From assembly GCF_000020965.1 (NCBI RefSeq), contig NC_011297.1, positions 696,387-760,386 on the forward strand: a stretch of 64,000 bases of DNA, in the 5' to 3' direction. A program made the position numbers and the translations under genes. Source of the DNA: Dictyoglomus thermophilum H-6-12 (lineage in GTDB: Bacteria; Dictyoglomota; Dictyoglomia; Dictyoglomales; Dictyoglomaceae). Under the pieces are notes generated by a model. It was not told the origin of the DNA. It made no database searches and saw only the letters and a list, made by a program, of their open reading frames with translations. Positions 1-64,000 of the stretch are shown here, piece by piece (positions within the stretch are counted from its first letter, which is position 1; each line of letters starts with the position of its first letter).

Positions 1-116
1 GTAGCCTGGGTTAAAATTGCACCGACAATAACCTCAAAAGGTGTATCTGCAGGCCACCAATACTGTGGGCCATATCTGTCAAAAAGTAATTTGAAGATAT
101 CCTCAATAGGGTTCAA
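1..116 (-). CDS. Endonuclease III-like HhH-GPD DNA glycosylase (5' fragment)
   Basis: Only the first 38 codons are inside the window; the gene continues past base 1. The translated start, LNPIEDIFKLLF then DRYGPQYWWPADTPFEV and GAILTQ, matches the N-terminus of the endonuclease III-like HhH-GPD proteins, which usually begin with this RYGPQ.WWP..TPFE.....ILTQ stretch. The family excises damaged or mismatched bases in base-excision repair. The most likely start is a TTG at 116-114 that overlaps the purH stop TGA (115-113), so it is translationally coupled to purH. An ATG/GTG start further upstream inside purH is not excluded. The helix-hairpin-helix and catalytic region lie outside, so activity cannot be judged. 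Confidence 0.75.
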   Translation of the reverse strand, partial: MNPIEDIFKLLFDRYGPQYWWPADTPFEVIVGAILTQA

Positions 117-1609
117 TGTCTGAAATGCCTGGAGGATATCATTACTAATATTAGGTTATTCTTTTCTGCTGCTTCTATTACTTCATTATCTCTTATAGAT
201 CCTCCTGGTTGTATGATTGCTTTTATTCCGTATTTTGCTGCTAATTCTATGGAGTCTGGGAAAGGAAAGAAAGCATCTGATGCAAGATATGCTTCTTTAG
301 CCTTTTCACCTGCTTGCTCTAGAGCAATTTTTACTGCATTTACTCTATTCATTTGTCCTGCTCCTATCCCTAAAGTCTGCTTATCTTTGCTTACCACTAT
401 AGCATTGGATTTAACATGTTTTACAACTTTTAGGGCAAAAATCAATTCTTCCATATCCTTTTGTGTAGGTTTTGCTGAGGTTTTGACTTCATAATTATCA
501 AAAAGGATATCGTTAAAACTTTGTACCAAGACTCCTCTTCTTAGAGATCTTATTTCAAAGGGATTTTCTGGTATGTCTTCTCTATATTTTAAAACTCTGA
601 GATTCTTTTTCTGAGAAAAGACTTTTAATGCTTCTTCTTTATATGATGGAGCTACTATTACTTCGAAAAAGTGTTTTGTGATCTCTTTGGCCACATTTTC
701 ATCTATCTCAAAGTTACATGCTACAATACCACCATAGGCAGACACAGGATCGCTTTCAAAGGCTTTAATAAAAGCCTTTAAACTATCATTATCCGATGCA
801 ACACCACAGGGATTGTTATGTTTTATTATAGCTACAGTTGGTTCATCAAATTCTTTTATCAAGTTCCAAGCAGAATCGGTATCTAATAGATTGTTATATG
901 AGAGTTCTTTTCCCTGATATTGGATAAAAGGTAAATCTTCATCGTTTAATGTATAGAAACCTGCTTTCTGTTGTGGATTTTCGCCGTATCTTAGGTCTAG
1001 TTTTTTGGTAAGGTTAAGGGAGATGACATCTTCGAAGGTTTGAGCAAGATAATTCATAATGGCGTTGTCATAAGTACTTGTTATAGAAAAGGCTTTTATG
1101 GCCATTCTTCTCCTAAATTCTAAACCATTATCTTCTTTTTCTAGATAATTTATAACTTCGTCATAATATTTAGGAGAGGGGACTACAAGGACAAAGGGAA
1201 AGTTTTTAGCTGCAGCTCTTAAGAGAGAAACACCTCCTATATCTATATTTTCAAGAGCTTCCTCCAAAGTTGTATTTTTGTTCTTTATTACTTGTTGGAA
1301 CGGATACAGATTGCAAACTACGATGTCAATTAATGGTATATTTTCTTTTTTTAGGTCTTCCATATCTTTAGGGTTATCTCTTCTTGCTAGAATTCCTGCA
1401 AATATCTTAGGATGTAAGGTTTTTACTCTTCCACCAATAAGTTCTGAAAAACCCGTCAATTCTGATGTTTCTTTCACTTCAAACCCTTTTTCCTTAAGAT
1501 ATTTTGCTGTGGAAGAAGTGGCAAGAAGAGTATATCCTTTATTTATTATTTTATTACAGAGTTTCTCAAGATCTGTCTTGTCCCAGACACTGATGAGAGC
1601 ATATTTCAT
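113..1609 (-). CDS. purH: Bifunctional AICAR transformylase/IMP cyclohydrolase
   Basis: Catalyses the last two steps of de novo purine synthesis: formyl transfer from 10-formyl-THF to AICAR, then ring closure to IMP. The 498 residues are the usual family length. The N-terminal third is the MGS-like IMP cyclohydrolase domain (ALISVWDKTDLEKL at the start, GGRVKTLHPKIFAGIL near residue 60). The rest is the AICAR transformylase domain, with the substrate-binding lysine-histidine in AIIKHNNPCGVAS near residue 265 and the family C-terminal end ISSRHFRH. The start is ATG at 1609 with AAGGAGG about 10 bases upstream. It follows the BFN gene by 23 bases and overlaps the next glycosylase gene, so the three probably form one leftward operon. 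No other purine genes are visible here. Confidence 0.97.
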   Translation of the reverse strand: MKYALISVWDKTDLEKLCNKIINKGYTLLATSSTAKYLKEKGFEVKETSELTGFSELIGGRVKTLHPKIFAGILARRDNPKDMEDLKKENIPLIDIVVCNLYPFQQVIKNKNTTLEEALENIDIGGVSLLRAAAKNFPFVLVVPSPKYYDEVINYLEKEDNGLEFRRRMAIKAFSITSTYDNAIMNYLAQTFEDVISLNLTKKLDLRYGENPQQKAGFYTLNDEDLPFIQYQGKELSYNNLLDTDSAWNLIKEFDEPTVAIIKHNNPCGVASDNDSLKAFIKAFESDPVSAYGGIVACNFEIDENVAKEITKHFFEVIVAPSYKEEALKVFSQKKNLRVLKYREDIPENPFEIRSLRRGVLVQSFNDILFDNYEVKTSAKPTQKDMEELIFALKVVKHVKSNAIVVSKDKQTLGIGAGQMNRVNAVKIALEQAGEKAKEAYLASDAFFPFPDSIELAAKYGIKAIIQPGGSIRDNEVIEAAEKNNLILVMISSRHFRH

Positions 1610-1632
1610 ATTTCAATATACCCTCCTTAATA

Positions 1633-2106
1633 TTATTGTTTTTTGAATTCATCAGGATTTAAATTTTGAAGTAATTTAGTAAGCTCCTCTTCTGCACTGT
1701 ATTCCTCTATGAATCCTGCTTCTTCTATAAGTTTTGAATCTACATAGATTGGAGAGTTAGTTCTTAGAGCAAGAGCCATTGCATCAGAAGGCCTTGAGTC
1801 TATTTCTAATGTCTTATCTTCCACATTTAGGTATATAGTAGCGTAAAAAGTATTCTCTTTTAAAGAATGGATAAATACTTTTTCTACTTTTGCATCTAAA
1901 GCCTCGATTATATTTTTCATTAGGTCATGAGTAAGAGGTCTTCCTATGTCTATTTTTTCAAGAGCAATCGCAATAGCATTAGCTTCAAAAGGACCTATCC
2001 ATATAGGAAGGAACCTTTTTCCTTCGTTTTTTTCGCGGAGTATTACTACAAACTGGTTTGTCTGTGGGTCTAAACTTAGTCCTGCTATATAAACCTCTAC
2101 CATCAT
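1633..2106 (-). CDS. Bifunctional nuclease family protein (DUF151)
   Basis: A member of the BFN/DUF151 family, small proteins linked in plants to DNase/RNase activity and in bacteria often of unproven role. The conserved features are visible: the N-terminal LSLDPQTNQFVVILRE strand, LPIWIGPFEANAI, RPLTHDLM and the highly conserved EIDSRPSDAMALALR near residue 110, with an acidic helix afterwards. I chose the ATG at 2106: AGAGGTG lies 6 bases upstream, whereas the longer start (GTG at 2115) sits inside that ribosome site; a second ATG at 2103 is also possible. This gives 157 residues. It is first gene of the leftward BFN-purH-glycosylase operon and has its own promoter at 2140-2168. Confidence 0.9.
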   Translation of the reverse strand: MMVEVYIAGLSLDPQTNQFVVILREKNEGKRFLPIWIGPFEANAIAIALEKIDIGRPLTHDLMKNIIEALDAKVEKVFIHSLKENTFYATIYLNVEDKTLEIDSRPSDAMALALRTNSPIYVDSKLIEEAGFIEEYSAEEELTKLLQNLNPDEFKKQ

Positions 2107-2139
2107 AAAGTTCACCTCTTTTTGGTAGATGTTTCTTTT

Positions 2140-2168
2140 ATATTAGCTTAAATATCCTACTTTGTAAA
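2140..2168 (-). promoter_or_regulatory. Promoter of the BFN-purH operon
   Basis: On the minus strand TTTACA (2168-2163), a 17-base spacer and TAATAT (2145-2140) give a good sigma-A-type promoter. Transcription would begin near 2133, leaving a leader of about 27 bases before the BFN start. It lies back to back with the promoter of the divergent EamA gene. Confidence 0.6.
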
Positions 2169-2174
2169 TTGTTA

Positions 2175-2183
2175 TGGTATAAT
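2175..2183 (+). promoter_or_regulatory. Extended -10 promoter of the EamA gene (leaderless)
   Basis: TGGTATAAT is an extended -10 box. Only 10 bases separate it from the ATG at 2194, so the transcript should start within about 4 bases of the start codon and lack a ribosome binding site. No good -35 box is seen. Confidence 0.55.
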
Positions 2184-2193
2184 TCAGTTTTGT

Positions 2194-3066
2194 ATGAGGT
2201 ATGATGAGTTAAAGGGATTGCTTATTCTTACATTAATAACTTTTGTTTGGGGTAGTACTTTTTCTTTTACAAAGATTGCTCTTGAAGTATTTACTCCATT
2301 TTTCTTGCTTTTTTTAAGGTTTCTACTTGGAGCTTTTGCATTATTTCTGTTTCTGATATTAAAAAGGCAAAGGATTTCTATAAATTTCTCGGGTGTTATC
2401 TTAGGAATTATAAACTTTAGTGCTATCGCTTTTCAAACCTTTGGTCTTAGATATACCACTGCTACTAAAACAGCTTTTATTACTGGGCTTTCGGTCCTTT
2501 TAGTGCCTTTTTTTGAAAAATTAGTTTTTAAAAACAAAATTTATTGGAATCTTTGGTTAGCTGTATTTACAGGATTTATAGGACTTATCTTTTTAACCAC
2601 AGATTTTTCATCGATCTCTACAATTAATTGGGGAGATTTCCTGGTTTTAGTTTGTGCCGTTCTATATGCTATTCAGATTGTATATATCTCTTATGTAGTG
2701 GAGCGCAGAGAGATATTTGATCTTGCTTTTTCTGAAATTTTATTTACTGCTATCTTTTCTTTTTTGTTTTTTTTAATTTTTGAACCAAGAAATCTCCCCT
2801 TAAATTTTATTCTCAAAAATTCTTTGTCTGTTATTTATTTAGGAATTGGTGCTACAGCTTTTACTCTGACCTTACAACTTGTTGGACAAAAATATGTTTC
2901 TCCTACTAAATCTGCCTTAATCTATAATTTGGAACCAGTGTTTGCTACTTTATTTGCCTTTTTACTTCTCTCCGAAAAATTAAATTTTCAGCAAATCATA
3001 GGAGCATCCTTAATATTGATATCTTTATTTATCTCTATTCCCTCATCCTTTCAAAATAAGTCCTAA
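2194..3066 (+). CDS. EamA/DMT-superfamily permease
   Basis: An inner-membrane drug/metabolite-transporter family protein; the substrate cannot be told from sequence. The 290 residues are almost wholly hydrophobic and fit ten membrane helices as two EamA repeats. Family hallmarks include LTLITFVWGSTFSFTKIAL at the N-terminus, FLLFLRFLLGAFAL, and in the second half the conserved ALIYNLEPVFATLFAFLLL followed by IIGASLILI. The ATG at 2194 has no Shine-Dalgarno but sits 10 bases after an extended -10 box, so the mRNA looks leaderless. Its last 32 bases overlap the convergent riboflavin transporter gene on the other strand. Confidence 0.9.
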   Translation: MRYDELKGLLILTLITFVWGSTFSFTKIALEVFTPFFLLFLRFLLGAFALFLFLILKRQRISINFSGVILGIINFSAIAFQTFGLRYTTATKTAFITGLSVLLVPFFEKLVFKNKIYWNLWLAVFTGFIGLIFLTTDFSSISTINWGDFLVLVCAVLYAIQIVYISYVVERREIFDLAFSEILFTAIFSFLFFLIFEPRNLPLNFILKNSLSVIYLGIGATAFTLTLQLVGQKYVSPTKSALIYNLEPVFATLFAFLLLSEKLNFQQIIGASLILISLFISIPSSFQNKS

Positions 3067-3568
3067 TAGAAGATATTGATATCAACAAATAGGATATTAT
3101 GGAGTTTATTCCTGCCTTTATCAGGTTAAAAGGAATTATAACTGGTAAAATCAGTGGATAAATAGTACTTCTTGGTACTCCCAAATATATGGGAGTAAAA
3201 ATAATATTTGCTATAGCCATAACTATAGCCATGCTTATGGTTCCAAGAACAAGGCCTAATATTAAATTTTTAGTTTTCTTATAAACATATCCGGCAACGC
3301 TAACTAGAGTACCAGAAGCCAAAAAGTGCATTAGAGCTCCAATTGGTCCTCCTTGTCCTGTGAAAACTGCCATTAATATTGCTACTATAAGAGTTGAAAG
3401 TAGTCCATAAGGTACTCCTATTTGGGTTGATATTAAGATTAAAGAAATATCGCCTGGGTCATAAAGTAGATATGGTGCTTGAGGAAGAATAGGAAAATAG
3501 ATAGTGATAGAAAGAATGATTGATAATGCTGTAAGAATTGATACTAATACAAGTTTTTTGGTGGCCAT
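3035..3568 (-). CDS. ribU: Riboflavin ECF transporter substrate-binding subunit (RibU-like)
   Basis: A 177-residue membrane protein of about six helices resembling RibU, the S component that binds riboflavin and works with the shared EcfA/EcfT module. The family signature is visible: YLLYDPGDISLIL near residue 34 (compare LKYDPSDVP in RibU) and GGPIGALMHFLASGTLVSVAGYVYKK near residue 73. The FMN riboswitch plus terminator immediately upstream independently points to riboflavin. The start is ATG at 3568 behind GGGAGGT. No EcfA or EcfT gene and no riboflavin-synthesis gene is in the window, so this is a stand-alone S component relying on a module encoded elsewhere. The 3' end overlaps the convergent EamA gene by 32 bases. 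Confidence 0.93.
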   Translation of the reverse strand: MATKKLVLVSILTALSIILSITIYFPILPQAPYLLYDPGDISLILISTQIGVPYGLLSTLIVAILMAVFTGQGGPIGALMHFLASGTLVSVAGYVYKKTKNLILGLVLGTISMAIVMAIANIIFTPIYLGVPRSTIYPLILPVIIPFNLIKAGINSIISYLLISISSIRTYFERMRE

Positions 3569-3603
3569 AATTTTACCTCCCTTTGAAATATTTATTTATA
3601 TAC

Positions 3604-3641
3604 AAAAAAAGCCCTGAAGGCATATACCTTCAGGGCTTTTT
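3604..3641 (-). terminator. Rho-independent terminator between riboswitch and ribU
   Basis: A perfect 14-bp stem (3607-3620 with 3627-3640; core AGCCCTGAAGG/CCTTCAGGGCT) is followed on the minus strand by a run of seven Ts. It sits between the FMN aptamer and the ribU start, the usual expression platform for premature termination when FMN is bound. Confidence 0.9.
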
Positions 3642-3654
3642 TCCAAAAAATTAA

Positions 3655-3828
3655 ATTACCTTCTCCCATCCGGACTATACCGTCGGCTCTGGATTCTCAC
3701 CAGATCTGCAAGCCTTTTGGCTTGCTCGCAGGCTTAGGTAGCTCTATCTATTTAGAGCTACCATCACTGCCGGTCGGGAATTGAGAGGAACTTTTATTGT
3801 TCCTCTCTCACCCTGCCCCGAAGGTAAT
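3655..3828 (-). ncRNA. FMN riboswitch (RFN element)
   Basis: Read on the minus strand, the element shows the canonical RFN blocks in order: CTTCGGGGCAGGGTGAGAG, CCCGACCGGCAGTGA, AAGCCTGCGAGC, CTGGTGAGAATCCAG, GCCGACGGTATAGTCCG and GATGGGAGAAGGT. The ends pair as P1 (GAAGGTAAT with ATTACCTTC). Two variable arms are long perfect hairpins, one around 3785-3809 and one around 3737-3763. With the terminator at 3604-3641 it should switch off the downstream riboflavin transporter when FMN is plentiful. Confidence 0.97.
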
Positions 3829-3851
3829 TTTATGAAATTATATCTAAAATT

Positions 3852-4757
3852 CTATTTTGTTTCAATATCGATAGACAAATTTGAAGGATAAGCTATTACT
3901 CCTACAGTTCCTGGTCCTGCATGTACGCTTAGGGCTGCACTTAGTTTATTTACTATTATGTTTTTTATTTCAAATACTTTTGAGATCTCTTCTTTAAGCT
4001 TTTTCACTTCTTCTTCAGCACTTGCGTGTAAGAATCCGATATTTAGAAATTTCTTATCTTTAAAAAAGTTATTCATATGGGAGACTATCTTCTGGTAGGC
4101 TTTTACTCTTCCTATAGCTTTGTCAAGAGCAACTAAAACCCCATCATGATCTACAGATATTATAGGATTTATTTTTAGCATCTCTGCGAGTAGATATTTA
4201 GCCTTTCCTATTCTTCCTCCTGCTGCAAGAAATTTTAGAGTATCATTTGTAAAGGCATGGAATAAATTACTCCTTACCTCATTGATATGTTCTATTGTTT
4301 TTTTTAGATCCCATCCTTTAAGAGAAGCTTTTGCAGCTTCTATCACCATAAAACCAGTCCCTAAGGATACACTCTTGGAATCTAAAACTTCTATTTCAGC
4401 CTCGGGCTCTTCCTCCTTAATGATTTGTTTTGCTGTATTTGCAGATTGGAAAGCTCCACTTCCCCATGAGGTCATATGGATGCTTAAAACTCTTTTCCCT
4501 TCCTCTAATATTTTTTTGAAAGTTTCATAGTATTCTCCAACTCCAGGACAGGCTGTTTTAGGTAATTTGCTTAAATCTTCTGTCTTTTCTAGATAGCTCC
4601 AAACTTCCTCTGGAGTTATTTCTATACTTTCTTTAAAGGATCTTCCCTCTAAGTGTATATAGTAGGGAATAACTTCTATACCTAAAGCCTTGCTGATTTC
4701 TTCTGGTATATCGGCAGTACTGTCGGTTACTACTTTAAATTTTAAGTCCTTTTCCAT
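3852..4757 (-). CDS. DegV family fatty-acid-binding protein
   Basis: A 301-residue DegV-family protein. The family binds long-chain fatty acids; in Firmicutes and relatives (FakB) it presents them to the FakA kinase for phospholipid synthesis. Diagnostic features are VVTDSTADIPEEI at the N-terminus, KTACPGVGEYYETF with the fatty-acid-coordinating region near residue 68, VLSIHMTSWGSGAFQSA near residue 92, and SVSLGTG near residue 129; GGRIGKAK and the C-terminal HAGPGTVGVIAY complete the fold. The start is ATG at 4757 behind AGGAGGATC. No FakA partner is next to it, so the fatty-acid kinase link is only family knowledge. Confidence 0.95.
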   Translation of the reverse strand: MEKDLKFKVVTDSTADIPEEISKALGIEVIPYYIHLEGRSFKESIEITPEEVWSYLEKTEDLSKLPKTACPGVGEYYETFKKILEEGKRVLSIHMTSWGSGAFQSANTAKQIIKEEEPEAEIEVLDSKSVSLGTGFMVIEAAKASLKGWDLKKTIEHINEVRSNLFHAFTNDTLKFLAAGGRIGKAKYLLAEMLKINPIISVDHDGVLVALDKAIGRVKAYQKIVSHMNNFFKDKKFLNIGFLHASAEEEVKKLKEEISKVFEIKNIIVNKLSAALSVHAGPGTVGVIAYPSNLSIDIETK

Positions 4758-4879
4758 TTTTAGATCCTCCTAAGAAAATAGCATTTTAAAAAACAATTTA
4801 TTATAAAACATGTTCTTAAGAGAATAAAGTATATTTTGAAAGTATGAAAGTTTCACTTTTATTTTTGTGCGAGTTTAGA

Positions 4880-4910
4880 TATAATTAAAGCTAGAAATAA
4901 AAACGTTTTT
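4880..4910 (+). promoter_or_regulatory. -10 box and palindrome upstream of the GH3 gene
   Basis: TATAAT at 4880-4885 lies upstream of the beta-glucosidase gene, with no clear -35 box. A perfect 12-base palindrome, AAAAACGTTTTT, follows at 4899-4910, between the expected transcription start and the ribosome site. A central CG flanked by A and T runs is typical of LacI-family operators, so it may be a repressor site; this is inference only. Confidence 0.35.
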
Positions 4911-4927
4911 CTAAAGGAGGTAAAGGA

Positions 4928-7216
4928 ATGGAAGAGAAAGAATTATCAAAAAAAGTTAAGGATTTGATTGCTAAGATGACCCTTGAAGAGAAGATTGCTC
5001 AATTACAAGCTGTTTATGGTAAGGATTTAGTAGATGAGAATGGTAATTTTTCAGAGGAAAAGGCTGAAAAGCTTTTGAAGAATGGTATTGGGCAGATTTC
5101 AAGGGTGGCTGGAGAAAGAGGAGTAAGTCCTGAGAAGGCAGTCGAGCTTGCCAACAAAATTCAAAAATTTTTGAAAGAAAAAACAAGACTTGGAATTCCA
5201 GCAATAATTCACGAAGAATGTTTAAGTGGATTTATGGCTCAAGGAGCAACAGTATTTCCTCAGGCTATTGGTATGGCAAGTACTTTTGAACCTGAACTTA
5301 TAAGAAGGGTAAGCGATGTTATAAGACAACATATGAAGGCAGCTAATGTTCATCAGGGTCTCTCTCCTGTTCTTGATATCCCAAGAGATCCAAGATGGGG
5401 TAGGACAGAGGAAACTTTTGGGGAAGATCCTTATCTTGTATCAAGAATGGCTACGGAATATGTAAAAGGACTTCAGGGAGAGGATTGGAGAGAGGGAATT
5501 GTAGCTACAGTTAAACATTTTACAGCTTATGGTATTTCTGAGGGAGCGAGAAATTTAGGACCTGCAAAAGTTGGAGAGAGAGAACTTAGAGAAGTTTTCC
5601 TATTTCCTTTTGAGGTAGCAATAAAAGAAGGACAAGCAGGATCCTTAATGAACGCATATCATGAGATAGATGGAGTGCCCTGCGCTTCTTCAAAGTTTTT
5701 GTTAACAAAGATTTTAAGATGGGAATGGGGTTTTAAGGGTTATGTAGTATCTGACTATATAGCTGTAAGAATGCTTGAAAACTTCCATAAAGTAGCAAGA
5801 GATGCAAAGGAGGCAGCAGTACTTGCTTTGGAAGCTGGAATTGATATTGAACTTCCAAGTGTAGATTGCTATGGCGAGCCGTTGATTCAAGCAGTAAAAG
5901 AAGGTTTGATATCTGAAGAAGTTATAAATGCTTCTGTTGAGAGAGTTTTAAGAGCAAAATTTATGCTTGGCTTGTTTGATGATAATTTAGAAAAGGATCC
6001 TAAGAAAGTATATGAGGTTTTTGATAAACCGGAATTTAGAGATTTGTCAAGAGAAGTTGCAAGGAGATCAATAGTACTTCTTAAGAATGATGGGACATTA
6101 CCACTTTCCAAAAATCTTAAGAAGGTTGCAGTGATCGGCCCTAATGCAGATAATCCTCGTAATCTACATGGAGACTATAGTTACACAGCTCATATTCCAT
6201 CAATAGCAGAAGGTCTTGAGGGAGTAAAAGTAGAGGAAAAATGTGTAGTGAGAACTGTAAGTATTTTGGAAGGGATAAGGAATAAAGTGTCTCCTGAAAC
6301 TGAAGTATTATATGCTAAGGGCTGTGACATTATTAGCGACTCTAAGGATGGGTTTGCTGAAGCTATAGAGATGGCTAAAGAGGCTGATGTAATTATAGCT
6401 GTAATGGGTGAAGAAAGTGGACTATTCCACAGAGGAATTTCTGGTGAAGGAAATGATAGGACAACATTAGAGCTTTTTGGTGTTCAAAGAGATCTATTAA
6501 AGGAACTTCACAAACTTGGTAAGCCAATCGTTCTTGTACTTATTAATGGAAGACCACAGGCCTTAAAATGGGAGCATGAGAATCTCAATGCAATTTTGGA
6601 AGCATGGTATCCAGGAGAGGAAGGTGGAAATGCAGTTGCTGATGTAATTTTTGGAGATTATAATCCTTCTGGAAAGCTTCCTATTTCTTTCCCAGCTGTG
6701 ACAGGACAAATACCTGTCTATTATAATAGAAAACCATCTGCCTTTAGTGACTATATAGATGAGTCAGCTAAACCTTTATATCCTTTTGGTCATGGACTCT
6801 CTTATACAACTTTTGAATATTCTGACCTAAAAATCTCTCCAGAGAAGGTTAATTCGTTAGAAAAGGTCGAAATTAGCTTTACTATTAAGAATACGGGTAA
6901 TAGAGATGGTGAAGAAGTAGTTCAATTATATATCCATGATCAAGTGGCAAGCTTAGAAAGACCTGTTAAGGAATTAAAGGGCTTTAAGAAGATATATCTT
7001 AAACCTGGAGAATCAAAGAGAGTAACTTTTACTCTTTATCCTGAGCAGCTTGCCTTCTATGATGAGTTTATGAGATTCATTGTTGAAAAGGGTGTCTTTG
7101 AAGTAATGATTGGTAGTTCTTCTGAAGATATAAGACTTATGGGAACCTTTGAGGTACTGGAGACAAAAGTAATTACAGAAAAAAGAAAATTTGCAAGTGA
7201 TGTTAAGGTAGAGTAA
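4928..7216 (+). CDS. GH3 beta-glucosidase/beta-xylosidase-type glycosidase
   Basis: A 762-residue cytoplasmic GH3 enzyme (no signal peptide) that removes terminal beta-linked sugars from imported oligosaccharides; glucose or xylose preference cannot be decided. The N-terminal barrel carries PRDPRWGRTEETFGEDPYL near residue 153 and VKHFTAYG; the nucleophile Asp is in GYVVSDYIAV (about residue 276). The second domain has RRSIVLLKNDGTLPL and the region MGEESGLFHRGISGEGNDR, which holds the likely acid/base Glu. A C-terminal fibronectin III-like domain (NTGNRDGEEVVQLYIHD) follows. Start ATG 4928 has AAAGGAGGT 6 bases upstream. It is monocistronic: an upstream -10 box and a downstream hairpin flank it. 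Confidence 0.95.
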   Translation: MEEKELSKKVKDLIAKMTLEEKIAQLQAVYGKDLVDENGNFSEEKAEKLLKNGIGQISRVAGERGVSPEKAVELANKIQKFLKEKTRLGIPAIIHEECLSGFMAQGATVFPQAIGMASTFEPELIRRVSDVIRQHMKAANVHQGLSPVLDIPRDPRWGRTEETFGEDPYLVSRMATEYVKGLQGEDWREGIVATVKHFTAYGISEGARNLGPAKVGERELREVFLFPFEVAIKEGQAGSLMNAYHEIDGVPCASSKFLLTKILRWEWGFKGYVVSDYIAVRMLENFHKVARDAKEAAVLALEAGIDIELPSVDCYGEPLIQAVKEGLISEEVINASVERVLRAKFMLGLFDDNLEKDPKKVYEVFDKPEFRDLSREVARRSIVLLKNDGTLPLSKNLKKVAVIGPNADNPRNLHGDYSYTAHIPSIAEGLEGVKVEEKCVVRTVSILEGIRNKVSPETEVLYAKGCDIISDSKDGFAEAIEMAKEADVIIAVMGEESGLFHRGISGEGNDRTTLELFGVQRDLLKELHKLGKPIVLVLINGRPQALKWEHENLNAILEAWYPGEEGGNAVADVIFGDYNPSGKLPISFPAVTGQIPVYYNRKPSAFSDYIDESAKPLYPFGHGLSYTTFEYSDLKISPEKVNSLEKVEISFTIKNTGNRDGEEVVQLYIHDQVASLERPVKELKGFKKIYLKPGESKRVTFTLYPEQLAFYDEFMRFIVEKGVFEVMIGSSSEDIRLMGTFEVLETKVITEKRKFASDVKVE

Positions 7217-7218
7217 TA

Positions 7219-7243
7219 AAAGGGGGAGCAAGACTCCCCCCTT
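7219..7243. terminator. Shared hairpin between convergent GH3 and RraA-like genes
   Basis: GGGGGAG (7222-7228) pairs with CTCCCCC (7234-7240), loop CAAGA. The 3' side is T-poor on the plus strand but is followed by TTTTATTA on the minus strand, so it may end transcription of the leftward operon better than of the GH3 gene. Confidence 0.5.
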
Positions 7244-7248
7244 AAGCA

Positions 7249-7947
7249 TTATAAAACGGTATTGTCGTAATTCCATCCCATTTTATCGTATAACTTCCTT
7301 CTTGAATCTTTATCTAAATTAAGTTCCTTTCTTGCAAGTTCTGCTACTACAGGGGCTTTATCCCTAGGAACTACTAAAACTCCATCGCCATCTGCGATAA
7401 TTACATCCCCAGGGTTGACTGTTACTCCCTCTATATTTATAGGAATGTCCATGGCATCATATTGTAATCTTCCAATAACAGTTTTTTGAGAGACAAATTT
7501 GCTCCAAAAGGGAATCTTTTGTAGAATAAGCTCATCGGTATCTCTTGGTCCTCCATTTGTAAGGTATCCAACTACTCCTTTTGAAAATCCATATAAAGAG
7601 TTATTTGATCCCATGAGACCTGCGTCTACACTGCTTTGATCTATCACAATAAAATCTCCTTTTTTTACCTCTTCAAGCCAAGGATAGGGACAGATATGGG
7701 TATAATAATAGCCCATCCATTCAGAATATTCTTCTGGAGTTAATTTAGGTATTTCTCCTCTATAGGGTATATATCTTACTGTTTTTGCTATGCCAACTAC
7801 TCTGATTCTAAATAAAGGTTTTATGGTGTAAGGGATGCTAAAATTATTGTGTAAGAGAAGATAATCTAGTCCATCTCTTACATCCGCTACTCGTAATCCT
7901 TTAAATAATTCGATTAGTTCGAGATTTTCTTTCTCACTAAAATTCAT
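7249..7947 (-). CDS. RraA-like/HMG-CHA aldolase family protein
   Basis: A 232-residue member of the RraA/dimethylmenaquinone-methyltransferase-like superfamily, which includes 4-hydroxy-4-methyl-2-oxoglutarate aldolases and RNase E inhibitor RraA. The conserved core is present: GLRVADVRDGLDYL, the GLMGSNNSLYGFSKGVVGYLTNGGPRDT loop, and the C-terminal VTVNPGDVIIADGDGVLVVPRD, whose Asp pair is typical of the metal-dependent aldolase-like members. An RraA role in RNA turnover is unlikely for this extended form; aldolase or sugar-acid metabolism is the better guess. Start ATG 7947 behind GAGGAGG; the TAA of the upstream PPC gene falls between that box and the ATG, so the two genes are coupled. 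Confidence 0.85.
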   Translation of the reverse strand: MNFSEKENLELIELFKGLRVADVRDGLDYLLLHNNFSIPYTIKPLFRIRVVGIAKTVRYIPYRGEIPKLTPEEYSEWMGYYYTHICPYPWLEEVKKGDFIVIDQSSVDAGLMGSNNSLYGFSKGVVGYLTNGGPRDTDELILQKIPFWSKFVSQKTVIGRLQYDAMDIPINIEGVTVNPGDVIIADGDGVLVVPRDKAPVVAELARKELNLDKDSRRKLYDKMGWNYDNTVL

Positions 7948-7949
7948 GG

Positions 7950-8390
7950 TTAAACCTCCTCTATAAAAGATATATTATTCTCTTTCAGTTTTCTGACCAA
8001 GTTATGATTTTTGCTGTCTAAGATTAGTAAGGTAAACTCTGCTAGATATAAAACCTGAGAATTATATTCAAGATGTCCCGAATATGTGTTTCTAAGGTCT
8101 GAAGCAACAAAATGTAGGTGAGGCTCATAGTTTATTATTAAACCTTGAGTTGATGATAGCTCAAAAGGACCTTCAAGAGTTATATATTCATTCTTAGGCT
8201 TCTCCTCAGTGGTTAAAACCCGATGAAAAGAGAGTCTCTTTAAAGTTCCTATTCCACTTATAACACAGCTATTTTTTATTTTATTTTCTTTTAAGTAACT
8301 TATGATTGTTTCTAATAATAACTCTCCAGGATAAAAGTTGAGTATTAAAACGTCTTGTGAAGAGGATGAGGACAAATGAAAGGCTTTCAT
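7950..8390 (-). CDS. PPC/DUF296 domain protein
   Basis: A 146-residue single-domain PPC (DUF296) protein. In plants this domain is joined to AT-hooks; stand-alone bacterial copies are trimeric and of unknown role. Visible landmarks are FYPGELLLETIISYLKE, CVISGIGTLKRLSFHRV, LEGPFELSSTQG, PHLHFVASD with the conserved paired histidines, and SGHLEYNSQVLYLAEF. The start is ATG 8390 with AAGGAGG 7 bases upstream. It is the first gene of a two-gene leftward operon with the RraA-like gene and is divergent from the AraR-like sugar regulator, which may control both sides. Confidence 0.85.
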   Translation of the reverse strand: MKAFHLSSSSSQDVLILNFYPGELLLETIISYLKENKIKNSCVISGIGTLKRLSFHRVLTTEEKPKNEYITLEGPFELSSTQGLIINYEPHLHFVASDLRNTYSGHLEYNSQVLYLAEFTLLILDSKNHNLVRKLKENNISFIEEV

Positions 8391-8483
8391 CTTATAACCT
8401 CCTTATGAGATTTTAATATATTTTAAACCAAAAATTTCCTGGATTGACTATCTTCTATAAATATGATACCTTTTAAATAAAAA

Positions 8484-8492
8484 TGGTATTAT
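8484..8492 (+). promoter_or_regulatory. Extended -10 promoter of the GntR/LacI regulator
   Basis: TGGTATTAT is an extended -10 box 21 bases before the ATG at 8514, giving a leader of about 15 bases with only a weak GGTTGGG ribosome site. A TTGACT at 8444-8449 is too far to be its -35. Confidence 0.45.
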
Positions 8493-8513
8493 ATTGGTTG
8501 GGAATAAAAATAT

Positions 8514-9545
8514 ATGGGTATATCGCCTTTAGTTAAAGAGAAAATTAAAGAGGAGTTGCTGAAAATAATTGAAAGTAGTAGAAAAGATGACTATGTAAAA
8601 ATCTCTTCTGAGAGAGAACTGGCTCAAATCTTTGCTGTGAGTAGGACCACTATAAGAAGTGTGATAAAGGAACTAATAGAAGAAGGAATGTTAGTACAAA
8701 TTCAAGGGAAAGGAACTTATATAACCCCTAAAACAGAAAAATTTGTTTATGTTTTGAATTCTCCAGATTTAAAAAGCGATGATCCTTTTTACTCTAAATT
8801 TTTTGTGGAATTAACGAATAAACTTACAAAAAAAGGTTTTAATTTGAATTTTATATCCATGGATAGAATTGCTCGAAAAAAAGACAAGGAAGTGCCAGTA
8901 CTCATTATAGGGGTAATTAATGACGGAACTATTGAAAAACTTAAAAATAATTTCAGATATTTAATTTCTATTGAGCAGTATTTTAATCATGATGAAATCA
9001 TTCAGATTTCTGTAGATGATTATAGAATAGGTTGGTCTGCGGCAGAGGCCCTCATTAAGAGAAATCACGATTATATTATTCATCTTTGTGGACCAGAGAG
9101 ATATACGGCACCTCGTTTAAGAAAGTTGGGCTTTTGGGATAGAGTTAAAATTGAGCCTAAGGTAAAATATGAAATAATTGAGGGAAAGATGAATTATAAA
9201 TCGGGTTATGAATTAGGTGAAAAGGTCTTAGAGATTTTTAATAAAGAGAAAAGAAGTAAAATTGGAATTTTTGCTGCAAATGACTGGATGGCTATAGGCT
9301 TGATGCAGAGGTTGAAAGAGGCTGGTGTTATAGCAGGTAGGGACTTAAGCGTTATTGGATGTGATGATGTTCCTTTATCGACGGAGGTTGTTCCTAATTT
9401 GACTACTTTTAAATGGGATATTGAGAAAATTGTGGAAGAAATTTTGGGGGTTTTGAGTGATATAATAAACAAAAGAAAGTCTGTTTTTGATAAAAGAGTT
9501 CTTGTGCCTGCTGAATTTGTAATAAGACAGACTCTAATGGATTGA
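8514..9545 (+). CDS. GntR/LacI-type (AraR-like) transcriptional regulator
   Basis: A 343-residue sugar-responsive repressor with the AraR domain order: an N-terminal GntR winged helix (ISSERELAQIFAVSRTTIRSVIKEL then LVQIQGKGTYIT, residues about 10-75) and a LacI/periplasmic-binding-like effector domain (IGWSAAEALIKRNHDYIIHLCG, FAANDWMAIGLMQRL, SVIGCDDVPLSTEVVPNLTTF). The last motif is the family pattern of LacI effector domains. It directly precedes the galactan-type operon and its stop codon is embedded in that operon's -35 box, so it is very likely the local regulator; the effector is probably galactose or a galacto-oligosaccharide, by context only. Confidence 0.9.
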   Translation: MGISPLVKEKIKEELLKIIESSRKDDYVKISSERELAQIFAVSRTTIRSVIKELIEEGMLVQIQGKGTYITPKTEKFVYVLNSPDLKSDDPFYSKFFVELTNKLTKKGFNLNFISMDRIARKKDKEVPVLIIGVINDGTIEKLKNNFRYLISIEQYFNHDEIIQISVDDYRIGWSAAEALIKRNHDYIIHLCGPERYTAPRLRKLGFWDRVKIEPKVKYEIIEGKMNYKSGYELGEKVLEIFNKEKRSKIGIFAANDWMAIGLMQRLKEAGVIAGRDLSVIGCDDVPLSTEVVPNLTTFKWDIEKIVEEILGVLSDIINKRKSVFDKRVLVPAEFVIRQTLMD

Positions 9546-9571
9546 CAAGATCTTATATGACTAAATATAAT
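9542..9571 (+). promoter_or_regulatory. Promoter of the galactan-type operon
   Basis: TTGACA (9542-9547), an 18-base spacer and TATAAT (9566-9571) match the sigma-A consensus. The -35 box contains the TGA stop of the regulator gene. A second TATAAT overlaps at 9571-9576. Transcription near 9578 leaves a leader of about 110 bases before the binding-protein gene. Confidence 0.75.
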
Positions 9572-9606
9572 ATAATTAAGTGGTGTTTAATTGGTTCTAA
9601 AATGGT

Positions 9607-9666
9607 ATGGGGGAGGTGAAAGAAAAAGGCAAAGAAATTAAAATTATAAGCTCTCTCCTAAAATAA
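9607..9666 (+). other. Possible short leader ORF before the binding-protein gene
   Basis: ATG 9607 opens a 19-codon frame ending with TAA at 9664-9666; the same frame has a GTG at 9616 inside the box GGGGGAGGTG. The C-terminal codons read ISSLLK and carry the DNA element AGCTCTCT (9649-9656) seen in two other leaders of this window. There is no positive proof of translation. Confidence 0.25.
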
Positions 9667-9686
9667 TCTCAAAAAGGGGGTTCATT

Positions 9687-10883
9687 ATGAAAAAATTAGG
9701 TTATGTATTAATTTTAATCTCTTTAATGATTCTTTTCCTTAGTTTGACGGGAGCACAAACTAATAAGATTACTGTTTGGTGCTCTGAAAAGCAGGTAGAT
9801 ATTCTCCAAAGATTAGGAGAGGAATTTAAGGCTAAATATGGAGTCAGTGTTGACGTTCAATATGTAGAATTTGGCTCTATTAAGCCTAATTTTTTAACGG
9901 CTGCTCCTCAGGGTAAAGGGGCAGATATAATTGTGGGTGCTCATGATTGGGTAGGTGAACTGGTAGTAAATGGCTTATTGGAACCTATTAGTCAGTTCAA
10001 AGATCAAAATCAATTTTATGCTACAGCTTTGAATGCCTTCTCTTATGGTGGTAAACTCTATGGTTTGCCCTATGCTATGGAGGCTATTGCACTAATCTAT
10101 AACAAAGATTATGTAAAGCTTCCACCTTCTACTTTTGATTCCTTAATCTCAACTGCAAAAAGAATAGATACTGCTTATAAAGGAAGGGTTAGAGGCTTCA
10201 TAACTAGTGGAACAGAATTCTACTATGTAGCACCTGTTCTTTTTGGTTATGGTGGTTATGTATTTAAAGAGACACCAAAAGGTCTTGATGTTTCTGATAT
10301 TGGTCTTGCGAATCCTGGAGCTATAAAAGGCGCAAAACTTTGGAAGAGGCTTTTTGATGAAAAGATTTTAACACCTGGAGATAATTATCAGATAATGGAT
10401 TCCATGTTTAAAGAAGGAAAGGCAGCAATGATTATTAATGGACCATGGGCTGTCAAGGCTTATAAAGATGCAGGTATAAATTATGGGGTAACTGTAATAC
10501 CAAGCTTAGAGAAAGGTGTAGTGGCAAAGCCTTTTGTAGGGGTTCAGGGATTTATGATAAATGCAAAATCTCCTAATAAGATTCTTGCAAGAGATTTCGT
10601 ACTCAACTATATAGCTACAAAAGATACAATGTACAAGATTTATCTGGCAGATCCAAGAATTCCTGCAAGAAAAGATGTCCTTTCTATGATTAAAGATAAT
10701 CCTGATATAGTTGGTTTCACAAAGAGTGCAGCAAATGGTATACCTATGCCTAACGTTCCTGAAATGGCTTTTGTTTGGAGTGCTATGAATGATGCTCTTA
10801 ACTTAATTGCAAATGGGAAGGCAACTCCTGAGGAAGCTTTAGAAAATGCAGTGAAAGCAATAAAAGCTCAAATTAAGAAGTAA
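9687..10883 (+). CDS. Sugar ABC transporter substrate-binding protein (MalE/GanS-like)
   Basis: A 398-residue extracellular solute-binding protein of family 1, the receptor of a MalFGK-type importer. Residues 1-23 form a signal peptide ending in LSLTGAQ, with no lipobox cysteine, so it is probably free in the periplasm. Typical family features are ITVWCSEKQVDILQRLGEEF, the GKGADIIVGAHDWVGELV strand, YGLPYAMEAIALIYNKDY and FKEGKAAMIINGPWAV. It heads the operon with two permeases and a GH53 galactanase, as in the Bacillus gan system, so galacto-oligosaccharides are the likely ligand. Start ATG 9687 behind AAGGGGG. A strong hairpin follows before the permease gene. Confidence 0.92.
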   Translation: MKKLGYVLILISLMILFLSLTGAQTNKITVWCSEKQVDILQRLGEEFKAKYGVSVDVQYVEFGSIKPNFLTAAPQGKGADIIVGAHDWVGELVVNGLLEPISQFKDQNQFYATALNAFSYGGKLYGLPYAMEAIALIYNKDYVKLPPSTFDSLISTAKRIDTAYKGRVRGFITSGTEFYYVAPVLFGYGGYVFKETPKGLDVSDIGLANPGAIKGAKLWKRLFDEKILTPGDNYQIMDSMFKEGKAAMIINGPWAVKAYKDAGINYGVTVIPSLEKGVVAKPFVGVQGFMINAKSPNKILARDFVLNYIATKDTMYKIYLADPRIPARKDVLSMIKDNPDIVGFTKSAANGIPMPNVPEMAFVWSAMNDALNLIANGKATPEEALENAVKAIKAQIKK

Positions 10884-10901
10884 AAGATAAAGATAAATAG
10901 T

Positions 10902-10929
10902 GGTGGTCCAGAGATAACTCTGGGCCACC
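10902..10929 (+). terminator. Intergenic hairpin after the binding-protein gene
   Basis: A 12-bp stem, GGTGGTCCAGAG (10902-10913) with CTCTGGGCCACC (10918-10929), one G-U pair and loop ATAA. There is no T run, so it is better read as a 3'-end mRNA stabiliser or partial stop that keeps binding-protein transcripts above permease transcripts, as known for malE-malF type regions. Confidence 0.6.
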
Positions 10930-10949
10930 TGAGGAGGGTGGATAATTTG

Positions 10950-12674
10950 ATGTTAAAATTAACAAAATTTGTCTTATGGTTTTTATTAGCGTTAGTTAAT
11001 GCTCTTCTTTTTTGGGCAGGAGTATACCTGATTCAAAACTATTATTATGAACTTGGCGCAATTATAATAATTGCTTTAATCCTTATAGATTTTTTTATAT
11101 TTAATCCTAAAGCTTATCCTTATAGGTATACAATTCCTGCTCTTATTTTTTTATTTTTACTTGTCATTTATCCCATATACTTTACCATAAAAACTGCTTT
11201 TACTAACTACGGAACTGGACACATATTTACTCGTCAAGAAGCTGTTGAGAGATTATTATACGATCCTAATTATACTTATGTGGTTGAGAAAAATCCTATA
11301 GACTTTAAAATTTTTGCTGTTTACAAGGATGAAAAGCCTACAGAATCCTTTCTTGTGTTATTTAAAATAGGTGGAGAGACATATTTGGGGAAAATGCCTA
11401 TTCCTACTGTAAGGAAAGGCACTGAAGTTTTGCTTAGGGAAGGTAAACTTTATAAAATAACTTCTTCTAAGGTAACAATAGATGGAGTATCTTACGAGTT
11501 TCAGCCTACTCTAAAAGATGTGAATCAAATAATTTCTAAGGATAAAGTTTACAAATTGCTATATTCTTCTGAGGATCTCAGTTTAGAGAGAAATACTTAT
11601 TATTTCATCTTGTTAATACAAAAATATCTTTCTAATGCGGAGTATATAGATCAAGAAACAGGAAGAATAGTGGGAGTTAAGGTAGATACTGATGGTAGGT
11701 GGAAATTCTTTTTTATCAATAGGCTATATCGCCTTTCTTTTGAAGAAGTAAAAGCAGGTGATAAGACTTATAAAAAGAGTGTAATAATAAACACAAAGAC
11801 TCAAAAACCCTTGATAGAGGAGAAAGGATCTTTTTATGATCTTGACGAAAATGGCAATAGGGTTTTCTTGATAGGTTATACTGCCTTTGTAGGGTTGGAG
11901 AACTTTGAGAGAATCTTTAAAGATGAGAGAATATCTAAACCCTTTTTAAATATTTTTATATGGACTGTGGAATGGTCTTTATTTACCGTACTATTATCCT
12001 TCTCTATAGGCCTTATTTTTGCTCTTGCTTTAAACAACAGAAGATTAAAGGGTAGAAATGTTTATAGAACACTTTTGATAATTCCTTGGGCAATCCCCTA
12101 TTTTATATCGGTTTTGACATGGAAAAATGGTATATTCAATGAGACTTATGGAATTCTAAATAAGATAATACTTCCTATGATAGGATTGAATCCAATAAAA
12201 TGGTTTAATGATCCCTTCTGGGCAAAGGTAATATGCATAATTGTTAATACTTGGCTTACATTTCCCTATATGATGACCATATCTTTAGGAGCTCTCCAGT
12301 CAATTCCTGATGAACTTTATGAGGTGGCTGCGATTGATGGTGCTGGAAGATTTGCAAGATTTAGATACATAACCCTTCCTATGCTTTTAACTATTGTAGC
12401 TCCTCTTTTAATAAGTAGTTTTGCCTATACTTTCAATAATTTTACTCTAATTTATCTCTTAACAGCAGGTGGTCCTCCAATGGTTTCTGCAACCACGCCA
12501 GCTGGACATACTGATATTTTGATATCCTATGTTTATAAGCTTGCTTTTGAGGGAAGAGGTCAAGAGTTTGGTTTTGCAAGTGCTATTTCTATTTTGATAT
12601 TTTTCTTAGTTGCTGGTATAAGTTTGATCAATTTCAAAATATCGGGTTCTTTTGAAGAGGTAAGAGGTGAATAG
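10950..12674 (+). CDS. Sugar ABC transporter permease, MalF/GanP-like
   Basis: A 574-residue inner-membrane permease subunit. Three N-terminal hydrophobic segments (to about residue 90) are followed by a soluble insertion of about 230 residues, comparable to the periplasmic P2 loop of MalF, then the conserved transport core from about residue 325. The cytoplasmic EAA loop that docks the ATPase reads EVAAIDGAGRFARFRYITLP near residue 465. The start is uncertain: the box GAGGAGG (10931-10937) is closest to a GTG at 10938 and lies 9 bases before TTG 10947 and 12 before ATG 10950; I list the ATG. The stop is 2 bases before the MalG-like gene, so the two are coupled. Confidence 0.9.
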   Translation: MLKLTKFVLWFLLALVNALLFWAGVYLIQNYYYELGAIIIIALILIDFFIFNPKAYPYRYTIPALIFLFLLVIYPIYFTIKTAFTNYGTGHIFTRQEAVERLLYDPNYTYVVEKNPIDFKIFAVYKDEKPTESFLVLFKIGGETYLGKMPIPTVRKGTEVLLREGKLYKITSSKVTIDGVSYEFQPTLKDVNQIISKDKVYKLLYSSEDLSLERNTYYFILLIQKYLSNAEYIDQETGRIVGVKVDTDGRWKFFFINRLYRLSFEEVKAGDKTYKKSVIINTKTQKPLIEEKGSFYDLDENGNRVFLIGYTAFVGLENFERIFKDERISKPFLNIFIWTVEWSLFTVLLSFSIGLIFALALNNRRLKGRNVYRTLLIIPWAIPYFISVLTWKNGIFNETYGILNKIILPMIGLNPIKWFNDPFWAKVICIIVNTWLTFPYMMTISLGALQSIPDELYEVAAIDGAGRFARFRYITLPMLLTIVAPLLISSFAYTFNNFTLIYLLTAGGPPMVSATTPAGHTDILISYVYKLAFEGRGQEFGFASAISILIFFLVAGISLINFKISGSFEEVRGE

Positions 12675-12676
12675 AT

Positions 12677-14920
12677 ATGGTTGAGAAAAAGACTTATTGG
12701 TTAACTCATATTGTTTTATGGATCTTAATTCCTATTATATTGTTTCCAGTGGTCTGGGTGGTTAGTACTTCTATAAGGAGAGATGAGGCTGCTTTTTCTA
12801 CTAAGATCTTCTCTTCAAGGGTATCCTTACAAAATTATAAAGATCTCATTGCTCCCGAGAAGAATATGCCTGCTCTTGTTCAGGAAATTCAAAATCTTAT
12901 AATGTTAACACCACCTTATGATAATTGGGACAGAAAGAGGATTGAAAGAGAGATAGAAAGGGATATTTCTGCTTTGAAGTCATATATAGAAGAGACTAAT
13001 ACCAGGTATAACGAGGTAGAGAAGAACTATAAAGCCCTAAACGATTATTTGTCTTTAAAAACCGATAACATTAAGACAAGCCTATACGAGTTAATAGAAA
13101 GCTTAAAGGAATATTTAGAAAAAAATCTTCCTAAGGAAGGAAAAGAAGGTGATCTATCTTTAAAATTATCCAAGTTAAAAAAGCTAAGGGAAAAGATTGA
13201 AGAATTAAACAGTAAAATATATCAGAATAGGGTTAAATATAATAGGTTTTTGGAAAAACTTAGTTTAATTCAGAGAGAGATCTTAGAGATAGATAAAAAA
13301 ATTAATGCCCTGAATAATGAAGTTGTAAGTCTAAATAGTAAGTTTAGTGATTTCTCGCTGGTAAGTTATAAAGAAAATTCTTATATTGAAGAAGCACAAT
13401 CTGCTCTAATTAGTAAACTATCCCGATACTCAGATTTTAGTTTAGTGACCCAGAATATTAAAAATCTTTATCAAAAATTGAAATATCTTTCACCAAAGGA
13501 TATTGAATACACTTATCTTCAAACGTCTCTTTTTAAAATTTCTAAAGAGCTTAATAATTTGATTGATCAATTTGATAAGAAAGTTGTAGAGTTAAGCGCA
13601 TATGATAAAAAAATTGCACTTTTAAATCAAGAGAACGAATTTCTTGAGATGCAGAAGGAGCTTCTTCAAGGTCAAGAAGAGAACATAGAGGAAGAGGTAA
13701 AGCCATTAACGAAGATTGATAAGTTAAAGGAGTTTATATCTTCTCTTGATAGTAAGTTAAATAAAATTCAGATGTTTGGTAACTTAGACGATTTGGTTAA
13801 TGAAGTCTCTAATTGGGAGAGTGAATTTAGAGAATTTGTTACCTCATATATTATTGATTACGGAAGAGATAGTTTAAGCTCAAAGATTGAAAGTACTGCG
13901 GAAGGATTAAAGTGGTTTAATGATTACAAAACTTTGAAGGAAAGATTTGTAAGCTTTTCTTCTTACTTAAGTAAAAATTTAGAAAAGGCTAGCGATTTAA
14001 CATCTAGAATAGAAAATAAATGGAGAGAAGTTTTTGAGAAGAATCTTCAAGGGAATAGATTATATCTTTCTGAGCTTGATGATTTATACAATTTAATAAA
14101 GACTGATTTTGTAAATTTTGTAAGTGCTAACATGAATATTGTATCTAAAAAGGCTGGAGATCTAATGGATATAATTCCTTTTAAAGAAGCAAAGAAATGG
14201 CTTGATAGAATAGATAACGGAGTATTTAGAATAGATCAAATTTGGAAACAAAAGACAAAACATTACTTTTTAAAATGGGTTAGAAATTCTATCTTGGTAT
14301 CAGGAATAGCAGCTATTATAACTACTTTAATATGTTCTCTTGCAGCCTATCCATTTAGTAGGATGAGATTTTGGGGCAGGAGATATGGTATTTTGACTCT
14401 TCTTCTTATTCAGATGTTTCCTAGTGCAGTTTATATGATTGCTATATATACTCTACTTAATATCCTGGGTAGATTTATTCCATTTCTTGGGCTCGATACT
14501 CTTTCAGGTCTTACCTTTGTTTATTTGGGAAATATTGCCTATAACATGTATCTTATAAAAGGATATTATGATACTATACCTGATTCTCTTGAAGAATCCG
14601 CTATGATTGATGGAGCCACCAGGTTTCAAACTTTTTACAAGATTGTATTACCTTTAGCAAGACCTATCCTAACTGTTGTGGTGATTCTTACATTTATGAA
14701 TATCTTTAATGAGTTTATCTTTGCACGAATAATCCTTCAAGATGCTCAGAAATATACTTATGCTATTGGTCTATGGACTTTCTCTTCAGGGCCCTATCAA
14801 ACAGAGTGGGGGTTATTTACTGCTGCTGCTCTTCTTGGTATGTTACCTATGACTATATTATTCCTATCTTTGCAAAGGTATATTGTAAGTGGTTTGACTA
14901 AAGGAGCAGTTAAAGGATAG
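12677..14920 (+). CDS. MalG-like permease with giant coiled-coil insertion
   Basis: A 747-residue permease where usual MalG/GanQ proteins have about 280. The first membrane helix (residues about 7-32) and the start of the first external loop look normal (RRDEAAFSTKIFSSRVSLQNY). From about residue 60 to 520 there is a Lys/Glu/Leu-rich region with heptad-like segments (KLKKLREKIEELNSKIYQ, LEIDKKINALNNEVVSLN). The normal MalG core resumes at WVRNSILVSGIAAIITTL with five helices and the EAA loop EESAMIDGATRFQTFYKIV. By topology the insertion is extracytoplasmic. Base use inside it is like that of its neighbours and the frame is open throughout, so it is not a sequencing fusion. Thermotogales also have long MalG proteins as far as I recall. 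Confidence 0.9.
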   Translation: MVEKKTYWLTHIVLWILIPIILFPVVWVVSTSIRRDEAAFSTKIFSSRVSLQNYKDLIAPEKNMPALVQEIQNLIMLTPPYDNWDRKRIEREIERDISALKSYIEETNTRYNEVEKNYKALNDYLSLKTDNIKTSLYELIESLKEYLEKNLPKEGKEGDLSLKLSKLKKLREKIEELNSKIYQNRVKYNRFLEKLSLIQREILEIDKKINALNNEVVSLNSKFSDFSLVSYKENSYIEEAQSALISKLSRYSDFSLVTQNIKNLYQKLKYLSPKDIEYTYLQTSLFKISKELNNLIDQFDKKVVELSAYDKKIALLNQENEFLEMQKELLQGQEENIEEEVKPLTKIDKLKEFISSLDSKLNKIQMFGNLDDLVNEVSNWESEFREFVTSYIIDYGRDSLSSKIESTAEGLKWFNDYKTLKERFVSFSSYLSKNLEKASDLTSRIENKWREVFEKNLQGNRLYLSELDDLYNLIKTDFVNFVSANMNIVSKKAGDLMDIIPFKEAKKWLDRIDNGVFRIDQIWKQKTKHYFLKWVRNSILVSGIAAIITTLICSLAAYPFSRMRFWGRRYGILTLLLIQMFPSAVYMIAIYTLLNILGRFIPFLGLDTLSGLTFVYLGNIAYNMYLIKGYYDTIPDSLEESAMIDGATRFQTFYKIVLPLARPILTVVVILTFMNIFNEFIFARIILQDAQKYTYAIGLWTFSSGPYQTEWGLFTAAALLGMLPMTILFLSLQRYIVSGLTKGAVKG

Positions 14921-14947
14921 TCTTTAAATTTTAGGAGGATATGAAAT

Positions 14948-16798
14948 ATGAGAAAACTAACTATATTAATTTTGATGGGGGTTTTTATGCTAACTTTGGG
15001 ATATGCCGAAACTAAGGTAGTTGTAAATCCTATAGAAAATATATCCAAAGATTTCATTAAGGGCATTGATATATCAATGTTGTATGAGATTGAGAAAAAT
15101 GGAGGAAAGTTTTTTGATAATGGGGTTCAAAAAGATCCGCTTCAAATACTAAAGGATCACGGAGTTAATTGGGTGAGAGTAAGGATATGGAATGATCCTT
15201 ACGATGAGAAAGGCAATCCTTATGGTGGAGGAAATTGCGAATATAAAAGTATGACCGAACTTGCTAAGAGAGCAAAAGCTCTGGGATTAAAAGTACTTGT
15301 GGATTTTCATTACAGCGATTTTTGGGCTGATCCTGGTAAACAGGAAAAGCCAAAGGCGTGGAAAAATTTAAAAGGTAAAGCCCTTGAAAAAGCAGTTTCT
15401 GATTTTACATATCAGGTGATTAAGTACATGAGAGATAATAGAGCTTTACCTGATATGGTGCAGATTGGTAACGAAGTTAATAATGGTTTTTTGTGGCCTG
15501 ATGGTAAGCTTATTGGAGATGATGCAGGAGGTTTTGAGAATTTTGTTAGGTTGTTCAATGCTGGAGCAAGTGCTGTAAGAAAAGTGGATAAGAATATTAA
15601 GATAGCTGTGCATCTTGCTGAAGGTGGAAATAGTGCATTATTTAGATGGTTTTTTGGAAATGTTTTAAGTTTAAAAATGGACTTTGATGTTATCGGAGTA
15701 TCTTATTATCCCTACTGGCATGGCACCTTGGATGAATTGAGGGAAAATTTAAACAGTATTGCTCTCTGGTTGAATAAGGAGATAGCAATTTTTGAGACTG
15801 CTTATGCATGGACTTTAGATGATGCTGATGGACATCCAAACATTTTTGGTGGAGACCTGTGGAAGATAGGAGGATATAAGCCTACAATTCAAGGACAAGC
15901 TACAGCTATAAGGGACATAATGGATGTAATAGCTAATATACCAAATAATAAAGGTTTAGGAATATTCTATTGGGAGGGTTGTTGGATACCTGTAAAGGGA
16001 GCAGGATGGAAGCAAGGAGAAGGCAATCCATGGGAAAATCAAGCTCTATTTGATTTTAAAGGGAATGCTCTTCCATCTTTAGATGTGTTTAATCTTGTTT
16101 ATAGAAAAGAGAAGGTTTATTCAAAACCAATAGAAGTTTTGTCCGAGATAAATATAAAAATTTCTACAGGAGAGATACCTAATTTGCCTGAAAAGGTTAA
16201 AGTGCTATTTGATGATGACTCAATTAGAAGTATGAAAGTTAAATGGGATGTTATTGATCCAAAACTTATTGCAACTCCTGGAGAGTTTAAGTTAAAAGGA
16301 ATTATTGATGAAGTACAAAAAGAAATATATGCAAATATTCAGGTGAGTGGTCAGAAAAATTATATACAGAATCCAAGCTTTGAATCTGGAACTCTTTTCC
16401 CTTGGAAGGTTGAAGGAGATATCTCTGCTGTAAAGGTTGTAAAGGCAACTCCTCCTCAGAATGCAAAGTCAGGGGATTACGCTCTTAACTATTGGCTTGA
16501 TAAGCCTTTTAAGTTTGAGTTATACCAGGTTGTTAAGGATCTTAAACCTGGTAAATATAAGGTTAGTTTTTGGATTCAAGGTGGCGGAGGAGAAAATTTA
16601 GTAAGGTTTAAAGTTAGTGGATACGGGGGTGAAGATAGATATATTGACATAACTAATACTGGTTGGTTAGAGTGGAAAAATCCTACTATAAGCAATATTG
16701 AAGTTACTACGGGAGAGATTAAAATAAGTATAATAGTGGATGGAAATACTGGAAACTGGGCATGGATAGATGATTTTGAGTTGAAAGAACAAGAGTAG
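14948..16798 (+). CDS. Secreted GH53 endo-beta-1,4-galactanase
   Basis: A 616-residue exported enzyme that cuts beta-1,4-galactan side chains of pectin. Residues 1-20 are a signal peptide. The GH53 barrel (about 35-390) carries GIDISMLYEIEKNGGKFFD, VNWVRVRIWNDPYD, VDFHYSDFWADPGKQ, the acid/base Glu in QIGNEVNNGFLWPDG (about residue 176) and the nucleophile Glu in IAIFETAYAWT (about residue 283). After it come an Ig-like domain with the LPEKVKVLFDDDSIRSMKVKW pattern and a beta-sandwich carbohydrate-binding-like module (NPSFESGTLFPWKVEGD to the end). The start ATG 14948 follows AGGAGG. It is last in the operon and supplies the oligosaccharides the importer would take up. Confidence 0.95.
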   Translation: MRKLTILILMGVFMLTLGYAETKVVVNPIENISKDFIKGIDISMLYEIEKNGGKFFDNGVQKDPLQILKDHGVNWVRVRIWNDPYDEKGNPYGGGNCEYKSMTELAKRAKALGLKVLVDFHYSDFWADPGKQEKPKAWKNLKGKALEKAVSDFTYQVIKYMRDNRALPDMVQIGNEVNNGFLWPDGKLIGDDAGGFENFVRLFNAGASAVRKVDKNIKIAVHLAEGGNSALFRWFFGNVLSLKMDFDVIGVSYYPYWHGTLDELRENLNSIALWLNKEIAIFETAYAWTLDDADGHPNIFGGDLWKIGGYKPTIQGQATAIRDIMDVIANIPNNKGLGIFYWEGCWIPVKGAGWKQGEGNPWENQALFDFKGNALPSLDVFNLVYRKEKVYSKPIEVLSEINIKISTGEIPNLPEKVKVLFDDDSIRSMKVKWDVIDPKLIATPGEFKLKGIIDEVQKEIYANIQVSGQKNYIQNPSFESGTLFPWKVEGDISAVKVVKATPPQNAKSGDYALNYWLDKPFKFELYQVVKDLKPGKYKVSFWIQGGGGENLVRFKVSGYGGEDRYIDITNTGWLEWKNPTISNIEVTTGEIKISIIVDGNTGNWAWIDDFELKEQE

Positions 16799-16799
16799 G

Positions 16800-16817
16800 A
16801 AAGGCAAGGGGGCCTTT
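16800..16817 (+). terminator. Weak hairpin after the GH53 gene
   Basis: AAAGGC and GCCTTT pair around a 6-base loop directly after the stop codon, followed by an AT-rich stretch without a T run. It may be a weak terminator or only a stabilising hairpin. Confidence 0.35.
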
Positions 16818-16855
16818 ATAAATAAAATAATTTATTACTTTATGGAGAGGTTAAG

Positions 16856-18430
16856 ATGAAGAAGTATATAGTTTTTTTATTGGTTTTATTGCTTTTCGTA
16901 AGTTTTGCTAACTCTCAAACCCCCAAAAGAGGTGGTACACTAGTTTTTGGAAGAGGGGGAGATTCGGTTAAGTTGGATCCAATAAATGTTACTGATGGTG
17001 AATCTTTAAGAGTTACTCATCAAATTTTTGATACTTTAGTGAAGTATAAGCCTAATAATACCGAAGTAGTACCCTCTTTAGCTGTAAAATGGACAGTATC
17101 AAAAGATCAAAAGGTTTGGACCTTTTATCTTAGAAAGGGAGTAAAATTTCATGATGGTACTCCCTTTAATGCTCAGGCAGTAAAATTTAATTTTGATAGA
17201 TGGAGAGATCCTAAGAATCCTTATCATTTTGGGGGAGAATTTGAATACTGGGGATATATGTTTGGTGGATTTCCAGGGATTGTTAAATCTGTAGATGTAA
17301 TAGATGATTATACGGTAAAAATTACTTTAACAAAACCTTTAGCACCGTTTCTTTCTAACCTTGCAATGCCATGCTTTGCCATAGCGAGTCCTACAGCTAT
17401 TAAGAAATATAAGGAAGATTTCTTTAAAAATCCCGTAGGAACAGGACCTTTTAAGTTTGTTTCCTGGATTAAAGGAGATAAAATTGTCCTCGAGGCGAAT
17501 AAAAACTATTGGGATGGTGCTCCTTACTTAGATAAGATAATATTTAGATCTATTCCAGATAATTCAGCAAGATTTATGGAACTTGAGGCAGGGACTGTAG
17601 ATATTATTGATGGTATTAATCCAGAGGACGTGGAGAGGGTAAAACAAAATAAAAACTTACAACTCTTTATAAGGCCAAGTTTAAATGTATGCTATATTGC
17701 AATGAACATGGATAAGAAGCCCTTTGATGATATAAGGGTTAGGTTAGCTATAAATTATGCTATAGATAAAAAAGCAATTGTAGATGCTTATTATCCTAAA
17801 GGATTTGCCATGGTAGCAAAGAACCCTATTCCTCCTAGCTTATGGGGATATAATGATAAGATCCAAGATTACTCATATGATCCTGAGAAGGCTAAGAAGT
17901 TGTTAGCAGAGGCAGGATATCCTAATGGTTTCAAGACTACCTTATGGGCAATGCCTGTTAATAGGCCATACATCCCTCAACCAATGAAGGTAGCAGAAGC
18001 AGTACAGAGTTATTTAAAAGCCGTAGGTATTGATGCTGAAATCGTTACTTATGATTGGGGAACATATCTTCAAAAGACCGAGAATGGTGAACACGATATG
18101 GCTTTCTTAGGTTGGACAGGAGATAATGGTGATCCTGATAATTTCTTCTATGTCCTTTTAGATAAAGACAATGCGGTAAAAGGAAGTGCGGGTAATATTG
18201 CTTTTTATAGATCTGACGAATTACATGAAATACTTATTAAAGCTCAAACTATATCTAACCAAAAAGAAAGAGCTAAATTATACGAAAAGGCTTGTGAGAT
18301 AGTCCATCGTGATGTTCCATGGGTAATATTGGCTCATACAATGCCACCTCTTGCTGGAAAAAAGACAGTTCATAATTATATTCCTCATGCAACAGGAAGT
18401 GAGCCGCTTAACAAAGTTTGGAAAGAATAA
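16856..18430 (+). CDS. Family 5 (Opp/Dpp-type) substrate-binding protein
   Basis: A 524-residue exported receptor of an Opp/Dpp-type ABC importer. A signal peptide covers residues 1-20. The family 5 pattern is clear: GGTLVFGRGGDSVKLDPINVTDGE, FHDGTPFNAQAVKFNFDRW, NPVGTGPFKFVSWIKGDKIVLEANKNYWDGAP and a C-terminal YEKACEIVHRDVPWVILAH. Such receptors bind peptides in most bacteria, but in hyperthermophiles many bind oligosaccharides; the position after a galactanase gene makes a sugar ligand plausible. A strong terminator separates it from the two permease genes, which would give more receptor than permease. Confidence 0.93.
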   Translation: MKKYIVFLLVLLLFVSFANSQTPKRGGTLVFGRGGDSVKLDPINVTDGESLRVTHQIFDTLVKYKPNNTEVVPSLAVKWTVSKDQKVWTFYLRKGVKFHDGTPFNAQAVKFNFDRWRDPKNPYHFGGEFEYWGYMFGGFPGIVKSVDVIDDYTVKITLTKPLAPFLSNLAMPCFAIASPTAIKKYKEDFFKNPVGTGPFKFVSWIKGDKIVLEANKNYWDGAPYLDKIIFRSIPDNSARFMELEAGTVDIIDGINPEDVERVKQNKNLQLFIRPSLNVCYIAMNMDKKPFDDIRVRLAINYAIDKKAIVDAYYPKGFAMVAKNPIPPSLWGYNDKIQDYSYDPEKAKKLLAEAGYPNGFKTTLWAMPVNRPYIPQPMKVAEAVQSYLKAVGIDAEIVTYDWGTYLQKTENGEHDMAFLGWTGDNGDPDNFFYVLLDKDNAVKGSAGNIAFYRSDELHEILIKAQTISNQKERAKLYEKACEIVHRDVPWVILAHTMPPLAGKKTVHNYIPHATGSEPLNKVWKE

Positions 18431-18436
18431 GGAAAA

Positions 18437-18466
18437 GGGGGAAGTTTATCTTCCCCCCTCTTTTTT
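18437..18466 (+). terminator. Rho-independent terminator after the family 5 receptor
   Basis: GGGGGAAG (18437-18444) pairs with CTTCCCCC (18450-18457), loop TTTAT, followed by CTC and six Ts. It lies inside what is otherwise a receptor-permease operon, so it probably attenuates expression of the permeases. Confidence 0.85.
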
Positions 18467-18488
18467 ACAATTGGGGTGATATAAACTA

Positions 18489-19490
18489 ATGAAGGAATAT
18501 ATAATAAAAAGACTATTGCTTTTAATCCCTATTTTAATTGGAGTTTCCTTTATTTCTTTTATATTAATAAGATTGATACCTGGAGATCCTGCTAGGGTGA
18601 TCTTAGGAGAAAGAGCAACTCCTGGCGAGCTAGCACGTATTAGAGAAGAGCTTGGTTTGAATAAGCCAATTTTAATACAATACTTGATTTTTTTGAAACA
18701 GCTTATAAAAGGAGACCTTGGAAGATCTATTGTGACTAGAGAAAAAGTTATCAATGAAATTATGATTAGATTTCCAGCTACTATTGAGTTGACCTTGTTT
18801 TCTATGTTTATAGCAAGCTTTTTGGGGATATTTTTCGGAATTTTAGCATCTCTAAAGCCTGGATCTATTGTTGACACTTTTGTTATGTTTCTTGCTCTTG
18901 TAGGAGTGTCTATGCCTATTTTTTGGTTAGGTCTTATGTTAATATGGTTTGGGGCTCTCTATTTAGGGTGGTTCCCTCCTTCAGGAAGATTAGATGTAGA
19001 TATAAACTTGAATGTTATAACAAACTTTTACTTGATTGACAGCGTTTTAACAGGTAATTTTAAAGCCTTCTTCAACTCTTTGTATCATCTTATCTTACCG
19101 AGTATTGCCTTATCCTCGGTACCTATGGCAACAATTGCAAGAATGACAAGGTCAAGTATGTTAGAGGTGCTAAATCAAGAGTACATTTTAGTAGAATATG
19201 CTAAGGGTTTACCAAAAAGAAGAATCATTTTACGATCTGCTCTAAGAAATGCATTAATCCCCATTATTACTGTGATTGGGCTAGAATTTGGGTTTTTGTT
19301 GGGAGGGGCTATTATGACGGAGACTATATTCTCATGGCCTGGAATGGGAAGACTAGTATATGATGCTATAATGTCTCGAGATTATCCGTTAATACAAGGA
19401 GCCATATTGCTATCAGCCTTATTATTTGTAATAATTAATCTTATAGTGGATATAATATATGTTTTTATCGATCCAAGAATACGCTATTAG
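18489..19490 (+). CDS. Opp/Dpp-type ABC permease, DppB-like
   Basis: A 333-residue inner-membrane permease subunit. It begins with the family N-terminus YIIKRLLLLIPILIGVSFISF and RLIPGDPARVILGERATP, with six predicted helices; the conserved EAA loop reads EYILVEYAKGLPKRRIILRSALRNALIPIIT near residue 237, followed by GFLLGGAIMTETIFSWPGMGRL. Start ATG 18489 with GGGGTGAT upstream. It is followed after 11 bases by the DppC-like gene. No DppD/DppF ATPase gene is present. Confidence 0.94.
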   Translation: MKEYIIKRLLLLIPILIGVSFISFILIRLIPGDPARVILGERATPGELARIREELGLNKPILIQYLIFLKQLIKGDLGRSIVTREKVINEIMIRFPATIELTLFSMFIASFLGIFFGILASLKPGSIVDTFVMFLALVGVSMPIFWLGLMLIWFGALYLGWFPPSGRLDVDINLNVITNFYLIDSVLTGNFKAFFNSLYHLILPSIALSSVPMATIARMTRSSMLEVLNQEYILVEYAKGLPKRRIILRSALRNALIPIITVIGLEFGFLLGGAIMTETIFSWPGMGRLVYDAIMSRDYPLIQGAILLSALLFVIINLIVDIIYVFIDPRIRY

Positions 19491-19501
19491 GTTAGGGGAA
19501 G

Positions 19502-20368
19502 ATGATAATGAAAAAGGTAAATTTAGGTCAAAAGTCCTCAAGAAGAATTTTGAAAAAATTTTTAAGGCATAAGACAGGGATTTTAGGGGCTTTTTTGCTT
19601 TTTTCTTTCATTCTCTTAGCTGTATTTGCTGACTTAATAACACCATATGATCCTTATACCCAAAATTTAGTTGAAAGATTACTTCCACCATCTCCTAAGC
19701 ATTTTTTCGGTACTGACTATGCAGGAAGGGATATTTTTACAAGGATTATTTATGGAGCAAGGATCTCGCTTACCGTAGGATTTATATCTGTTTTTTTTGC
19801 TTTATCTTTTGGAGTCTTTTTAGGACTAATTTCAGGATATTTTGGGGGTTTGTGGGATGTTTTAATAATGAGATTAATTGATATAATGCTTGCTTTTCCA
19901 ACAATACTTCTTGCTATTGGTATTGTGGCTGTTTTAGGACCAAAATTGGAAAACACTATGATTGCTGTTGGTATTGTCTCTATTCCAACCTTTGCAAGGA
20001 TAGTTAGAGCTTCAGTCCTTTCAGTAAAAGAAAAAGATTTTATTGTTGCTGCAAAAGCTGTAGGCGTAAGTACGGGAAAAATCTTGTTAAAGCATATCTT
20101 GCCTAATATTGTTGCTCCTATAATTGTACAAGCTACTTTGGGCATAGGTTCTGCAATACTTGAGGCTGCTGGTCTTTCTTTTTTAGGGCTTGGGGCAAAA
20201 CCTCCAACTCCCGAATGGGGTGCTATGCTTTCTGAATCTCGACAATATTTGAGAACTGCTCCTTGGACTGTTGTTTTTCCAGGACTTGCTATAATGATGT
20301 TAGTCCTTGCATTCAATCTTTTTGGGGATGCGTTGAGAGATGTATTTGATCCAAAGTCCTATAAGTGA
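19502..20368 (+). CDS. Opp/Dpp-type ABC permease, DppC-like
   Basis: A 288-residue inner-membrane permease subunit that pairs with the DppB-like protein. The N-terminal part shows the DppC pattern: RRILKKFLRHKTGILGAFLL, then DPYTQNL, PSPKHFFGTDYAGRDIFTRIIYGARISL. The EAA loop is EKDFIVAAKAVGVSTGKILLKHILPN, and the C-terminal GLGAKPPTPEWGAMLSE is diagnostic. Two in-frame ATG codons (19502 and 19508) follow TAGGGGAA; either could be used. Thirteen bases after its stop comes the methylglyoxal synthase gene instead of the expected ATPases. Confidence 0.94.
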   Translation: MIMKKVNLGQKSSRRILKKFLRHKTGILGAFLLFSFILLAVFADLITPYDPYTQNLVERLLPPSPKHFFGTDYAGRDIFTRIIYGARISLTVGFISVFFALSFGVFLGLISGYFGGLWDVLIMRLIDIMLAFPTILLAIGIVAVLGPKLENTMIAVGIVSIPTFARIVRASVLSVKEKDFIVAAKAVGVSTGKILLKHILPNIVAPIIVQATLGIGSAILEAAGLSFLGLGAKPPTPEWGAMLSESRQYLRTAPWTVVFPGLAIMMLVLAFNLFGDALRDVFDPKSYK

Positions 20369-20380
20369 GGTGTAGCTAAA

Positions 20381-20842
20381 ATGGGTTATAAAGAGATTGT
20401 TATGGGGAAACAAAAGAGAATTGCCTTAGTGGCTCATGATAACAAAAAACAGGAATTATTAGAATGGGCAAGGTTTAACAGAGGAACATTGTCTAACCAT
20501 ATTCTGTATGCTACTGGAACTACTGGTGATATTTTAGAAAAAGAACTTGGTTTAAAAATAATAAAATTTTATAGTGGTCCACTTGGAGGAGACCAACAGA
20601 TTGGAGCAAAAATTGCAGAAGGGGAGATAGATTTTCTCATATTTTTCTGGGATCCATTAGAACCACTCCCTCATGATCCTGATGTAAAGGCACTTCTTAG
20701 AATTGCTGTGGTATGGAATATTCCTATAGCTTCGAATAGAGCTACAGCTGATTTTATAATCTCCTCTCCACTAATGAATATGGAGTATGTAAGGCTTGTT
20801 CCTGACTATGAGGCTTATGTTCACAGAAAATTGAATTTGTAA
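20381..20842 (+). CDS. mgsA: Methylglyoxal synthase
   Basis: Converts dihydroxyacetone phosphate to methylglyoxal and phosphate, a bypass that relieves sugar-phosphate build-up. The 153 residues contain the family signatures: [18 protein letters not shown] with the catalytic His, ATGTTGDIL, the catalytic Asp of [37 protein letters not shown] and [14 protein letters not shown]. The start is ATG 20381 behind GAGGTG; a second ATG at 20402 lacks a ribosome site. It is the last gene after the Opp-type permeases. The association suggests it protects against excess sugar phosphate during fast oligosaccharide uptake, which is inference. Confidence 0.96.
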
Positions 20843-20875
20843 AATTTTATCACAAAATATATTGATTTTATTATG

Positions 20876-20904
20876 TTGACATCTAATTATTTTAAAAGTA
20901 TAAT
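20876..20904 (+). promoter_or_regulatory. Perfect consensus promoter of the outer-membrane protein gene
   Basis: TTGACA (20876-20881), exactly 17 bases, and TATAAT (20899-20904): both hexamers match the sigma-A consensus fully, with an AT-rich upstream region. Expected start near 20911, leaving a leader of about 150 bases. Such a promoter fits a very abundant envelope protein. Confidence 0.9.
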
Positions 20905-20928
20905 TTAATTGAGTTGTTGTGAAGGGAG

Positions 20929-21033
20929 GTGGTGAGAGAAATCCTTAATGTTACTCGTTTTAAGTACGGTCTTAATGAGAGATTTAGAGAGGAAGCTCTT
21001 TATCCTTTAAAGGATAAAGGTAGCTCTCTCTAA
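20929..21033 (+). other. Leader of the outer-membrane protein mRNA: hairpin and possible leader ORF
   Basis: The leader contains the box GGGAGGTG (20924-20931) overlapping two in-frame GTG codons (20929 and 20932), which open a frame of 34-35 codons closed by TAA at 21031-21033. Its 3' half folds into a long hairpin: AGAGAG (20986-20991) with CTCTCT (21026-21031), AGCT with AGCT, and CTTTATCC (20998-21005) with GGATAAAG (21012-21019). The real gene has its own ribosome site at 21049-21055. The hairpin may stabilise the mRNA; translation of the small frame is unproven. Confidence 0.4.
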
Positions 21034-21059
21034 AAAAATATTTATTGTGGGAGGGTCGT

Positions 21060-22907
21060 ATGAGTAGGAGGATTTTAAGTTTAGTATTAATGGTATTCTT
21101 AGTCTTAAGTGTTTCTTATGCACAGGTAGGTAAATTTAAGGATGTTCCATCTAATCATTGGGCAGCAGAAGCAGTTAAGTACTTAACAGATTTAGGGATA
21201 ATTTCTGGAATCAAACCTGATACTTTTGCTGGAGATCTATATGTAACAAGATATCAAGTTGCTGTCTTACTCTATAAGTTAATACAAGCTCTACAAACTG
21301 GTAAAATAGCCTTGCCTGCAACCGATGTTAGTGAACTTAAAGACCTTGTTTCTCAACTCCAGGATGAATTGCAGCTTATTGGAGCAAACGTAGAAGATTT
21401 AATGAATGCGTTACAAGATCTTGATTCAAGAGTTTCTGACTTAGAAACAGCGATTACTGAGAAAGTGGGAGTAGAAGATGTAGAGAATATAGTCAATGAG
21501 GCACTTGCGGATGTAAATGCAAGGCTTGATGATTTAGAGGCAAAGATAGAAGCTATAGAAAAAGTGGAAATTACTCCTGAACAAATTGAGGCAGTAGTTG
21601 GAGATAAGTTAGAGCAACTTGTAGAATCAAAAATGGAGGAGTTAACTAGCAGAGTTACTGATCTTGAGGGATTTGTTACTGACTTAGATTCAAGACTTGC
21701 AGATGTTGAGGCAGCATTAGTAGATAAGCCATCTTTAGATGAAGTAGAGGCAATGATTGAGGAGAAATTAGGTTCAATTGAGGTTCCAGATGTGGAGGAG
21801 TTAACTGGCAGAGTTACTGATCTTGAGGATAGGGTTTCGGCAGTTGAAACAAGACTTGATGATGTAGACAGTGCAATTTCTGATATTATGAGTTCAGTAG
21901 ATGATCTAAATGCAAATCTTGTAGATCTTTCTGGAAAGGTCGATGAGGTACTTGCATTAAAAGATCAACTTGATGAGTTAATAGCAAGGATAGAATCTAT
22001 ACAGGGTATAGAGATTCCTGTAGAACTTGATGAGATTAAATCATTCATAATGGATTTAGACTCAAGGTTAACAGAGCTTTCTACCAGTGTAGATGATCTA
22101 AGTACAGTAGTAGCTGATTTACAATCTCAGATTGATGATATTAATTCGAAATTTGATCAAGTTAATACAAATATTGATAATATCAACTCTTCTATAGAAG
22201 CTCTATCTACCAGTGTGGACGATCTATTTGTGCTTAATGATGGAGTATCTACAAGATTAGATGAAACAGTAAATAGATTAGTTACTTTAGAAGAGAGGGT
22301 GGCTACTCTTGAGAATAAAGCTACTGTAGAGAAGAATTTTGCATTGGATTTAAGATTTACAGTAAAAGTTGGTTTGGCCACAAGAACCCCAGTGAATACT
22401 CTTACAACAAAGTTAACATTTAATTTGATGCCTAGTGTAAAACTCTTCTTACAATCTGTGAGTAGTGCTAGTGGAATTGATATGTCTGGTGGTGTAGATG
22501 CAAGCATGCCAATTAGCAAAGATATAACAGGTGTTGCAGGAGCTTCATATGATAATGGTAAGTTCTCAGTTTATGGTGGTGTGAAGCTTGCGATGTTAAA
22601 GAATGCTGTAATTGATGTTATAGTAGGAGTTCCAGATGTTATGGCTCTTGGCAGTGGAGAACTAAAAGATACAGTATCTTTGAAGATTGGTGGATCTTAT
22701 AAATTAACTGATAAAGTTAGCTTAACAGGATATGCAACAAATCTTGAAGGTGGTGCAGCAGCAGCTAATTTTGCAGTAGTGTATGCTGTAGATCCTAAGG
22801 CTGATCTATCTTTAGGATTGTACTTGTACGGTCTAGGAAATCTACTTGGAGGTAATTTTGACGCTGTCCAAAAATCCGTAGTATTCTCTGCAGGAGCTTC
22901 CTTCTAA
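21060..22907 (+). CDS. SLH-domain, coiled-coil, beta-barrel outer-membrane protein (Omp-alpha/SlpA-like)
   Basis: A 615-residue exported envelope protein. Residues 1-22 are a signal peptide ending in VSYAQ. One SLH domain follows (FKDVPSNHWAAEAVKYLTDLGIISG to about residue 80), which binds cell-wall polymer. Residues about 95-420 are a long coiled coil built from repeats of the type DLDSRV.DLE and VDDL. The last 190 residues are beta-strand-rich, ending in an aromatic residue (SAGASF), like an outer-membrane barrel. This is the layout of Thermotoga Omp-alpha and Deinococcus/Thermus SlpA, which span the periplasm and tether the outer layer. ATG 21060 behind GGGAGGG is preferred to a TTG at 21045 upstream of that box. 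Confidence 0.9.
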   Translation: MSRRILSLVLMVFLVLSVSYAQVGKFKDVPSNHWAAEAVKYLTDLGIISGIKPDTFAGDLYVTRYQVAVLLYKLIQALQTGKIALPATDVSELKDLVSQLQDELQLIGANVEDLMNALQDLDSRVSDLETAITEKVGVEDVENIVNEALADVNARLDDLEAKIEAIEKVEITPEQIEAVVGDKLEQLVESKMEELTSRVTDLEGFVTDLDSRLADVEAALVDKPSLDEVEAMIEEKLGSIEVPDVEELTGRVTDLEDRVSAVETRLDDVDSAISDIMSSVDDLNANLVDLSGKVDEVLALKDQLDELIARIESIQGIEIPVELDEIKSFIMDLDSRLTELSTSVDDLSTVVADLQSQIDDINSKFDQVNTNIDNINSSIEALSTSVDDLFVLNDGVSTRLDETVNRLVTLEERVATLENKATVEKNFALDLRFTVKVGLATRTPVNTLTTKLTFNLMPSVKLFLQSVSSASGIDMSGGVDASMPISKDITGVAGASYDNGKFSVYGGVKLAMLKNAVIDVIVGVPDVMALGSGELKDTVSLKIGGSYKLTDKVSLTGYATNLEGGAAAANFAVVYAVDPKADLSLGLYLYGLGNLLGGNFDAVQKSVVFSAGASF

Positions 22908-22927
22908 TATCTGCTGATTGGAAAATC

Positions 22928-22959
22928 AAGGGGAGGGAAGAAAATCCCTCCCCTTTTTT
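22928..22959 (+). terminator. Rho-independent terminator after the outer-membrane protein gene
   Basis: AAGGGGAGGGA (22928-22938) pairs perfectly with TCCCTCCCCTT (22945-22955), loop AGAAAA, followed by Ts. It also separates this gene from the convergent flavoprotein gene. Confidence 0.92.
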
Positions 22960-22976
22960 ATTTCCTACAGGAGTAT

Positions 22977-24167
22977 TTAAAAAATTGATTTTAGAATTTT
23001 AGGGGTGAATTTTGATAACTTATAAAATTCTTTATTTTTTAATAAATTAGGAATTGTTTTAAGTACTGATGTCTGATAAGCAGTATCTCCAAAGTTTTCA
23101 ATGTTTCTTATAATTTCTTCAGAATTAATTATTTTATATATCTCATTCAAATCACTATCACTTAATTGGTTTAAAAACTTTCTTACTATTTTTGTGAATT
23201 TTAACTCTTTACCAAATTTTTTATAAGTTAACTTGGGAAATGTTTTTAAATGATTAATATTGTTATCCTCAAGATATTTTTTAACTTGTTCTATAGCTAT
23301 TTGGGCTCCTTGTAATCCAAAGTATATACCTCCACCTGTGGTAGATTTGTTGTATCCTGCAGCATCTCCAACAATGAGGATATTGGGATAATAATATTCT
23401 TCATAAGGTCCTAAAATAGGTATAATTCCACCATAGGACTTTATTATTTCTATACCCGAATTTCGGGTTTTTTTTAGATTGTTTAAAAATTTATCAAGAA
23501 ATATTTTAGGATTCTCATTAGGTTGGACTGCTACACCGATTTTCGTAAGGTTTCCATAAGGAGAAACCCAAAGGAAAAAGCCTTTTGAATAAGTAGAACC
23601 AAGATAAACCTCTACGCATTCTTTATCTAGAAGTTCTAATCCTATTACTTCATATTGAAGGGATACGAGATAAGGATTAGGCTTGAGACCTAATCTTTTG
23701 GCAAATTGCCGTTTTGCACCTTCAGCGTTTATTATTACTTTTGCTTCAATCTTTCTTCTTCGATTTTTTTCTTCTATGATTAGTCTTGTTGCTTCGTTTT
23801 CAATTTCAATTCCAATAGCCTTTGCTGATAACAGTAAAGTACAGCCATTTTTTCCAGCTAATTCTGCCATGTTTTTGTCAAAGAGAGAACGATCAAGAAT
23901 GTAGGAGTCAGGCTTACTTTTTTTTAATTTTATAAAATTCCCATTGGGAAAGAAAAAATATCCCCCTTTTAAGCTATTCCTAATGGATTCCTTAGGAAGA
24001 GGGAATTCTTCAAAGGCATGAATGCTTAGTTTACCCAAACAGTGTAGGGGTTCTCCTATTTTGCTGTGCTCTTCTATTATGAGAGTTTTTATATTATTTT
24101 TCCCTGCTAAGTAACCTGCAAAACTTCCTACGGGTCCACCACCAACTATTACTAGGTCCCAAATCAT
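22977..24167 (-). CDS. FAD-dependent oxidoreductase, geranylgeranyl reductase family
   Basis: A 396-residue flavoprotein of the geranylgeranyl-reductase family, which saturates isoprenoid chains or acts on related lipids and quinones. The N-terminal Rossmann motif is DLVIVGGGPVGSFAGYLAGK, followed by IIEEHSKIGEPLHCLG with the family Cys, SYILDRSLFDKNMAELA, INAEGAKRQFAKRLG, and a second FAD motif NILIVGDAAGYNKSTTGGGI near residue 265. The substrate is unknown. The start ATG overlaps the stop of the upstream aminotransferase (ATGA at 24167-24164), so the two genes are coupled, though no shared pathway is obvious. Confidence 0.88.
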   Translation of the reverse strand: MIWDLVIVGGGPVGSFAGYLAGKNNIKTLIIEEHSKIGEPLHCLGKLSIHAFEEFPLPKESIRNSLKGGYFFFPNGNFIKLKKSKPDSYILDRSLFDKNMAELAGKNGCTLLLSAKAIGIEIENEATRLIIEEKNRRRKIEAKVIINAEGAKRQFAKRLGLKPNPYLVSLQYEVIGLELLDKECVEVYLGSTYSKGFFLWVSPYGNLTKIGVAVQPNENPKIFLDKFLNNLKKTRNSGIEIIKSYGGIIPILGPYEEYYYPNILIVGDAAGYNKSTTGGGIYFGLQGAQIAIEQVKKYLEDNNINHLKTFPKLTYKKFGKELKFTKIVRKFLNQLSDSDLNEIYKIINSEEIIRNIENFGDTAYQTSVLKTIPNLLKNKEFYKLSKFTPKILKSIF

Positions 24168-25378
24168 ATAGTTATTCTTTCTTTCTCTCTTTCTTTATAT
24201 TCTTCCCACGCTTTTATGAGTCTTCTTACACCTTCTTCTACTTTATCCACTGGTACTTGAGAGAAAGAGATTCGAGCAGTGTTTTTTCCTTCTTGGGATA
24301 CAAAGAACTCTTCTCCAGGGACAAAACTTGTTTTGTTATTTAATGCACACTCTGCGAGTTTATAGGTATCTACCCATTCTGGAAAGGTTAAGAAAAAGAA
24401 AAATCCACCTTGAGGATAATTCCAGTTAGCGATATTTTTGAAGGTATTTTCTAAGGCTATTTTTAAAGCGTCTCTCTTTTCTTTGTATGCTTTTCTCAAT
24501 TTTTTAACATGCTTTTCAAGGAAACCTAATCTCCAATATTGGTATATCATTTTTTGATTCAGAGTTCCTGAACAGAGGTCAGAGGCTTCTTTTAATCTTA
24601 CAAGGGCATTTATTACTTCTTTATGGCCGATTACAAAACCTGTTCTTAGGCCTGGAGATAAAATTTTCGAGAAGCTTCCTATGGTTATAATTTTTTCACT
24701 ACCGGAGATGGTTAGAAGAGGAGGTAGAGTGTCAGTATCATAGGAGAGCAAACTATATGCTAAATCCTCTACTACGAAGAAATCATATTTTTCAGAGAGT
24801 TCTAAGATTTTTCTTCTTCTCTCTATGGCAAGACATGTGCCTGCTGGGTTAGAAAAGTCAGGAACTATATAAAGCAATTTTACTTTCTCATTTAGATTTG
24901 ATAGTACCTCTTCTAAATAATCTGTATTGATACCATATTCGTCTTGTGGAATTCCAATAAGTCTATCGGTAAACATACTCCATGCTTGTATAGTCCCAAG
25001 ATAGCCTGGTTCCTCTATTAAGGCAATGTCATTCTCATCAAGAAATAATTTCCCAAGCAAATCTAAGGCTTGTTGAGATCCTTCTGTTAGTATTATGTTT
25101 TCTGGATTTATTGTTAAAGACCATTTATTGAAAAATTGTTCCCCAATTAGCTGTCTTAGTTTTATATCTCCAATAGTTGACGAATATTGAAAGGCACGAT
25201 TTCCTTCTGTCCTAAGTACTTCTTCATAGGCGTATCTTAGTTCTTCCACTGGGAAGAGGTTATTGTCTGGTAGACCTCCTGCAAAAGAAATAGTTTCTGG
25301 ATCTTGAGCTAAAACAAATTTTGACATAGCATCAGAGGTTCTTTGGGCTATTCTTTTTGAAAATTTTTTGCACCCCAT
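24164..25378 (-). CDS. PLP-dependent aminotransferase, class I/II (LysN/MocR-like)
   Basis: A fold-type I aminotransferase of the group with 2-aminoadipate and aromatic/branched-chain aminotransferases. Markers include ISFAGGLPDNNLFP, the LTEGSQQALDLLGKLF loop, YIVPDFSNPAGTCLAIERR, VVEDLAYSLLSYD, and the PLP-binding lysine in ITIGSFSKILSPGLRTGFVIG. The amino donor and acceptor cannot be told. I start at ATG 25378 (404 residues): AAGGAG lies 9 bases upstream and the promoter at 25407-25435 would start transcription near 25400, inside the N-terminus of the longer possible frame that begins at 25426. Its stop overlaps the flavoprotein start. Confidence 0.9.
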   Translation of the reverse strand: MGCKKFSKRIAQRTSDAMSKFVLAQDPETISFAGGLPDNNLFPVEELRYAYEEVLRTEGNRAFQYSSTIGDIKLRQLIGEQFFNKWSLTINPENIILTEGSQQALDLLGKLFLDENDIALIEEPGYLGTIQAWSMFTDRLIGIPQDEYGINTDYLEEVLSNLNEKVKLLYIVPDFSNPAGTCLAIERRRKILELSEKYDFFVVEDLAYSLLSYDTDTLPPLLTISGSEKIITIGSFSKILSPGLRTGFVIGHKEVINALVRLKEASDLCSGTLNQKMIYQYWRLGFLEKHVKKLRKAYKEKRDALKIALENTFKNIANWNYPQGGFFFFLTFPEWVDTYKLAECALNNKTSFVPGEEFFVSQEGKNTARISFSQVPVDKVEEGVRRLIKAWEEYKEREKERITI

Positions 25379-25406
25379 CTTCCCACTCTCCTTAACTTTT
25401 TCACAA

Positions 25407-25435
25407 AAATTAGCATAATTATTCAATTAAGTCAA
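25407..25435 (-). promoter_or_regulatory. Promoter of the aminotransferase-flavoprotein operon
   Basis: On the minus strand TTGACT (25435-25430), a 17-base spacer and TAATTT (25412-25407). It decides the aminotransferase start, because transcription would begin downstream of the more upstream ATG at 25426. Confidence 0.5.
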
Positions 25436-25454
25436 GATATAATTTTAGAAATTT

Positions 25455-26387
25455 TTAGTATATTTTTGTAACTCTTACTTTATTCTCTAAGTTGAATATT
25501 TCCTTAATTTGTTCCTCTTGGGTGATTTCTACATATTTTGTTTTGACATATCCAGTAGCACAGGCCAATTTTATAGCCTTAATAGGATCTTTATAATTTT
25601 TAAGACCATAGATAAATCCTGCTAAGAATGAATCTCCTGTTCCCCATTGAATACCATTATTAGGAGGTAAAGCGGATTTATAGATATGGTTTTCTATTCC
25701 AATTAGAGCTCCTTTTTTTCCAAGGGATATAATGGGGTACTTTATATTATAGTTTTTTAGGAAGCTAATGGCCTGAATATAGTTATTTCTGTTTTTGAGT
25801 TTGAATTTTAATAAAGTTTCAATTTCTTCTTTGTTTGGTTTAACAATATCTGGGGATTCCTTTAAGGCTTCTTTTAACACATTATCTCTTGCATCTACTA
25901 CTTTAATTATTTTAGGATTTTTTATTTCTTTCAACATTAAAGCGTAGATCTCTGCAGGGGTCTCTGGAGGAACACTTCCTGATATTATTACTATCTCAGA
26001 ATTTTTAACATTTTCTCTAAAGATCTTAAAGAACTTTTCCCATTCTTCATTTCTTATTCTATTTCCAGCTCCGTTTAATACAGTAAAGGTATTTTTTTTA
26101 TCCTCTTTTATTCCTATAGCAAACCTTGTTTTACCTTTAGTTTCTACAAATTCATAATCAATGTCTCTTATATTTAATTCTTCTTTTAAAATTATACCTG
26201 TAGATCCTCCACAAAATCCAATAATTTTAACCTTTTCTCCAAAAGCTTTCAAGGTTTTTGCCACATTTATTCCCTTTCCACCAGGTATCATTTCTTCCTT
26301 ATAAGATCTATTCACTTTGTTTTTTTGAAATTTTTGAGTATAAAAAACTATATCTAGACTTGGATTTATATTCACCACTAAGATCAT
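25455..26387 (-). CDS. PfkB family sugar kinase (1-phosphofructokinase/tagatose-6-phosphate kinase type)
   Basis: A 310-residue ribokinase-fold enzyme of the FruK/LacC/PfkB branch, phosphorylating a hexose phosphate. The N-terminus ILVVNINPSLDIVFYTQKF and the first signature GGKGINVAKTLKAFGEKVKIIGFCGG are typical of this branch; VVDARDNVLKEAL, PDIVKPNKEEIETLL and the anion-hole motif GTGDSFLAGFIYGL with the catalytic Asp complete it. Whether it acts on fructose-1-phosphate, tagatose-6-phosphate or fructose-6-phosphate is not decidable. Start ATG 26387 has AAGGAG 8 bases upstream. It is divergent from the TPR gene. Confidence 0.92.
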   Translation of the reverse strand: MILVVNINPSLDIVFYTQKFQKNKVNRSYKEEMIPGGKGINVAKTLKAFGEKVKIIGFCGGSTGIILKEELNIRDIDYEFVETKGKTRFAIGIKEDKKNTFTVLNGAGNRIRNEEWEKFFKIFRENVKNSEIVIISGSVPPETPAEIYALMLKEIKNPKIIKVVDARDNVLKEALKESPDIVKPNKEEIETLLKFKLKNRNNYIQAISFLKNYNIKYPIISLGKKGALIGIENHIYKSALPPNNGIQWGTGDSFLAGFIYGLKNYKDPIKAIKLACATGYVKTKYVEITQEEQIKEIFNLENKVRVTKIY

Positions 26388-26405
26388 CTTTAAGCTCCTT
26401 ATTAG

Positions 26406-26433
26406 TTGATTTTAGTTTTAAATATATTATACT
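26406..26433 (+). promoter_or_regulatory. Promoter of the TPR gene (leaderless)
   Basis: TTGATT (26406-26411), a 16-base spacer and TATACT (26428-26433). Only 7 bases lie between the -10 box and ATG 26441, so the mRNA should begin at or within a base of the start codon. Confidence 0.65.
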
Positions 26434-26440
26434 TTTAAAT

Positions 26441-27043
26441 ATGAAAATGGATATTACTGATTTATTAAAAAAAGCAGATGATTTTAAGCAGAAAGGTAAG
26501 TTATATAAAGCCATAACTCTTTATGAAAAGATTTTATCAGAGATCAATGATGACGAACTTTTAAGCTGGCTTAGGATAACTCTTGCTGATCTCTATTTTT
26601 GGGTAAAAGAATTTGATAAGGCTAAAAGATTAATAACTGATAATATTGATCATAATCCTAAAGAAGCTTTTAATTACTATTTTATGGGATTTGTTTTAGT
26701 CGGAGAAGGAGATTTACATACTGCAAAGGAGTATTTTAAGTTAGCCTGTGATATAGAACCTGAGAATGCAGAGTATCTGAGAGGATTAGGGTTAGTTGAA
26801 TTTTTATTGGGCAATTATGAGATTTCAGAAAGGATCTTAAGAGAAGTTCTAAGGATAGATCCTGATAACAGTGCTGCAAGAGATAATCTAATTGAATTAT
26901 TGATAAAAGTTGGAAAGATAGAAGAGGCAGAGGAGGAAATATTTGAATTTAGGAAAAAAGATCCAAAGGATTGGCAAATTCTTTATAGAGTTCAGGAACT
27001 TAGGAATAGAAAAAAAGAGATAAAAGAGGGAGGAAGCTTATAG
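26441..27043 (+). CDS. TPR-repeat protein
   Basis: A 200-residue soluble tetratricopeptide-repeat protein without signal peptide or membrane helix. Several TPR units are visible: [63 protein letters not shown] and [21 protein letters not shown]. TPRs mediate protein-protein contacts; the partner is unknown. The start is ATG 26441, directly after the promoter with no ribosome site; a second ATG follows at 26447. Longer upstream frames run antisense through the divergent kinase gene and are not supported. Its stop overlaps the convergent ftsH stop region by 6 bases. Confidence 0.88.
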
Positions 27044-27053
27044 AGCTTCCTCC
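27029..27053. terminator. Bidirectional hairpin at the TPR/ftsH convergence
   Basis: GGAGGAAGCT (27029-27038) pairs perfectly with AGCTTCCTCC (27044-27053), loop TATAG. The stem contains the last codons of both convergent genes and is followed by CTTTT on the plus strand and CTCTTTTAT on the minus strand, so one element can serve both. Confidence 0.7.
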
Positions 27054-28861
27054 ACTTTTGATGTATCTTTTGAAAGATATTTATCAATTTCAGTTCCTTC
27101 AAGAGTTTCCTTTTCCATGAGTATTTTTGAAAGTTCTCTTAGTACATCTTCATGATTTTTTAGTAAATCGAGGGCTTTATTATACATTTTATCTATTATA
27201 CTTTTTATTTCTTCATCTATAACTCTTGCAGTTTCTTCAGAATAATTTTTAATTTGCATTAAATCTTTACCCAAGAATATTTCTGAATGATTTTCTCCAA
27301 GAGAGAGATTTCTTAATTTCTCACTCATTCCATATTCACACACCATTTTTCGAGCAAGTTCTGTAGCTCTCCTTAAATCGTCAGCAGCGCCAGAGGTTGG
27401 TTGTCCAAAGATTAATTCTTCGGCAGCCCTTCCTCCTAAAAGTACCGTAATTTCAGCTTCTAATTCTCTTTTAGTGAGTAAGTACCTGTCTTCTTCTGGC
27501 AATTGAAGGGTATATCCTAAGGCAAGTCCTCTTGGAATAATGGTAACTTTATGGACAGGAGTTGCTTCGGGAATTAGTTTGGCAACTAAGGCATGCCCTA
27601 ACTCATGAAAAGCAACGATTTCTTTTTCTTGCGGTCTTAAAATTCGATTCTTCTTTTCCGGACCTGCTATGACCTTTTCAATGGCTTCTTCAAATTCCTC
27701 CATGTTAATTTCTCTCTTGTTTTTTCTTGCTGCTAGAATAGCTGCCTCATTTACTAGATTTGCAATATCAGCGCCTACAAACCCGGGAGTACTTTTAGCA
27801 ATTATATCAATATTAACATCTTTTCCTATTGGTTTTCCTCTTAGATGAACTTCTAATATTTTTTTCCTGCCTTCAAAGTCTGGTCTATCTACAATTACTC
27901 TTCTATCAAAACGCCCTGGCCTTAGTAGGGCAGGATCTAAGATATCAGGTCTGTTTGTAGCTGCAAGTACTATAACATTAGTATTTTCATCAAAACCATC
28001 CATTTCTACTAAAAGTTGGTTCAATGTTTGTTCTCTTTCGTCGTGGCCTCCACCAAGCCCTGCTCCTCTATGTCTTCCTACAGCATCAAGCTCATCAATA
28101 AAGATAATTGAAGGGCTCAATTTTTTAGCCTGGGTAAATAGATCTCTTACTCTTGCAGCTCCTACTCCGACAAACATTTCTACAAATTCTGAGCCGCTTA
28201 TAGAAAAGAAGGGTACATTGGCTTCTCCTGCTACAGCTCTTGCAAGTAATGTTTTACCAGTTCCTGGTGGGCCTACAAGAAGTATTCCTCTAGGAATTCT
28301 TGCTCCTAATTGTCTATATTTCTGTGGATATTTAAGAAAGTCTACAACTTCTTTGAGCTCTTGTTTTGCCTCATCGGCTCCAGCTACGTCAGCAAAGGTT
28401 ACTTTTGGTCTGTTGTCAAGAAATAGTCTTGCTCTACTTCTTCCAAAGGAAAATGCCTGATTATTGCTACCTTGAATTTGTCTAAACATCATCCAGAAGA
28501 AGAAAATAAGAATTAGATAGGGAGCGAAGCCTAAAAGAAAACTTATCCATATAGATGTAGTTTCTGGAGGTCTAACCTCAACTTCTACATCATTTCTTAC
28601 AAGAGTGGGTATAAGATTTGGATCCTGAGAAGGAATATATACTTTGAATTTTGTTCCATCTCTAAAGAGACCTGTGGCGTCATTCTCTCCTATTTCTACT
28701 TTATATACTTCTTTATTTTCAACATATTTTAAAAACTCTGTATAAGAGATTTGTCTTTCTCTATTATTTAAATTAAGAGAGTTAGGATTAATAAAAGTGT
28801 ATACTAAAAAACCAATCAAAAAGATTATTATAAGTCTCTGAATTAAGCCCCTCCAGTTCAA
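27038..28861 (-). CDS. ftsH: ATP-dependent zinc metalloprotease FtsH
   Basis: Membrane-anchored AAA+ protease for quality control of membrane and short-lived regulatory proteins. 607 residues: two membrane helices (about 8-24 and 105-125) flanking an extracytoplasmic domain, the AAA module with [30 protein letters not shown] and [20 protein letters not shown], and the protease domain with the zinc motif HELGHALVA (His about 419) and the third ligand region in [14 protein letters not shown]. The start is TTG at 28861, 9 bases after AAGGAGG; the tilS stop lies in between, so translation is coupled. The gene order tRNA-Met, tilS, ftsH indicates co-transcription. Tail to tail with the TPR gene. 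Confidence 0.97.
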
Positions 28862-28865
28862 TTAT

Positions 28866-30233
28866 TTAAACCTCCTTCTTTAGGCTAAGATGTAGTATTG
28901 TTTGGGTATCGTTGGTGACTTTAGCAATATCCGACCTTATTACCCCTGGAATCCATAATATCTTATCTTTATAAGTCACCAAGGGAATAATCTTTCTTTT
29001 CCATTTTGGGATCTTTTTATCCACAAAAACATCTTGTACCTTTTTACTTTTTCCTTCAAGTCCAAAAGGCTCTATTCTATCTCCCTCTTTCCAGTTTCTA
29101 ACTATTAACTCCTTAGCTTTTATTTTATCATAGTCAAAATATGCATGCCACAAATCTTTAAAATTGAAAGGCTCTCCTTCGTTTCTTATCAATTCTGCTT
29201 TTAGGATTTCTCCTGTAGGAAGCTTAACCTCTCCAGGTATAGGAAGTATAATTATAAATTCATGTTTTTCTTTTTTATAGATATATATTTTCTGGTTGTA
29301 AAGATAGATTTCTGTATTTCCTATTTCTAAAGTTTTGCTACCTTCCATAATACTCATCTCTCTGAGAATATAAAATATTGCTTCGTTTGATAACTCTTCA
29401 TTAAAATTTTTGAAGATCTCCTTCAAAACTCTGATTTTTATAGCATCATGTAAAAGTTTCCAACCTTCATTTTCTATTTCTATTACATTATTAGATCTTT
29501 TTAGACCATCAAAATATTTCTTGGAAAGTTTTTCTAAGAGATCATTCTCAATAGATAGTATGACGCTTTGAGAAATAATACTTTGAGGAAACTGTGGTAT
29601 ATTTTCTTTAAGGAAAGGAATTAGTTGATATCTAATTCTGTTTCTTAAAGTAATTGGTAAAAGATTTGTAAAATCATCGACATATTTTAAATTTTTTCTT
29701 TTACAATACTCAAGAATTTCTTCCTTTGAGAGTATAATAATAGGTCTTATGAAATTATCTCTTTTGGTGGGTATGCCACACAAACCCTCTATTCCATATC
29801 CTTTAAAGAAACTCATAATTATAGTTTCTATTTGGTCATCTAAGGTGTGTCCTAAAGCAATTTTATTAAATTTGATCTTTTCTGAAAATTTTATAAGGGC
29901 TTTGTATCTTTCTTCTCTGAGGGTCTTTTCCGTAAAATCTGTAGTATAAATGTCAAGAAAGGAATAAGGAATGCTTCTAGATGTGGCATAGTCTTTAATT
30001 ATTTCTTTTTCTATGTAAGTATTTGAGCGGACATGGTGGTCTATGTATACAATATATAAATTCAAGTTAAGAATAGAAGATAAATTATATAAAATTTCGG
30101 ATAAGGCTATAGAATCACTCCCACCAGAAACACTTAAAATAATAGAGTCCCCCTGAGATATGAGGGACTCGCTTTTTATAAAATCTAAGACTTTTTTTTC
30201 TATATAATCTAAATTACTTATATCCTTAGTCAC
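28866..30233 (-). CDS. tilS: tRNA(Ile)-lysidine synthase
   Basis: Modifies C34 of the CAT-anticodon isoleucine tRNA to lysidine so that it reads AUA and is charged with isoleucine. The N-terminal PP-loop ATPase domain carries ILSVSGGSDSIALSEIL, then YIDHHVRSNTY, ALGHTLDDQIETIIMSFFKG and GLCGIPTKRDNFIRP; the C-terminal part has the TilS KDLWHAYFDYDKI, RNWKEGDRIEPFGLEGKSKKVQDVFVDKKIPK region. I start at GTG 30233 (455 residues): a longer frame to 30275 would run into the tRNA-Met gene, whose CCA ends at 30240. Only 6 bases separate the two genes, so tRNA and mRNA share a transcript. Confidence 0.94.
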   Translation of the reverse strand: MTKDISNLDYIEKKVLDFIKSESLISQGDSIILSVSGGSDSIALSEILYNLSSILNLNLYIVYIDHHVRSNTYIEKEIIKDYATSRSIPYSFLDIYTTDFTEKTLREERYKALIKFSEKIKFNKIALGHTLDDQIETIIMSFFKGYGIEGLCGIPTKRDNFIRPIIILSKEEILEYCKRKNLKYVDDFTNLLPITLRNRIRYQLIPFLKENIPQFPQSIISQSVILSIENDLLEKLSKKYFDGLKRSNNVIEIENEGWKLLHDAIKIRVLKEIFKNFNEELSNEAIFYILREMSIMEGSKTLEIGNTEIYLYNQKIYIYKKEKHEFIIILPIPGEVKLPTGEILKAELIRNEGEPFNFKDLWHAYFDYDKIKAKELIVRNWKEGDRIEPFGLEGKSKKVQDVFVDKKIPKWKRKIIPLVTYKDKILWIPGVIRSDIAKVTNDTQTILHLSLKKEV

Positions 30234-30239
30234 TTTCCT

Positions 30240-30315
30240 TGGTGGCGGTGCAGGGATTCGAACCCTGGACACCACGGTTATGAACCGTGTGCTCTAACCG
30301 CTGAGCTACACCGCC
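30240..30315 (-). tRNA. tRNA-Met (CAT), elongator type
   Basis: A 76-base cloverleaf read on the minus strand: acceptor GGCGGTG/CACCGCC, D arm GCTCAGCGGTTAGAGC, anticodon stem CACGG/CCGTG with loop TTCATAA, T arm with GGTTCGAATCC, and encoded CCA. The anticodon is CAT. It lacks the three G-C pairs of initiators and the C4/C5 acceptor bases known to matter for TilS in the E. coli Ile2 tRNA; the acceptor stem equals that of B. subtilis tRNA-Met as I recall it. Hence elongator Met, not Ile2. Confidence 0.93.
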
Positions 30316-30335
30316 AATTTTTTCTTTTCAAATGA

Positions 30336-30364
30336 ATTATAATAAAAATTTTTGTTTTAGACAA
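30336..30364 (-). promoter_or_regulatory. Promoter of tRNA-Met-tilS-ftsH
   Basis: On the minus strand TTGTCT (30364-30359), 17 bases, TATAAT (30341-30336), 20 bases before the tRNA. The same hexamers and spacing occur before tRNA-Phe. Confidence 0.7.
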
Positions 30365-30426
30365 TACTTTACGAAGAATAAAACTTATGATAAACTTTTA
30401 AACCAAAGAGAGGTTTAGGGATTACC

Positions 30427-30514
30427 GCCGGAGTGGCGGAATGGCAGACGCACTGGACTTAAAATCCAGTGGGGAGCAATCCCCGTGCCGGTTCGAGTCC
30501 GGCCTCCGGCACCA
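30427..30514 (+). tRNA. tRNA-Leu (TAA)
   Basis: An 88-base class II tRNA: acceptor GCCGGAG/CTCCGGC, anticodon stem CTGGA/TCCAG with loop CTTAAAA (anticodon TAA), a variable arm GGGGAGCAATCCCC, T arm CCGGTTCGAGTCCGG and encoded CCA. It is divergent from tRNA-Met and 43 bases upstream of the DUF1292 gene, with which it may be co-transcribed. Confidence 0.96.
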
Positions 30515-30557
30515 TTCCAACCCCTCTTTAAATATTAATTAAAAGAGGTGTGAGATA

Positions 30558-30863
30558 ATGCCAGACAGAGATTATGAAGAAGATATAATTGTTTTGGAGG
30601 GTGAAGACGGAACTACTTATGAGTATATTGTAAGAGATTTTGTCGAGGTAGATGATAAGACTTATGTTCTTCTCACCCCTAAGGATTCTGAGGATATGGA
30701 GGAAGTGTATATATTTCGTTGCAGGCTTGCAGAAAAGGATGGTGAACTATATATAGAAGCTCTTGAAGAAATAGAAGACGACGATGAGTATGAGAGAGTT
30801 GTTGAGGCACTCGAGGAAGAAGAAGAGTGGGAGGAAGAGGATTGGGAAGAAGAAGATCAATAA
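30558..30863 (+). CDS. DUF1292 family acidic protein
   Basis: A 101-residue very acidic protein of the DUF1292 (YrzB-like) family, of unknown function. The conserved core is IIVLEGEDGTTYEYIVRDFVEVDDKTYVLLTP followed by EEVYIFRC, then a C-terminal tail made almost only of Glu, Asp and Trp. Start ATG 30558 behind AGAGGTGTGAG. In Firmicutes the family usually lies near mltG and the Holliday-junction resolvase gene, which fits the mltG gene here. The next gene begins 80 bases before its stop in another frame. Confidence 0.9.
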   Translation: MPDRDYEEDIIVLEGEDGTTYEYIVRDFVEVDDKTYVLLTPKDSEDMEEVYIFRCRLAEKDGELYIEALEEIEDDDEYERVVEALEEEEEWEEEDWEEEDQ

Positions 30864-31875
30864 TTATTCTCTCTATTTCTTATTAATTGTTTCTCTTATA
30901 TTTTTTATAGGATTCCTTTTTTACTTAGACTTAACCGCTCCTAAGAGTAAGATAAGGAGAGACATAGAGGTATATATACCTGAAGGTTCCTCTGCTTATA
31001 AGATTGCGGATATTCTTTTTGATAATGGATTAATAAAGTCTAAAAAAATCTTTATTGTGACTACGAAATTATTAGGCAAAGAAAAAGAGCTTAAGAGTGG
31101 ATATTATTTATTGTCTCCTTCCTACTCCATTTTTGATATATTGGATGCTATAACCCAGGGGAAAGGTGTAAGAGTAAAAGTTACGATTCCTGAGGGAAGT
31201 AGTTTAAAAGATATAGCTAATATACTCTCTGAGAAATTGAATCTCTCTGTTGAGAGGTTTATAAAACTTTGTAATGACAAAGATTTTATCAATAGTGTGA
31301 TACGGGATTATAAAGATTTTTTGGGAAGCCATGAGGATATTAAAACTCTTGAAGGTTATTTATTTTCTTCAACTTATTATTTTAATAAAGGAGTAAAAGA
31401 GGAGGATGTTATAAGATTTCTTGTAAAGAGTTTTTTCTATCAAGTGAGAAATAACATACCTGAGTATAAAGATAGACTTAAAGCTTTGAATTTATCTTTT
31501 AAGGATTGGATTATTTTAGCATCCATTGTAGAGAAAGAAGCTAAGGTTAATGAAGAGAAACCTCTTATTGCAGGTGTATTTATAAATCGTTTAAGAAAAG
31601 GCTATAAATTACAATCTTGTGCAACAGTAGAATACATTTATGGATTCAAAAAGCCTGTGCTTTTGTATAAAGATCTGGAGGTTGATTCTCCATATAATAC
31701 CTATATATATTATGGACTTCCTCCTTCTCCAATTTGTTCTCCAAGCTTGGAATCTTTGAAAGCGGTACTTTATCCTCAAGGAGATTATTTGTTTTTTGTG
31801 GCGAAAGGAGATGGTACTCATTTCTTTACTAAAACTTACGAAGAACACCTAAAGGTCCAAGGAATGAAAAAATGA
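30784..31875 (+). CDS. mltG: Endolytic murein transglycosylase (YceG-like)
   Basis: A 363-residue single-pass membrane enzyme that cuts nascent glycan strands and so sets peptidoglycan chain ends. A basic N-terminus and one helix (about residues 27-47, NYSLYFLLIVSLIFFIGFLF) precede the LysM-like YceG_N part (IPEGSSAYKIADILFDNGLI) and the catalytic domain with ILASIVEKEAKVNEEKPLIAGVFINRL, holding the catalytic Glu, and YNTYIYYGLPPSPICSPSL. The start is uncertain: no ATG exists after the DUF1292 stop, and ATG 30784 or 30790, or TTG 30799/30802, all lie inside the acidic tail of DUF1292, giving an overlap of up to 80 bases. The stop overlaps the YqeG region by 4 bases. Confidence 0.9.
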   Translation: MSMRELLRHSRKKKSGRKRIGKKKINNYSLYFLLIVSLIFFIGFLFYLDLTAPKSKIRRDIEVYIPEGSSAYKIADILFDNGLIKSKKIFIVTTKLLGKEKELKSGYYLLSPSYSIFDILDAITQGKGVRVKVTIPEGSSLKDIANILSEKLNLSVERFIKLCNDKDFINSVIRDYKDFLGSHEDIKTLEGYLFSSTYYFNKGVKEEDVIRFLVKSFFYQVRNNIPEYKDRLKALNLSFKDWIILASIVEKEAKVNEEKPLIAGVFINRLRKGYKLQSCATVEYIYGFKKPVLLYKDLEVDSPYNTYIYYGLPPSPICSPSLESLKAVLYPQGDYLFFVAKGDGTHFFTKTYEEHLKVQGMKK

Positions 31876-31883
31876 GGTGTTCT

Positions 31884-32405
31884 ATGTTAGATATATTAAA
31901 GCCTAAGAAGTTTGTAGAATCAATATTTGATATTGATTTTGAAGATTTATATAAGAGAGGTTATAGGGGTATAATCTTTGATCTTGATAATACCATAGTT
32001 CCTTGGAATGGAAATGAGCTCGATCCTAAGACAAGAGATCTGATTGAAAACATTAAGAAAATAGGTTTTAAGGTGGTTATTTTATCAAATAATTGGTCTC
32101 AGAAAAGAGTAAAATATTTTTCAAAAATTATGAAACTTCCTGCATTAGGATCTGCTTTTAAACCTAGGGTTAGATCTTTCAAAAAAGCTATGGAATTGAT
32201 GGATACAGAACCTACAAATACTTTGGTTGTTGGTGATAGAATATTAACAGATATATTTGGAGGAAATAAAATTGGAATGTATACTATATTAGTAGCACCT
32301 ATTGATAAAAATGAGATATGGATAAAAAAATGGACGGTAAGAAAATTAGAAAATTGGCTTTTAGATCTCTGGATTAAAAGGGGAGAAATTACTAAGGGGG
32401 AATAA
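31884..32405 (+). CDS. YqeG family HAD-type phosphatase
   Basis: A 173-residue HAD phosphatase of the YqeG (class IIIA) family; related enzymes dephosphorylate phosphatidylglycerol phosphate in some lineages, but the bacterial substrate is not certain. Motif I is GIIFDLDNTIVPWN, motif II is VVILSNNWS, and the last motif is TLVVGDRILTDIFGGNKIG. The N-terminus MLDILKPKKFVESIFDI matches the family when ATG 31884 is used, with GAGGTG just upstream; the earlier ATG 31872 overlaps the mltG stop. It lies 1 base from pilB, inside the same operon. Confidence 0.9.
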   Translation: MLDILKPKKFVESIFDIDFEDLYKRGYRGIIFDLDNTIVPWNGNELDPKTRDLIENIKKIGFKVVILSNNWSQKRVKYFSKIMKLPALGSAFKPRVRSFKKAMELMDTEPTNTLVVGDRILTDIFGGNKIGMYTILVAPIDKNEIWIKKWTVRKLENWLLDLWIKRGEITKGE

Positions 32406-32406
32406 A

Positions 32407-35028
32407 ATGGATTCGATTAATATTAATGAGAGATTAATAGGAATTTTAAAGAGTAGAAACATTGTTCCTGCTGCAATTTTAGATAATATCCTCTCTAACT
32501 TAAGAGGGAAGGATATACAAGAAATTTTGTTGGAAGAAGGGTTGATTTCTAAGGAAAAGTTAGTAGATTTACTTAGTGAGATTTTAGGGTGGAAGGTACT
32601 TGTAGGTAAAGAGTTTAAGCCTAATGAAGAAGCAGCAAAAAGTATTCCGCCGTTTTTAACTAAGTTTCATAATTTTATTCCTCTTGGAATTGAGGAAAAA
32701 ACCATTAAAGTGGGATTCTTTCCTCCTGTAAAACCAACAGCTATCGAGGATATAAGACTATTAACTGGTTATGATGTGGAACCTTACCTTTTAAAAATCA
32801 GCTCAGGGGAAGAGGATTTGTCTTCTTTAATTGCTGCTCCTAAAACTACTAATGTAGATATTGATTTGGAACCTGAGAAAGTTGAAGAACCTTTAAAGGG
32901 AATCGAAATCGGTACATGGGATGAATCGGAGTTAAATAAAATTATCGAGGAATTGACTCCTGAAGGAGGAATTTTGGAGGAAAGTTCAAGTGCTTCTTTA
33001 CTAATCGATAATCAAGAATCTCAGACTATATCTCCTGGTGAAACGTCAGAAGCTAAACAAGAGGAGAATATGCCAACTATTGAAGTAAAAGAGGAATCAA
33101 TTTCAGAAGTATTATCTCAAATAGAGGGTGTTGAGGTTGTAGAGGAGGAAAAGGTTGAGAGAATAGAAGAGGTTCAAGAGGCTGAAAAGGTAGAAGAAAA
33201 GCAAAAGGAAGGTTTTAAAAAAACTGAAAAAGATTTGGCTGATAAGATTATTGAAAGTATCAGGAGTAGTTTATCATCTGCAGATAAAAAAGGATTGGAT
33301 GAAAAGAAGGTTGCAAAACCTTCAACAAGAAGAACAGGGAGGAGAAAATTATTAGGTGAGGTTTTACTTGAAAAAAATCTGATTACTAAAGAACAGCTTG
33401 ATGAAGCATTGGCTCTTTCTTCTAAGAAAGGTATAAGACTTGGAGAAGCCTTGTTGGAATTAAAGTTATTAGATGATGTAGCATTAGCTAAGCTTTTAAG
33501 CGAGCAATTTGATATTCCCTTTAAGTCTTTAAAAGAGGTAAAAATTGACCATGATCTTGCTAAGCTAATTTCACCTCAGAAAGCAAGAGAGAACCTGATT
33601 CTTCCTTTATATAGGGATAATGGAAGAATTGTTGTAGGAATAGTAGATCCAAGTAATATTTTAGCCTTAGATGATCTACGTATGGTTACAAGAAGCGAAG
33701 TTTTTCCTGTTATAGTTCCGAGAAATGAGCTTATAGATGCTATAAACCAGATATGGGGTAGTGAAGAGGTGGAGAAGGTTTTAGAGGAAATTATTGTGCA
33801 AAAGGAAGAGGAGGAGACCCAATATCAGGAGGTCTCTCTTGAGGAAATTTCGTCTCAGGAAGGTCCTATAGCAAAATTAGTTAATAGTATTTTGGTAGAT
33901 GCTGTGAAAAGAGGGGCTAGCGATATTCACATCGAACCTACAGAAAAGAATGTAAGGGTAAGATTCAGAATTGATGGTGTTCTTCACGAGATAATGTTTA
34001 TTCAAAAGAGATTTCAGGCGGCAATAGTTTCGAGAATCAAAATTATGAGTGATATGGATATATCAGAAAGAAGGATTCCTCAAGATGGAAGAATAAAAGC
34101 AAATATTAAAGGAGAGGTTTATGATTTTCGTGTGTCTACTCTTCCTGGAGTTTTTGGAGAAAAGGTGGTTTTAAGAATTCTCGGTAGAGGCTCCATATCT
34201 TTAAGCCTTGAGAGTTTAGGTTTTTCTGAGCACAACTACGAGAGATATTTAAAGATGTTGAAAACTCCTTACGGAATAATATTAGTGACCGGACCTACAG
34301 GAAGTGGTAAGTCTACCACTCTTTATGCTTCTTTGAACATGATAAATTCTCCTGATATAAACATTATTACTGTGGAAGATCCTGTAGAGTATCAGCTTCC
34401 GGGAATTCACCAAGTACAGGTTAATCCAAAGGCAGGTCTTACCTTTGCTTCAGCGTTAAGATCCATATTAAGACAAGACCCTGATGTGGTACTTGTGGGA
34501 GAGATTCGTGATGAGGAGACTGCAAGAATTGCTATTCAAGCTGCATTGACAGGTCACTTAGTGCTTTCAACTTTACATACTAATGATGCTCCGTCTGCTG
34601 TTACGAGATTGATAGATATGGGAATTGAGCCTTTCCTTATTAGTTCTTCTTTATTAGGGGCTGTGGCCCAAAGACTTGTAAGGACTATATGTCCTAATTG
34701 TAAGGCTCCTTACGAACCTACTAAGGAGGAAATAGAGGCTATAAAGGCTACTTTGGGAGATATAGATTTGTCAAATGTAACTTTTTACAAAGGCAAAGGT
34801 TGTCCTAAGTGTAACGGAAAAGGATATAAGGGAAGAACTGCTATTCATGAGATTATGCTCATGAATGATGAGATAAGGGACTTGGTATTAAAGAAGGCAT
34901 CGAGAGAGACCATAAAAGAAGTTGCAAGAAAACACGGTATGGTAACCTTAAGAGAAGATGGAATGCAAAAAGTTTTAAAAGGTATGACTACAGTTGAAGA
35001 GGTAATGAGAGTAACTGCTGCAGATTAA
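32407..35028 (+). CDS. pilB: Type IV pilus assembly ATPase PilB (GspE/PulE family)
   Basis: The hexameric ATPase that powers pilus extension. 873 residues, longer than the usual 560, because two MshEN-type N-terminal modules are present (about 20-140 and 310-460) joined by an acidic linker rich in Glu and Val (about 150-305). MshEN modules bind c-di-GMP in several PilB proteins. The ATPase core has Walker A GPTGSGKSTTLYA, the Asp box VEDPVEYQLPGIHQVQVNP, Walker B DPDVVLVGEIRDEETA and the His box LVLSTLHTNDAPSA. A tetracysteine zinc site follows (CPNC about 38 residues before CPKC). Start ATG 32407 behind AAGGGGG. Confidence 0.96.
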   Translation: MDSININERLIGILKSRNIVPAAILDNILSNLRGKDIQEILLEEGLISKEKLVDLLSEILGWKVLVGKEFKPNEEAAKSIPPFLTKFHNFIPLGIEEKTIKVGFFPPVKPTAIEDIRLLTGYDVEPYLLKISSGEEDLSSLIAAPKTTNVDIDLEPEKVEEPLKGIEIGTWDESELNKIIEELTPEGGILEESSSASLLIDNQESQTISPGETSEAKQEENMPTIEVKEESISEVLSQIEGVEVVEEEKVERIEEVQEAEKVEEKQKEGFKKTEKDLADKIIESIRSSLSSADKKGLDEKKVAKPSTRRTGRRKLLGEVLLEKNLITKEQLDEALALSSKKGIRLGEALLELKLLDDVALAKLLSEQFDIPFKSLKEVKIDHDLAKLISPQKARENLILPLYRDNGRIVVGIVDPSNILALDDLRMVTRSEVFPVIVPRNELIDAINQIWGSEEVEKVLEEIIVQKEEEETQYQEVSLEEISSQEGPIAKLVNSILVDAVKRGASDIHIEPTEKNVRVRFRIDGVLHEIMFIQKRFQAAIVSRIKIMSDMDISERRIPQDGRIKANIKGEVYDFRVSTLPGVFGEKVVLRILGRGSISLSLESLGFSEHNYERYLKMLKTPYGIILVTGPTGSGKSTTLYASLNMINSPDINIITVEDPVEYQLPGIHQVQVNPKAGLTFASALRSILRQDPDVVLVGEIRDEETARIAIQAALTGHLVLSTLHTNDAPSAVTRLIDMGIEPFLISSSLLGAVAQRLVRTICPNCKAPYEPTKEEIEAIKATLGDIDLSNVTFYKGKGCPKCNGKGYKGRTAIHEIMLMNDEIRDLVLKKASRETIKEVARKHGMVTLREDGMQKVLKGMTTVEEVMRVTAAD

Positions 35029-35046
35029 TGGGAGGTATAGAGATAT

Positions 35047-36129
35047 ATGAAAGAAGAACTTTCGATTATTGAGATTCTCCAAAGTGCTCTTCAAAAGGAA
35101 GCCTCAGATGTGCATATTACATCAGGAATTCCCCCAGTTTTTCGTATAAAGGGACATTTAATACCTCAAACCCAATATCCTACACTTACGCCTCAATTAA
35201 CTTATAGACTTATATTTAGCCTTTTGACTGAAGAGCAAAAGCAAAAATTACAGGAAAATAAAGAGTTGGATTTCTCAGTAGGAATCAGCGGAGAGGGTAG
35301 GTTTAGAGTAAATGCTTTTTGGCAAAGAGGAAGCCTTGCAGCAGTATTTAGATTAATACCTTGGAAAATTCCAACAATAGAGGAGTTAAGGTTACCATTA
35401 GTTTTGAAAGATTTGGCTGCTCTTCCAAGAGGACTAATACTAGTAACTGGACCTACAGGAAGTGGTAAGTCTACTACTCTTGCTTCTATGATTGACTATA
35501 TAAACTCAAATTTTAGTAGGCATATTATTACTATTGAGGATCCTATTGAGTATTTACATACTCACAAAAAGTCTATTGTTAACCAAAGAGAAGTAGGAAG
35601 CGATACCTATTCTTTTGCAAATGCTTTAAGGTCAGCTTTAAGAGAGGATCCTGATGTAATCCTCGTGGGTGAGATGCGAGACTTAGAAACCACAGCTATA
35701 GCCATAACGGCAGCAGAGACAGGACACTTAGTAATGGCTACTCTGCATACTGTAGATGCTGTACAAAGTATAGAAAGAATTGTAGACCAATTCCCTGCCC
35801 ATCAGCAGCAACAGATAAGATTGCAACTTTCTGGAGTTATACAAGGTATCATATCTCAACAACTTTTACCAAGAAAGGATGGCACAGGAAGAATTGTTGC
35901 AACAGAGATTTTAATTGGAATTCCAGCTGTAAGAAGTTTGATAAGAGAAGGAAAAACCCCACAAATATATAGTGTAATTCAAACGGGGGGAAGATATGGA
36001 ATGCAAACAATGGATCAAAGTCTTGCAGATCTTGTGAAAAAAGGACTTATTTCTCAAGAAGTAGCCTTTGAAAGGGCAGTGAATAGAGAGGAATTAATCC
36101 GTCTTTTGGGGGGAGAAGTAAGGAGGTGA
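35047..36129 (+). CDS. pilT: Twitching motility ATPase PilT
   Basis: The retraction ATPase of type IV pili. At 360 residues it has the normal length and order: an N-terminal PAS-like part (ALQKEASDVHITSGIPPVFRI), Walker A GPTGSGKSTTLASMIDYIN, Asp box IEDPIEYLHTHKKSIVNQREVG, Walker B LREDPDVILVGEMRDLET, His box LVMATLHTVDAVQSIERIVD and the PilT-typical C-terminal AIRNLIRE-like stretch here read as AVRSLIREGKTPQIYS. Start ATG 35047 follows GGGAGG. Between pilB and pilC in a tight operon. Confidence 0.97.
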   Translation: MKEELSIIEILQSALQKEASDVHITSGIPPVFRIKGHLIPQTQYPTLTPQLTYRLIFSLLTEEQKQKLQENKELDFSVGISGEGRFRVNAFWQRGSLAAVFRLIPWKIPTIEELRLPLVLKDLAALPRGLILVTGPTGSGKSTTLASMIDYINSNFSRHIITIEDPIEYLHTHKKSIVNQREVGSDTYSFANALRSALREDPDVILVGEMRDLETTAIAITAAETGHLVMATLHTVDAVQSIERIVDQFPAHQQQQIRLQLSGVIQGIISQQLLPRKDGTGRIVATEILIGIPAVRSLIREGKTPQIYSVIQTGGRYGMQTMDQSLADLVKKGLISQEVAFERAVNREELIRLLGGEVRR

Positions 36130-36137
36130 GGGGATAG

Positions 36138-37367
36138 ATGGCTAAAGTATATGTTTATCAAGCACGAAATATGAAAGGTGAGTTAGTCACTGGAGAATAT
36201 GAAGCAGAAAACATGAGAGAGGTAGCCATAAGGTTAAGAGGAATGAATTTGTACCCTATAAGAATAGAGGAGAAAAGAACGCCCTCCTCATTTTTCAGTT
36301 TAACATTAGCGCCTAAAAAGGAAAGAGTTGGAAAGGTAAAGTTAACGGATCTTACAGTGTTTACAAGACAGTTTGCTACAATGATTAATGCAGGCCTTTC
36401 TCTTTCTACTTGTCTAAATATTCTCTCTGAACAGAGTGAAAGTAAAGCATTAAAGCAGATACTAAAGGAAGTTCAGAGAATGGTAGATGAAGGAAGTTCT
36501 CTTTCTGAGGCTTTTGCAAAATTTCCTGATGTTTTTTCTCCTTTATATATAAATATGGTGAAAGCAGCAGAATCTGCTGGAACCCTCGATGAAACTTTGG
36601 AAAGACTTGCAGTGACTCTTGAAAAGCAACAGGAATTAAGAAGAAAAATAAAATCTGCCATGACTTACCCAGTTATAGTGTTGATCATTGCTATTGGAGC
36701 TGGTTTTGGCATGTTGACCTTTCTTGTTCCTATATTTGCAGGTATGTTTGAAAGTATGGGAGCTCAACTTCCTTTACCTACTGCCATACTCTTAAAGATG
36801 AGTAAATTTATAACTAGCAATATTCTTTTGATTTTGCTTGGGGCAATAATTTTAGTGCTGGGAGCCATAAGAGCTTGGAAGAATCCTAAGATAAAGGATA
36901 AAATAGACGAAATAATTTTGAAGATTCCAGTTTTTGGAGGCTTAATTCAAAAGACCTCAGTGGTAAATTTTGCGACCACTCTTGCAGCTCAGGTAAGAAC
37001 TGGAGTTCCTATCCTTCAAGCATTACAGCTCGCCGGACAAACAGCAGGAAATAGTGTGTTTAGAAAAGCAATTGATTTAACAAGGCAAAGGGTTAGAGAG
37101 GGAGAAAGAATTGCGCCTGTTTTAAGGGAAACAAAGGTATTCCCACCAATGGTGGTACATATGATATCTATTGGAGAAGAATCTGGTTCTTTGGAACAAA
37201 TGTTAAATAAGATCGCAGAATTTTATGAAGGTGAAGTAGCAGCAGCGGTTGAGAGTTTGACTTCTCTTATTGAGCCTTTAATGATGGTATTTGTGGGTGG
37301 TATAGTTGGTGGAATGCTAATTGCATTATACCTACCTATATTCACCATGTTCCAGTACATAAAATGA
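36138..37367 (+). CDS. pilC: Type IV pilus inner-membrane platform protein PilC
   Basis: The GspF/PilC platform on which PilB and PilT act. 409 residues with two T2SSF repeats: the first around LTVFTRQFATMINAGLSLS (about 75-200), the second around FATTLAAQVRTGVPILQALQLAG (about 275-400), and membrane helices near 170-200, 225-245 and 375-400, the last with GGIVGGMLIALYLPIF. Start ATG 36138 is behind AGGAGGTGAGGGG. Its TGA overlaps the ATG of the next gene, encoding a sigma factor. pilM, N, O, P and Q are not in the window. Confidence 0.96.
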   Translation: MAKVYVYQARNMKGELVTGEYEAENMREVAIRLRGMNLYPIRIEEKRTPSSFFSLTLAPKKERVGKVKLTDLTVFTRQFATMINAGLSLSTCLNILSEQSESKALKQILKEVQRMVDEGSSLSEAFAKFPDVFSPLYINMVKAAESAGTLDETLERLAVTLEKQQELRRKIKSAMTYPVIVLIIAIGAGFGMLTFLVPIFAGMFESMGAQLPLPTAILLKMSKFITSNILLILLGAIILVLGAIRAWKNPKIKDKIDEIILKIPVFGGLIQKTSVVNFATTLAAQVRTGVPILQALQLAGQTAGNSVFRKAIDLTRQRVREGERIAPVLRETKVFPPMVVHMISIGEESGSLEQMLNKIAEFYEGEVAAAVESLTSLIEPLMMVFVGGIVGGMLIALYLPIFTMFQYIK

Positions 37368-38071
37368 TAAAACCCGCTTTAGAGCTTTGGCTAAAGTATA
37401 GAGAAACAGGGGATAAAAAAGTTCTTGAGGAACTCCTTGAAGTTTTTGATGATCTGATATACTACTGGGCTTCAAAGTTTACTTCTTATGGAGAGCCTTT
37501 AGAAGACTTAGTACAAATAGGTTATCTTGGCTTTTTAAAGGCTGTTGAAAACTATGATCCTGAAAAGGGTGATCTTTCCACATACATTTCTCATTACGTA
37601 TTAGGTGAAATAAGGCATCATTTAAGGGATAAAATAGATAAAATAAAAATTCCAAGAAGTGTTAAGGGTTTGATAAATAAGATGGATAATTTTATAAAAG
37701 AGGTGTGGGAAAAGGAAAATAGATCTCCTTCTTGTGAGGAAATTGCGAAGCATCTAAATATTACTGTAGAATCGGTAGAAGAGCTTTTTAAAATTAAAGA
37801 GGCTATGATGACTGTATCTCTGGAAGATTTAGAGATTGAGATGGATAGAATAAGAGCTGAGAAATTAGAATCTTTTAAACTTCCAATAGAAGATAAGATT
37901 GCCTTAGAACAAGCATTAGCTAAACTTCCTGATATACAAAGAAAGGTAATTGAGTATATTTTTTATCAGGACTTAACTCAAACAGAGGTAGCAAAAATAT
38001 TAAAGATATCCCAGTCACAGGTTTCGAGAATATTAAGGAGTGCTTTGGAGAAGTTGAAAGAAATGCTTTAA
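37364..38071 (+). CDS. Sigma-70 family (sigma-28/SigB-F-G group) RNA polymerase sigma factor
   Basis: A 235-residue alternative sigma factor. Region 2 reads FDDLIYYWASKF, EDLVQIGYLGFLKAVENYDPEKG and FSTYISHYVLGEIRHHLRD-like (here LSTYISHYVLGEIRHHLRD); region 3 is RSPSCEEIAKHLNITVESVEEL; region 4 ends in DLTQTEVAKILKISQSQVSRIL. It lacks region 1.1, so it is not the primary factor. It starts at ATG 37364 inside the pilC stop (ATGA), firmly within the pilus operon and just before the pilins. A role in pilus, motility or envelope gene control is inferred from position; the pilin promoter itself looks like sigma-A. Confidence 0.9.
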   Translation: MIKPALELWLKYRETGDKKVLEELLEVFDDLIYYWASKFTSYGEPLEDLVQIGYLGFLKAVENYDPEKGDLSTYISHYVLGEIRHHLRDKIDKIKIPRSVKGLINKMDNFIKEVWEKENRSPSCEEIAKHLNITVESVEELFKIKEAMMTVSLEDLEIEMDRIRAEKLESFKLPIEDKIALEQALAKLPDIQRKVIEYIFYQDLTQTEVAKILKISQSQVSRILRSALEKLKEML

Positions 38072-38112
38072 TTATTCTCTTTGCCTTGGTATGAATAGAA
38101 GATGTTTAAAAA

Positions 38113-38121
38113 TGGTATAAT
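38113..38121 (+). promoter_or_regulatory. Extended -10 promoter of the first pilin gene
   Basis: TGGTATAAT is an extended -10 box, 43 bases before the pilin start at 38165. No -35 box at proper distance is seen. Transcripts would carry a leader of about 37 bases ending with GGAAGGAGG. Confidence 0.55.
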
Positions 38122-38164
38122 ATTAATCAAAAGAAAAATTTTTGAGGGAAGGAGGACCCGAAAA

Positions 38165-38620
38165 ATGAGAAGAGAGAGAGGTTTTACACTAATTGAGTTG
38201 ATGGTAGTTATTGTGATCATTGCAATTTTAGCAGCAGTAGCACTTCCAAACTTTATGGGAGCAACTGAGAGAGCAAGAGAGTCTGCAGTAAGAAGTGCTA
38301 TGAAGACTATCCAAACAGCATTAGAGATGTATGCAACAGAACATAGTGGAACATATACGAATGATTTAAATGGTATATTGCCTCATTTACCCGGCAATAA
38401 ATTCCCTAATAGTCCTGCAACGAATTCTCCTTATGTTATTGGTCAAAACCTTATGCAAGCTAGCGGTAATCCTCCATCTACACCAGTCTTGAATACTAAC
38501 CCTAACACTAATGAGCAATATGCTATAGTTTACTTATATAATCCTGTAGAGAATTCCTATACTTTAAAGGGGTATAATAGGACTAACACTAAAGAAGTTT
38601 TGACTCTTTCAAACAAGTAG
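38165..38620 (+). CDS. Type IV pilin (major pilin candidate)
   Basis: A 151-residue prepilin. The class III leader MRRERG is followed by FTLIELMVVIVIIAILAAVA with Phe at +1 and Glu at +5, so PilD cleavage after Gly6 is expected. The mature part has the usual N-terminal helix (RARESAVRSAMKTIQTALEMYATE) and a short globular domain with NSPYVIGQN and YNPVENSYTLKGYN; there is no disulfide pair. ATG 38165 is chosen because GGAAGGAGG lies 10 bases upstream and it gives the right leader length; an upstream ATG at 38102 precedes the promoter. A separate promoter and terminator suggest high expression. Confidence 0.94.
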   Translation: MRRERGFTLIELMVVIVIIAILAAVALPNFMGATERARESAVRSAMKTIQTALEMYATEHSGTYTNDLNGILPHLPGNKFPNSPATNSPYVIGQNLMQASGNPPSTPVLNTNPNTNEQYAIVYLYNPVENSYTLKGYNRTNTKEVLTLSNK

Positions 38621-38647
38621 TTGATCAATAATCTTATATGGTTAGGC

Positions 38648-38690
38648 TAAAGGACAAGCCTATCAGGGGCTTGTCCTTTATTTTATCTTT
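38648..38690 (+). terminator. Rho-independent terminator after the first pilin gene
   Basis: TAAAGGACAAGCC (38648-38660) pairs perfectly with GGCTTGTCCTTTA (38668-38680), 7-base loop, followed by TTTTATCTTTTT. The second pilin gene follows at once with no clear promoter, so read-through may supply it at a lower level. Confidence 0.92.
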
Positions 38691-38711
38691 TTATAAGGTA
38701 GGGAAATACTT

Positions 38712-39134
38712 ATGAATAAGATGGGGTTTACATTAGTTGAGCTTCTTGTAGTGATTGTAATTATATCAATTCTTGCTCTTGTTGGAATAGCAGGCTACTC
38801 TATATATGTAGAGAGGGCAAGGGAAAGTTCTGCCAGGAGTGCTCTTAAGGCTATACAAGTTGCTTTAGAGATGTATTCTACAGATAACAAAGGGAAATAT
38901 CCTATTGCAAACAATTTAAGTGAGCTAAAATTTCAGATATTAAATTATTTGCCAGGTAGAGAATATCCAGATAATCCTTCCAACAACATGCCATACTCTG
39001 ATGAAAATAATGATCACTACAAGATTTCCTATACTTATGATCCTTTAGAGAACCGTTATACATTGACAGTTATGGATAGGTATAATATAAAGAGATTATA
39101 TTTTTTGTCTAACAGTATTTCCTTCTTACATTAG
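38712..39134 (+). CDS. Second type IV pilin-like protein
   Basis: A 140-residue pilin paralogue. The leader MNKMG is followed by FTLVELLVVIVIISILALVG, again with Glu at +5, and a helix RARESSARSALKAIQVALEMYSTD that closely follows the first pilin; the globular part shares LPGREYPDNPSNNMPY and YDPLENRYTL patterns with it. The two look like a tandem duplication that has diverged, with the second probably a minor pilin because a terminator precedes it. Start ATG 38712 with AAGGTAGGG upstream. Confidence 0.92.
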   Translation: MNKMGFTLVELLVVIVIISILALVGIAGYSIYVERARESSARSALKAIQVALEMYSTDNKGKYPIANNLSELKFQILNYLPGREYPDNPSNNMPYSDENNDHYKISYTYDPLENRYTLTVMDRYNIKRLYFLSNSISFLH

Positions 39135-39154
39135 GAGAAAAAGGAGTGATTAAT

Positions 39155-39577
39155 ATGGCAGAGGACAGATGGAAGAAACTATGGGATACTCTAAAGCCTC
39201 AGATAGCTTCGGCAATTCAAAAGGCGGGAGAGACTGCTCAAAAAGCTGGTGAAGTAATTTCAGAGATGGCAAAGACTCTTGGTAAAGAGTCTGCTAAACT
39301 CGCTAAAATTGGAAAATTAAAGGCAGATATTCTTATTCTTGAAGGAAATAAAGATAACCTTTTAAGAAAGCTTGGAGAAAAGTTATACCAATTATATAAG
39401 AATGAGGAAGAGATTAAGAAAGAAGTATTTTCTGAGCTTGTGAAAGAAATCGAGGAATTAGATAAGAAGATTTTAGAGAAACAGAAAGAGATAGAAAGCA
39501 TAGCAAAAGAGGAGAATTTGAATCCAGAAGATATCGAAAAAATTCCTGCTGTTGAAGATGAAGAAAAGAAAGATTAA
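39155..39577 (+). CDS. Small coiled-coil protein of unknown function
   Basis: I do not recognise a family. The 140-residue protein is charged and helical: an amphipathic N-terminus (WKKLWDTLKPQIASAIQKAGETAQKAG) and two coiled-coil helices (KLKADILILEGNKDNLLRKLGEKLYQLYK and IEELDKKILEKQKEIESIAKEE). There is no signal peptide or membrane helix, and no cysteine. ATG 39155 has AAGGAG 8 bases upstream; a GTG at 39146 falls within that box. It sits between pilin and radC genes, with its last 20 bases overlapping radC, so a link to either system is not shown. Confidence 0.75.
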   Translation: MAEDRWKKLWDTLKPQIASAIQKAGETAQKAGEVISEMAKTLGKESAKLAKIGKLKADILILEGNKDNLLRKLGEKLYQLYKNEEEIKKEVFSELVKEIEELDKKILEKQKEIESIAKEENLNPEDIEKIPAVEDEEKKD

Positions 39578-40244
39578 AGATTTTCCTACTTCTGAAAGAC
39601 CAAGGGAAAGATTATTAAATTATGGAGAAAAAGCTCTTTCGGATGTTGAACTTCTTGCTATTATTTTGAGGACAGGAGATAAAAAATATTCTGTTTATGA
39701 GCTTGCTCAAAATTTGATAATTGATTTTGGAAGTTTAAGGAGAATTGCAGAAGTTGGAATAGGAGAGCTTATTAAATATCCTGGAATTGGTGTTACCAAG
39801 GCTATTCAAATAAAAGCAAGTATTGAACTTGGAAGAAGGATATTTTCTGAGAAAAAGAGCTACTTTGGGGAAAGCATCTCAAATCCTTATGACGCTTTTT
39901 TAATCTTTAAGGAAGATATGTTTGATCTAAAAGAAGAGCATCTTTTTTGTATTTATATGGATATAAAGAATAAGTGTTTGAGTAAAAGGCTTATTGCAAA
40001 AGGCGATTTGAATATTGTGTATGCTTCTCCAAGGGATATTTTTAAATATGCTCTTCAGGAGAATTCTGCTAAAATAATTCTTGCTCATAATCATCCATCG
40101 GGAGATCTTACTCCCAGTGAAGATGATGTAATCTTTACAAAGAGATTAATTGAGGCTGGAAAAATTTTAGGGATTGAGGTTCTTGATCATCTCATTATCC
40201 ACAATGAAGATTATTTGAGTTTGAAGGAAAAAAATTTTATATAA
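39558..40244 (+). CDS. radC: RadC family JAB-domain protein
   Basis: A 228-residue RadC/MPN-domain protein; the old link to recombination repair is disputed and the true role is unknown. The N-terminus DFPTSERPRERLLNYGEKALSDVELLAIILRTG and the helix-hairpin-helix part LIKYPGIGVTKAIQIKASIELGRR are standard; the metal motif is AHNHPSGDLTPSEDDVIFTKR. ATG 39558 gives the expected N-terminus, with a TTG at 39552 as alternative; no strong ribosome site is present, in line with coupling to the overlapping upstream gene. Its stop codon lies inside the polA -10 box. Confidence 0.95.
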   Translation: MKKRKIKDFPTSERPRERLLNYGEKALSDVELLAIILRTGDKKYSVYELAQNLIIDFGSLRRIAEVGIGELIKYPGIGVTKAIQIKASIELGRRIFSEKKSYFGESISNPYDAFLIFKEDMFDLKEEHLFCIYMDIKNKCLSKRLIAKGDLNIVYASPRDIFKYALQENSAKIILAHNHPSGDLTPSEDDVIFTKRLIEAGKILGIEVLDHLIIHNEDYLSLKEKNFI

Positions 40245-40245
40245 T
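40240..40245 (+). promoter_or_regulatory. -10 box of polA (leaderless)
   Basis: TATAAT at 40240-40245 ends 6 bases before ATG 40252, so transcription would begin at the start codon itself. A TTGAGT at 40215-40220 is a -35 candidate with a 19-base spacer. The box overlaps the radC stop. Confidence 0.45.
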
Positions 40246-40251
40246 CTTATT

Positions 40252-42822
40252 ATGGAGCAGAAATCTCTGTGGGATCTTTTTCAAGAAAATACCGAGAAAG
40301 AGTCCAAAAGGAAGATTCTGATTATTGATGGCTCAAGCCTCATATACAGGGTTTATTACGCCCTTCCCCCTTTAAAGACAAAAAATGGTGAATTAACTAA
40401 TGCTCTTTATGGCTTCATAAGAATACTTTTAAAGGCCGTAGAAGATTTTAATCCTGATCTTGTAGGCGTTGCCTTTGATAGACCTGAACCTACTTTTAGG
40501 CATGTGATTTATAAAGAGTATAAGGCTAAGAGACCACCTATGAAGGATGATTTGAAAGCGCAGATACCATGGATAAGAGAATTTCTAAGGTTAAATGATA
40601 TACCTCTATTGGAAGAGCCTGGCTATGAAGCGGATGATATAATAGCTACTATAGTGAATAAATATAAGGATGATTTAAAATATATTCTCTCTGGAGATTT
40701 AGATCTTTTGCAATTAGTCTCGGACAAAACCTTTCTAATACATCCTCAAAAGGGAATTACTGAGTTTACTATTTATGATCCAAAAGCTGTAAAGGATAGG
40801 TTTGGAGTAGAGCCCTATAAGATTCCCTTATACAAAGTATTAGTAGGGGACGAATCTGATAATATTCCAGGAGTAAATGGAATAGGTCCTAAAAAGGCCT
40901 CAAAGATTCTTGAGAAAATTTCAAGTGTAGATGAATTTAAAAGTAAAATAAAAGTTTTGGATAGTGATTTAAGGGAGCTTATTGAGAAAAATTGGAATAT
41001 TATTGAAAGAAATTTAGAACTTGTTACTTTAAAAAATATAGATAAGGATCTTATTCTTAAACCCTTCGAGATTAAAAGAGATGAAAAAGTAATAGATTTT
41101 TTGAAGAGATATGAACTTAAGAGTATTCTTCAAAAGTTATTTCCTGATCTTCAAGAGGAAGAAAATATAGAGATTAAAGATGTCGAAGAGATCAATTTTA
41201 ATGAGGTAGAAAAAGAAGGCTACTTTGCCTTTAAATGTCTTGGAGATAGGGCTTTTGAGGGTATTTCTCTTTCCTTCAAGGAGGGGGAAGGATATTTTAT
41301 ATCTCCTTTTGATTTCAATAATGAGATAAGAAAGAAGATTGAAAATATAATTTCTTCAGAGAATGTTAAAAAAATTGGCTCTTATATTCAAAGAGATTTA
41401 CATTTTTTAAACTGTAAAATAAAGGGCGATGTATTTGATGTTAGTCTCGCATCTTATCTTTTGAACCCTGAAAGACAAAATCACTCTCTTGATATTTTGA
41501 TAGGAGAGTATCTAAATAAAACCTCTTTTATTCCTCAAAAATACGCTGGTTATCTTTTTCCGTTAAAGTCTATTCTTGAGGAGAGGATAAAGAATGAAGG
41601 GTTAGAATTTGTACTTTATAACATAGAGATTCCATTAATCCCTGTACTTTACTCCATGGAGAAGTGGGGGATAAAGGTAGATAAGGAATATTTAAAACAG
41701 CTTTCTGATGAATTCTGCGAGAGAATTAAAAAATTGGAAGAAGAGATATATGAACTTGCAGGAACCAGATTTAATCTCAATTCTCCAAAACAACTTTCTG
41801 AAGTTTTATTTGAGAGGTTAAAACTTCCTTCTGGTAAGAAAGGAAAAACAGGATATTCTACGTCGTCTTCTGTGCTTCAAAACTTAATAAATGCTCATCC
41901 TATAGTGAGAAAAATCCTCCAATATAGAGAACTCTATAAATTGAAGAGTACTTATGTGGATGCTATTCCTAATCTGGTTAATCCACAAACAGGTAGAGTT
42001 CATACAAAATTTAATCCTACAGGTACAGCTACAGGAAGAATAAGTAGTAGTGAACCTAATCTTCAGAATATTCCTATAAAAAGTGAAGAAGGTAGAAAGA
42101 TAAGAAGAGCCTTCGTGTCAGAAGATGGATATTTTCTTGTATCTCTTGATTATTCTCAGATAGAGCTAAGGATTATGGCTCATCTTTCTCAGGAGCCTAA
42201 ATTAATATCTGCCTTCCAAAAAGGAGAGGATATTCATAGAAGAACAGCATCGGAGATTTTTGGAGTGCCAGAGGAAGAAGTTGATGATCTTTTAAGGTCA
42301 AGGGCAAAGGCCGTTAATTTTGGAATTATTTATGGTATCTCTTCTTTTGGACTTTCTGAGACTGTAAGTATTACACCAGAAGAGGCAGAGAAATTTATAG
42401 ACTCGTATTTTAAGCACTATCCAAGAGTGAAGCTTTTTATAGATAAGACTATTCATGAGGCAAGAGAAAAACTGTACGTTAAAACCTTATTTGGCAGAAA
42501 AAGATATATTCCTGAGATTAAGAGCATAAATAAACAGGTAAGGAATGCCTATGAAAGGATAGCAATAAATGCGCCAATTCAGGGAACAGCTGCTGATATT
42601 ATAAAACTTGCCATGATAGAAATTTACAAGGAGATTGAAAATAAAAATCTCAAGTCAAGAATACTCCTTCAAATTCATGATGAGCTTATTCTTGAAGTGC
42701 CAGAGGAGGAGATGGAATTTACTCCTTTAATGGCAAAGGAAAAAATGGAAAAGGTGGTAGAACTTTCGGTTCCTCTTGTAGTTGAAATCTCGGTAGGTAA
42801 AAATCTTGCTGAATTAAAATGA
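40252..42822 (+). CDS. polA: DNA polymerase I
   Basis: Repair and Okazaki-fragment polymerase of 856 residues. The N-terminal 5'-3' exonuclease is complete (ILIIDGSSLIYRVYYALPPL, VGVAFDRPEPTFRH, GYEADDIIATIV, GDESDNIPGVNGIGPKKA). The middle 3'-5' exonuclease-like domain has lost the DxE motif: the position reads YFAFKCLGDRAFEGISLSF, so proofreading is very likely absent, as in Taq and Bst. The polymerase has motif A LDYSQIELRIMAHLS, motif B RAKAVNFGIIYGIS and motif C QIHDELILEV. ATG 40252 has no ribosome site but a -10 box 6 bases upstream. The stop overlaps coaE (ATGA). Confidence 0.97.
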   Translation: MEQKSLWDLFQENTEKESKRKILIIDGSSLIYRVYYALPPLKTKNGELTNALYGFIRILLKAVEDFNPDLVGVAFDRPEPTFRHVIYKEYKAKRPPMKDDLKAQIPWIREFLRLNDIPLLEEPGYEADDIIATIVNKYKDDLKYILSGDLDLLQLVSDKTFLIHPQKGITEFTIYDPKAVKDRFGVEPYKIPLYKVLVGDESDNIPGVNGIGPKKASKILEKISSVDEFKSKIKVLDSDLRELIEKNWNIIERNLELVTLKNIDKDLILKPFEIKRDEKVIDFLKRYELKSILQKLFPDLQEEENIEIKDVEEINFNEVEKEGYFAFKCLGDRAFEGISLSFKEGEGYFISPFDFNNEIRKKIENIISSENVKKIGSYIQRDLHFLNCKIKGDVFDVSLASYLLNPERQNHSLDILIGEYLNKTSFIPQKYAGYLFPLKSILEERIKNEGLEFVLYNIEIPLIPVLYSMEKWGIKVDKEYLKQLSDEFCERIKKLEEEIYELAGTRFNLNSPKQLSEVLFERLKLPSGKKGKTGYSTSSSVLQNLINAHPIVRKILQYRELYKLKSTYVDAIPNLVNPQTGRVHTKFNPTGTATGRISSSEPNLQNIPIKSEEGRKIRRAFVSEDGYFLVSLDYSQIELRIMAHLSQEPKLISAFQKGEDIHRRTASEIFGVPEEEVDDLLRSRAKAVNFGIIYGISSFGLSETVSITPEEAEKFIDSYFKHYPRVKLFIDKTIHEAREKLYVKTLFGRKRYIPEIKSINKQVRNAYERIAINAPIQGTAADIIKLAMIEIYKEIENKNLKSRILLQIHDELILEVPEEEMEFTPLMAKEKMEKVVELSVPLVVEISVGKNLAELK

Positions 42823-43427
42823 GCTATAAGATTGGTATAACAGGTGGTATTGGCACAGGAAAGTCTCTTGTAAGTAATATTCTGAAGGAACTTGGAATAA
42901 TTGTCATAAGTGCTGATGAGATTGTAAGAGAGCTTCAGAAAGATCCTTATTATCTGCAGAAAATTAGAGAAATTTTTGGGGATAATGTTTTTGATAAAGG
43001 TAACCTCGATAGGAAGAAACTTGCAAAGATAATTTTTTCAGATTCTGATGCAAGAAGAAAATTAGAGAATCTTCTTCACCCGCCTGTCCTAGAAGAAATT
43101 AAAAAGAAATTAGAAGAGCTTAAGGAAAGAGATATAATTGCTGTGGAGGTTCCTCTTTTGTTTGAAGTGGGGATTGAAGATTGGTTTGATGAAATCTGGG
43201 TTGTTTACGCTCCATTTGAGCTTCAACTTGAAAGAATTGTTAATAGAGATAATATATCAAAAGAAGATGCTGTTGCAAGAATAAGAGCTCAAATCCCTAT
43301 AGAAGAAAAGCTTAAAAAAGCTGATTTTGTAATCTACAATGATAAAGATATAGAGAGTACTAAAAATCAAATTAAAGAAAGAGTTTCAACCATATACAGA
43401 ATGATATATAATAAAAATTTGGAGTAA
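42819..43427 (+). CDS. coaE: Dephospho-CoA kinase
   Basis: Last step of coenzyme A synthesis: ATP-dependent phosphorylation of the 3'-OH of dephospho-CoA. 202 residues with the P-loop [28 protein letters not shown], the [17 protein letters not shown] segment, [24 protein letters not shown] and the lid [33 protein letters not shown]. The ATG overlaps the polA stop, an arrangement common in many bacteria, and uvrB follows 2 bases after its stop. Confidence 0.96.
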
Positions 43428-43429
43428 AT

Positions 43430-45418
43430 ATGAGTGGATTTATATTAGTTTCTGAATTCAAACCCTGTGGTGATCAGCCTCAGGCTATAGAGAAACTTAC
43501 CGAAGGAGTTAAGAGGGGTCTTAGATATCAGACCCTTATAGGGGTTACTGGTTCTGGAAAAACTTTTACCATGGCAAATATTATAGCAAATGTACAGAAG
43601 CCTACCCTGGTTATTGCTCCTAATAAAACTTTAGCAGCCCAGCTTTATAGTGAGTTTAAAGAGTTTTTTCCCTACAATGCTGTGGAATATTTTGTAAGCT
43701 ATTACGATTATTACCAACCCGAAGCTTACATTCCCCAAACGGATACTTATATAGAAAAGGATGCAGATATTAATGACAGAATAGATAGGTTGAGACATAG
43801 TACTACAAGTTCTCTCTTGTCTCGGAGAGATGTAATAGTAGTGGCAAGCGTTTCATGTATATATGGCTTAGGTTCTCCTACCGATTATGCAGAAATGATC
43901 CTTATGGTAAAGAGAGGAGAAGATCTTCCAAGAGATACTTTACTTAGAAAACTTATTAAACTTCAGTATGAAAGGAACGATTATGAATTTACTAGAGGAA
44001 AGTTTAGGGTAAGAGGAGACGTAGTAGAAGTTTTTCCCATAGGCGGAGAGACCGCTATAAGGATTGAGTATTGGGGAGATACCATTGAGAGGATTTCAGA
44101 GATTGATCCTCTGAATGGAAAAAGAGTTGTTGATTTTAATGAGGTTTTTATATATCCTGCGACTCACTATATAGCTCCTACAGAAAAGATGGAAAGAGCT
44201 ATTGAGTCTATAAAAAGAGAGCTTGAGGAAAGGCTTGAAGAGTTGAGATCTCAAGGTAAATTTCTTGAAGCAAAAAGACTTGAAGCAAGAACTCTTTATG
44301 ATATAGAACTTTTGAGAGAAGTAGGATATTGTAAAGGAATTGAAAACTATTCAAGACATTTTGATGGAAGAAAACCAGGAGAGCCTCCTTATACCCTTCT
44401 TGATTATTTTCCTGATGATTTTCTTGTATTTATCGATGAGTCCCATTTAACCATTCCTCAACTTAGAGCCATGTATCATGGTGATAAGTCGAGAAAGGAC
44501 AATTTGGTAGAGTATGGTTTTAGATTACCCTCTGCCTATGATAATAGACCCTTAACCTTTGAGGAATTTTGGGAAAGAGTTCCTCAAGTAATTTTTGTTT
44601 CTGCTACTCCCGCAGAGTTTGAGTTGTCAGTGTCAGAACAGGTTGTAGAACAGCTTATAAGACCTACAGGACTTCTTGATCCTGAAATAGAAGTGCATCC
44701 TACAGAAGGACAGATAGACCATTTAATATCTGAGATAAAAAAGGTAGTAGCTCGTGGAGAACGAGTACTTGTTACTACACTTACCAAAAGAACAGCAGAA
44801 GATCTTGTTGAGTATCTTTCAAATCTTGGTATCAATGTTACTTATCTCCATTCCGAGATAGAAACTTTGGAAAGAACAGGGATTTTGCAGAGTTTAAGAC
44901 TTGGAAAGTTTGATGTCCTTGTAGGAATAAACTTGCTTAGAGAAGGGCTTGATCTTCCTGAAGTATCTTTGGTGGCAATCCTTGATGCAGATAGGGAAGG
45001 ATTTTTGAGATCAGAAAGATCTCTTATTCAGGTAATGGGAAGGGCTGCAAGAAACGTAAATGGTAAAGTAATAATGTATGCGGATGTGATAACGGACTCT
45101 ATGAGGAGAGCTATTGAAGAGACACAAAGAAGAAGAAGAATTCAAATGGAATATAACCAGGCTCATGGTATAACTCCAAAGAGTATCAAAAAACCAGTAA
45201 AAGAGGTATTTGATTTTGTTGAAGCAGTATCAGAGAAAAAAGTTGATTATAAAGCAGTCTCTAAAAAGTTATCTATAGATGAGATTGAAGAGGTAATAAA
45301 ACAACTTGAAAAGGAAATGTATGAAGCAGCTGCAGAGCTTGATTTTGAAAAGGCTGCCTATTTGAGGGATCAGATTAAAGAATTAAAAAATGAATTGAAA
45401 AAGAAGACAAGATTATGA
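43430..45418 (+). CDS. uvrB: Excinuclease ABC subunit B
   Basis: The damage-verifying helicase-like subunit of nucleotide excision repair. 662 residues: Walker [19 protein letters not shown], the beta-hairpin region [31 protein letters not shown] box [21 protein letters not shown], helicase motifs [28 protein letters not shown] and QVMGRAARN, and the C-terminal UVR domain ([30 protein letters not shown]-like). ATG 43430 behind TTGGAG. The stop overlaps uvrA by 4 bases. uvrC is not in the window. Confidence 0.98.
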
Positions 45419-48258
45419 GCGAGTATATTAGGATACGAGGGGCTAGAGAGCACAACCTAAAGAATATTAACTTAGATCTTCCAAGGAATAAATTGATAGT
45501 ATTTACTGGTATTAGTGGCTCAGGCAAATCATCCCTTGCCTTTGATACTATTTATGCTGAGGGTCAGCGAAGATATGTGGAATCTCTGTCTACTTATGCA
45601 AGACAGTTTTTAGGACAGCTAAATAAGCCTGACGTGGATGTCATCGAAGGACTTTCACCTGCTATTTCTATAGATCAGAAGACCGTCATAAAGAATCCTA
45701 GATCTACGGTAGGTACTGTTACAGAGATTTATGACTATCTTAGACTTCTTTTTGCAAATATAGGAAAGCCTCATTGTCCTTTCTGTGGTATAGAGATTTC
45801 TGCTCAAACCTCTCAGGAAATTGTGGAAAAGATATTGTCTTGGGATGAAGGTACAAGGATTCAGATATTATCGCCTGTGGTTAGGGGAAGAAAGGGTGAG
45901 TATAAAAAACTCTTGGATAATTTAAGAAAAGAGGGGTTTTTAAGAGTAAAGATTGATGGAGAAATGTATTCTCTTGAAGATGAGATAGAATTGGATAAAA
46001 ATAAAAAGCACGATATATATGTAGTTATAGATAGATTGGTAATAAAACCCGATGTAAGGACAAGACTGGCAGACTCAGTAGAGCTTGCTTTAAAACTTAG
46101 TGAGGGGCTTGTATTAGTTGAAAAGTATTTGGAGGATGGAAAATTTGAAGAACATATATTTAGTGAGAATTTTTCTTGTCCCATATGTGGTTTCAGCTTT
46201 GGAGAGATAACTCCAAGGCTATTTTCCTTTAATAGTCCTTATGGAGCTTGTCCTGCTTGTTCTGGACTTGGTGGGAAAAAGGAGTTTGATCCTGACCTTC
46301 TTTTGGACTATGAGAAATCAATCTCTGAAGGGGCTATAATTCCATGGGGAAAAGAAATCTCACCATATTATAGGATTTTACTTACCAACGTTGGGAAAAG
46401 GTTGGGTTTTACTCTTGATACTCCTTTGAAGTTTTTTACTGAAAACCAATTAAAGGCTCTTCTTTATGGAGTTCCCTTTGCTGTTGAGGTATATTTACCC
46501 GATTGGGATATAGATGGATATAGGCATTTTGAGGGTTTGATAAATATCTTTAACAAGAGGTATCAAGAGACAGAGTCTGAAGATGTGAGGACTTTTTATG
46601 AAAGATTTATGGTATTTTCTCCATGTAGTGTTTGTAATGGAAAGAGGCTTAAAAAGGAAGCCTTGTCGGTTTATATTAATGGAAAAAATATAGCAGATGT
46701 TTCCTCCATGAATATGCTGGAATTAAGGGAATTTTTTGAGAACCTTAACCTATCTGAAAGAGAAAAGATAATTGCCTCTCCAATACTAAAGGAGATTCTT
46801 CAGAGGGTAAATTTTCTTATTGAGGTAGGGGTTGACTATCTTACCCTTGATAGATCTGCAGATACTTTGTCGGGAGGAGAGTCTCAAAGGGTTCGTCTCG
46901 CTACTCAAATTGGGTCAGGACTTGTAGGGGTTATATATGTGTTGGATGAGCCAAGCATAGGTTTACATCCAAGAGATAATGAGAAGTTGATTAAGAACCT
47001 AAAGAGTTTAAGAGATCTTGGCAATACAGTCATAGTTGTGGAACATGATGAAGAGATAATGAGATCGGCAGATTTTATTGTAGATATAGGGCCAGGTGCA
47101 GGTGAAAAAGGAGGAGAAATTGTAGTAGCAGGTCCTCTCTCAGAAGTTCTGAAACATCCTACTTCTATTACTGCTCAATATTTAAGAGGTGAAAGACAAA
47201 TACCTATACCTAAAAAGCGAAGAAGTATAGGAAGAAGATGGTTAGAGATTAAAGGAGCTAGGGCAAGAAATTTAAAGAATATAGATGTTAGAATTCCTCT
47301 TGGAACTTTTGTTTGTCTTACTGGAGTCTCAGGCTCTGGAAAGAGTACCCTTGTGGAGGAGATAATATATCCTGCTTTACAAAAGGCAATTCATGGTAAG
47401 AAGATAAAAAGCGAATATTACGATGAAATAAAAGGTACAGAGTATATTGATAAAGTTATAGTGATAGATCAATCTCCTATAGGAAGAACTCCTCGTTCTA
47501 ACCCAGCTACTTATACTAATCTTTTTACCGAAATCCGAGAACTTTTTGCCCAACTTCCTGAGGCAAAGATGAGAGGATACAAGCCAGGCAGATTTAGTTT
47601 TAATGTTAAGGGGGGAAGGTGCGAAGCTTGTAAAGGCGAGGGAATGGTAAAAGTTGAAATGCATTTTTTACCTGATATTTATATCCCTTGTGAAGTATGT
47701 AAAGGAAAAAGATATAATAGTGAGACTTTAGAGATAACTTATAAAGGAAAAAATATAGCAGATGTTCTTGACATGAGTGTGGAAGAAGCACTGGAATTTT
47801 TTGAAAATTTCCCATCCATAAGGAGAAAGTTAGAAACTTTGTACGATGTAGGTCTTGGTTACATAAAATTAGGACAGCCTGCCACTACCCTTTCTGGGGG
47901 AGAAGCACAAAGAATTAAGCTTGCAGCTGAGCTTTCTAGAAGAAGTACAGGAAAGACTTTTTATATCCTTGATGAACCTACCACAGGACTCCATTTTGCT
48001 GATGTAGAAAAGTTACTAAATCTTCTTCATAGACTGGTAGATCAAGGAAATACGGTTCTTGTTATAGAACATAACTTAGATGTGATAAAAACTGCTGATT
48101 ATATCATTGATTTAGGACCAGAGGGTGGAGATAGAGGGGGAGAGATTATAGCCGAAGGAACTCCCGAAGAAGTTGCTATGAATGGGAGATCTTATACAGG
48201 GAAGTTTTTAAGAAAAATACTTTTTAAGGAAGAGGCAAAAAGTGAAAGGTGCTCTTAA
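45415..48258 (+). CDS. uvrA: Excinuclease ABC subunit A
   Basis: The damage-sensing dimeric ABC ATPase of nucleotide excision repair. 947 residues with two Walker A motifs ([17 protein letters not shown] and [17 protein letters not shown]), two signatures ([18 protein letters not shown] and [18 protein letters not shown]) and zinc-binding cysteine clusters (CPFCG; CPICG to [14 protein letters not shown] to [10 protein letters not shown]), all intact. ATG 45415 overlaps the uvrB stop. uvrB and uvrA are therefore strictly co-transcribed, and the ogt gene starts inside the uvrA 3' end. Confidence 0.98.
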
Positions 48259-48724
48259 GTTAGATAAAGGGTTTATAGTAGTGGAATATGAAAGTAGTCT
48301 GATTAAGAGAGTATATTGGACAAATGAATCTGAAGAAGAGAAGAATTTTCCAGGAAGAGAACTTTTTATTGATTACTTTTCAGGTAAAAAAGTTGATTTT
48401 GGTGAGTTAAATATTGATTTGACTGAGTTTCCTTCTTTTTTTAAGAGAATTTATGAGGTTGCAAGAAGAATACCCTATGGAAAGGTTACAAGTTATAAGA
48501 GTATTGCAGAACTTATTGGAAATAGTAAGCTTCAGAGGGTTGTAGGAAATGCTATGAAAAACAATCCTTTCTTGATTATAGTCCCATGTCATCGAGTTGT
48601 AAAAAGTGATGGAAGTTTAGGAAATTTTTCTCTTGGAGTCGAATTTAAAAAATACTTATTGACCTTAGAGGGGGTAAGGTTGGAGAATGAAAAGGTATCT
48701 TGCTTTAGATATTGGTGGTACTAA
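48242..48724 (+). CDS. ogt: Methylated-DNA--protein-cysteine methyltransferase
   Basis: A suicide repair protein that transfers methyl groups from O6-methylguanine to its own cysteine. 160 residues: a short N-terminal domain, then the conserved [53 protein letters not shown] with the acceptor Cys (about residue 116) in PCHRV, and KKYLLTLEG. The start is GTG 48242, overlapping uvrA by 17 bases, and its 3' end overlaps the glucokinase gene by 38 bases. A direct-reversal enzyme fused by operon to excision repair makes a coherent DNA-damage unit. Confidence 0.95.
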
Positions 48725-49640
48725 GATTGCCTGCGGAAGGTTTACTGAAGACGGTCTTTTAGAAGAAAAGATTTTATTCCCCACAAGAGCAGAAAGAGGT
48801 TATAAAGAGATTTTAAAAGATATAGTTTCTGTACTTTTAAGGTTGAAGACTGAGGATACTATAGCTCTTGGAGTTGGTACTGCAGGTCCCCTTGATAGAA
48901 TTAAAGGAGAGATATATTCTCCGCCTAATCTCCCAGGTTGGGATGGTGTTCCTCTAAAGAAAGATCTTTATGAAAATTTGAAAATTCCTATTTTCATTGA
49001 CAATGATGCTAATGCTGCTTGTTTAGGAGAATATATTTTTGGTGCTGGAAAAGGAGTAAAAAATATGGTTTATGTTACAGTAAGCACTGGTATAGGTGGA
49101 GGAATTATTATAAATGGTAGTTTAGTACATGGAGTAAGGGATAGTGCTGGAGAAGTGGGGCATCAAACCATAGTTCCTGATGGTCCTTTATGTAATTGTG
49201 GAAATAAAGGATGTTTAGAAGCTCTCTCTTCGGGCACTGCTATAGCTAAAAGAGCAATGGAAGAAATTAATAGTGGAAAGGATACTATATTAAAGCAATG
49301 GGCGAAAAATGAAAAAATAACTGCGAAGCATGTTAGGGAAGCTATGCTTATGGGGGACGAAGTTGCGAGAGAGATTTGGAATAACGCTATGGAATATTTG
49401 GGTATAGGCATAGGAAATATTATTACCATTGTTTCGCCTGAAAGAGTGGTTATAGGTGGAAGTATTGGGCTTTCAGGTAAAGATGTAATTGAAAAAATAA
49501 GAGAAGTGGTTAAGCGGAGGGTTTTTCTTGTGCCTGTAGATATGGTAGATATAGTTCAAGCAGAATTAGGCGAAGATGTAGGTATATATGGTGCTTTTGC
49601 GGTAGCTTTAGTAGAAATGAGAAATAGAGGAGGGGATTAA
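48687..49640 (+). CDS. ROK family glucokinase
   Basis: A 317-residue ROK-family sugar kinase, most like bacterial glucokinases. The ATP motif is [15 protein letters not shown]; the sugar-binding part is IFIDNDANAACLGEYIFGAGKG with the catalytic Asp; the ROK signature GEVGHQTIVPDGPLCNCGNKGCLEALSSGTA contains the CxCGxxGCxE zinc site. It lacks an N-terminal helix-turn-helix, so it is a kinase and not a NagC-type repressor. ATG 48687 lies inside ogt, behind AGGTTGGAG. It would phosphorylate glucose released by the GH3 and GH57 enzymes encoded nearby. Confidence 0.93.
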   Translation: MKRYLALDIGGTKIACGRFTEDGLLEEKILFPTRAERGYKEILKDIVSVLLRLKTEDTIALGVGTAGPLDRIKGEIYSPPNLPGWDGVPLKKDLYENLKIPIFIDNDANAACLGEYIFGAGKGVKNMVYVTVSTGIGGGIIINGSLVHGVRDSAGEVGHQTIVPDGPLCNCGNKGCLEALSSGTAIAKRAMEEINSGKDTILKQWAKNEKITAKHVREAMLMGDEVAREIWNNAMEYLGIGIGNIITIVSPERVVIGGSIGLSGKDVIEKIREVVKRRVFLVPVDMVDIVQAELGEDVGIYGAFAVALVEMRNRGGD

Positions 49641-49659
49641 TAGAACCCCCTCCTCTATT
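49623..49659. terminator. Bidirectional terminator between glucokinase and LolA-like genes
   Basis: AATAGAGGAGGGG (49623-49635) pairs perfectly with CCCCTCCTCTATT (49647-49659), 11-base loop containing the glucokinase stop codon. TTTT follows on the plus strand and TTTC on the minus strand. The two genes converge here. Confidence 0.8.
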
Positions 49660-50374
49660 TTGATGGAGTCATAAAAGGCATAGTTGCGTTGAGATTTAAT
49701 GGCTCTTTTTGTCTTATTATTTTTCCTTGTGGAAGAGTTCTTAAGGCATTTGGAGATAGGTTAGAATTAATCTTTATATCTTGCCATAAGATCTCAATAT
49801 AAGGTCTATTTTGAACGTCATATATTATTATCTTTGTAGGGTAGTAATCTTTGGTAATATAGAACTCAAAGTAAGAGTAATTAGTTTTTAACTCTGGTTT
49901 TAAAGGAACTCCTGTGATTTTATAGAGCTTTTGATTTTTATCTGTTATCTCTTCCACTTTTAAGGAGAAGTCATCTTTACTTCCAACCATAGGCAATGTG
50001 GAGAAAGACATAGTGTAGGTCTGGGTAGTAGTATAAGGTGCTTCAATTATTTGTTTTGTTGATGGTGAATACATTCTTGTAATTTTTTTCTCCCCGTCAA
50101 TTAAAATTATTTGTCCCGCAAGAAGGGCTGGCTCTGTAAAGTCTATTCTCAATATTTCAGGATTTTTTATTGCTTTTAACTCCATAGACATTTTTGTAGG
50201 TAAGCTTTCCCCTTTACTTGAATAAGAATATACTGTTATAGTCATTTTCATACTTATATCCTTTGCAGAGCTCCATTTTTGCTCAAGATTCTTTAAAATG
50301 TCCTCTCCTGTTTTTGCATAAATTATAGAGGGTATTAGAAGAAGAATTACAAGAAAACTAAGAATTTTTTTCAT
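49655..50374 (-). CDS. LolA-like outer-membrane lipoprotein-sorting protein
   Basis: A 239-residue exported protein of the LolA/LolB-like fold (COG2834 type). A signal peptide covers residues 1-20 (IIYA). The mature part begins EDILKNLEQKWSSAKDISMKMTITVYSYS, with alternating strands typical of the open barrel that holds lipid chains (LRIDFTEPALLAGQIILIDGEKKITRMYSPSTKQI, FEFYITKDYYPTKIIIYD). In diderms such proteins ferry lipoproteins or lipids to the outer membrane. Start ATG 50374; the upstream beta-barrel gene ends 13 bases before and the two make an envelope operon. Confidence 0.8.
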   Translation of the reverse strand: MKKILSFLVILLLIPSIIYAKTGEDILKNLEQKWSSAKDISMKMTITVYSYSSKGESLPTKMSMELKAIKNPEILRIDFTEPALLAGQIILIDGEKKITRMYSPSTKQIIEAPYTTTQTYTMSFSTLPMVGSKDDFSLKVEEITDKNQKLYKITGVPLKPELKTNYSYFEFYITKDYYPTKIIIYDVQNRPYIEILWQDIKINSNLSPNALRTLPQGKIIRQKEPLNLNATMPFMTPSK

Positions 50375-50387
50375 TTTTTAGCCTCCT

Positions 50388-51422
50388 TTAAAATTGATAG
50401 GTTATTTTAAGGCCAAGACTTGTATTCTCTTGAGTTGTATTCTTTTCATATTTTAAATATATACTGTTCCACATCGTACCCTGTAAAGTTGGAAAGTTTA
50501 ACGCTAATTGCATATAGCTCCAGTTATTATTTTTTGAAGATAATACATATCTAATAGAGCTTGACAAGCTAAGATAATTAGATAGATTCCAGGTCAGATT
50601 TATTCCCAAATTAAATTTGTGCTCTGAATCTTTAAAGTTGTAAAAATATCCGAGTATATATTCTGGAAATATTGTTGAGGACAAAGGTAGACTTAGGCTG
50701 ATAATTCCTCCTATGTCACCAGGATCAAATATACAGAAAGAAGGAGTATTAGGGTTTAAGTATCCCAAAAGTCCTTTTATAGATAAACTTCCTAAAGATA
50801 GACTAGCGCTATTTAATATACTTCCATAAATGACGGAATCTTTGAGATATAGGCTGGCATTTTGAATTATGTTTATATTTCCAAGGGGAAGGTTAGCTTT
50901 ATTTAATAAAGAGATATCAATTAAATAATTTTCTTGTCCATCATTAATGGATGTTAATGATAGGTTAATATATTTGTTGTCTGTGATTTTAGAGTTCCAA
51001 CCTAAAATCTTTAACGGGATTTCGTTGGGTAAGTGGTAATAATAAGGAAGATCAAAGAATTTTCTTGCTCCGTATCCTGAAAGGTAAAATATCTCATTGT
51101 TGTAAAGATAAAAGCTAATTTGATGTCCCTTTAATTCTAGATTCTCTGTCATGAGATTAAGATAAGGATAGAATTTTCCGTAGATAAACTTTATATATAA
51201 GGTTTGAAGGAAGATCTTATAGGAAAAAACTGAATTGGGATTATAAAATAAAGAAAGTCCTGCACCTAAATTCTCGCTCCACCATTTTTCAACGGAAAAG
51301 ATATAGTCTTGGCCGTAAACGGAATTAACCTCAGTACTAATTTCAAGATTTCCCCATTCTTGGGAGAAAGCTGGTGAAACTATAAAAATAAGGACGGTAA
51401 AAATCAGAATCGTTTTTCTCAT
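50388..51422 (-). CDS. Predicted outer-membrane beta-barrel protein
   Basis: No family recognised. The 344-residue protein has a signal peptide (MRKTILIFTVLIFIVSPAFSQ) and then many short alternating strands rich in Tyr, Asn and Ser (for example LYIKFIYGKFYPYLNLM, YINLSLTSINDGQENYLIDISL, LSLSSSIRYVLSSKNN), ending in LGLKITYQF with the C-terminal Phe typical of barrel proteins. ATG 51422 is preferred because GGGAGGG lies 4 bases upstream and a signal peptide follows directly; a longer frame to 51485 adds 21 unlikely residues. It is cotranscribed with the LolA-like gene and divergent from the sugar transferase gene. Confidence 0.75.
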   Translation of the reverse strand: MRKTILIFTVLIFIVSPAFSQEWGNLEISTEVNSVYGQDYIFSVEKWWSENLGAGLSLFYNPNSVFSYKIFLQTLYIKFIYGKFYPYLNLMTENLELKGHQISFYLYNNEIFYLSGYGARKFFDLPYYYHLPNEIPLKILGWNSKITDNKYINLSLTSINDGQENYLIDISLLNKANLPLGNINIIQNASLYLKDSVIYGSILNSASLSLGSLSIKGLLGYLNPNTPSFCIFDPGDIGGIISLSLPLSSTIFPEYILGYFYNFKDSEHKFNLGINLTWNLSNYLSLSSSIRYVLSSKNNNWSYMQLALNFPTLQGTMWNSIYLKYEKNTTQENTSLGLKITYQF

Positions 51423-51490
51423 ATTTCCCTCCCTTTTGACAATTTCTATAATTCTTTTTATAATCCAAAAAAGAATATTTAGCAAGTGAG

Positions 51491-52864
51491 ATGGAAAAAC
51501 AAAGATTAAATGCTCTCTTTGTTTTAATATTGTTTGTTTTAGATTTGACTTTGTTAAGTCTTGCTCTTCCTATTGCTTATAATCTTCGTTTTAATCTCTT
51601 AAGTAGAGTTAGTTACTTCTATGTAGAGCCAAATGAAGCACCGCAATTTTTTCCTTATTATCTTACTGTAAGCATTGTACTTACAATATTATGGATTATT
51701 TTGCTCGTTTTTAGTAAAGCCTACAATTTTAAAAATCTTTTCTCTTATTATCCAGTAGTTAATGCTATCACTTTGGGAGTATTTATAGTATCTTCTTTAT
51801 CCTTCTTTTATAGGGGGTTTTCCTATTCAAGATTGGTCTTTATATTAACTTGGGGAGTTGCTCTTTTGCTAACTTTTCTTTCTAGATTAGTTCTTTATAT
51901 ATTAAGGTTGACAATTTTGGGTAAAAAACCGTTGAGGATTCTGATTATTGGCAACAACGAATTTGCAAGATCTATAATTTCATCTCAGAGGAATAGGAAC
52001 TATACAGAATACGAGACAATAGATAGAGAAAATTTAGATTTTAGTGATCTTGAGAAAATTGTCTCTGAAAAAGACATACAAGAGATTATTGTGGCAGGAA
52101 AAATCTCTGATGATGAATTGTTGAAATTAGTTTCCTTGAAGAGGAAAAGAAGTATATCTATAAAGGTGGTTCCAGAAGGATATTTAATTTTTGCTAAAAG
52201 AATTTCTTTTGACGAGATTAGTGGTATACCTTTATTGGAGATAGAATTATCTGCCCTTGAGGGATTCCAGGGATATATAAAAGAAGCTCTGGATTTTGTT
52301 CTTGGAACTTTAGGCTTAATAGTTTTTTCGCCTCTTTTTTTAATAATAGCAATTCTTATAAAATTAGATTCTCCTGGACCTGTGTTTTATAAACATTTGA
52401 GGGTTGGGAGATATGGTAAACCCTTTTATCTTTGGAAATTTAGGACCATGTATAAGGATGCAGATAAGATCCTTGATAAATATCCTGAATTAAAAAAAGA
52501 ATTTGAAAAAGAGTTTAAGTTGAAGAATGATCCAAGGGTAACAAAAGTAGGGAAGTTTTTAAGAAAGTTTAGTTTGGATGAGATTCCTCAAATATTCAAC
52601 ATTTTAAAAGGAGAGATGAGTGTAGTAGGACCAAGACCAGTTACTTATAAAGAGCTGGAAAAATATGGAGAATATGCTGAGGAAATATTAAGGGTAAAAC
52701 CAGGTTTAACAGGCCTTTGGCAGGTAAGTGGAAGAAGTGATGTAGATTATTCTCAAAGAATTAAGTTTGATCTTTACTATATCCAGAATTGGAGCATCTT
52801 ATTGGATATAAAAATTATTTTGAAAACTATTCCCTCAGTCCTCTTCGGTAAAGGTGCTTATTAA
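51491..52864 (+). CDS. Undecaprenyl-phosphate sugar phosphotransferase (WcaJ/WbaP type)
   Basis: A 457-residue polyprenyl-phosphate hexose-1-phosphate transferase that starts synthesis of exopolysaccharide or O-antigen-like chains. Four N-terminal helices and a CoA-binding-like middle (ILIIGNNEFARSIISSQR, KDIQEIIVAGKIS) precede a fifth hydrophobic helix (ALDFVLGTLGLIVFSPLFLIIAILIKLDSPGPVFYKHLRVGR) and the catalytic domain with LWKFRTMYKDAD, KFSLDEIPQIFNILKGEMSVVGPRP and PGLTGLWQVSGRSD. Start ATG 51491; the ribosome site is weak. No glycosyltransferases follow, so it is isolated from any polysaccharide cluster in this window. Confidence 0.94.
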   Translation: MEKQRLNALFVLILFVLDLTLLSLALPIAYNLRFNLLSRVSYFYVEPNEAPQFFPYYLTVSIVLTILWIILLVFSKAYNFKNLFSYYPVVNAITLGVFIVSSLSFFYRGFSYSRLVFILTWGVALLLTFLSRLVLYILRLTILGKKPLRILIIGNNEFARSIISSQRNRNYTEYETIDRENLDFSDLEKIVSEKDIQEIIVAGKISDDELLKLVSLKRKRSISIKVVPEGYLIFAKRISFDEISGIPLLEIELSALEGFQGYIKEALDFVLGTLGLIVFSPLFLIIAILIKLDSPGPVFYKHLRVGRYGKPFYLWKFRTMYKDADKILDKYPELKKEFEKEFKLKNDPRVTKVGKFLRKFSLDEIPQIFNILKGEMSVVGPRPVTYKELEKYGEYAEEILRVKPGLTGLWQVSGRSDVDYSQRIKFDLYYIQNWSILLDIKIILKTIPSVLFGKGAY

Positions 52865-52868
52865 ATTA

Positions 52869-52877
52869 TGTTATAAT
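52869..52877 (+). promoter_or_regulatory. Extended -10 promoter of the HNH gene (leaderless)
   Basis: TGTTATAAT is an extended -10 box whose last base is 11 bases before ATG 52889. The mRNA should carry at most about 5 bases of leader and no ribosome site. Confidence 0.55.
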
Positions 52878-52888
52878 TTTTTATAGTT

Positions 52889-53413
52889 ATGGATGATATT
52901 CTTAACGAAATGGTGTTAGTACTCAATAGTAATTACGAACCCTTGGATGTATGTAAAGTAAAAAGGGCAATAAGTCTTATTATGCAAAAAAAAGCTGAGA
53001 CTATAGAAACCAACAGTGGTTTTGTAAAATCAGCTTCCATGGAAATAGAGGTTCCTTCGGTTATCAGACTTCTTTATTATGTGAAAAGGCCAAGATTAGA
53101 GCTGAAATTATCAAGAAAAGGAATATTTCTAAGGGACAATTATACTTGTCAATATTGTGGCAAAAAGGGTGGTGAGTTGACTATTGATCATGTGATACCT
53201 AAAAGGCTTGGCGGAAAATCTGTTTGGGAAAATCTGGTTACTGCTTGTAAAGAATGTAACCATAAGAAGGGCGATAAAACTTTGGAAGAAGCTAATATGA
53301 AGTTACTTAGAGAACCAAAACCTCCTAAAAATGTTTATTATTTTAGATTGACGAGATATCTTGATTGTGATAAGAATGAGGGGTGGAAAAAGTATTTCTT
53401 CGTGGATGAGTAA
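52889..53413 (+). CDS. HNH endonuclease family protein
   Basis: A 174-residue protein of the stand-alone HNH group widespread in bacteria next to core genes. The N-terminal part (LVLNSNYEPLDVCKVKRAISLIMQKKAE) is the typical companion region, and the nuclease domain has CQYCGKKGGELTIDHVIPKRLGGKSVWENLVTACKECNHKKGD with the catalytic His in the DHV triplet and four zinc cysteines. The biological target is unknown; there is no sign of a mobile intron or restriction partner. ATG 52889 has no ribosome site and lies just after a -10 box. Confidence 0.92.
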   Translation: MDDILNEMVLVLNSNYEPLDVCKVKRAISLIMQKKAETIETNSGFVKSASMEIEVPSVIRLLYYVKRPRLELKLSRKGIFLRDNYTCQYCGKKGGELTIDHVIPKRLGGKSVWENLVTACKECNHKKGDKTLEEANMKLLREPKPPKNVYYFRLTRYLDCDKNEGWKKYFFVDE

Positions 53414-53443
53414 GAATTGATTTTGAAAAAGGAGGGAGTTTAT

Positions 53444-56056
53444 TTGTGGTATAAACTTACAAAAGAAGAAGTGCTGAAAGAACTAAGGGTAGATCCTGAA
53501 AAGGGTTTGGCAGAGCAAGAAGTCGAAGAAAGAAGGAAAAAATATGGAGAAAACAAAATCCCCGAGAAAAAATCAAAAAGTTTCATAAATATATTTTTTA
53601 GTCAATTTAAAGAATTTCTTACTATTGTTCTTATAATTGCAACTCTAATATCTTTTCTTCTTGGAGAGATAAAAGATGCTGTTGCGATCTTAATTATTGT
53701 TATAATCAATGCTATTCTTGGGAGTGTTCAAGAATATAAAGCTGAAAAAACCCTTGAATCTCTTAAATCTTATGTTTCTCCAAAAGCGAATGTATTGAGA
53801 GATGGAAAAATTATAAAAGTAGATATTGAAGAATTGGTTCCTGGAGATATAGTTTTGATTGAGGAAGGAGAAAAAATGCCAGCTGATTTAAGGTTGATTG
53901 AAACTAACAATCTACAGGTAGATGAATCTATATTGATAGGAGAATCGGTTCCTGTAAGAAAGGATGCAGATTTTGTTGCTCAAGAAGATATAACTTTAGG
54001 AGATCAAATTAATATGGCATTTAAAGGAACCACAGTCGTAAGTGGTAGAGGCAAAGGTGTTGTTGTGGGGACTGGTTTAAACACAGCTCTTGGAGATATT
54101 GCTAAAATGCTTTCAGAGATGGAGGAAGAACCTACTCCTCTGCAAAAAGAACTTGAAAAATTAGGAAAACAGCTCACTTATGTAATATTATCCCTGGTGG
54201 CTCTTCTTCTTTTTATTGGAATTATACAAGAAAGAGAATTTTTTGATATGTTTCTTACTGCAGTAAGTCTTGCTGTTGCAGCAATACCTGAGGGTTTACC
54301 TACAGTAATAACCATTCTTCTTGCCATTGGAGTCCAAGAGATGGCTAAGAGGAAAGCAATAGTGAGAAAACTTTCAGCGGTAGAGGCTTTAGGAGCAACC
54401 TCTGTAATCTGTACTGATAAGACAGGAACTTTGACGGAAAATAAAATGGATTTGGTAAAAATAGTATTGCCTAACGGGGAGATGGTAGAAAAAAAAGACT
54501 ATAAGAAACAAAAGGAAAAGATAAGAGATATACTTGAGACAGCGCTTCTTGCTAGTAGTGTAAGAGTAACTAGTGATGGTAGTTATATAGGAGATGCTTT
54601 AGATGTAGCAATTTATAAGAATTTTGAAGAGACTTATGGTAATAAACCTGAGAATTTAACAAAAGTAGATGAGCTTCCTTTTGATTCTTCTCGAAAAAGA
54701 GTGAGTATTTTATACAAGGTCTTATCTGAAGACAAGTATTTATTGTGTGTAAAAGGTGCGGGAGAAGAGATATTACAAAGAAGTAATACTTACCAAGAAG
54801 AGAATGTGATAAAACCTATGAGTGTTGAAGATAGAAAAAGATTTATGGAGATTCAGGATCTTCTTTCTAAAGATGGATTAAGGGTTCTTGCGGTTGCTAA
54901 AAGAGAGTTTGATGAGATTGATGAAAGAGATGAATGGGAAAAGGATTTAATCTTTTTAGGTTTTATAGCTTTTATGGATCCTTTGAGAGAAGGTGTAAAA
55001 GAGGCTATTGAGAAATGTAAAGAGGCAGGCATAAGACCCATTATTGTTACAGGAGACTATTTACTTACTGCTAAAAAGATTGCTGAAGATTTAGGTATAG
55101 ATGTCGATAGTGGATCTACCTATACTGGATTAGATTTACAGAGGCAAGATCTAGATTCTCTTGATTGGGATAGCGTGGTACTTTTCTCTAGAGTTCTTCC
55201 AGAGCAAAAGATGAACATAGTAAAAGAGTTAAAAGAAAGAGGAGAAATAGTGGCTATGACTGGAGATGGAGTAAATGATGCTCCTGCTTTGAAAATGGCA
55301 GATATAGGGGTAGGAATGGGATTGAGGGGAACCGATGTAGCAAGAGAAGCCTCTGATTTGGTGCTTTTAGATGATAGTTTTGCAACTATAGTCAGAGCAG
55401 TAGAAGAAGGTAGGAGGATTTTTGATAATATTAGAAAGGTTACTTATTATCTGTTAACTTGCAATTTTAGCGAAATTTTAGTGGTTAGTTTAAGTGTATT
55501 TTTAGGCTATCCTTTACCTTTGACTCCTATAGAGCTTCTATGGATAAATTTGGTGACTGATGGCTTTCCTGCTCTTGCTCTTGGAGTCGAGCCCCCTGAG
55601 AAAGATATCATGAGTCGAAAGCCTCGCAAATTGAATGAAGGGATTATTAATAAGAGTATGTGGAAAAATATTATTATCGATGGTATTCTTATAGGTATAG
55701 CGGCTTTTGTGCTTTTTGTGATAGGAAGTAAGGAGAACATTAATACTGGAAGGACTATGGCTTTTACAGGTATTGTTTTTTCTCAAATATTTCAAGCATT
55801 AAGACTGTCTTTAAGAAAGAGAAAAAGTCTTTTTAGAGAGAGATTTTCTAATAAGTATTTAACTCTTGCGGTATTGTTTTCTCTGTTTTTGCAAGTTCTT
55901 GTAGTGTTTACTCCTATAGGGATAAGATTTTTTAATTTGGAAAGGTTAAGTGTAAGAGAATTTTTATTGACTTTAGTCTTGGCTCTGTTTCCTATCTATC
56001 TATTAACGGGAGAGAAAATTTATGAAAAGATTTTTAAGAGAAATATTAATTTATAG
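53444..56056 (+). CDS. P-type cation ATPase, Ca2+ (SERCA/PMCA-like) group
   Basis: A P2-type ATPase of 870 residues, most like calcium-exporting bacterial pumps. The order is normal: N-terminal cation-ATPase domain (YGENKIPEKKSKSFINIFFSQFKEF), actuator with DESILIGESVPV in place of TGES, helix 4 with AAIPEGLPTVITILLAIG (the PEGLP ion-binding motif), phosphorylation motif ICTDKTGTLTEN, KGAGEEIL, and hinge MTGDGVNDAPALK, with a six-helix C-terminal block. Start TTG 53444 lies 7 bases after GGAGGG; an upstream TTG at 53417 precedes that box and would add nine residues. The LysM gene begins inside its 3' end. Confidence 0.94.
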   Translation: MWYKLTKEEVLKELRVDPEKGLAEQEVEERRKKYGENKIPEKKSKSFINIFFSQFKEFLTIVLIIATLISFLLGEIKDAVAILIIVIINAILGSVQEYKAEKTLESLKSYVSPKANVLRDGKIIKVDIEELVPGDIVLIEEGEKMPADLRLIETNNLQVDESILIGESVPVRKDADFVAQEDITLGDQINMAFKGTTVVSGRGKGVVVGTGLNTALGDIAKMLSEMEEEPTPLQKELEKLGKQLTYVILSLVALLLFIGIIQEREFFDMFLTAVSLAVAAIPEGLPTVITILLAIGVQEMAKRKAIVRKLSAVEALGATSVICTDKTGTLTENKMDLVKIVLPNGEMVEKKDYKKQKEKIRDILETALLASSVRVTSDGSYIGDALDVAIYKNFEETYGNKPENLTKVDELPFDSSRKRVSILYKVLSEDKYLLCVKGAGEEILQRSNTYQEENVIKPMSVEDRKRFMEIQDLLSKDGLRVLAVAKREFDEIDERDEWEKDLIFLGFIAFMDPLREGVKEAIEKCKEAGIRPIIVTGDYLLTAKKIAEDLGIDVDSGSTYTGLDLQRQDLDSLDWDSVVLFSRVLPEQKMNIVKELKERGEIVAMTGDGVNDAPALKMADIGVGMGLRGTDVAREASDLVLLDDSFATIVRAVEEGRRIFDNIRKVTYYLLTCNFSEILVVSLSVFLGYPLPLTPIELLWINLVTDGFPALALGVEPPEKDIMSRKPRKLNEGIINKSMWKNIIIDGILIGIAAFVLFVIGSKENINTGRTMAFTGIVFSQIFQALRLSLRKRKSLFRERFSNKYLTLAVLFSLFLQVLVVFTPIGIRFFNLERLSVREFLLTLVLALFPIYLLTGEKIYEKIFKRNINL

Positions 56057-56456
56057 TATAAGTTTTCTGCTTATAGCCTTTTTGACGAGCCAATTATTTT
56101 CTCTTGAAAAAAGACCATATTTTGAGACTCCGGATAAGATTGTGGATAATAACAATAAAGAGTTTAAATCTAACGTAGAAGGTTATACCTTGACTCAAAC
56201 TTTTGCAAGTACAGAGACTTATAAAGGTGCTACAAATTCAACTAGCTTGTCAAATCCTCAAGAAGTGAAGCAACAAGAAATAAGGCAACCGGATGAGATA
56301 ATTTATGAAGTAAGAGTTGGCGATACCATGATAGGAATAGCGCAAAAATATGGTGTTGATTGGAGAGAAATAGCTAAGGTAAATAAATTAAAGGATCCAA
56401 ATTATTTAGTTGTAGGGCAAAAATTAATCATACCTTTGAGGTCTAAAGGCCAATAG
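56022..56456 (+). CDS. Membrane-anchored LysM domain protein
   Basis: A 144-residue protein with an N-terminal hydrophobic helix (about residues 6-27, signal anchor or signal peptide), a Thr/Ser/Gln-rich linker, and one C-terminal LysM domain (YEVRVGDTMIGIAQKYGVDWREIAKVNKL, VVGQKLIIP). LysM binds peptidoglycan, so it likely sits in the periplasm. It begins at ATG 56022, 35 bases before the end of the ATPase gene in another frame. No catalytic domain is present, so it may be an adaptor. Confidence 0.88.
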   Translation: MKRFLREILIYSISFLLIAFLTSQLFSLEKRPYFETPDKIVDNNNKEFKSNVEGYTLTQTFASTETYKGATNSTSLSNPQEVKQQEIRQPDEIIYEVRVGDTMIGIAQKYGVDWREIAKVNKLKDPNYLVVGQKLIIPLRSKGQ

Positions 56457-56460
56457 GTAC

Positions 56461-56489
56461 TTGTCTGTAAGGTATTTATCTGGTATAAT
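56461..56489 (+). promoter_or_regulatory. Promoter of tRNA-Phe
   Basis: TTGTCT (56461-56466), 17 bases, TATAAT (56484-56489) with an upstream TGG making it also an extended -10 box; 12 bases before the tRNA. The hexamers equal those of the tRNA-Met promoter at 30336-30364. Confidence 0.75.
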
Positions 56490-56501
56490 TTACTCAAGAG
56501 T

Positions 56502-56577
56502 GCGGACGTAGCTCAGTCGGTAGAGCGAGGGACTGAAAATCCCTGCGTCGGGGGTTCGATTCCCTCCGTCCGCACCA
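56502..56577 (+). tRNA. tRNA-Phe (GAA)
   Basis: A 76-base cloverleaf: acceptor GCGGACG/CGTCCGC, D arm GCTCAGTCGGTAGAGC, anticodon stem AGGGA/TCCCT with loop CTGAAAA (anticodon GAA), T arm GGGGGTTCGATTCCCTC and encoded CCA. Confidence 0.97.
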
Positions 56578-56667
56578 TAACATAAAGGAGAATAAACTTA
56601 AGATTGAGAGAGTTTGAATTTGATATAAATTTAAATTTCCCTTTATGGTTTCTTAAAAACTCCCGAA

Positions 56668-56744
56668 GCGCCCGTAGCTCAGTAGGACAGAGCAGCGGTT
56701 TCCTAAACCGCGTGTCGGGGGTTCGAATCCCTTCGGGCGCACCA
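56668..56744 (+). tRNA. tRNA-Arg (CCT)
   Basis: A 77-base cloverleaf: acceptor GCGCCCG/CGGGCGC, D arm GCTCAGTAGGACAGAGC, anticodon stem GCGGT/ACCGC with loop TTCCTAA (anticodon CCT), T arm GGGGGTTCGAATCCCTT and encoded CCA. Its acceptor stem and first 14 bases are identical to the inverted tRNA-Arg(CCG) at 61743-61819. Confidence 0.96.
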
Positions 56745-56795
56745 ATTTTGAATACCCGCCTTAACTCCTACCCTACGCTTCAATATTCAAATAGT

Positions 56796-56888
56796 GGAGG
56801 TGGTATTTTATAAGAAGAATTTGTAGCTCTCTGTTAAAGCATGCTTCATTTATTAGATTTTTTAATAGAAAAGTTTTAGGGAGGTAGG
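56796..56888 (+). other. Leader region of the MsmX-like ATPase gene
   Basis: Between tRNA-Arg and the ATPase start lies a 148-base stretch with a good ribosome box GGAGGTG (56796-56802) but no ATG, GTG or TTG at proper distance. From an ATA at 56810 an open frame of 26 codons runs through AGCTCTCT (56825-56832, reading SSL) to a TAG at 56886-56888 that lies inside the ribosome site of the ATPase gene. Translation of it would need a non-standard start, so I list it only as leader sequence. Confidence 0.25.
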
Positions 56889-56892
56889 AGAA

Positions 56893-58005
56893 ATGGCAGA
56901 GGTAAAGCTTGAAAATGTGACTAAAAAATTTGGGGATGTTATAGCGGTAAATAATGTAAATCTTGATATTAAAGACAAAGAATTTATTGTATTGGTTGGC
57001 CCATCAGGGTGTGGTAAGACAACTACATTAAGAATGATCGCAGGATTAGAGGAAGTTACTTCTGGTAATATTTATATTGATGGAAAAGTTGTTAATGATG
57101 TTCCACCTAAAGATCGTGATATAGCAATGGTGTTCCAGAACTATGCTCTTTATCCTCATATGACAGTTTATGACAACATGGCTTTTGGTCTTAAATTAAG
57201 AAAGTATCCTAAGAGTGAGATTGACCGAAGAGTAAAAGCAGCAGCGGAAATGCTTGGAATTGAAAATCTATTAAAGAGAAAACCGAAAGAACTTTCAGGT
57301 GGTCAGAGACAGCGTGTTGCTTTAGGTCGTGCTATTGTTCGTGAGCCAAAGGTCTTCTTAATGGATGAGCCTCTTTCAAACTTAGATGCGAAATTAAGGG
57401 TACAGATGAGAGCTGAGCTTAAGAAACTTCAAAGAACTCTTGGGGTTACAACGATTTATGTTACTCATGATCAGACGGAAGCAATGACAATGGGAGATAG
57501 GATTGTAGTAATGAAAGATGGAGTGGTACAACAAGTAGACGATCCTTTAACGGTTTATGAAAAGCCTAACAACGTATTTGTGGCAGGTTTTATAGGAAGT
57601 CCTCCAATGAACTTCATTGATGCTACATTGTCCTCTGATGCTAGAGTTCTTGATTTGGGTAGTTTCAAGCTTGGTATTCCTGCTGATATGCAGAGTTTTG
57701 TTGCGGAACAAGCCAAAGATTATCTTGGTAAAAAAGTGATACTTGGGGTAAGACCTGAGCATATATATGAAGTAAGTCTTATAAAGACTGAAGATCTTAT
57801 TCCTGAAGCTGTAGCGGATATGAGAGTAGAGGTACTTGAACCTATGGGAACTGAAGTATATTTGTATCTTATAAATGGTCCAGTAAGTGTAGTAGCAAGA
57901 GTAGGATCTGAGACTAAAGCAAGAATGGGTGAAAATGTGAAGGTAATGTTTGATTTAAGAAAAATGCATCTTTTTGATCCTGTAACTCAGGTTGCGATAA
58001 TTTAG
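56893..58005 (+). CDS. Multi-sugar ABC transporter ATPase (MsmX/UgpC/MalK type)
   Basis: The 370-residue ATPase subunit of carbohydrate importers. It carries Walker [23 protein letters not shown]-loop [22 protein letters not shown], signature [20 protein letters not shown], Walker [18 protein letters not shown]-loop [16 protein letters not shown] and the C-terminal regulatory OB domain ([19 protein letters not shown]). It has no permease genes beside it, like MsmX of Bacillus, which serves several importers. The MalF/MalG-type system at 9.7-14.9 kb lacks an ATPase and is the obvious client. Start ATG 56893 behind GGGAGGTAGGAG; a strong terminator follows. Confidence 0.95.
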
Positions 58006-58043
58006 AAGAAGTAAAGGGAAATGGGTATTAGGGTTTATGATTA

Positions 58044-58073
58044 AGAAGGGGGATCAAAATTCCCCCTTCTTTA
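58044..58073 (+). terminator. Rho-independent terminator after the MsmX-like gene
   Basis: AGAAGGGGGA (58044-58053) pairs perfectly with TCCCCCTTCT (58061-58070), loop TCAAAAT, followed by TTAAT. Confidence 0.85.
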
Positions 58074-58111
58074 ATAATTAATAATTAACATGTGTTAGTG
58101 GGGAGGTTGTC

Positions 58112-59674
58112 ATGATAAAAAAGTATTTTAATTTAGTTCTCCATTCCCATCTTCCTTATGTTAAGAAAGCTGGAAGATGGCCTTTTGGAGAGGAATGGTT
58201 TTTTGAAGCTATGTTGGAGACCTATATACCCCTTTCTATGGCTTTTTATAGATTAATTGATAAAGGCATAGATTTTAGATTAACTCTAGGAGTTACGCCA
58301 GTTCTTATGGAACAAATGCTGGATTCTTATATGATATACGAAACAGAAAAATATATAGAAACAAAAATAGAATCTGCTCAAAAGGAGTTAGAAATATATA
58401 GTAAGGAAAATAAGAAAGAAGTCGAAGTTGTTAAGTTCTATATTAATTATTTCAGTGAAATTTTGGACTTTTTTAAACATAAAATCTCTATGGATGTATT
58501 AGGCTTTTGGAGAAAATTACAAGATGAAGGATATTTAGATATAATTACCTCTTCTGCAACTCATGCATATTTACCCTTGCTAAAGAAGAGCTCTTCTATA
58601 TATGCTCAGCTTTACGTGGGAAAGGAAACTTATGTAAGAAATATGGGAAGATCTCCAAGAGGGATATGGCTCCCTGAATGTGCTTATAAACCTGGAATTG
58701 AAAACTTTCTTGAAGATCTTGGCATACATTATTTCTTTGTAGATACACATACTATTCTTGGAGGAGAGGCTTTAAATTATCCTGATTTAAATTCGAAAAG
58801 AGAAAAGATAGATAAGAATATTTATAGACCTTATTGGGTTTCAAATAGTAATGTGGCTGTTTTTGGAAGAGATAGTAGAACAGGTATGCAAGTTTGGTCT
58901 GCAGAGTGGGGATATCCAGGAGATGGAGTCTATAGAGAGTTTCATAAAAAGTCAGAAAGATCAGGTCTTCAATATTGGAGGATAACTGATAAGAGAAAAG
59001 ATCTTGGAGAAAAGGATGTCTATGATCCTAAGGTAGCAAGAGGGAGAGTATATGAGCATGCGGAACATTTTGTTAGTATTTTAGAAGAGGAAATTAATAC
59101 CGATGGAATAATAACAGCGATGTATGATACTGAACTTTTTGGACATTGGTGGTTCGAAGGGGTATGGTTTTTAGAGCGAGTTTTTGAATTATTACATGAA
59201 AGTAAAAAAGTCAAAAGTATAAATTCTTCTTTGGCTCTTGAAAAATATCCTCCTCTTGAAAGAATCGAGCTTCCTGAGTCTTCTTGGGGTAGGGGAGGAA
59301 AACACGAGGTTTGGTTAAACGATGAAACAGTAGGGTTATGGAAAAAGATTTATGAAATTGAGGAAGAAAATGAGAATTTTATCGATAAAGTTAAAAATGC
59401 TCAGTTAAATTTATGGAAGGAAAAGGTTGTGAAACAAATTTGTAGAGAAAAATTATTATTAGAAAGTAGTGATTGGCCTTTCTTAATTACTACTGGTCAG
59501 GCCAAGGAATATGGATATCAAAGGTTCGAAGAACATTATTTAAATTACAAAACTTTATTGACTTACTTTGAGCTTTTTGAAGTCTCTGTGAAAGAATTTG
59601 AGTTTTTGAAAAAACTTGAAGATAAAGACTCTCTCTTTAATTTCATAGATTATAAAATATTTGAAAGGAGGTAA
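58112..59674 (+). CDS. GH57 1,4-alpha-glucan branching enzyme
   Basis: A 520-residue cytoplasmic GH57 enzyme with C-terminal DUF1957 helical domain, the layout of the Thermus and Thermococcus branching enzymes that make alpha-1,6 branches in glycogen. Motifs: LVLHSHLPYVKKAGRWPFGEEW at the N-terminus, TSSATHAYLPLL, the nucleophile Glu in GIWLPECAYKPG (about residue 189), VWSAEWGYPGDGVYREFHKK, and the acid/base Asp in AMYDTELFGHWWFEG (about residue 339). The C-terminal LITTGQAKEYGYQRFEEHY matches the DUF1957 end. ATG 58112 behind GGGGAGG. AmyA follows with its ribosome site inside the last codons. Confidence 0.93.
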   Translation: MIKKYFNLVLHSHLPYVKKAGRWPFGEEWFFEAMLETYIPLSMAFYRLIDKGIDFRLTLGVTPVLMEQMLDSYMIYETEKYIETKIESAQKELEIYSKENKKEVEVVKFYINYFSEILDFFKHKISMDVLGFWRKLQDEGYLDIITSSATHAYLPLLKKSSSIYAQLYVGKETYVRNMGRSPRGIWLPECAYKPGIENFLEDLGIHYFFVDTHTILGGEALNYPDLNSKREKIDKNIYRPYWVSNSNVAVFGRDSRTGMQVWSAEWGYPGDGVYREFHKKSERSGLQYWRITDKRKDLGEKDVYDPKVARGRVYEHAEHFVSILEEEINTDGIITAMYDTELFGHWWFEGVWFLERVFELLHESKKVKSINSSLALEKYPPLERIELPESSWGRGGKHEVWLNDETVGLWKKIYEIEEENENFIDKVKNAQLNLWKEKVVKQICREKLLLESSDWPFLITTGQAKEYGYQRFEEHYLNYKTLLTYFELFEVSVKEFEFLKKLEDKDSLFNFIDYKIFERR

Positions 59675-59677
59675 AAG

Positions 59678-61738
59678 ATGACTAAAAGTATATATTTTTC
59701 ATTAGGAATACACAACCATCAACCTGTAGGTAATTTTGATTTTGTAATTGAAAGAGCTTATGAGATGAGTTACAAACCTCTTATTAATTTTTTCTTTAAA
59801 CATCCTGATTTTCCTATAAATGTTCACTTTTCAGGTTTTTTACTTCTTTGGCTTGAAAAAAATCATCCTGAGTATTTTGAAAAATTAAAGATTATGGCAG
59901 AAAGGGGACAAATTGAGTTTGTAAGTGGAGGTTTCTATGAGCCGATCTTACCCATAATACCTGATAAAGATAAAGTCCAGCAAATAAAGAAGTTAAACAA
60001 ATATATTTACGATAAGTTTGGTCAAACTCCTAAGGGAATGTGGCTTGCTGAGAGGGTTTGGGAACCTCATCTTGTGAAATATATTGCAGAAGCAGGTATT
60101 GAATATGTGGTAGTAGATGATGCTCATTTCTTTTCTGTAGGATTAAAGGAAGAGGATCTTTTTGGCTATTATCTTATGGAGGAGCAAGGATATAAGCTTG
60201 CGGTGTTTCCCATAAGTATGAAATTACGATACCTGATTCCCTTTGCTGATCCAGAGGAAACTATTACATATCTCGATAAATTTGCTTCAGAAGATAAAAG
60301 TAAAATTGCTCTTTTGTTTGATGATGGAGAGAAATTTGGACTTTGGCCTGATACTTACAGGACTGTGTATGAAGAAGGCTGGTTGGAAACATTTGTAAGT
60401 AAGATAAAAGAAAATTTTTTGTTAGTAACACCTGTTAATTTATATACCTATATGCAAAGGGTAAAGCCAAAGGGAAGAATATATCTTCCCACAGCTTCTT
60501 ATAGAGAGATGATGGAATGGGTTTTGTTTCCTGAAGCTCAGAAAGAACTCGAAGAATTAGTAGAAAAACTTAAAACAGAGAATTTATGGGATAAGTTTTC
60601 TCCTTATGTAAAAGGTGGTTTTTGGAGGAATTTTCTTGCTAAATATGACGAATCTAATCATATGCAAAAGAAAATGCTTTATGTTTGGAAAAAAGTTCAA
60701 GATTCCCCTAATGAAGAAGTTAAGGAAAAGGCGATGGAGGAGGTCTTTCAAGGACAAGCAAACGATGCATATTGGCATGGTATCTTTGGGGGGCTTTATC
60801 TTCCACATCTGAGGACGGCTATATATGAACACTTGATTAAAGCGGAAAATTATCTGGAAAATAGTGAGATACGCTTTAATATCTTTGATTTTGATTGTGA
60901 TGGAAATGACGAGATAATTGTTGAATCTCCATTTTTTAATTTGTATCTTTCGCCAAATCATGGGGGATCTGTACTTGAATGGGATTTTAAGACTAAGGCT
61001 TTCAATCTCACTAATGTCTTAACTAGAAGAAAAGAAGCCTATCATTCTAAGTTATCTTATGTGACATCTGAGGCTCAGGGGAAAAGTATACATGAGAGAT
61101 GGACTGCTAAAGAAGAAGGATTAGAGAATATTCTATTTTACGATAATCATAGGAGAGTTTCTTTTACCGAAAAGATTTTTGAGAGTGAGCCTGTCCTTGA
61201 AGATCTATGGAAAGATAGTTCAAGACTTGAAGTTGATAGTTTTTATGAAAATTATGATTATGAAATAAACAAAGATGAGAATAAAATTAGAGTTTTATTC
61301 AGTGGAGTTTTTAGAGGATTTGAGCTTTGTAAGAGTTATATTCTTTACAAAGATAAAAGTTTTGTTGATGTGGTGTATGAGATTAAGAATGTTTCAGAAA
61401 CACCTATAAGTCTAAATTTCGGATGGGAAATAAATTTGAACTTTTTAGCTCCTAATCATCCTGATTATTATTTTTTGATAGGTGATCAAAAATATCCTCT
61501 CTCTTCTTTTGGTATAGAGAAAGTTAATAATTGGAAAATATTCTCTGGTATAGGAATAGAATTAGAGTGTGTATTAGATGTAGAGGCTAGTTTATATAGG
61601 TATCCAATAGAGACTGTATCTTTATCTGAGGAGGGATTTGAGAGAGTTTATCAGGGAAGTGCTCTTATTCACTTCTACAAAGTAGATTTACCAGTTGGTT
61701 CAACTTGGAGAACTACCATAAGATTTTGGGTTAAGTAA
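59678..61738 (+). CDS. amyA: GH57 alpha-amylase/4-alpha-glucanotransferase AmyA
   Basis: A 686-residue intracellular GH57 enzyme acting on alpha-1,4-glucans, as a heat-stable amylase or glucanotransferase. Family GH57 was founded on the D. thermophilum amylase, and I recognise length and sequence as that protein type. Conserved regions: SLGIHNHQPVGNF, FVSGGFYEPILPIIP, the nucleophile Glu in GMWLAERVWEP (about residue 125), ALLFDDGEKFGLWP with the acid/base Asp (about 215-216), and NDAYWHGIFGGLYLPHLR; the C-terminal half is a beta-sandwich (DUF1925/1926 type). No signal peptide. It begins 3 bases after the branching-enzyme stop, behind AAAGGAGGT. Together the two handle storage glucan or imported maltodextrins. 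Confidence 0.96.
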   Translation: MTKSIYFSLGIHNHQPVGNFDFVIERAYEMSYKPLINFFFKHPDFPINVHFSGFLLLWLEKNHPEYFEKLKIMAERGQIEFVSGGFYEPILPIIPDKDKVQQIKKLNKYIYDKFGQTPKGMWLAERVWEPHLVKYIAEAGIEYVVVDDAHFFSVGLKEEDLFGYYLMEEQGYKLAVFPISMKLRYLIPFADPEETITYLDKFASEDKSKIALLFDDGEKFGLWPDTYRTVYEEGWLETFVSKIKENFLLVTPVNLYTYMQRVKPKGRIYLPTASYREMMEWVLFPEAQKELEELVEKLKTENLWDKFSPYVKGGFWRNFLAKYDESNHMQKKMLYVWKKVQDSPNEEVKEKAMEEVFQGQANDAYWHGIFGGLYLPHLRTAIYEHLIKAENYLENSEIRFNIFDFDCDGNDEIIVESPFFNLYLSPNHGGSVLEWDFKTKAFNLTNVLTRRKEAYHSKLSYVTSEAQGKSIHERWTAKEEGLENILFYDNHRRVSFTEKIFESEPVLEDLWKDSSRLEVDSFYENYDYEINKDENKIRVLFSGVFRGFELCKSYILYKDKSFVDVVYEIKNVSETPISLNFGWEINLNFLAPNHPDYYFLIGDQKYPLSSFGIEKVNNWKIFSGIGIELECVLDVEASLYRYPIETVSLSEEGFERVYQGSALIHFYKVDLPVGSTWRTTIRFWVK

Positions 61739-61742
61739 TTTT

Positions 61743-61819
61743 TGGTGCGCCCGAGAGGAATTGAACCTCCAACCTTCGGCTTCGGAGGCCGATGCTCTAT
61801 CCCTTTGAGCTACGGGCGC
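61743..61819 (-). tRNA. tRNA-Arg (CCG)
   Basis: A 77-base cloverleaf on the minus strand: acceptor GCGCCCG/CGGGCGC, D arm GCTCAAAGGGATAGAGC, anticodon stem TCGGC/GCCGA with loop CTCCGAA (anticodon CCG), T arm GGAGGTTCAATTCCTCT and encoded CCA. It faces the amyA gene tail to tail, 4 bases away. Confidence 0.95.
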
Positions 61820-61831
61820 ACCTATTAGTTA

Positions 61832-62302
61832 TTAATCAAAATAGGTTAGATATATTAATAAACTTTCTATTATTAAAATTACGAAATAAAATTCCATTAG
61901 GACAGATATATCAATCTTTATTTTCCACCATTCACGATTTGGGATTAATGGAATTTGAAGATTTAAAAGTTTAATAACTTTATTACGAAGATGAATTGAT
62001 AGTAATATTGAGGCAAGGAAAAATGGAATGTAGAATTTAACTAATAATCTTACATTGAAGTCGTATTCAAAATTTAGGATTATATTCTTATCTACAAAAA
62101 CATAAACTAAAGTAGTTACAGTATATAGAAGCATGAAAAAAGGAAGGTAATCTGTAAAGCTTTTTAAAGTTTTTAGAGAGGATTCTTTATCCTTAATTTT
62201 TAATAACAAAAGAGTAAAGAATCCAGAGCCTCCTAAGATATAGCATATGGAGACAAAATGTAAAATTATATTAACAAAATATAATAGATCAAAATTCCTC
62301 AT
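61832..62302 (-). CDS. Small integral membrane protein of unknown function
   Basis: I do not recognise a family. The 156-residue protein has four hydrophobic helices (about 8-35, 50-70, 85-105 and 135-152), with a short positively charged loop after the first (LLKIKDKESSLKTLKSF). A His in the first helix (NIILHFVSICYILGGSGFF) and this four-helix plan resemble small heme- or DUF2269/CopD-like membrane proteins, but the match is too weak to name. ATG 62302 lies within the last codons of the upstream inositol-phosphatase-like gene (14-base overlap), so they are coupled. Confidence 0.7.
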   Translation of the reverse strand: MRNFDLLYFVNIILHFVSICYILGGSGFFTLLLLKIKDKESSLKTLKSFTDYLPFFMLLYTVTTLVYVFVDKNIILNFEYDFNVRLLVKFYIPFFLASILLSIHLRNKVIKLLNLQIPLIPNREWWKIKIDISVLMEFYFVILIIESLLIYLTYFD

Positions 62303-63086
62303 CTCTAATTAGAATTTTACCCAAATTTAAAATTTTTATCATTTCTTCATGTATTTTACCGTTTGAAAACAAGATATTATCAGTATAAATATTAATCTTA
62401 TTTCCAGAAAAATCAGTTACTTTTCCCTTTGCTTCTTCTACTATAATAATACCCGCAGCAATATCCCAGGGTTTTAGTTTTTTAGCCCAAAATCCATCGA
62501 GTCTTCCACAACCAACATAGGCTATTTCTAATGCTGCGGATCCTGTTCTTCTTATACCGTGAGTTCTTGAGGAAAAGTTTATGAATGGAAGAAAATTTTT
62601 TTCATCAAGGCTTAGCTCATATGGGAATGCAAAGCTAATGAGAGAATCATTTATTTTTTCAGTTTCAGAGACTTTTATCCTTCTTTCATTTAAATATGCA
62701 CCCTCATCTTTCATGGCATAGAACAGCTCATCTCTTATTGGATCATAGATTAAGCCTAATAATATTTCTTCATTCCTAATAAGAGCAACACTTATCCCGA
62801 AAAAGGGAAAGTTGTGAGCATAATTCGTAGTTCCATCTAATGGATCTACTATCCATATATATTCTGAGTTCTTGTTTATTAGGCCCAATTCTTCAGTTAG
62901 TATTGAGTGATCAGGAAAATTATCTTCTATAGATTTTAAGATGTTCTCTTCAGAGAGTTTATCTACTTGGGTTACTAAGTTTGATATTCCTTTAAGTTTT
63001 ATTTCTTTCTCTTTATTTATATACTCTAAAAGTATATGACCAGATTTTTTAATTGTTTTTGTAGCTATATCAAGAATTTCCCTCAT
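62289..63086 (-). CDS. suhB: Inositol monophosphatase family protein
   Basis: A 265-residue Mg2+-dependent sugar phosphatase (IMPase/FBPase-like); substrate may be inositol phosphate, fructose-1,6-bisphosphate or another. Motif A is WIVDPLDGTTNYAHNFPFFGISVAL, preceded by ILTEELG with the metal Glu, and motif B is LKPWDIAAGIIIVEEAKGKVTDFSG; GIRRTGSAALEIAYVG lies between. All metal ligands are present. ATG 63086 has no ribosome site; a TATAAT ends 7 bases upstream, so the mRNA looks leaderless. It is divergent from the Clp gene. Confidence 0.93.
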   Translation of the reverse strand: MREILDIATKTIKKSGHILLEYINKEKEIKLKGISNLVTQVDKLSEENILKSIEDNFPDHSILTEELGLINKNSEYIWIVDPLDGTTNYAHNFPFFGISVALIRNEEILLGLIYDPIRDELFYAMKDEGAYLNERRIKVSETEKINDSLISFAFPYELSLDEKNFLPFINFSSRTHGIRRTGSAALEIAYVGCGRLDGFWAKKLKPWDIAAGIIIVEEAKGKVTDFSGNKINIYTDNILFSNGKIHEEMIKILNLGKILIRDEEF

Positions 63087-63093
63087 AATTTTA

Positions 63094-63099
63094 ATTATA
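63094..63099 (-). promoter_or_regulatory. -10 box of the inositol monophosphatase gene (leaderless)
   Basis: On the minus strand TATAAT (63099-63094), with 7 bases to ATG 63086. The -35 region is poor (TTTTAA at 17 bases). Confidence 0.5.
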
Positions 63100-63125
63100 T
63101 ACTTATTTTTTCTTTTTTAAAACTG

Positions 63126-63154
63126 TTGACAAAGGGAAAATAATAGAATAATAT
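63126..63154 (+). promoter_or_regulatory. Promoter of the Clp ATPase gene
   Basis: TTGACA (63126-63131), 17 bases, TAATAT (63149-63154). Transcription near 63161 gives a leader of about 80 bases. I see no clear CtsR or CIRCE heat-shock operator in it. Confidence 0.7.
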
Positions 63155-63243
63155 ATATACAGTTTTAATATATAGCATAAAAGTTTTTATATACCAAACA
63201 AATAAAAGATTAATTATAATAGAATTGAGGAGGTGAGAATATC

Positions 63244-64000
63244 ATGAGTAGAAAATTATGCGATATATGTGGAGTAAACCCTGCAACCATTAGGGTTTAT
63301 ACCATAAAAAATGGCCAAAGACGGATTCTTGATATATGCGAAGAATGTTATGCAAAACAAAGGAGACAAGAAAGATCTTATTCTCCTTTAGAATCTCTCT
63401 TCTTTGGGGATCTTTTTAGAGACTTTTTTGGAGAAGATTTTGGTCTTCCCTTTGAAGGATCCTTAGGAAGAGAGAGAGAATCTATAGATTTGAATGATTA
63501 TTTGAGTAATGTATCAAAGGATCTTTTACAGCAAGCTGCCAAAAAAGCAATTGATTTTGGTAAGAAGCAGGTAGGTACTGAACATTTACTCTATGTTCTC
63601 TTGGATAATGACGTAGTGAATGAGATTTTAAAGCAGTTTAAGATTTCTCCACAAGAGATTAAGGCTTATATAGACAATAATGCTCCTAAGGGTGGATTTA
63701 AGCCTGAGGGAGAGGAGGTAGAAGTAGATATATCTCCAAGACTGAAAAGCGCTTTAGAGAGAGCTTTTATGGCTGCAAGGGATCTGGAGCATAATTATAT
63801 AGGACCAGAGCATCTTTTAATAGGGCTCGCTGAGGAAGAAGAAGGATTTGCTGCTAATGTTCTAAGAAAATATGGTTTGACTCCACAAGCTTTAAGACAA
63901 GCAACTATAAGGGTTGTAGGTAGAGGTAAAGAGGCTGGTAAAGGAGTTAGAAGGTCTAATACTCCAACTCTTGATAAGTTCTCTCGTGATTTAACCGAAT
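63244..64000 (+). CDS. ClpC-type Clp ATPase with fused N-terminal zinc finger (5' part)
   Basis: The first 252 codons of a Clp AAA+ chaperone; it runs off the window. Start ATG 63244 follows GAGGAGGTGAG. Residues about 6-40 form a four-cysteine finger (CDICG, then CEEC) like the first zinc finger of McsA/UvrB-type proteins, followed by a linker (SLFFGDLFRDFFGEDFG). Two Clp N repeats come next: AKKAIDFGKKQVGTEHLLYVLL (about 100-165) and ALERAFMAARDLEHNYIGPEHLLIGLAEEEEG (about 175-240). The end TPTLDKFSRDLTE is the usual entry to the first AAA+ domain. The ATPase modules lie outside, so ClpC versus ClpE class is not settled; ClpE also has an N-terminal zinc finger. Confidence 0.9.
   Translation, partial: MSRKLCDICGVNPATIRVYTIKNGQRRILDICEECYAKQRRQERSYSPLESLFFGDLFRDFFGEDFGLPFEGSLGRERESIDLNDYLSNVSKDLLQQAAKKAIDFGKKQVGTEHLLYVLLDNDVVNEILKQFKISPQEIKAYIDNNAPKGGFKPEGEEVEVDISPRLKSALERAFMAARDLEHNYIGPEHLLIGLAEEEEGFAANVLRKYGLTPQALRQATIRVVGRGKEAGKGVRRSNTPTLDKFSRDLTE

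Follow-up and report, generated by a model that had tools for sequence, protein, structure and literature searches.

A long MalG permease with a predicted helical stalk in Dictyoglomus thermophilum extends a Thermotogales transporter class to a second phylum

The stretch of 64,000 nucleotides analysed here (the window), which sits inside the complete genome of Dictyoglomus thermophilum H-6-12 (1,959,987 bases), encodes a MalG-type permease of 747 amino acids whose first external loop is expanded into what our modeling predicts to be an all-helical, coiled-coil-rich domain. This long MalG is a rediscovery, in a new phylum, of a known class. Noll et al. (2008) described MalG1 and MalG2 of Thermotogales with a hydrophilic region of about 500 amino acids between transmembrane helices (TM) 1 and 2, a region of unknown function that was present in no other MalG, and they noted that the MalF proteins partnering MalG1 and MalG2 possess a large periplasmic loop (PMC2246101). 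An earlier note on this DNA, written from the sequence alone, had mentioned long MalGs of unknown role in Thermotogales, in agreement with that report. The Thermotogales region is thus already in the literature, whereas our search, which left most subscription journals outside its reach, found no account of the structure or role of the domain or of its presence in Dictyoglomus. New are the occurrence in Dictyoglomota, the near-universality in Thermotogota with none elsewhere in a domain-wide sample, and the pairing with an enlarged MalF-P2 loop. The 2008 statement confining the region to Thermotogales is thereby corrected and its published range needs widening; an orphan domain now has a predicted structure and a distribution.

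MalFGK2E counts among the textbook ABC importers, and it is still debated how a free receptor finds its permease and holds on to it (e.g., PMC3328499). A natural lineage combining a giant MalG-P1 loop with an enlarged MalF-P2 loop offers a test case for receptor-permease docking, and we tentatively read the stalk as a docking scaffold.

The insert and the permease core

The long MalG is made up of the following parts:
12677..14920, plus strand: long malG, 747 aa, a single uninterrupted ORF with the MalG/BPD_transp_1 core at residues 530-747
12689..12778, plus strand: MalG TM1, residues 5-34 (hydropathy scan)
12851..14260, plus strand: residues 59-528, the insert predicted to form a helical stalk in the external loop between TM1 and TM2 (comparison with the short paralogue; AlphaFold pLDDT mostly 80-94 over residues 64-520)
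14264..14917, plus strand: permease core of MalG, residues 530-747, including the EAA motif (NCBIfam MalG; 2r6g_G alignment)

The NCBIfam MalG model NF008231 matches in two stretches, the better of which covers residues 530-747; the whole-protein score of 241 bits stays below the equivalog cut-off of 261. Pfam BPD_transp_1 matches residues 555-740 with 57 bits against a cut-off of 26.4, as befits a CUT1 MalG-type permease core, and the EAA motif EESAMIDGATRFQTFYKIVLP lies at residues 639-659. MalG of E. coli (2r6g_G) can be aligned to residues 4-54 and 531-747 only. A second malEFG operon of the same genome encodes a MalG of 281 aa, the core of which is 59% identical to that of the long MalG; relative to this short paralogue, about 465 residues have been added after NYKDL (residue 58) and ahead of YFLKWVRNS (about residue 530), a position that corresponds to the first external loop, directly before TM2. 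Both comparisons bear out the earlier note, which had seen a MalG start broken near residue 60, a core resuming near residue 530 and an insertion of about 460 residues in one open frame. No hydrophobic segment was detected inside the insert by the hydropathy scan, and MalG family topology, with the N-terminus inside and the EAA loop in the cytoplasm, should place the insert on the extracytoplasmic side.

Extra residues in this loop are also found in the MalG proteins (439-457 aa) of three Thermus-like genomes (L072, L075 and L076), but there they amount to about 100-150 residues with hydrophobic segments and do not form a coiled coil. The TM1-TM2 loop of MalG seems to accept inserts repeatedly.

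Predicted structure of the stalk

A Lupas-type heptad scan assigned 175 residues of the insert a coiled-coil probability of at least 0.5, while 100 shuffled versions averaged 32 and peaked at 113; in other long MalGs, 81 to 289 residues passed the same threshold. The coiled-coil character of the insert is above chance. An AlphaFold model of the window MalG, built from a seven-sequence alignment, places helices at residues 64-76, 86-149 (one short break), 158-222, 236-269 (one break), 276-366, 370-395, 399-410, 412-457, 465-499 and 503-523. The pLDDT of the stalk lies mostly at 80-94; owing to the shallow alignment, that of the permease core reaches about 30-50 and the model of the core is poor. 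The main helical elements are:
12932..13123, plus strand: stalk helix A, residues 86-149 (AlphaFold/DSSP; high heptad score)
13148..13342, plus strand: stalk helix B, residues 158-222 (AlphaFold/DSSP; high heptad score)
13502..13774, plus strand: stalk helix D, residues 276-366, the longest, which would measure about 13.6 nm as a straight helix (AlphaFold/DSSP)
13910..14047, plus strand: stalk helix F, residues 412-457 (AlphaFold/DSSP)
14069..14245, plus strand: conserved base helices, residues 465-523, adjoining TM2 (AlphaFold; kept between phyla)

Modeled alone, the insert of L030, a homologue from Thermotogota, gave a mean pLDDT of 90.6, a pTM of 0.64 and a longest helix of 95 residues, and its helix order was identical to that of the window insert, although the two models share one small alignment and are incompletely independent. 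The coiled coil proposed in the earlier note is thus recovered by the heptad scan and by a high-confidence helical model. At the junction of helices A and B, the L030 insert adds a small helical part; such a part, of about 30-50 residues, is present in the MalGs of L026 and L029-L031 and absent from most Dictyoglomus copies.

The heptad pattern, which exceeds that of the shuffles by a wide margin, together with the galactanase linked in the operon, could be taken to mean that stalks from adjacent importers join into intermolecular coiled coils, thereby gathering transporters or hydrolases. We regard such clustering as quite improbable: the L030 insert is predicted with high confidence to fold as a single chain, so that a partner chain would be unneeded.

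Foldseek searches of the PDB with the full-length window model and the L030 insert model returned nothing at E<=0.001, the weak matches being mostly generic coiled coils, and a search of viral structures with the L030 insert model gave no significant match. A profile search of the PDB recovered generic coiled coils only, and no curated Pfam or NCBIfam family covers the insert at its cut-off. HMM matches to SMC/Rad50/ASRP and baculovirus P10 fell under the curated cut-offs and were rejected as generic coiled-coil matches; scans of viral contigs for further sequences found none.

The length of the helices bears on the main rival to a docking function, namely that the stalk is a strut spanning the periplasm, which would reach the peptidoglycan or the outer membrane (toga) and either place the importer under outer-membrane porins or attach it to the wall; wall tethering and spanning of the periplasm were both among the ideas of the earlier note. 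Helices of 91-95 residues would extend for about 14 nm if straight, Thermotogota and Dictyoglomota are both diderm (PMC5167688; PMC3387000), and with Omp-alpha a coiled-coil rod is already at work in Thermotogales (PMC3387000). The strut would parallel proposals made for the coiled coils of MmpL5 and for the T. maritima Omp-alpha rod (PMC12501195; PMC3387000). MmpL5 and MmpL4 resemble the long MalG as inner-membrane transporters with an external alpha-helical coiled-coil insertion (PMC12501195), but they are unrelated RND exporters, and the Foldseek match to MmpL5 is insignificant (E=0.40). Omp-alpha (OmpA1), likewise a periplasmic coiled-coil rod (PMC3387000), differs in being a separate protein with an SLH domain, for which the window MalG has no Pfam match. 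However, profile searches found no wall- or membrane-binding domain, and conservation is lowest in the middle of the insert, where the tip would lie. We therefore consider a strut unlikely.

Distribution, phylogeny and selection

Long MalGs, or fragments of them at contig ends, are present in six of the seven Dictyoglomota genomes and, among the matches listed, in about 95 of the 103 Thermotogota genomes, where the frames measure 613-963 aa and mostly 780-960. A scan of 386 genomes, the majority drawn from across the domain, showed none outside these two phyla; it scored two candidates per genome and could let rare cases escape, and its three frames of 830-922 aa were repeats of Thermotogota matches. 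The search for homologues called for in the earlier note shows a protein common to Thermotogota and Dictyoglomota. Other frames of 430-794 aa outside the two phyla, part of which were inspected, owed their extra length, where read, to upstream out-of-frame GC-rich sequence, the Thermus-like genomes excepted.

In a tree of MalE and the MalF and MalG cores, the 26 long systems form one clade (support 99). The Dictyoglomus long systems (support 100) are nested within Thermotogota as sister (support 100) to nine Thermotogota operons, eight of which carry a GH53 gene; given this nesting, the malE-malF-long malG-GH53 operon is probably a horizontally moved cassette. The window protein shares with the Thermotogales class the hydrophilic TM1-TM2 region, the homology and predicted fold of the insert and the clustering of its operon with Mal1/Mal2 (support 99-100); given the Dictyoglomota copies, the class is not confined to Thermotogales. 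Homology of the inserts is visible in conserved ends, an alignable middle and the same predicted helix order. Like those of Thermotogales MalG1/MalG2, the window system has a MalF with a large P2 loop, and it shares the operon order, including GH53, with Thermotogales mal1; against the MalG1/MalG2 inserts it shows homologous ends and 27-29% identity. Unlike MalG1/MalG2 (about 780-960 aa), the Dictyoglomus proteins are shorter (747-799 aa) and stem from another phylum.

Compared with one Thermotogota genome (that holding L091), the insert of the window operon is 29% identical, the MalG core 72% and MalE 74%; the conserved parts of the insert are its membrane-proximal ends, and the middle drifts fast. 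Between the two closest Dictyoglomus orthologues, the permease core shows 98% amino acid identity and a dN/dS of 0.01, and the stalk 63% identity and a dN/dS of about 0.12, a rough ratio since the stalk dS is near saturation. These substitution patterns indicate that the stalk is under purifying selection, and the conserved ends together with the low dN/dS fit a constrained, sequence-tolerant stalk with a specific base.

Such drift could also be expected if the insert were a nearly inert coiled-coil filler, an expansion that the protein tolerates without using it. The retention of the insert across nearly all Thermotogota genomes and after its probable transfer to Dictyoglomota, the dN/dS of the stalk and the helix order kept between the phyla speak against this, and we give inert filler hardly any credence.

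Both phyla are largely thermophilic. The insert has so far been seen only in them, and it might serve as a thermal brace that stabilizes the periplasmic face of MalF/MalG at high temperature with no role in receptor binding. Mesophiles exist among Thermotogota, however, and frames of at least 900 aa are widespread in this phylum; other thermophiles, and the short paralogue in the window genome, manage without a stalk. A thermal brace hence appears very unlikely to us.

The MalF-P2 loop and a possible docking scaffold

The docking reading draws on the partner proteins of the long MalG:
9687..10883, plus strand: malE receptor, 398 aa, signal peptide without lipobox, closest to the T. maritima MalE1/MalE2 structures
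10938..12674, plus strand: malF, 578 aa (NCBIfam NF008232, 376 bits, just below the cut-off of 392; 2r6g_F, E=2e-93)
11199..11894, plus strand: enlarged MalF-P2 loop, residues 88-319, with a 231-residue motif-to-motif span (alignment and span measurement)

The large external loop that the earlier note had ascribed to the neighboring MalF is present in the alignment and enlarged. The distance between two conserved MalF motifs flanking P2 amounts to 224-250 residues wherever an intact operon encodes a long MalG, and to 162-170 where a short MalG is combined with an 8-TM MalF, a gain of about 60-70 residues for the long systems. The only exception among the long systems, L091 with a MalF of 415 aa, agrees with the frameshift that Noll et al. 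described for malF2 (PMC2246101). The E. coli system MalFGK2E (2r6g) is alike in its MalG core, MalF core and receptor fold, and differs in its short MalG-P1 loop, a MalF-P2 of about 180 aa and the lack of a stalk. According to Daus et al. (2007), as cited in PMC3150292, the contacts of E. coli MalE are the MalF-P2 and MalG-P1 loops. Both of these receptor-contacting loops were thus enlarged on the same branch; judged from the sequence comparisons, the insert and the MalF-P2 gain are of a single joint origin, one event and not repeated co-evolution.

From this we infer that the stalk may contact MalF-P2 or MalE and have a docking role. The Dictyoglomus protein belongs to the Thermotogales-type long-MalG type I (CUT1) oligosaccharide ABC importers, in which the MalG-P1 loop has grown by about 460 residues, predicted to form a helical coiled-coil stalk outside the membrane, and MalF-P2 has been lengthened. 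The base of the stalk and the enlarged MalF-P2 would jointly form a docking or retention scaffold that, in a hot diderm cell whose periplasm is wide, keeps free MalE close to the pore; the remainder of the stalk would be a sequence-tolerant structural element. The restriction of the MalF-P2 enlargement to long-MalG operons lends this scaffold indirect support, as do the conserved membrane-proximal ends beside a drifting middle, the single clade of long systems with a stalk kept by selection, and the high-confidence helical models of the same helix order from two phyla. Against it stand the derivation of the MalF-MalG pairing from one evolutionary event instead of repeated co-variation, the short-MalG importers with free receptors that work stalk-less in the same genomes, and a MalE that is itself not enlarged. 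On balance, we hold a receptor-docking or retention scaffold to be possible, with somewhat less than an even chance of being correct. The broader notion of a distinct type I ABC importer architecture, in which a MalG-P1 coiled-coil tower and an extended MalF-P2 arose together once and moved between phyla as a cassette with a hydrolase, so that the importer itself would offer a free receptor a docking tower or a bridge to the envelope, strikes us as doubtful.

The link between long MalGs and lipid-free receptors raised in the earlier note did not hold up as a discriminating trait: the lipobox is absent from the receptors of long- and short-MalG operons alike, in the same phyla and in this genome.

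Substrate, ATPase and neighboring genes

Further genes in the window bear on substrate, regulation and energization:
8514..9545, plus strand: regulator of the GntR type with a sugar-binding domain, which probably belongs to the operon (Pfam; kept in two other Dictyoglomota loci)
14948..16798, plus strand: GH53 endo-beta-1,4-galactanase with a Big_4 domain, a conserved operon member (Pfam PF07745, E=1e-133; synteny)
56893..58005, plus strand: OB_MalK-bearing ATPase gene, the only one found in the genome, which likely energizes the long-MalG importer

The pointers to the substrate diverge: the receptor is nearest to T. maritima MalE1/MalE2, yet the operon contains a GH53 galactanase. MalE1 and MalE2 of T. 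maritima are listed with maltotetraose (PMC12096829). The galactanase, judged from its sequence, suggests fragments of beta-1,4-galactan as the substrate, and the "maltose" names given to the long-MalG operon may mislead in this respect. GH53 accompanies the long-MalG operon not only in Dictyoglomota but also at eight loci of Thermotogota.

The genome harbors about ten CUT1-like permease pairs and the single OB_MalK ATPase, and one MsmX-like ATPase is probably shared by all of these pairs. Elsewhere in the window, long ORFs on the minus strand (18446-18877 and 19750-20316) run antisense to DppB/DppC-type permease genes and are probably chance frames.
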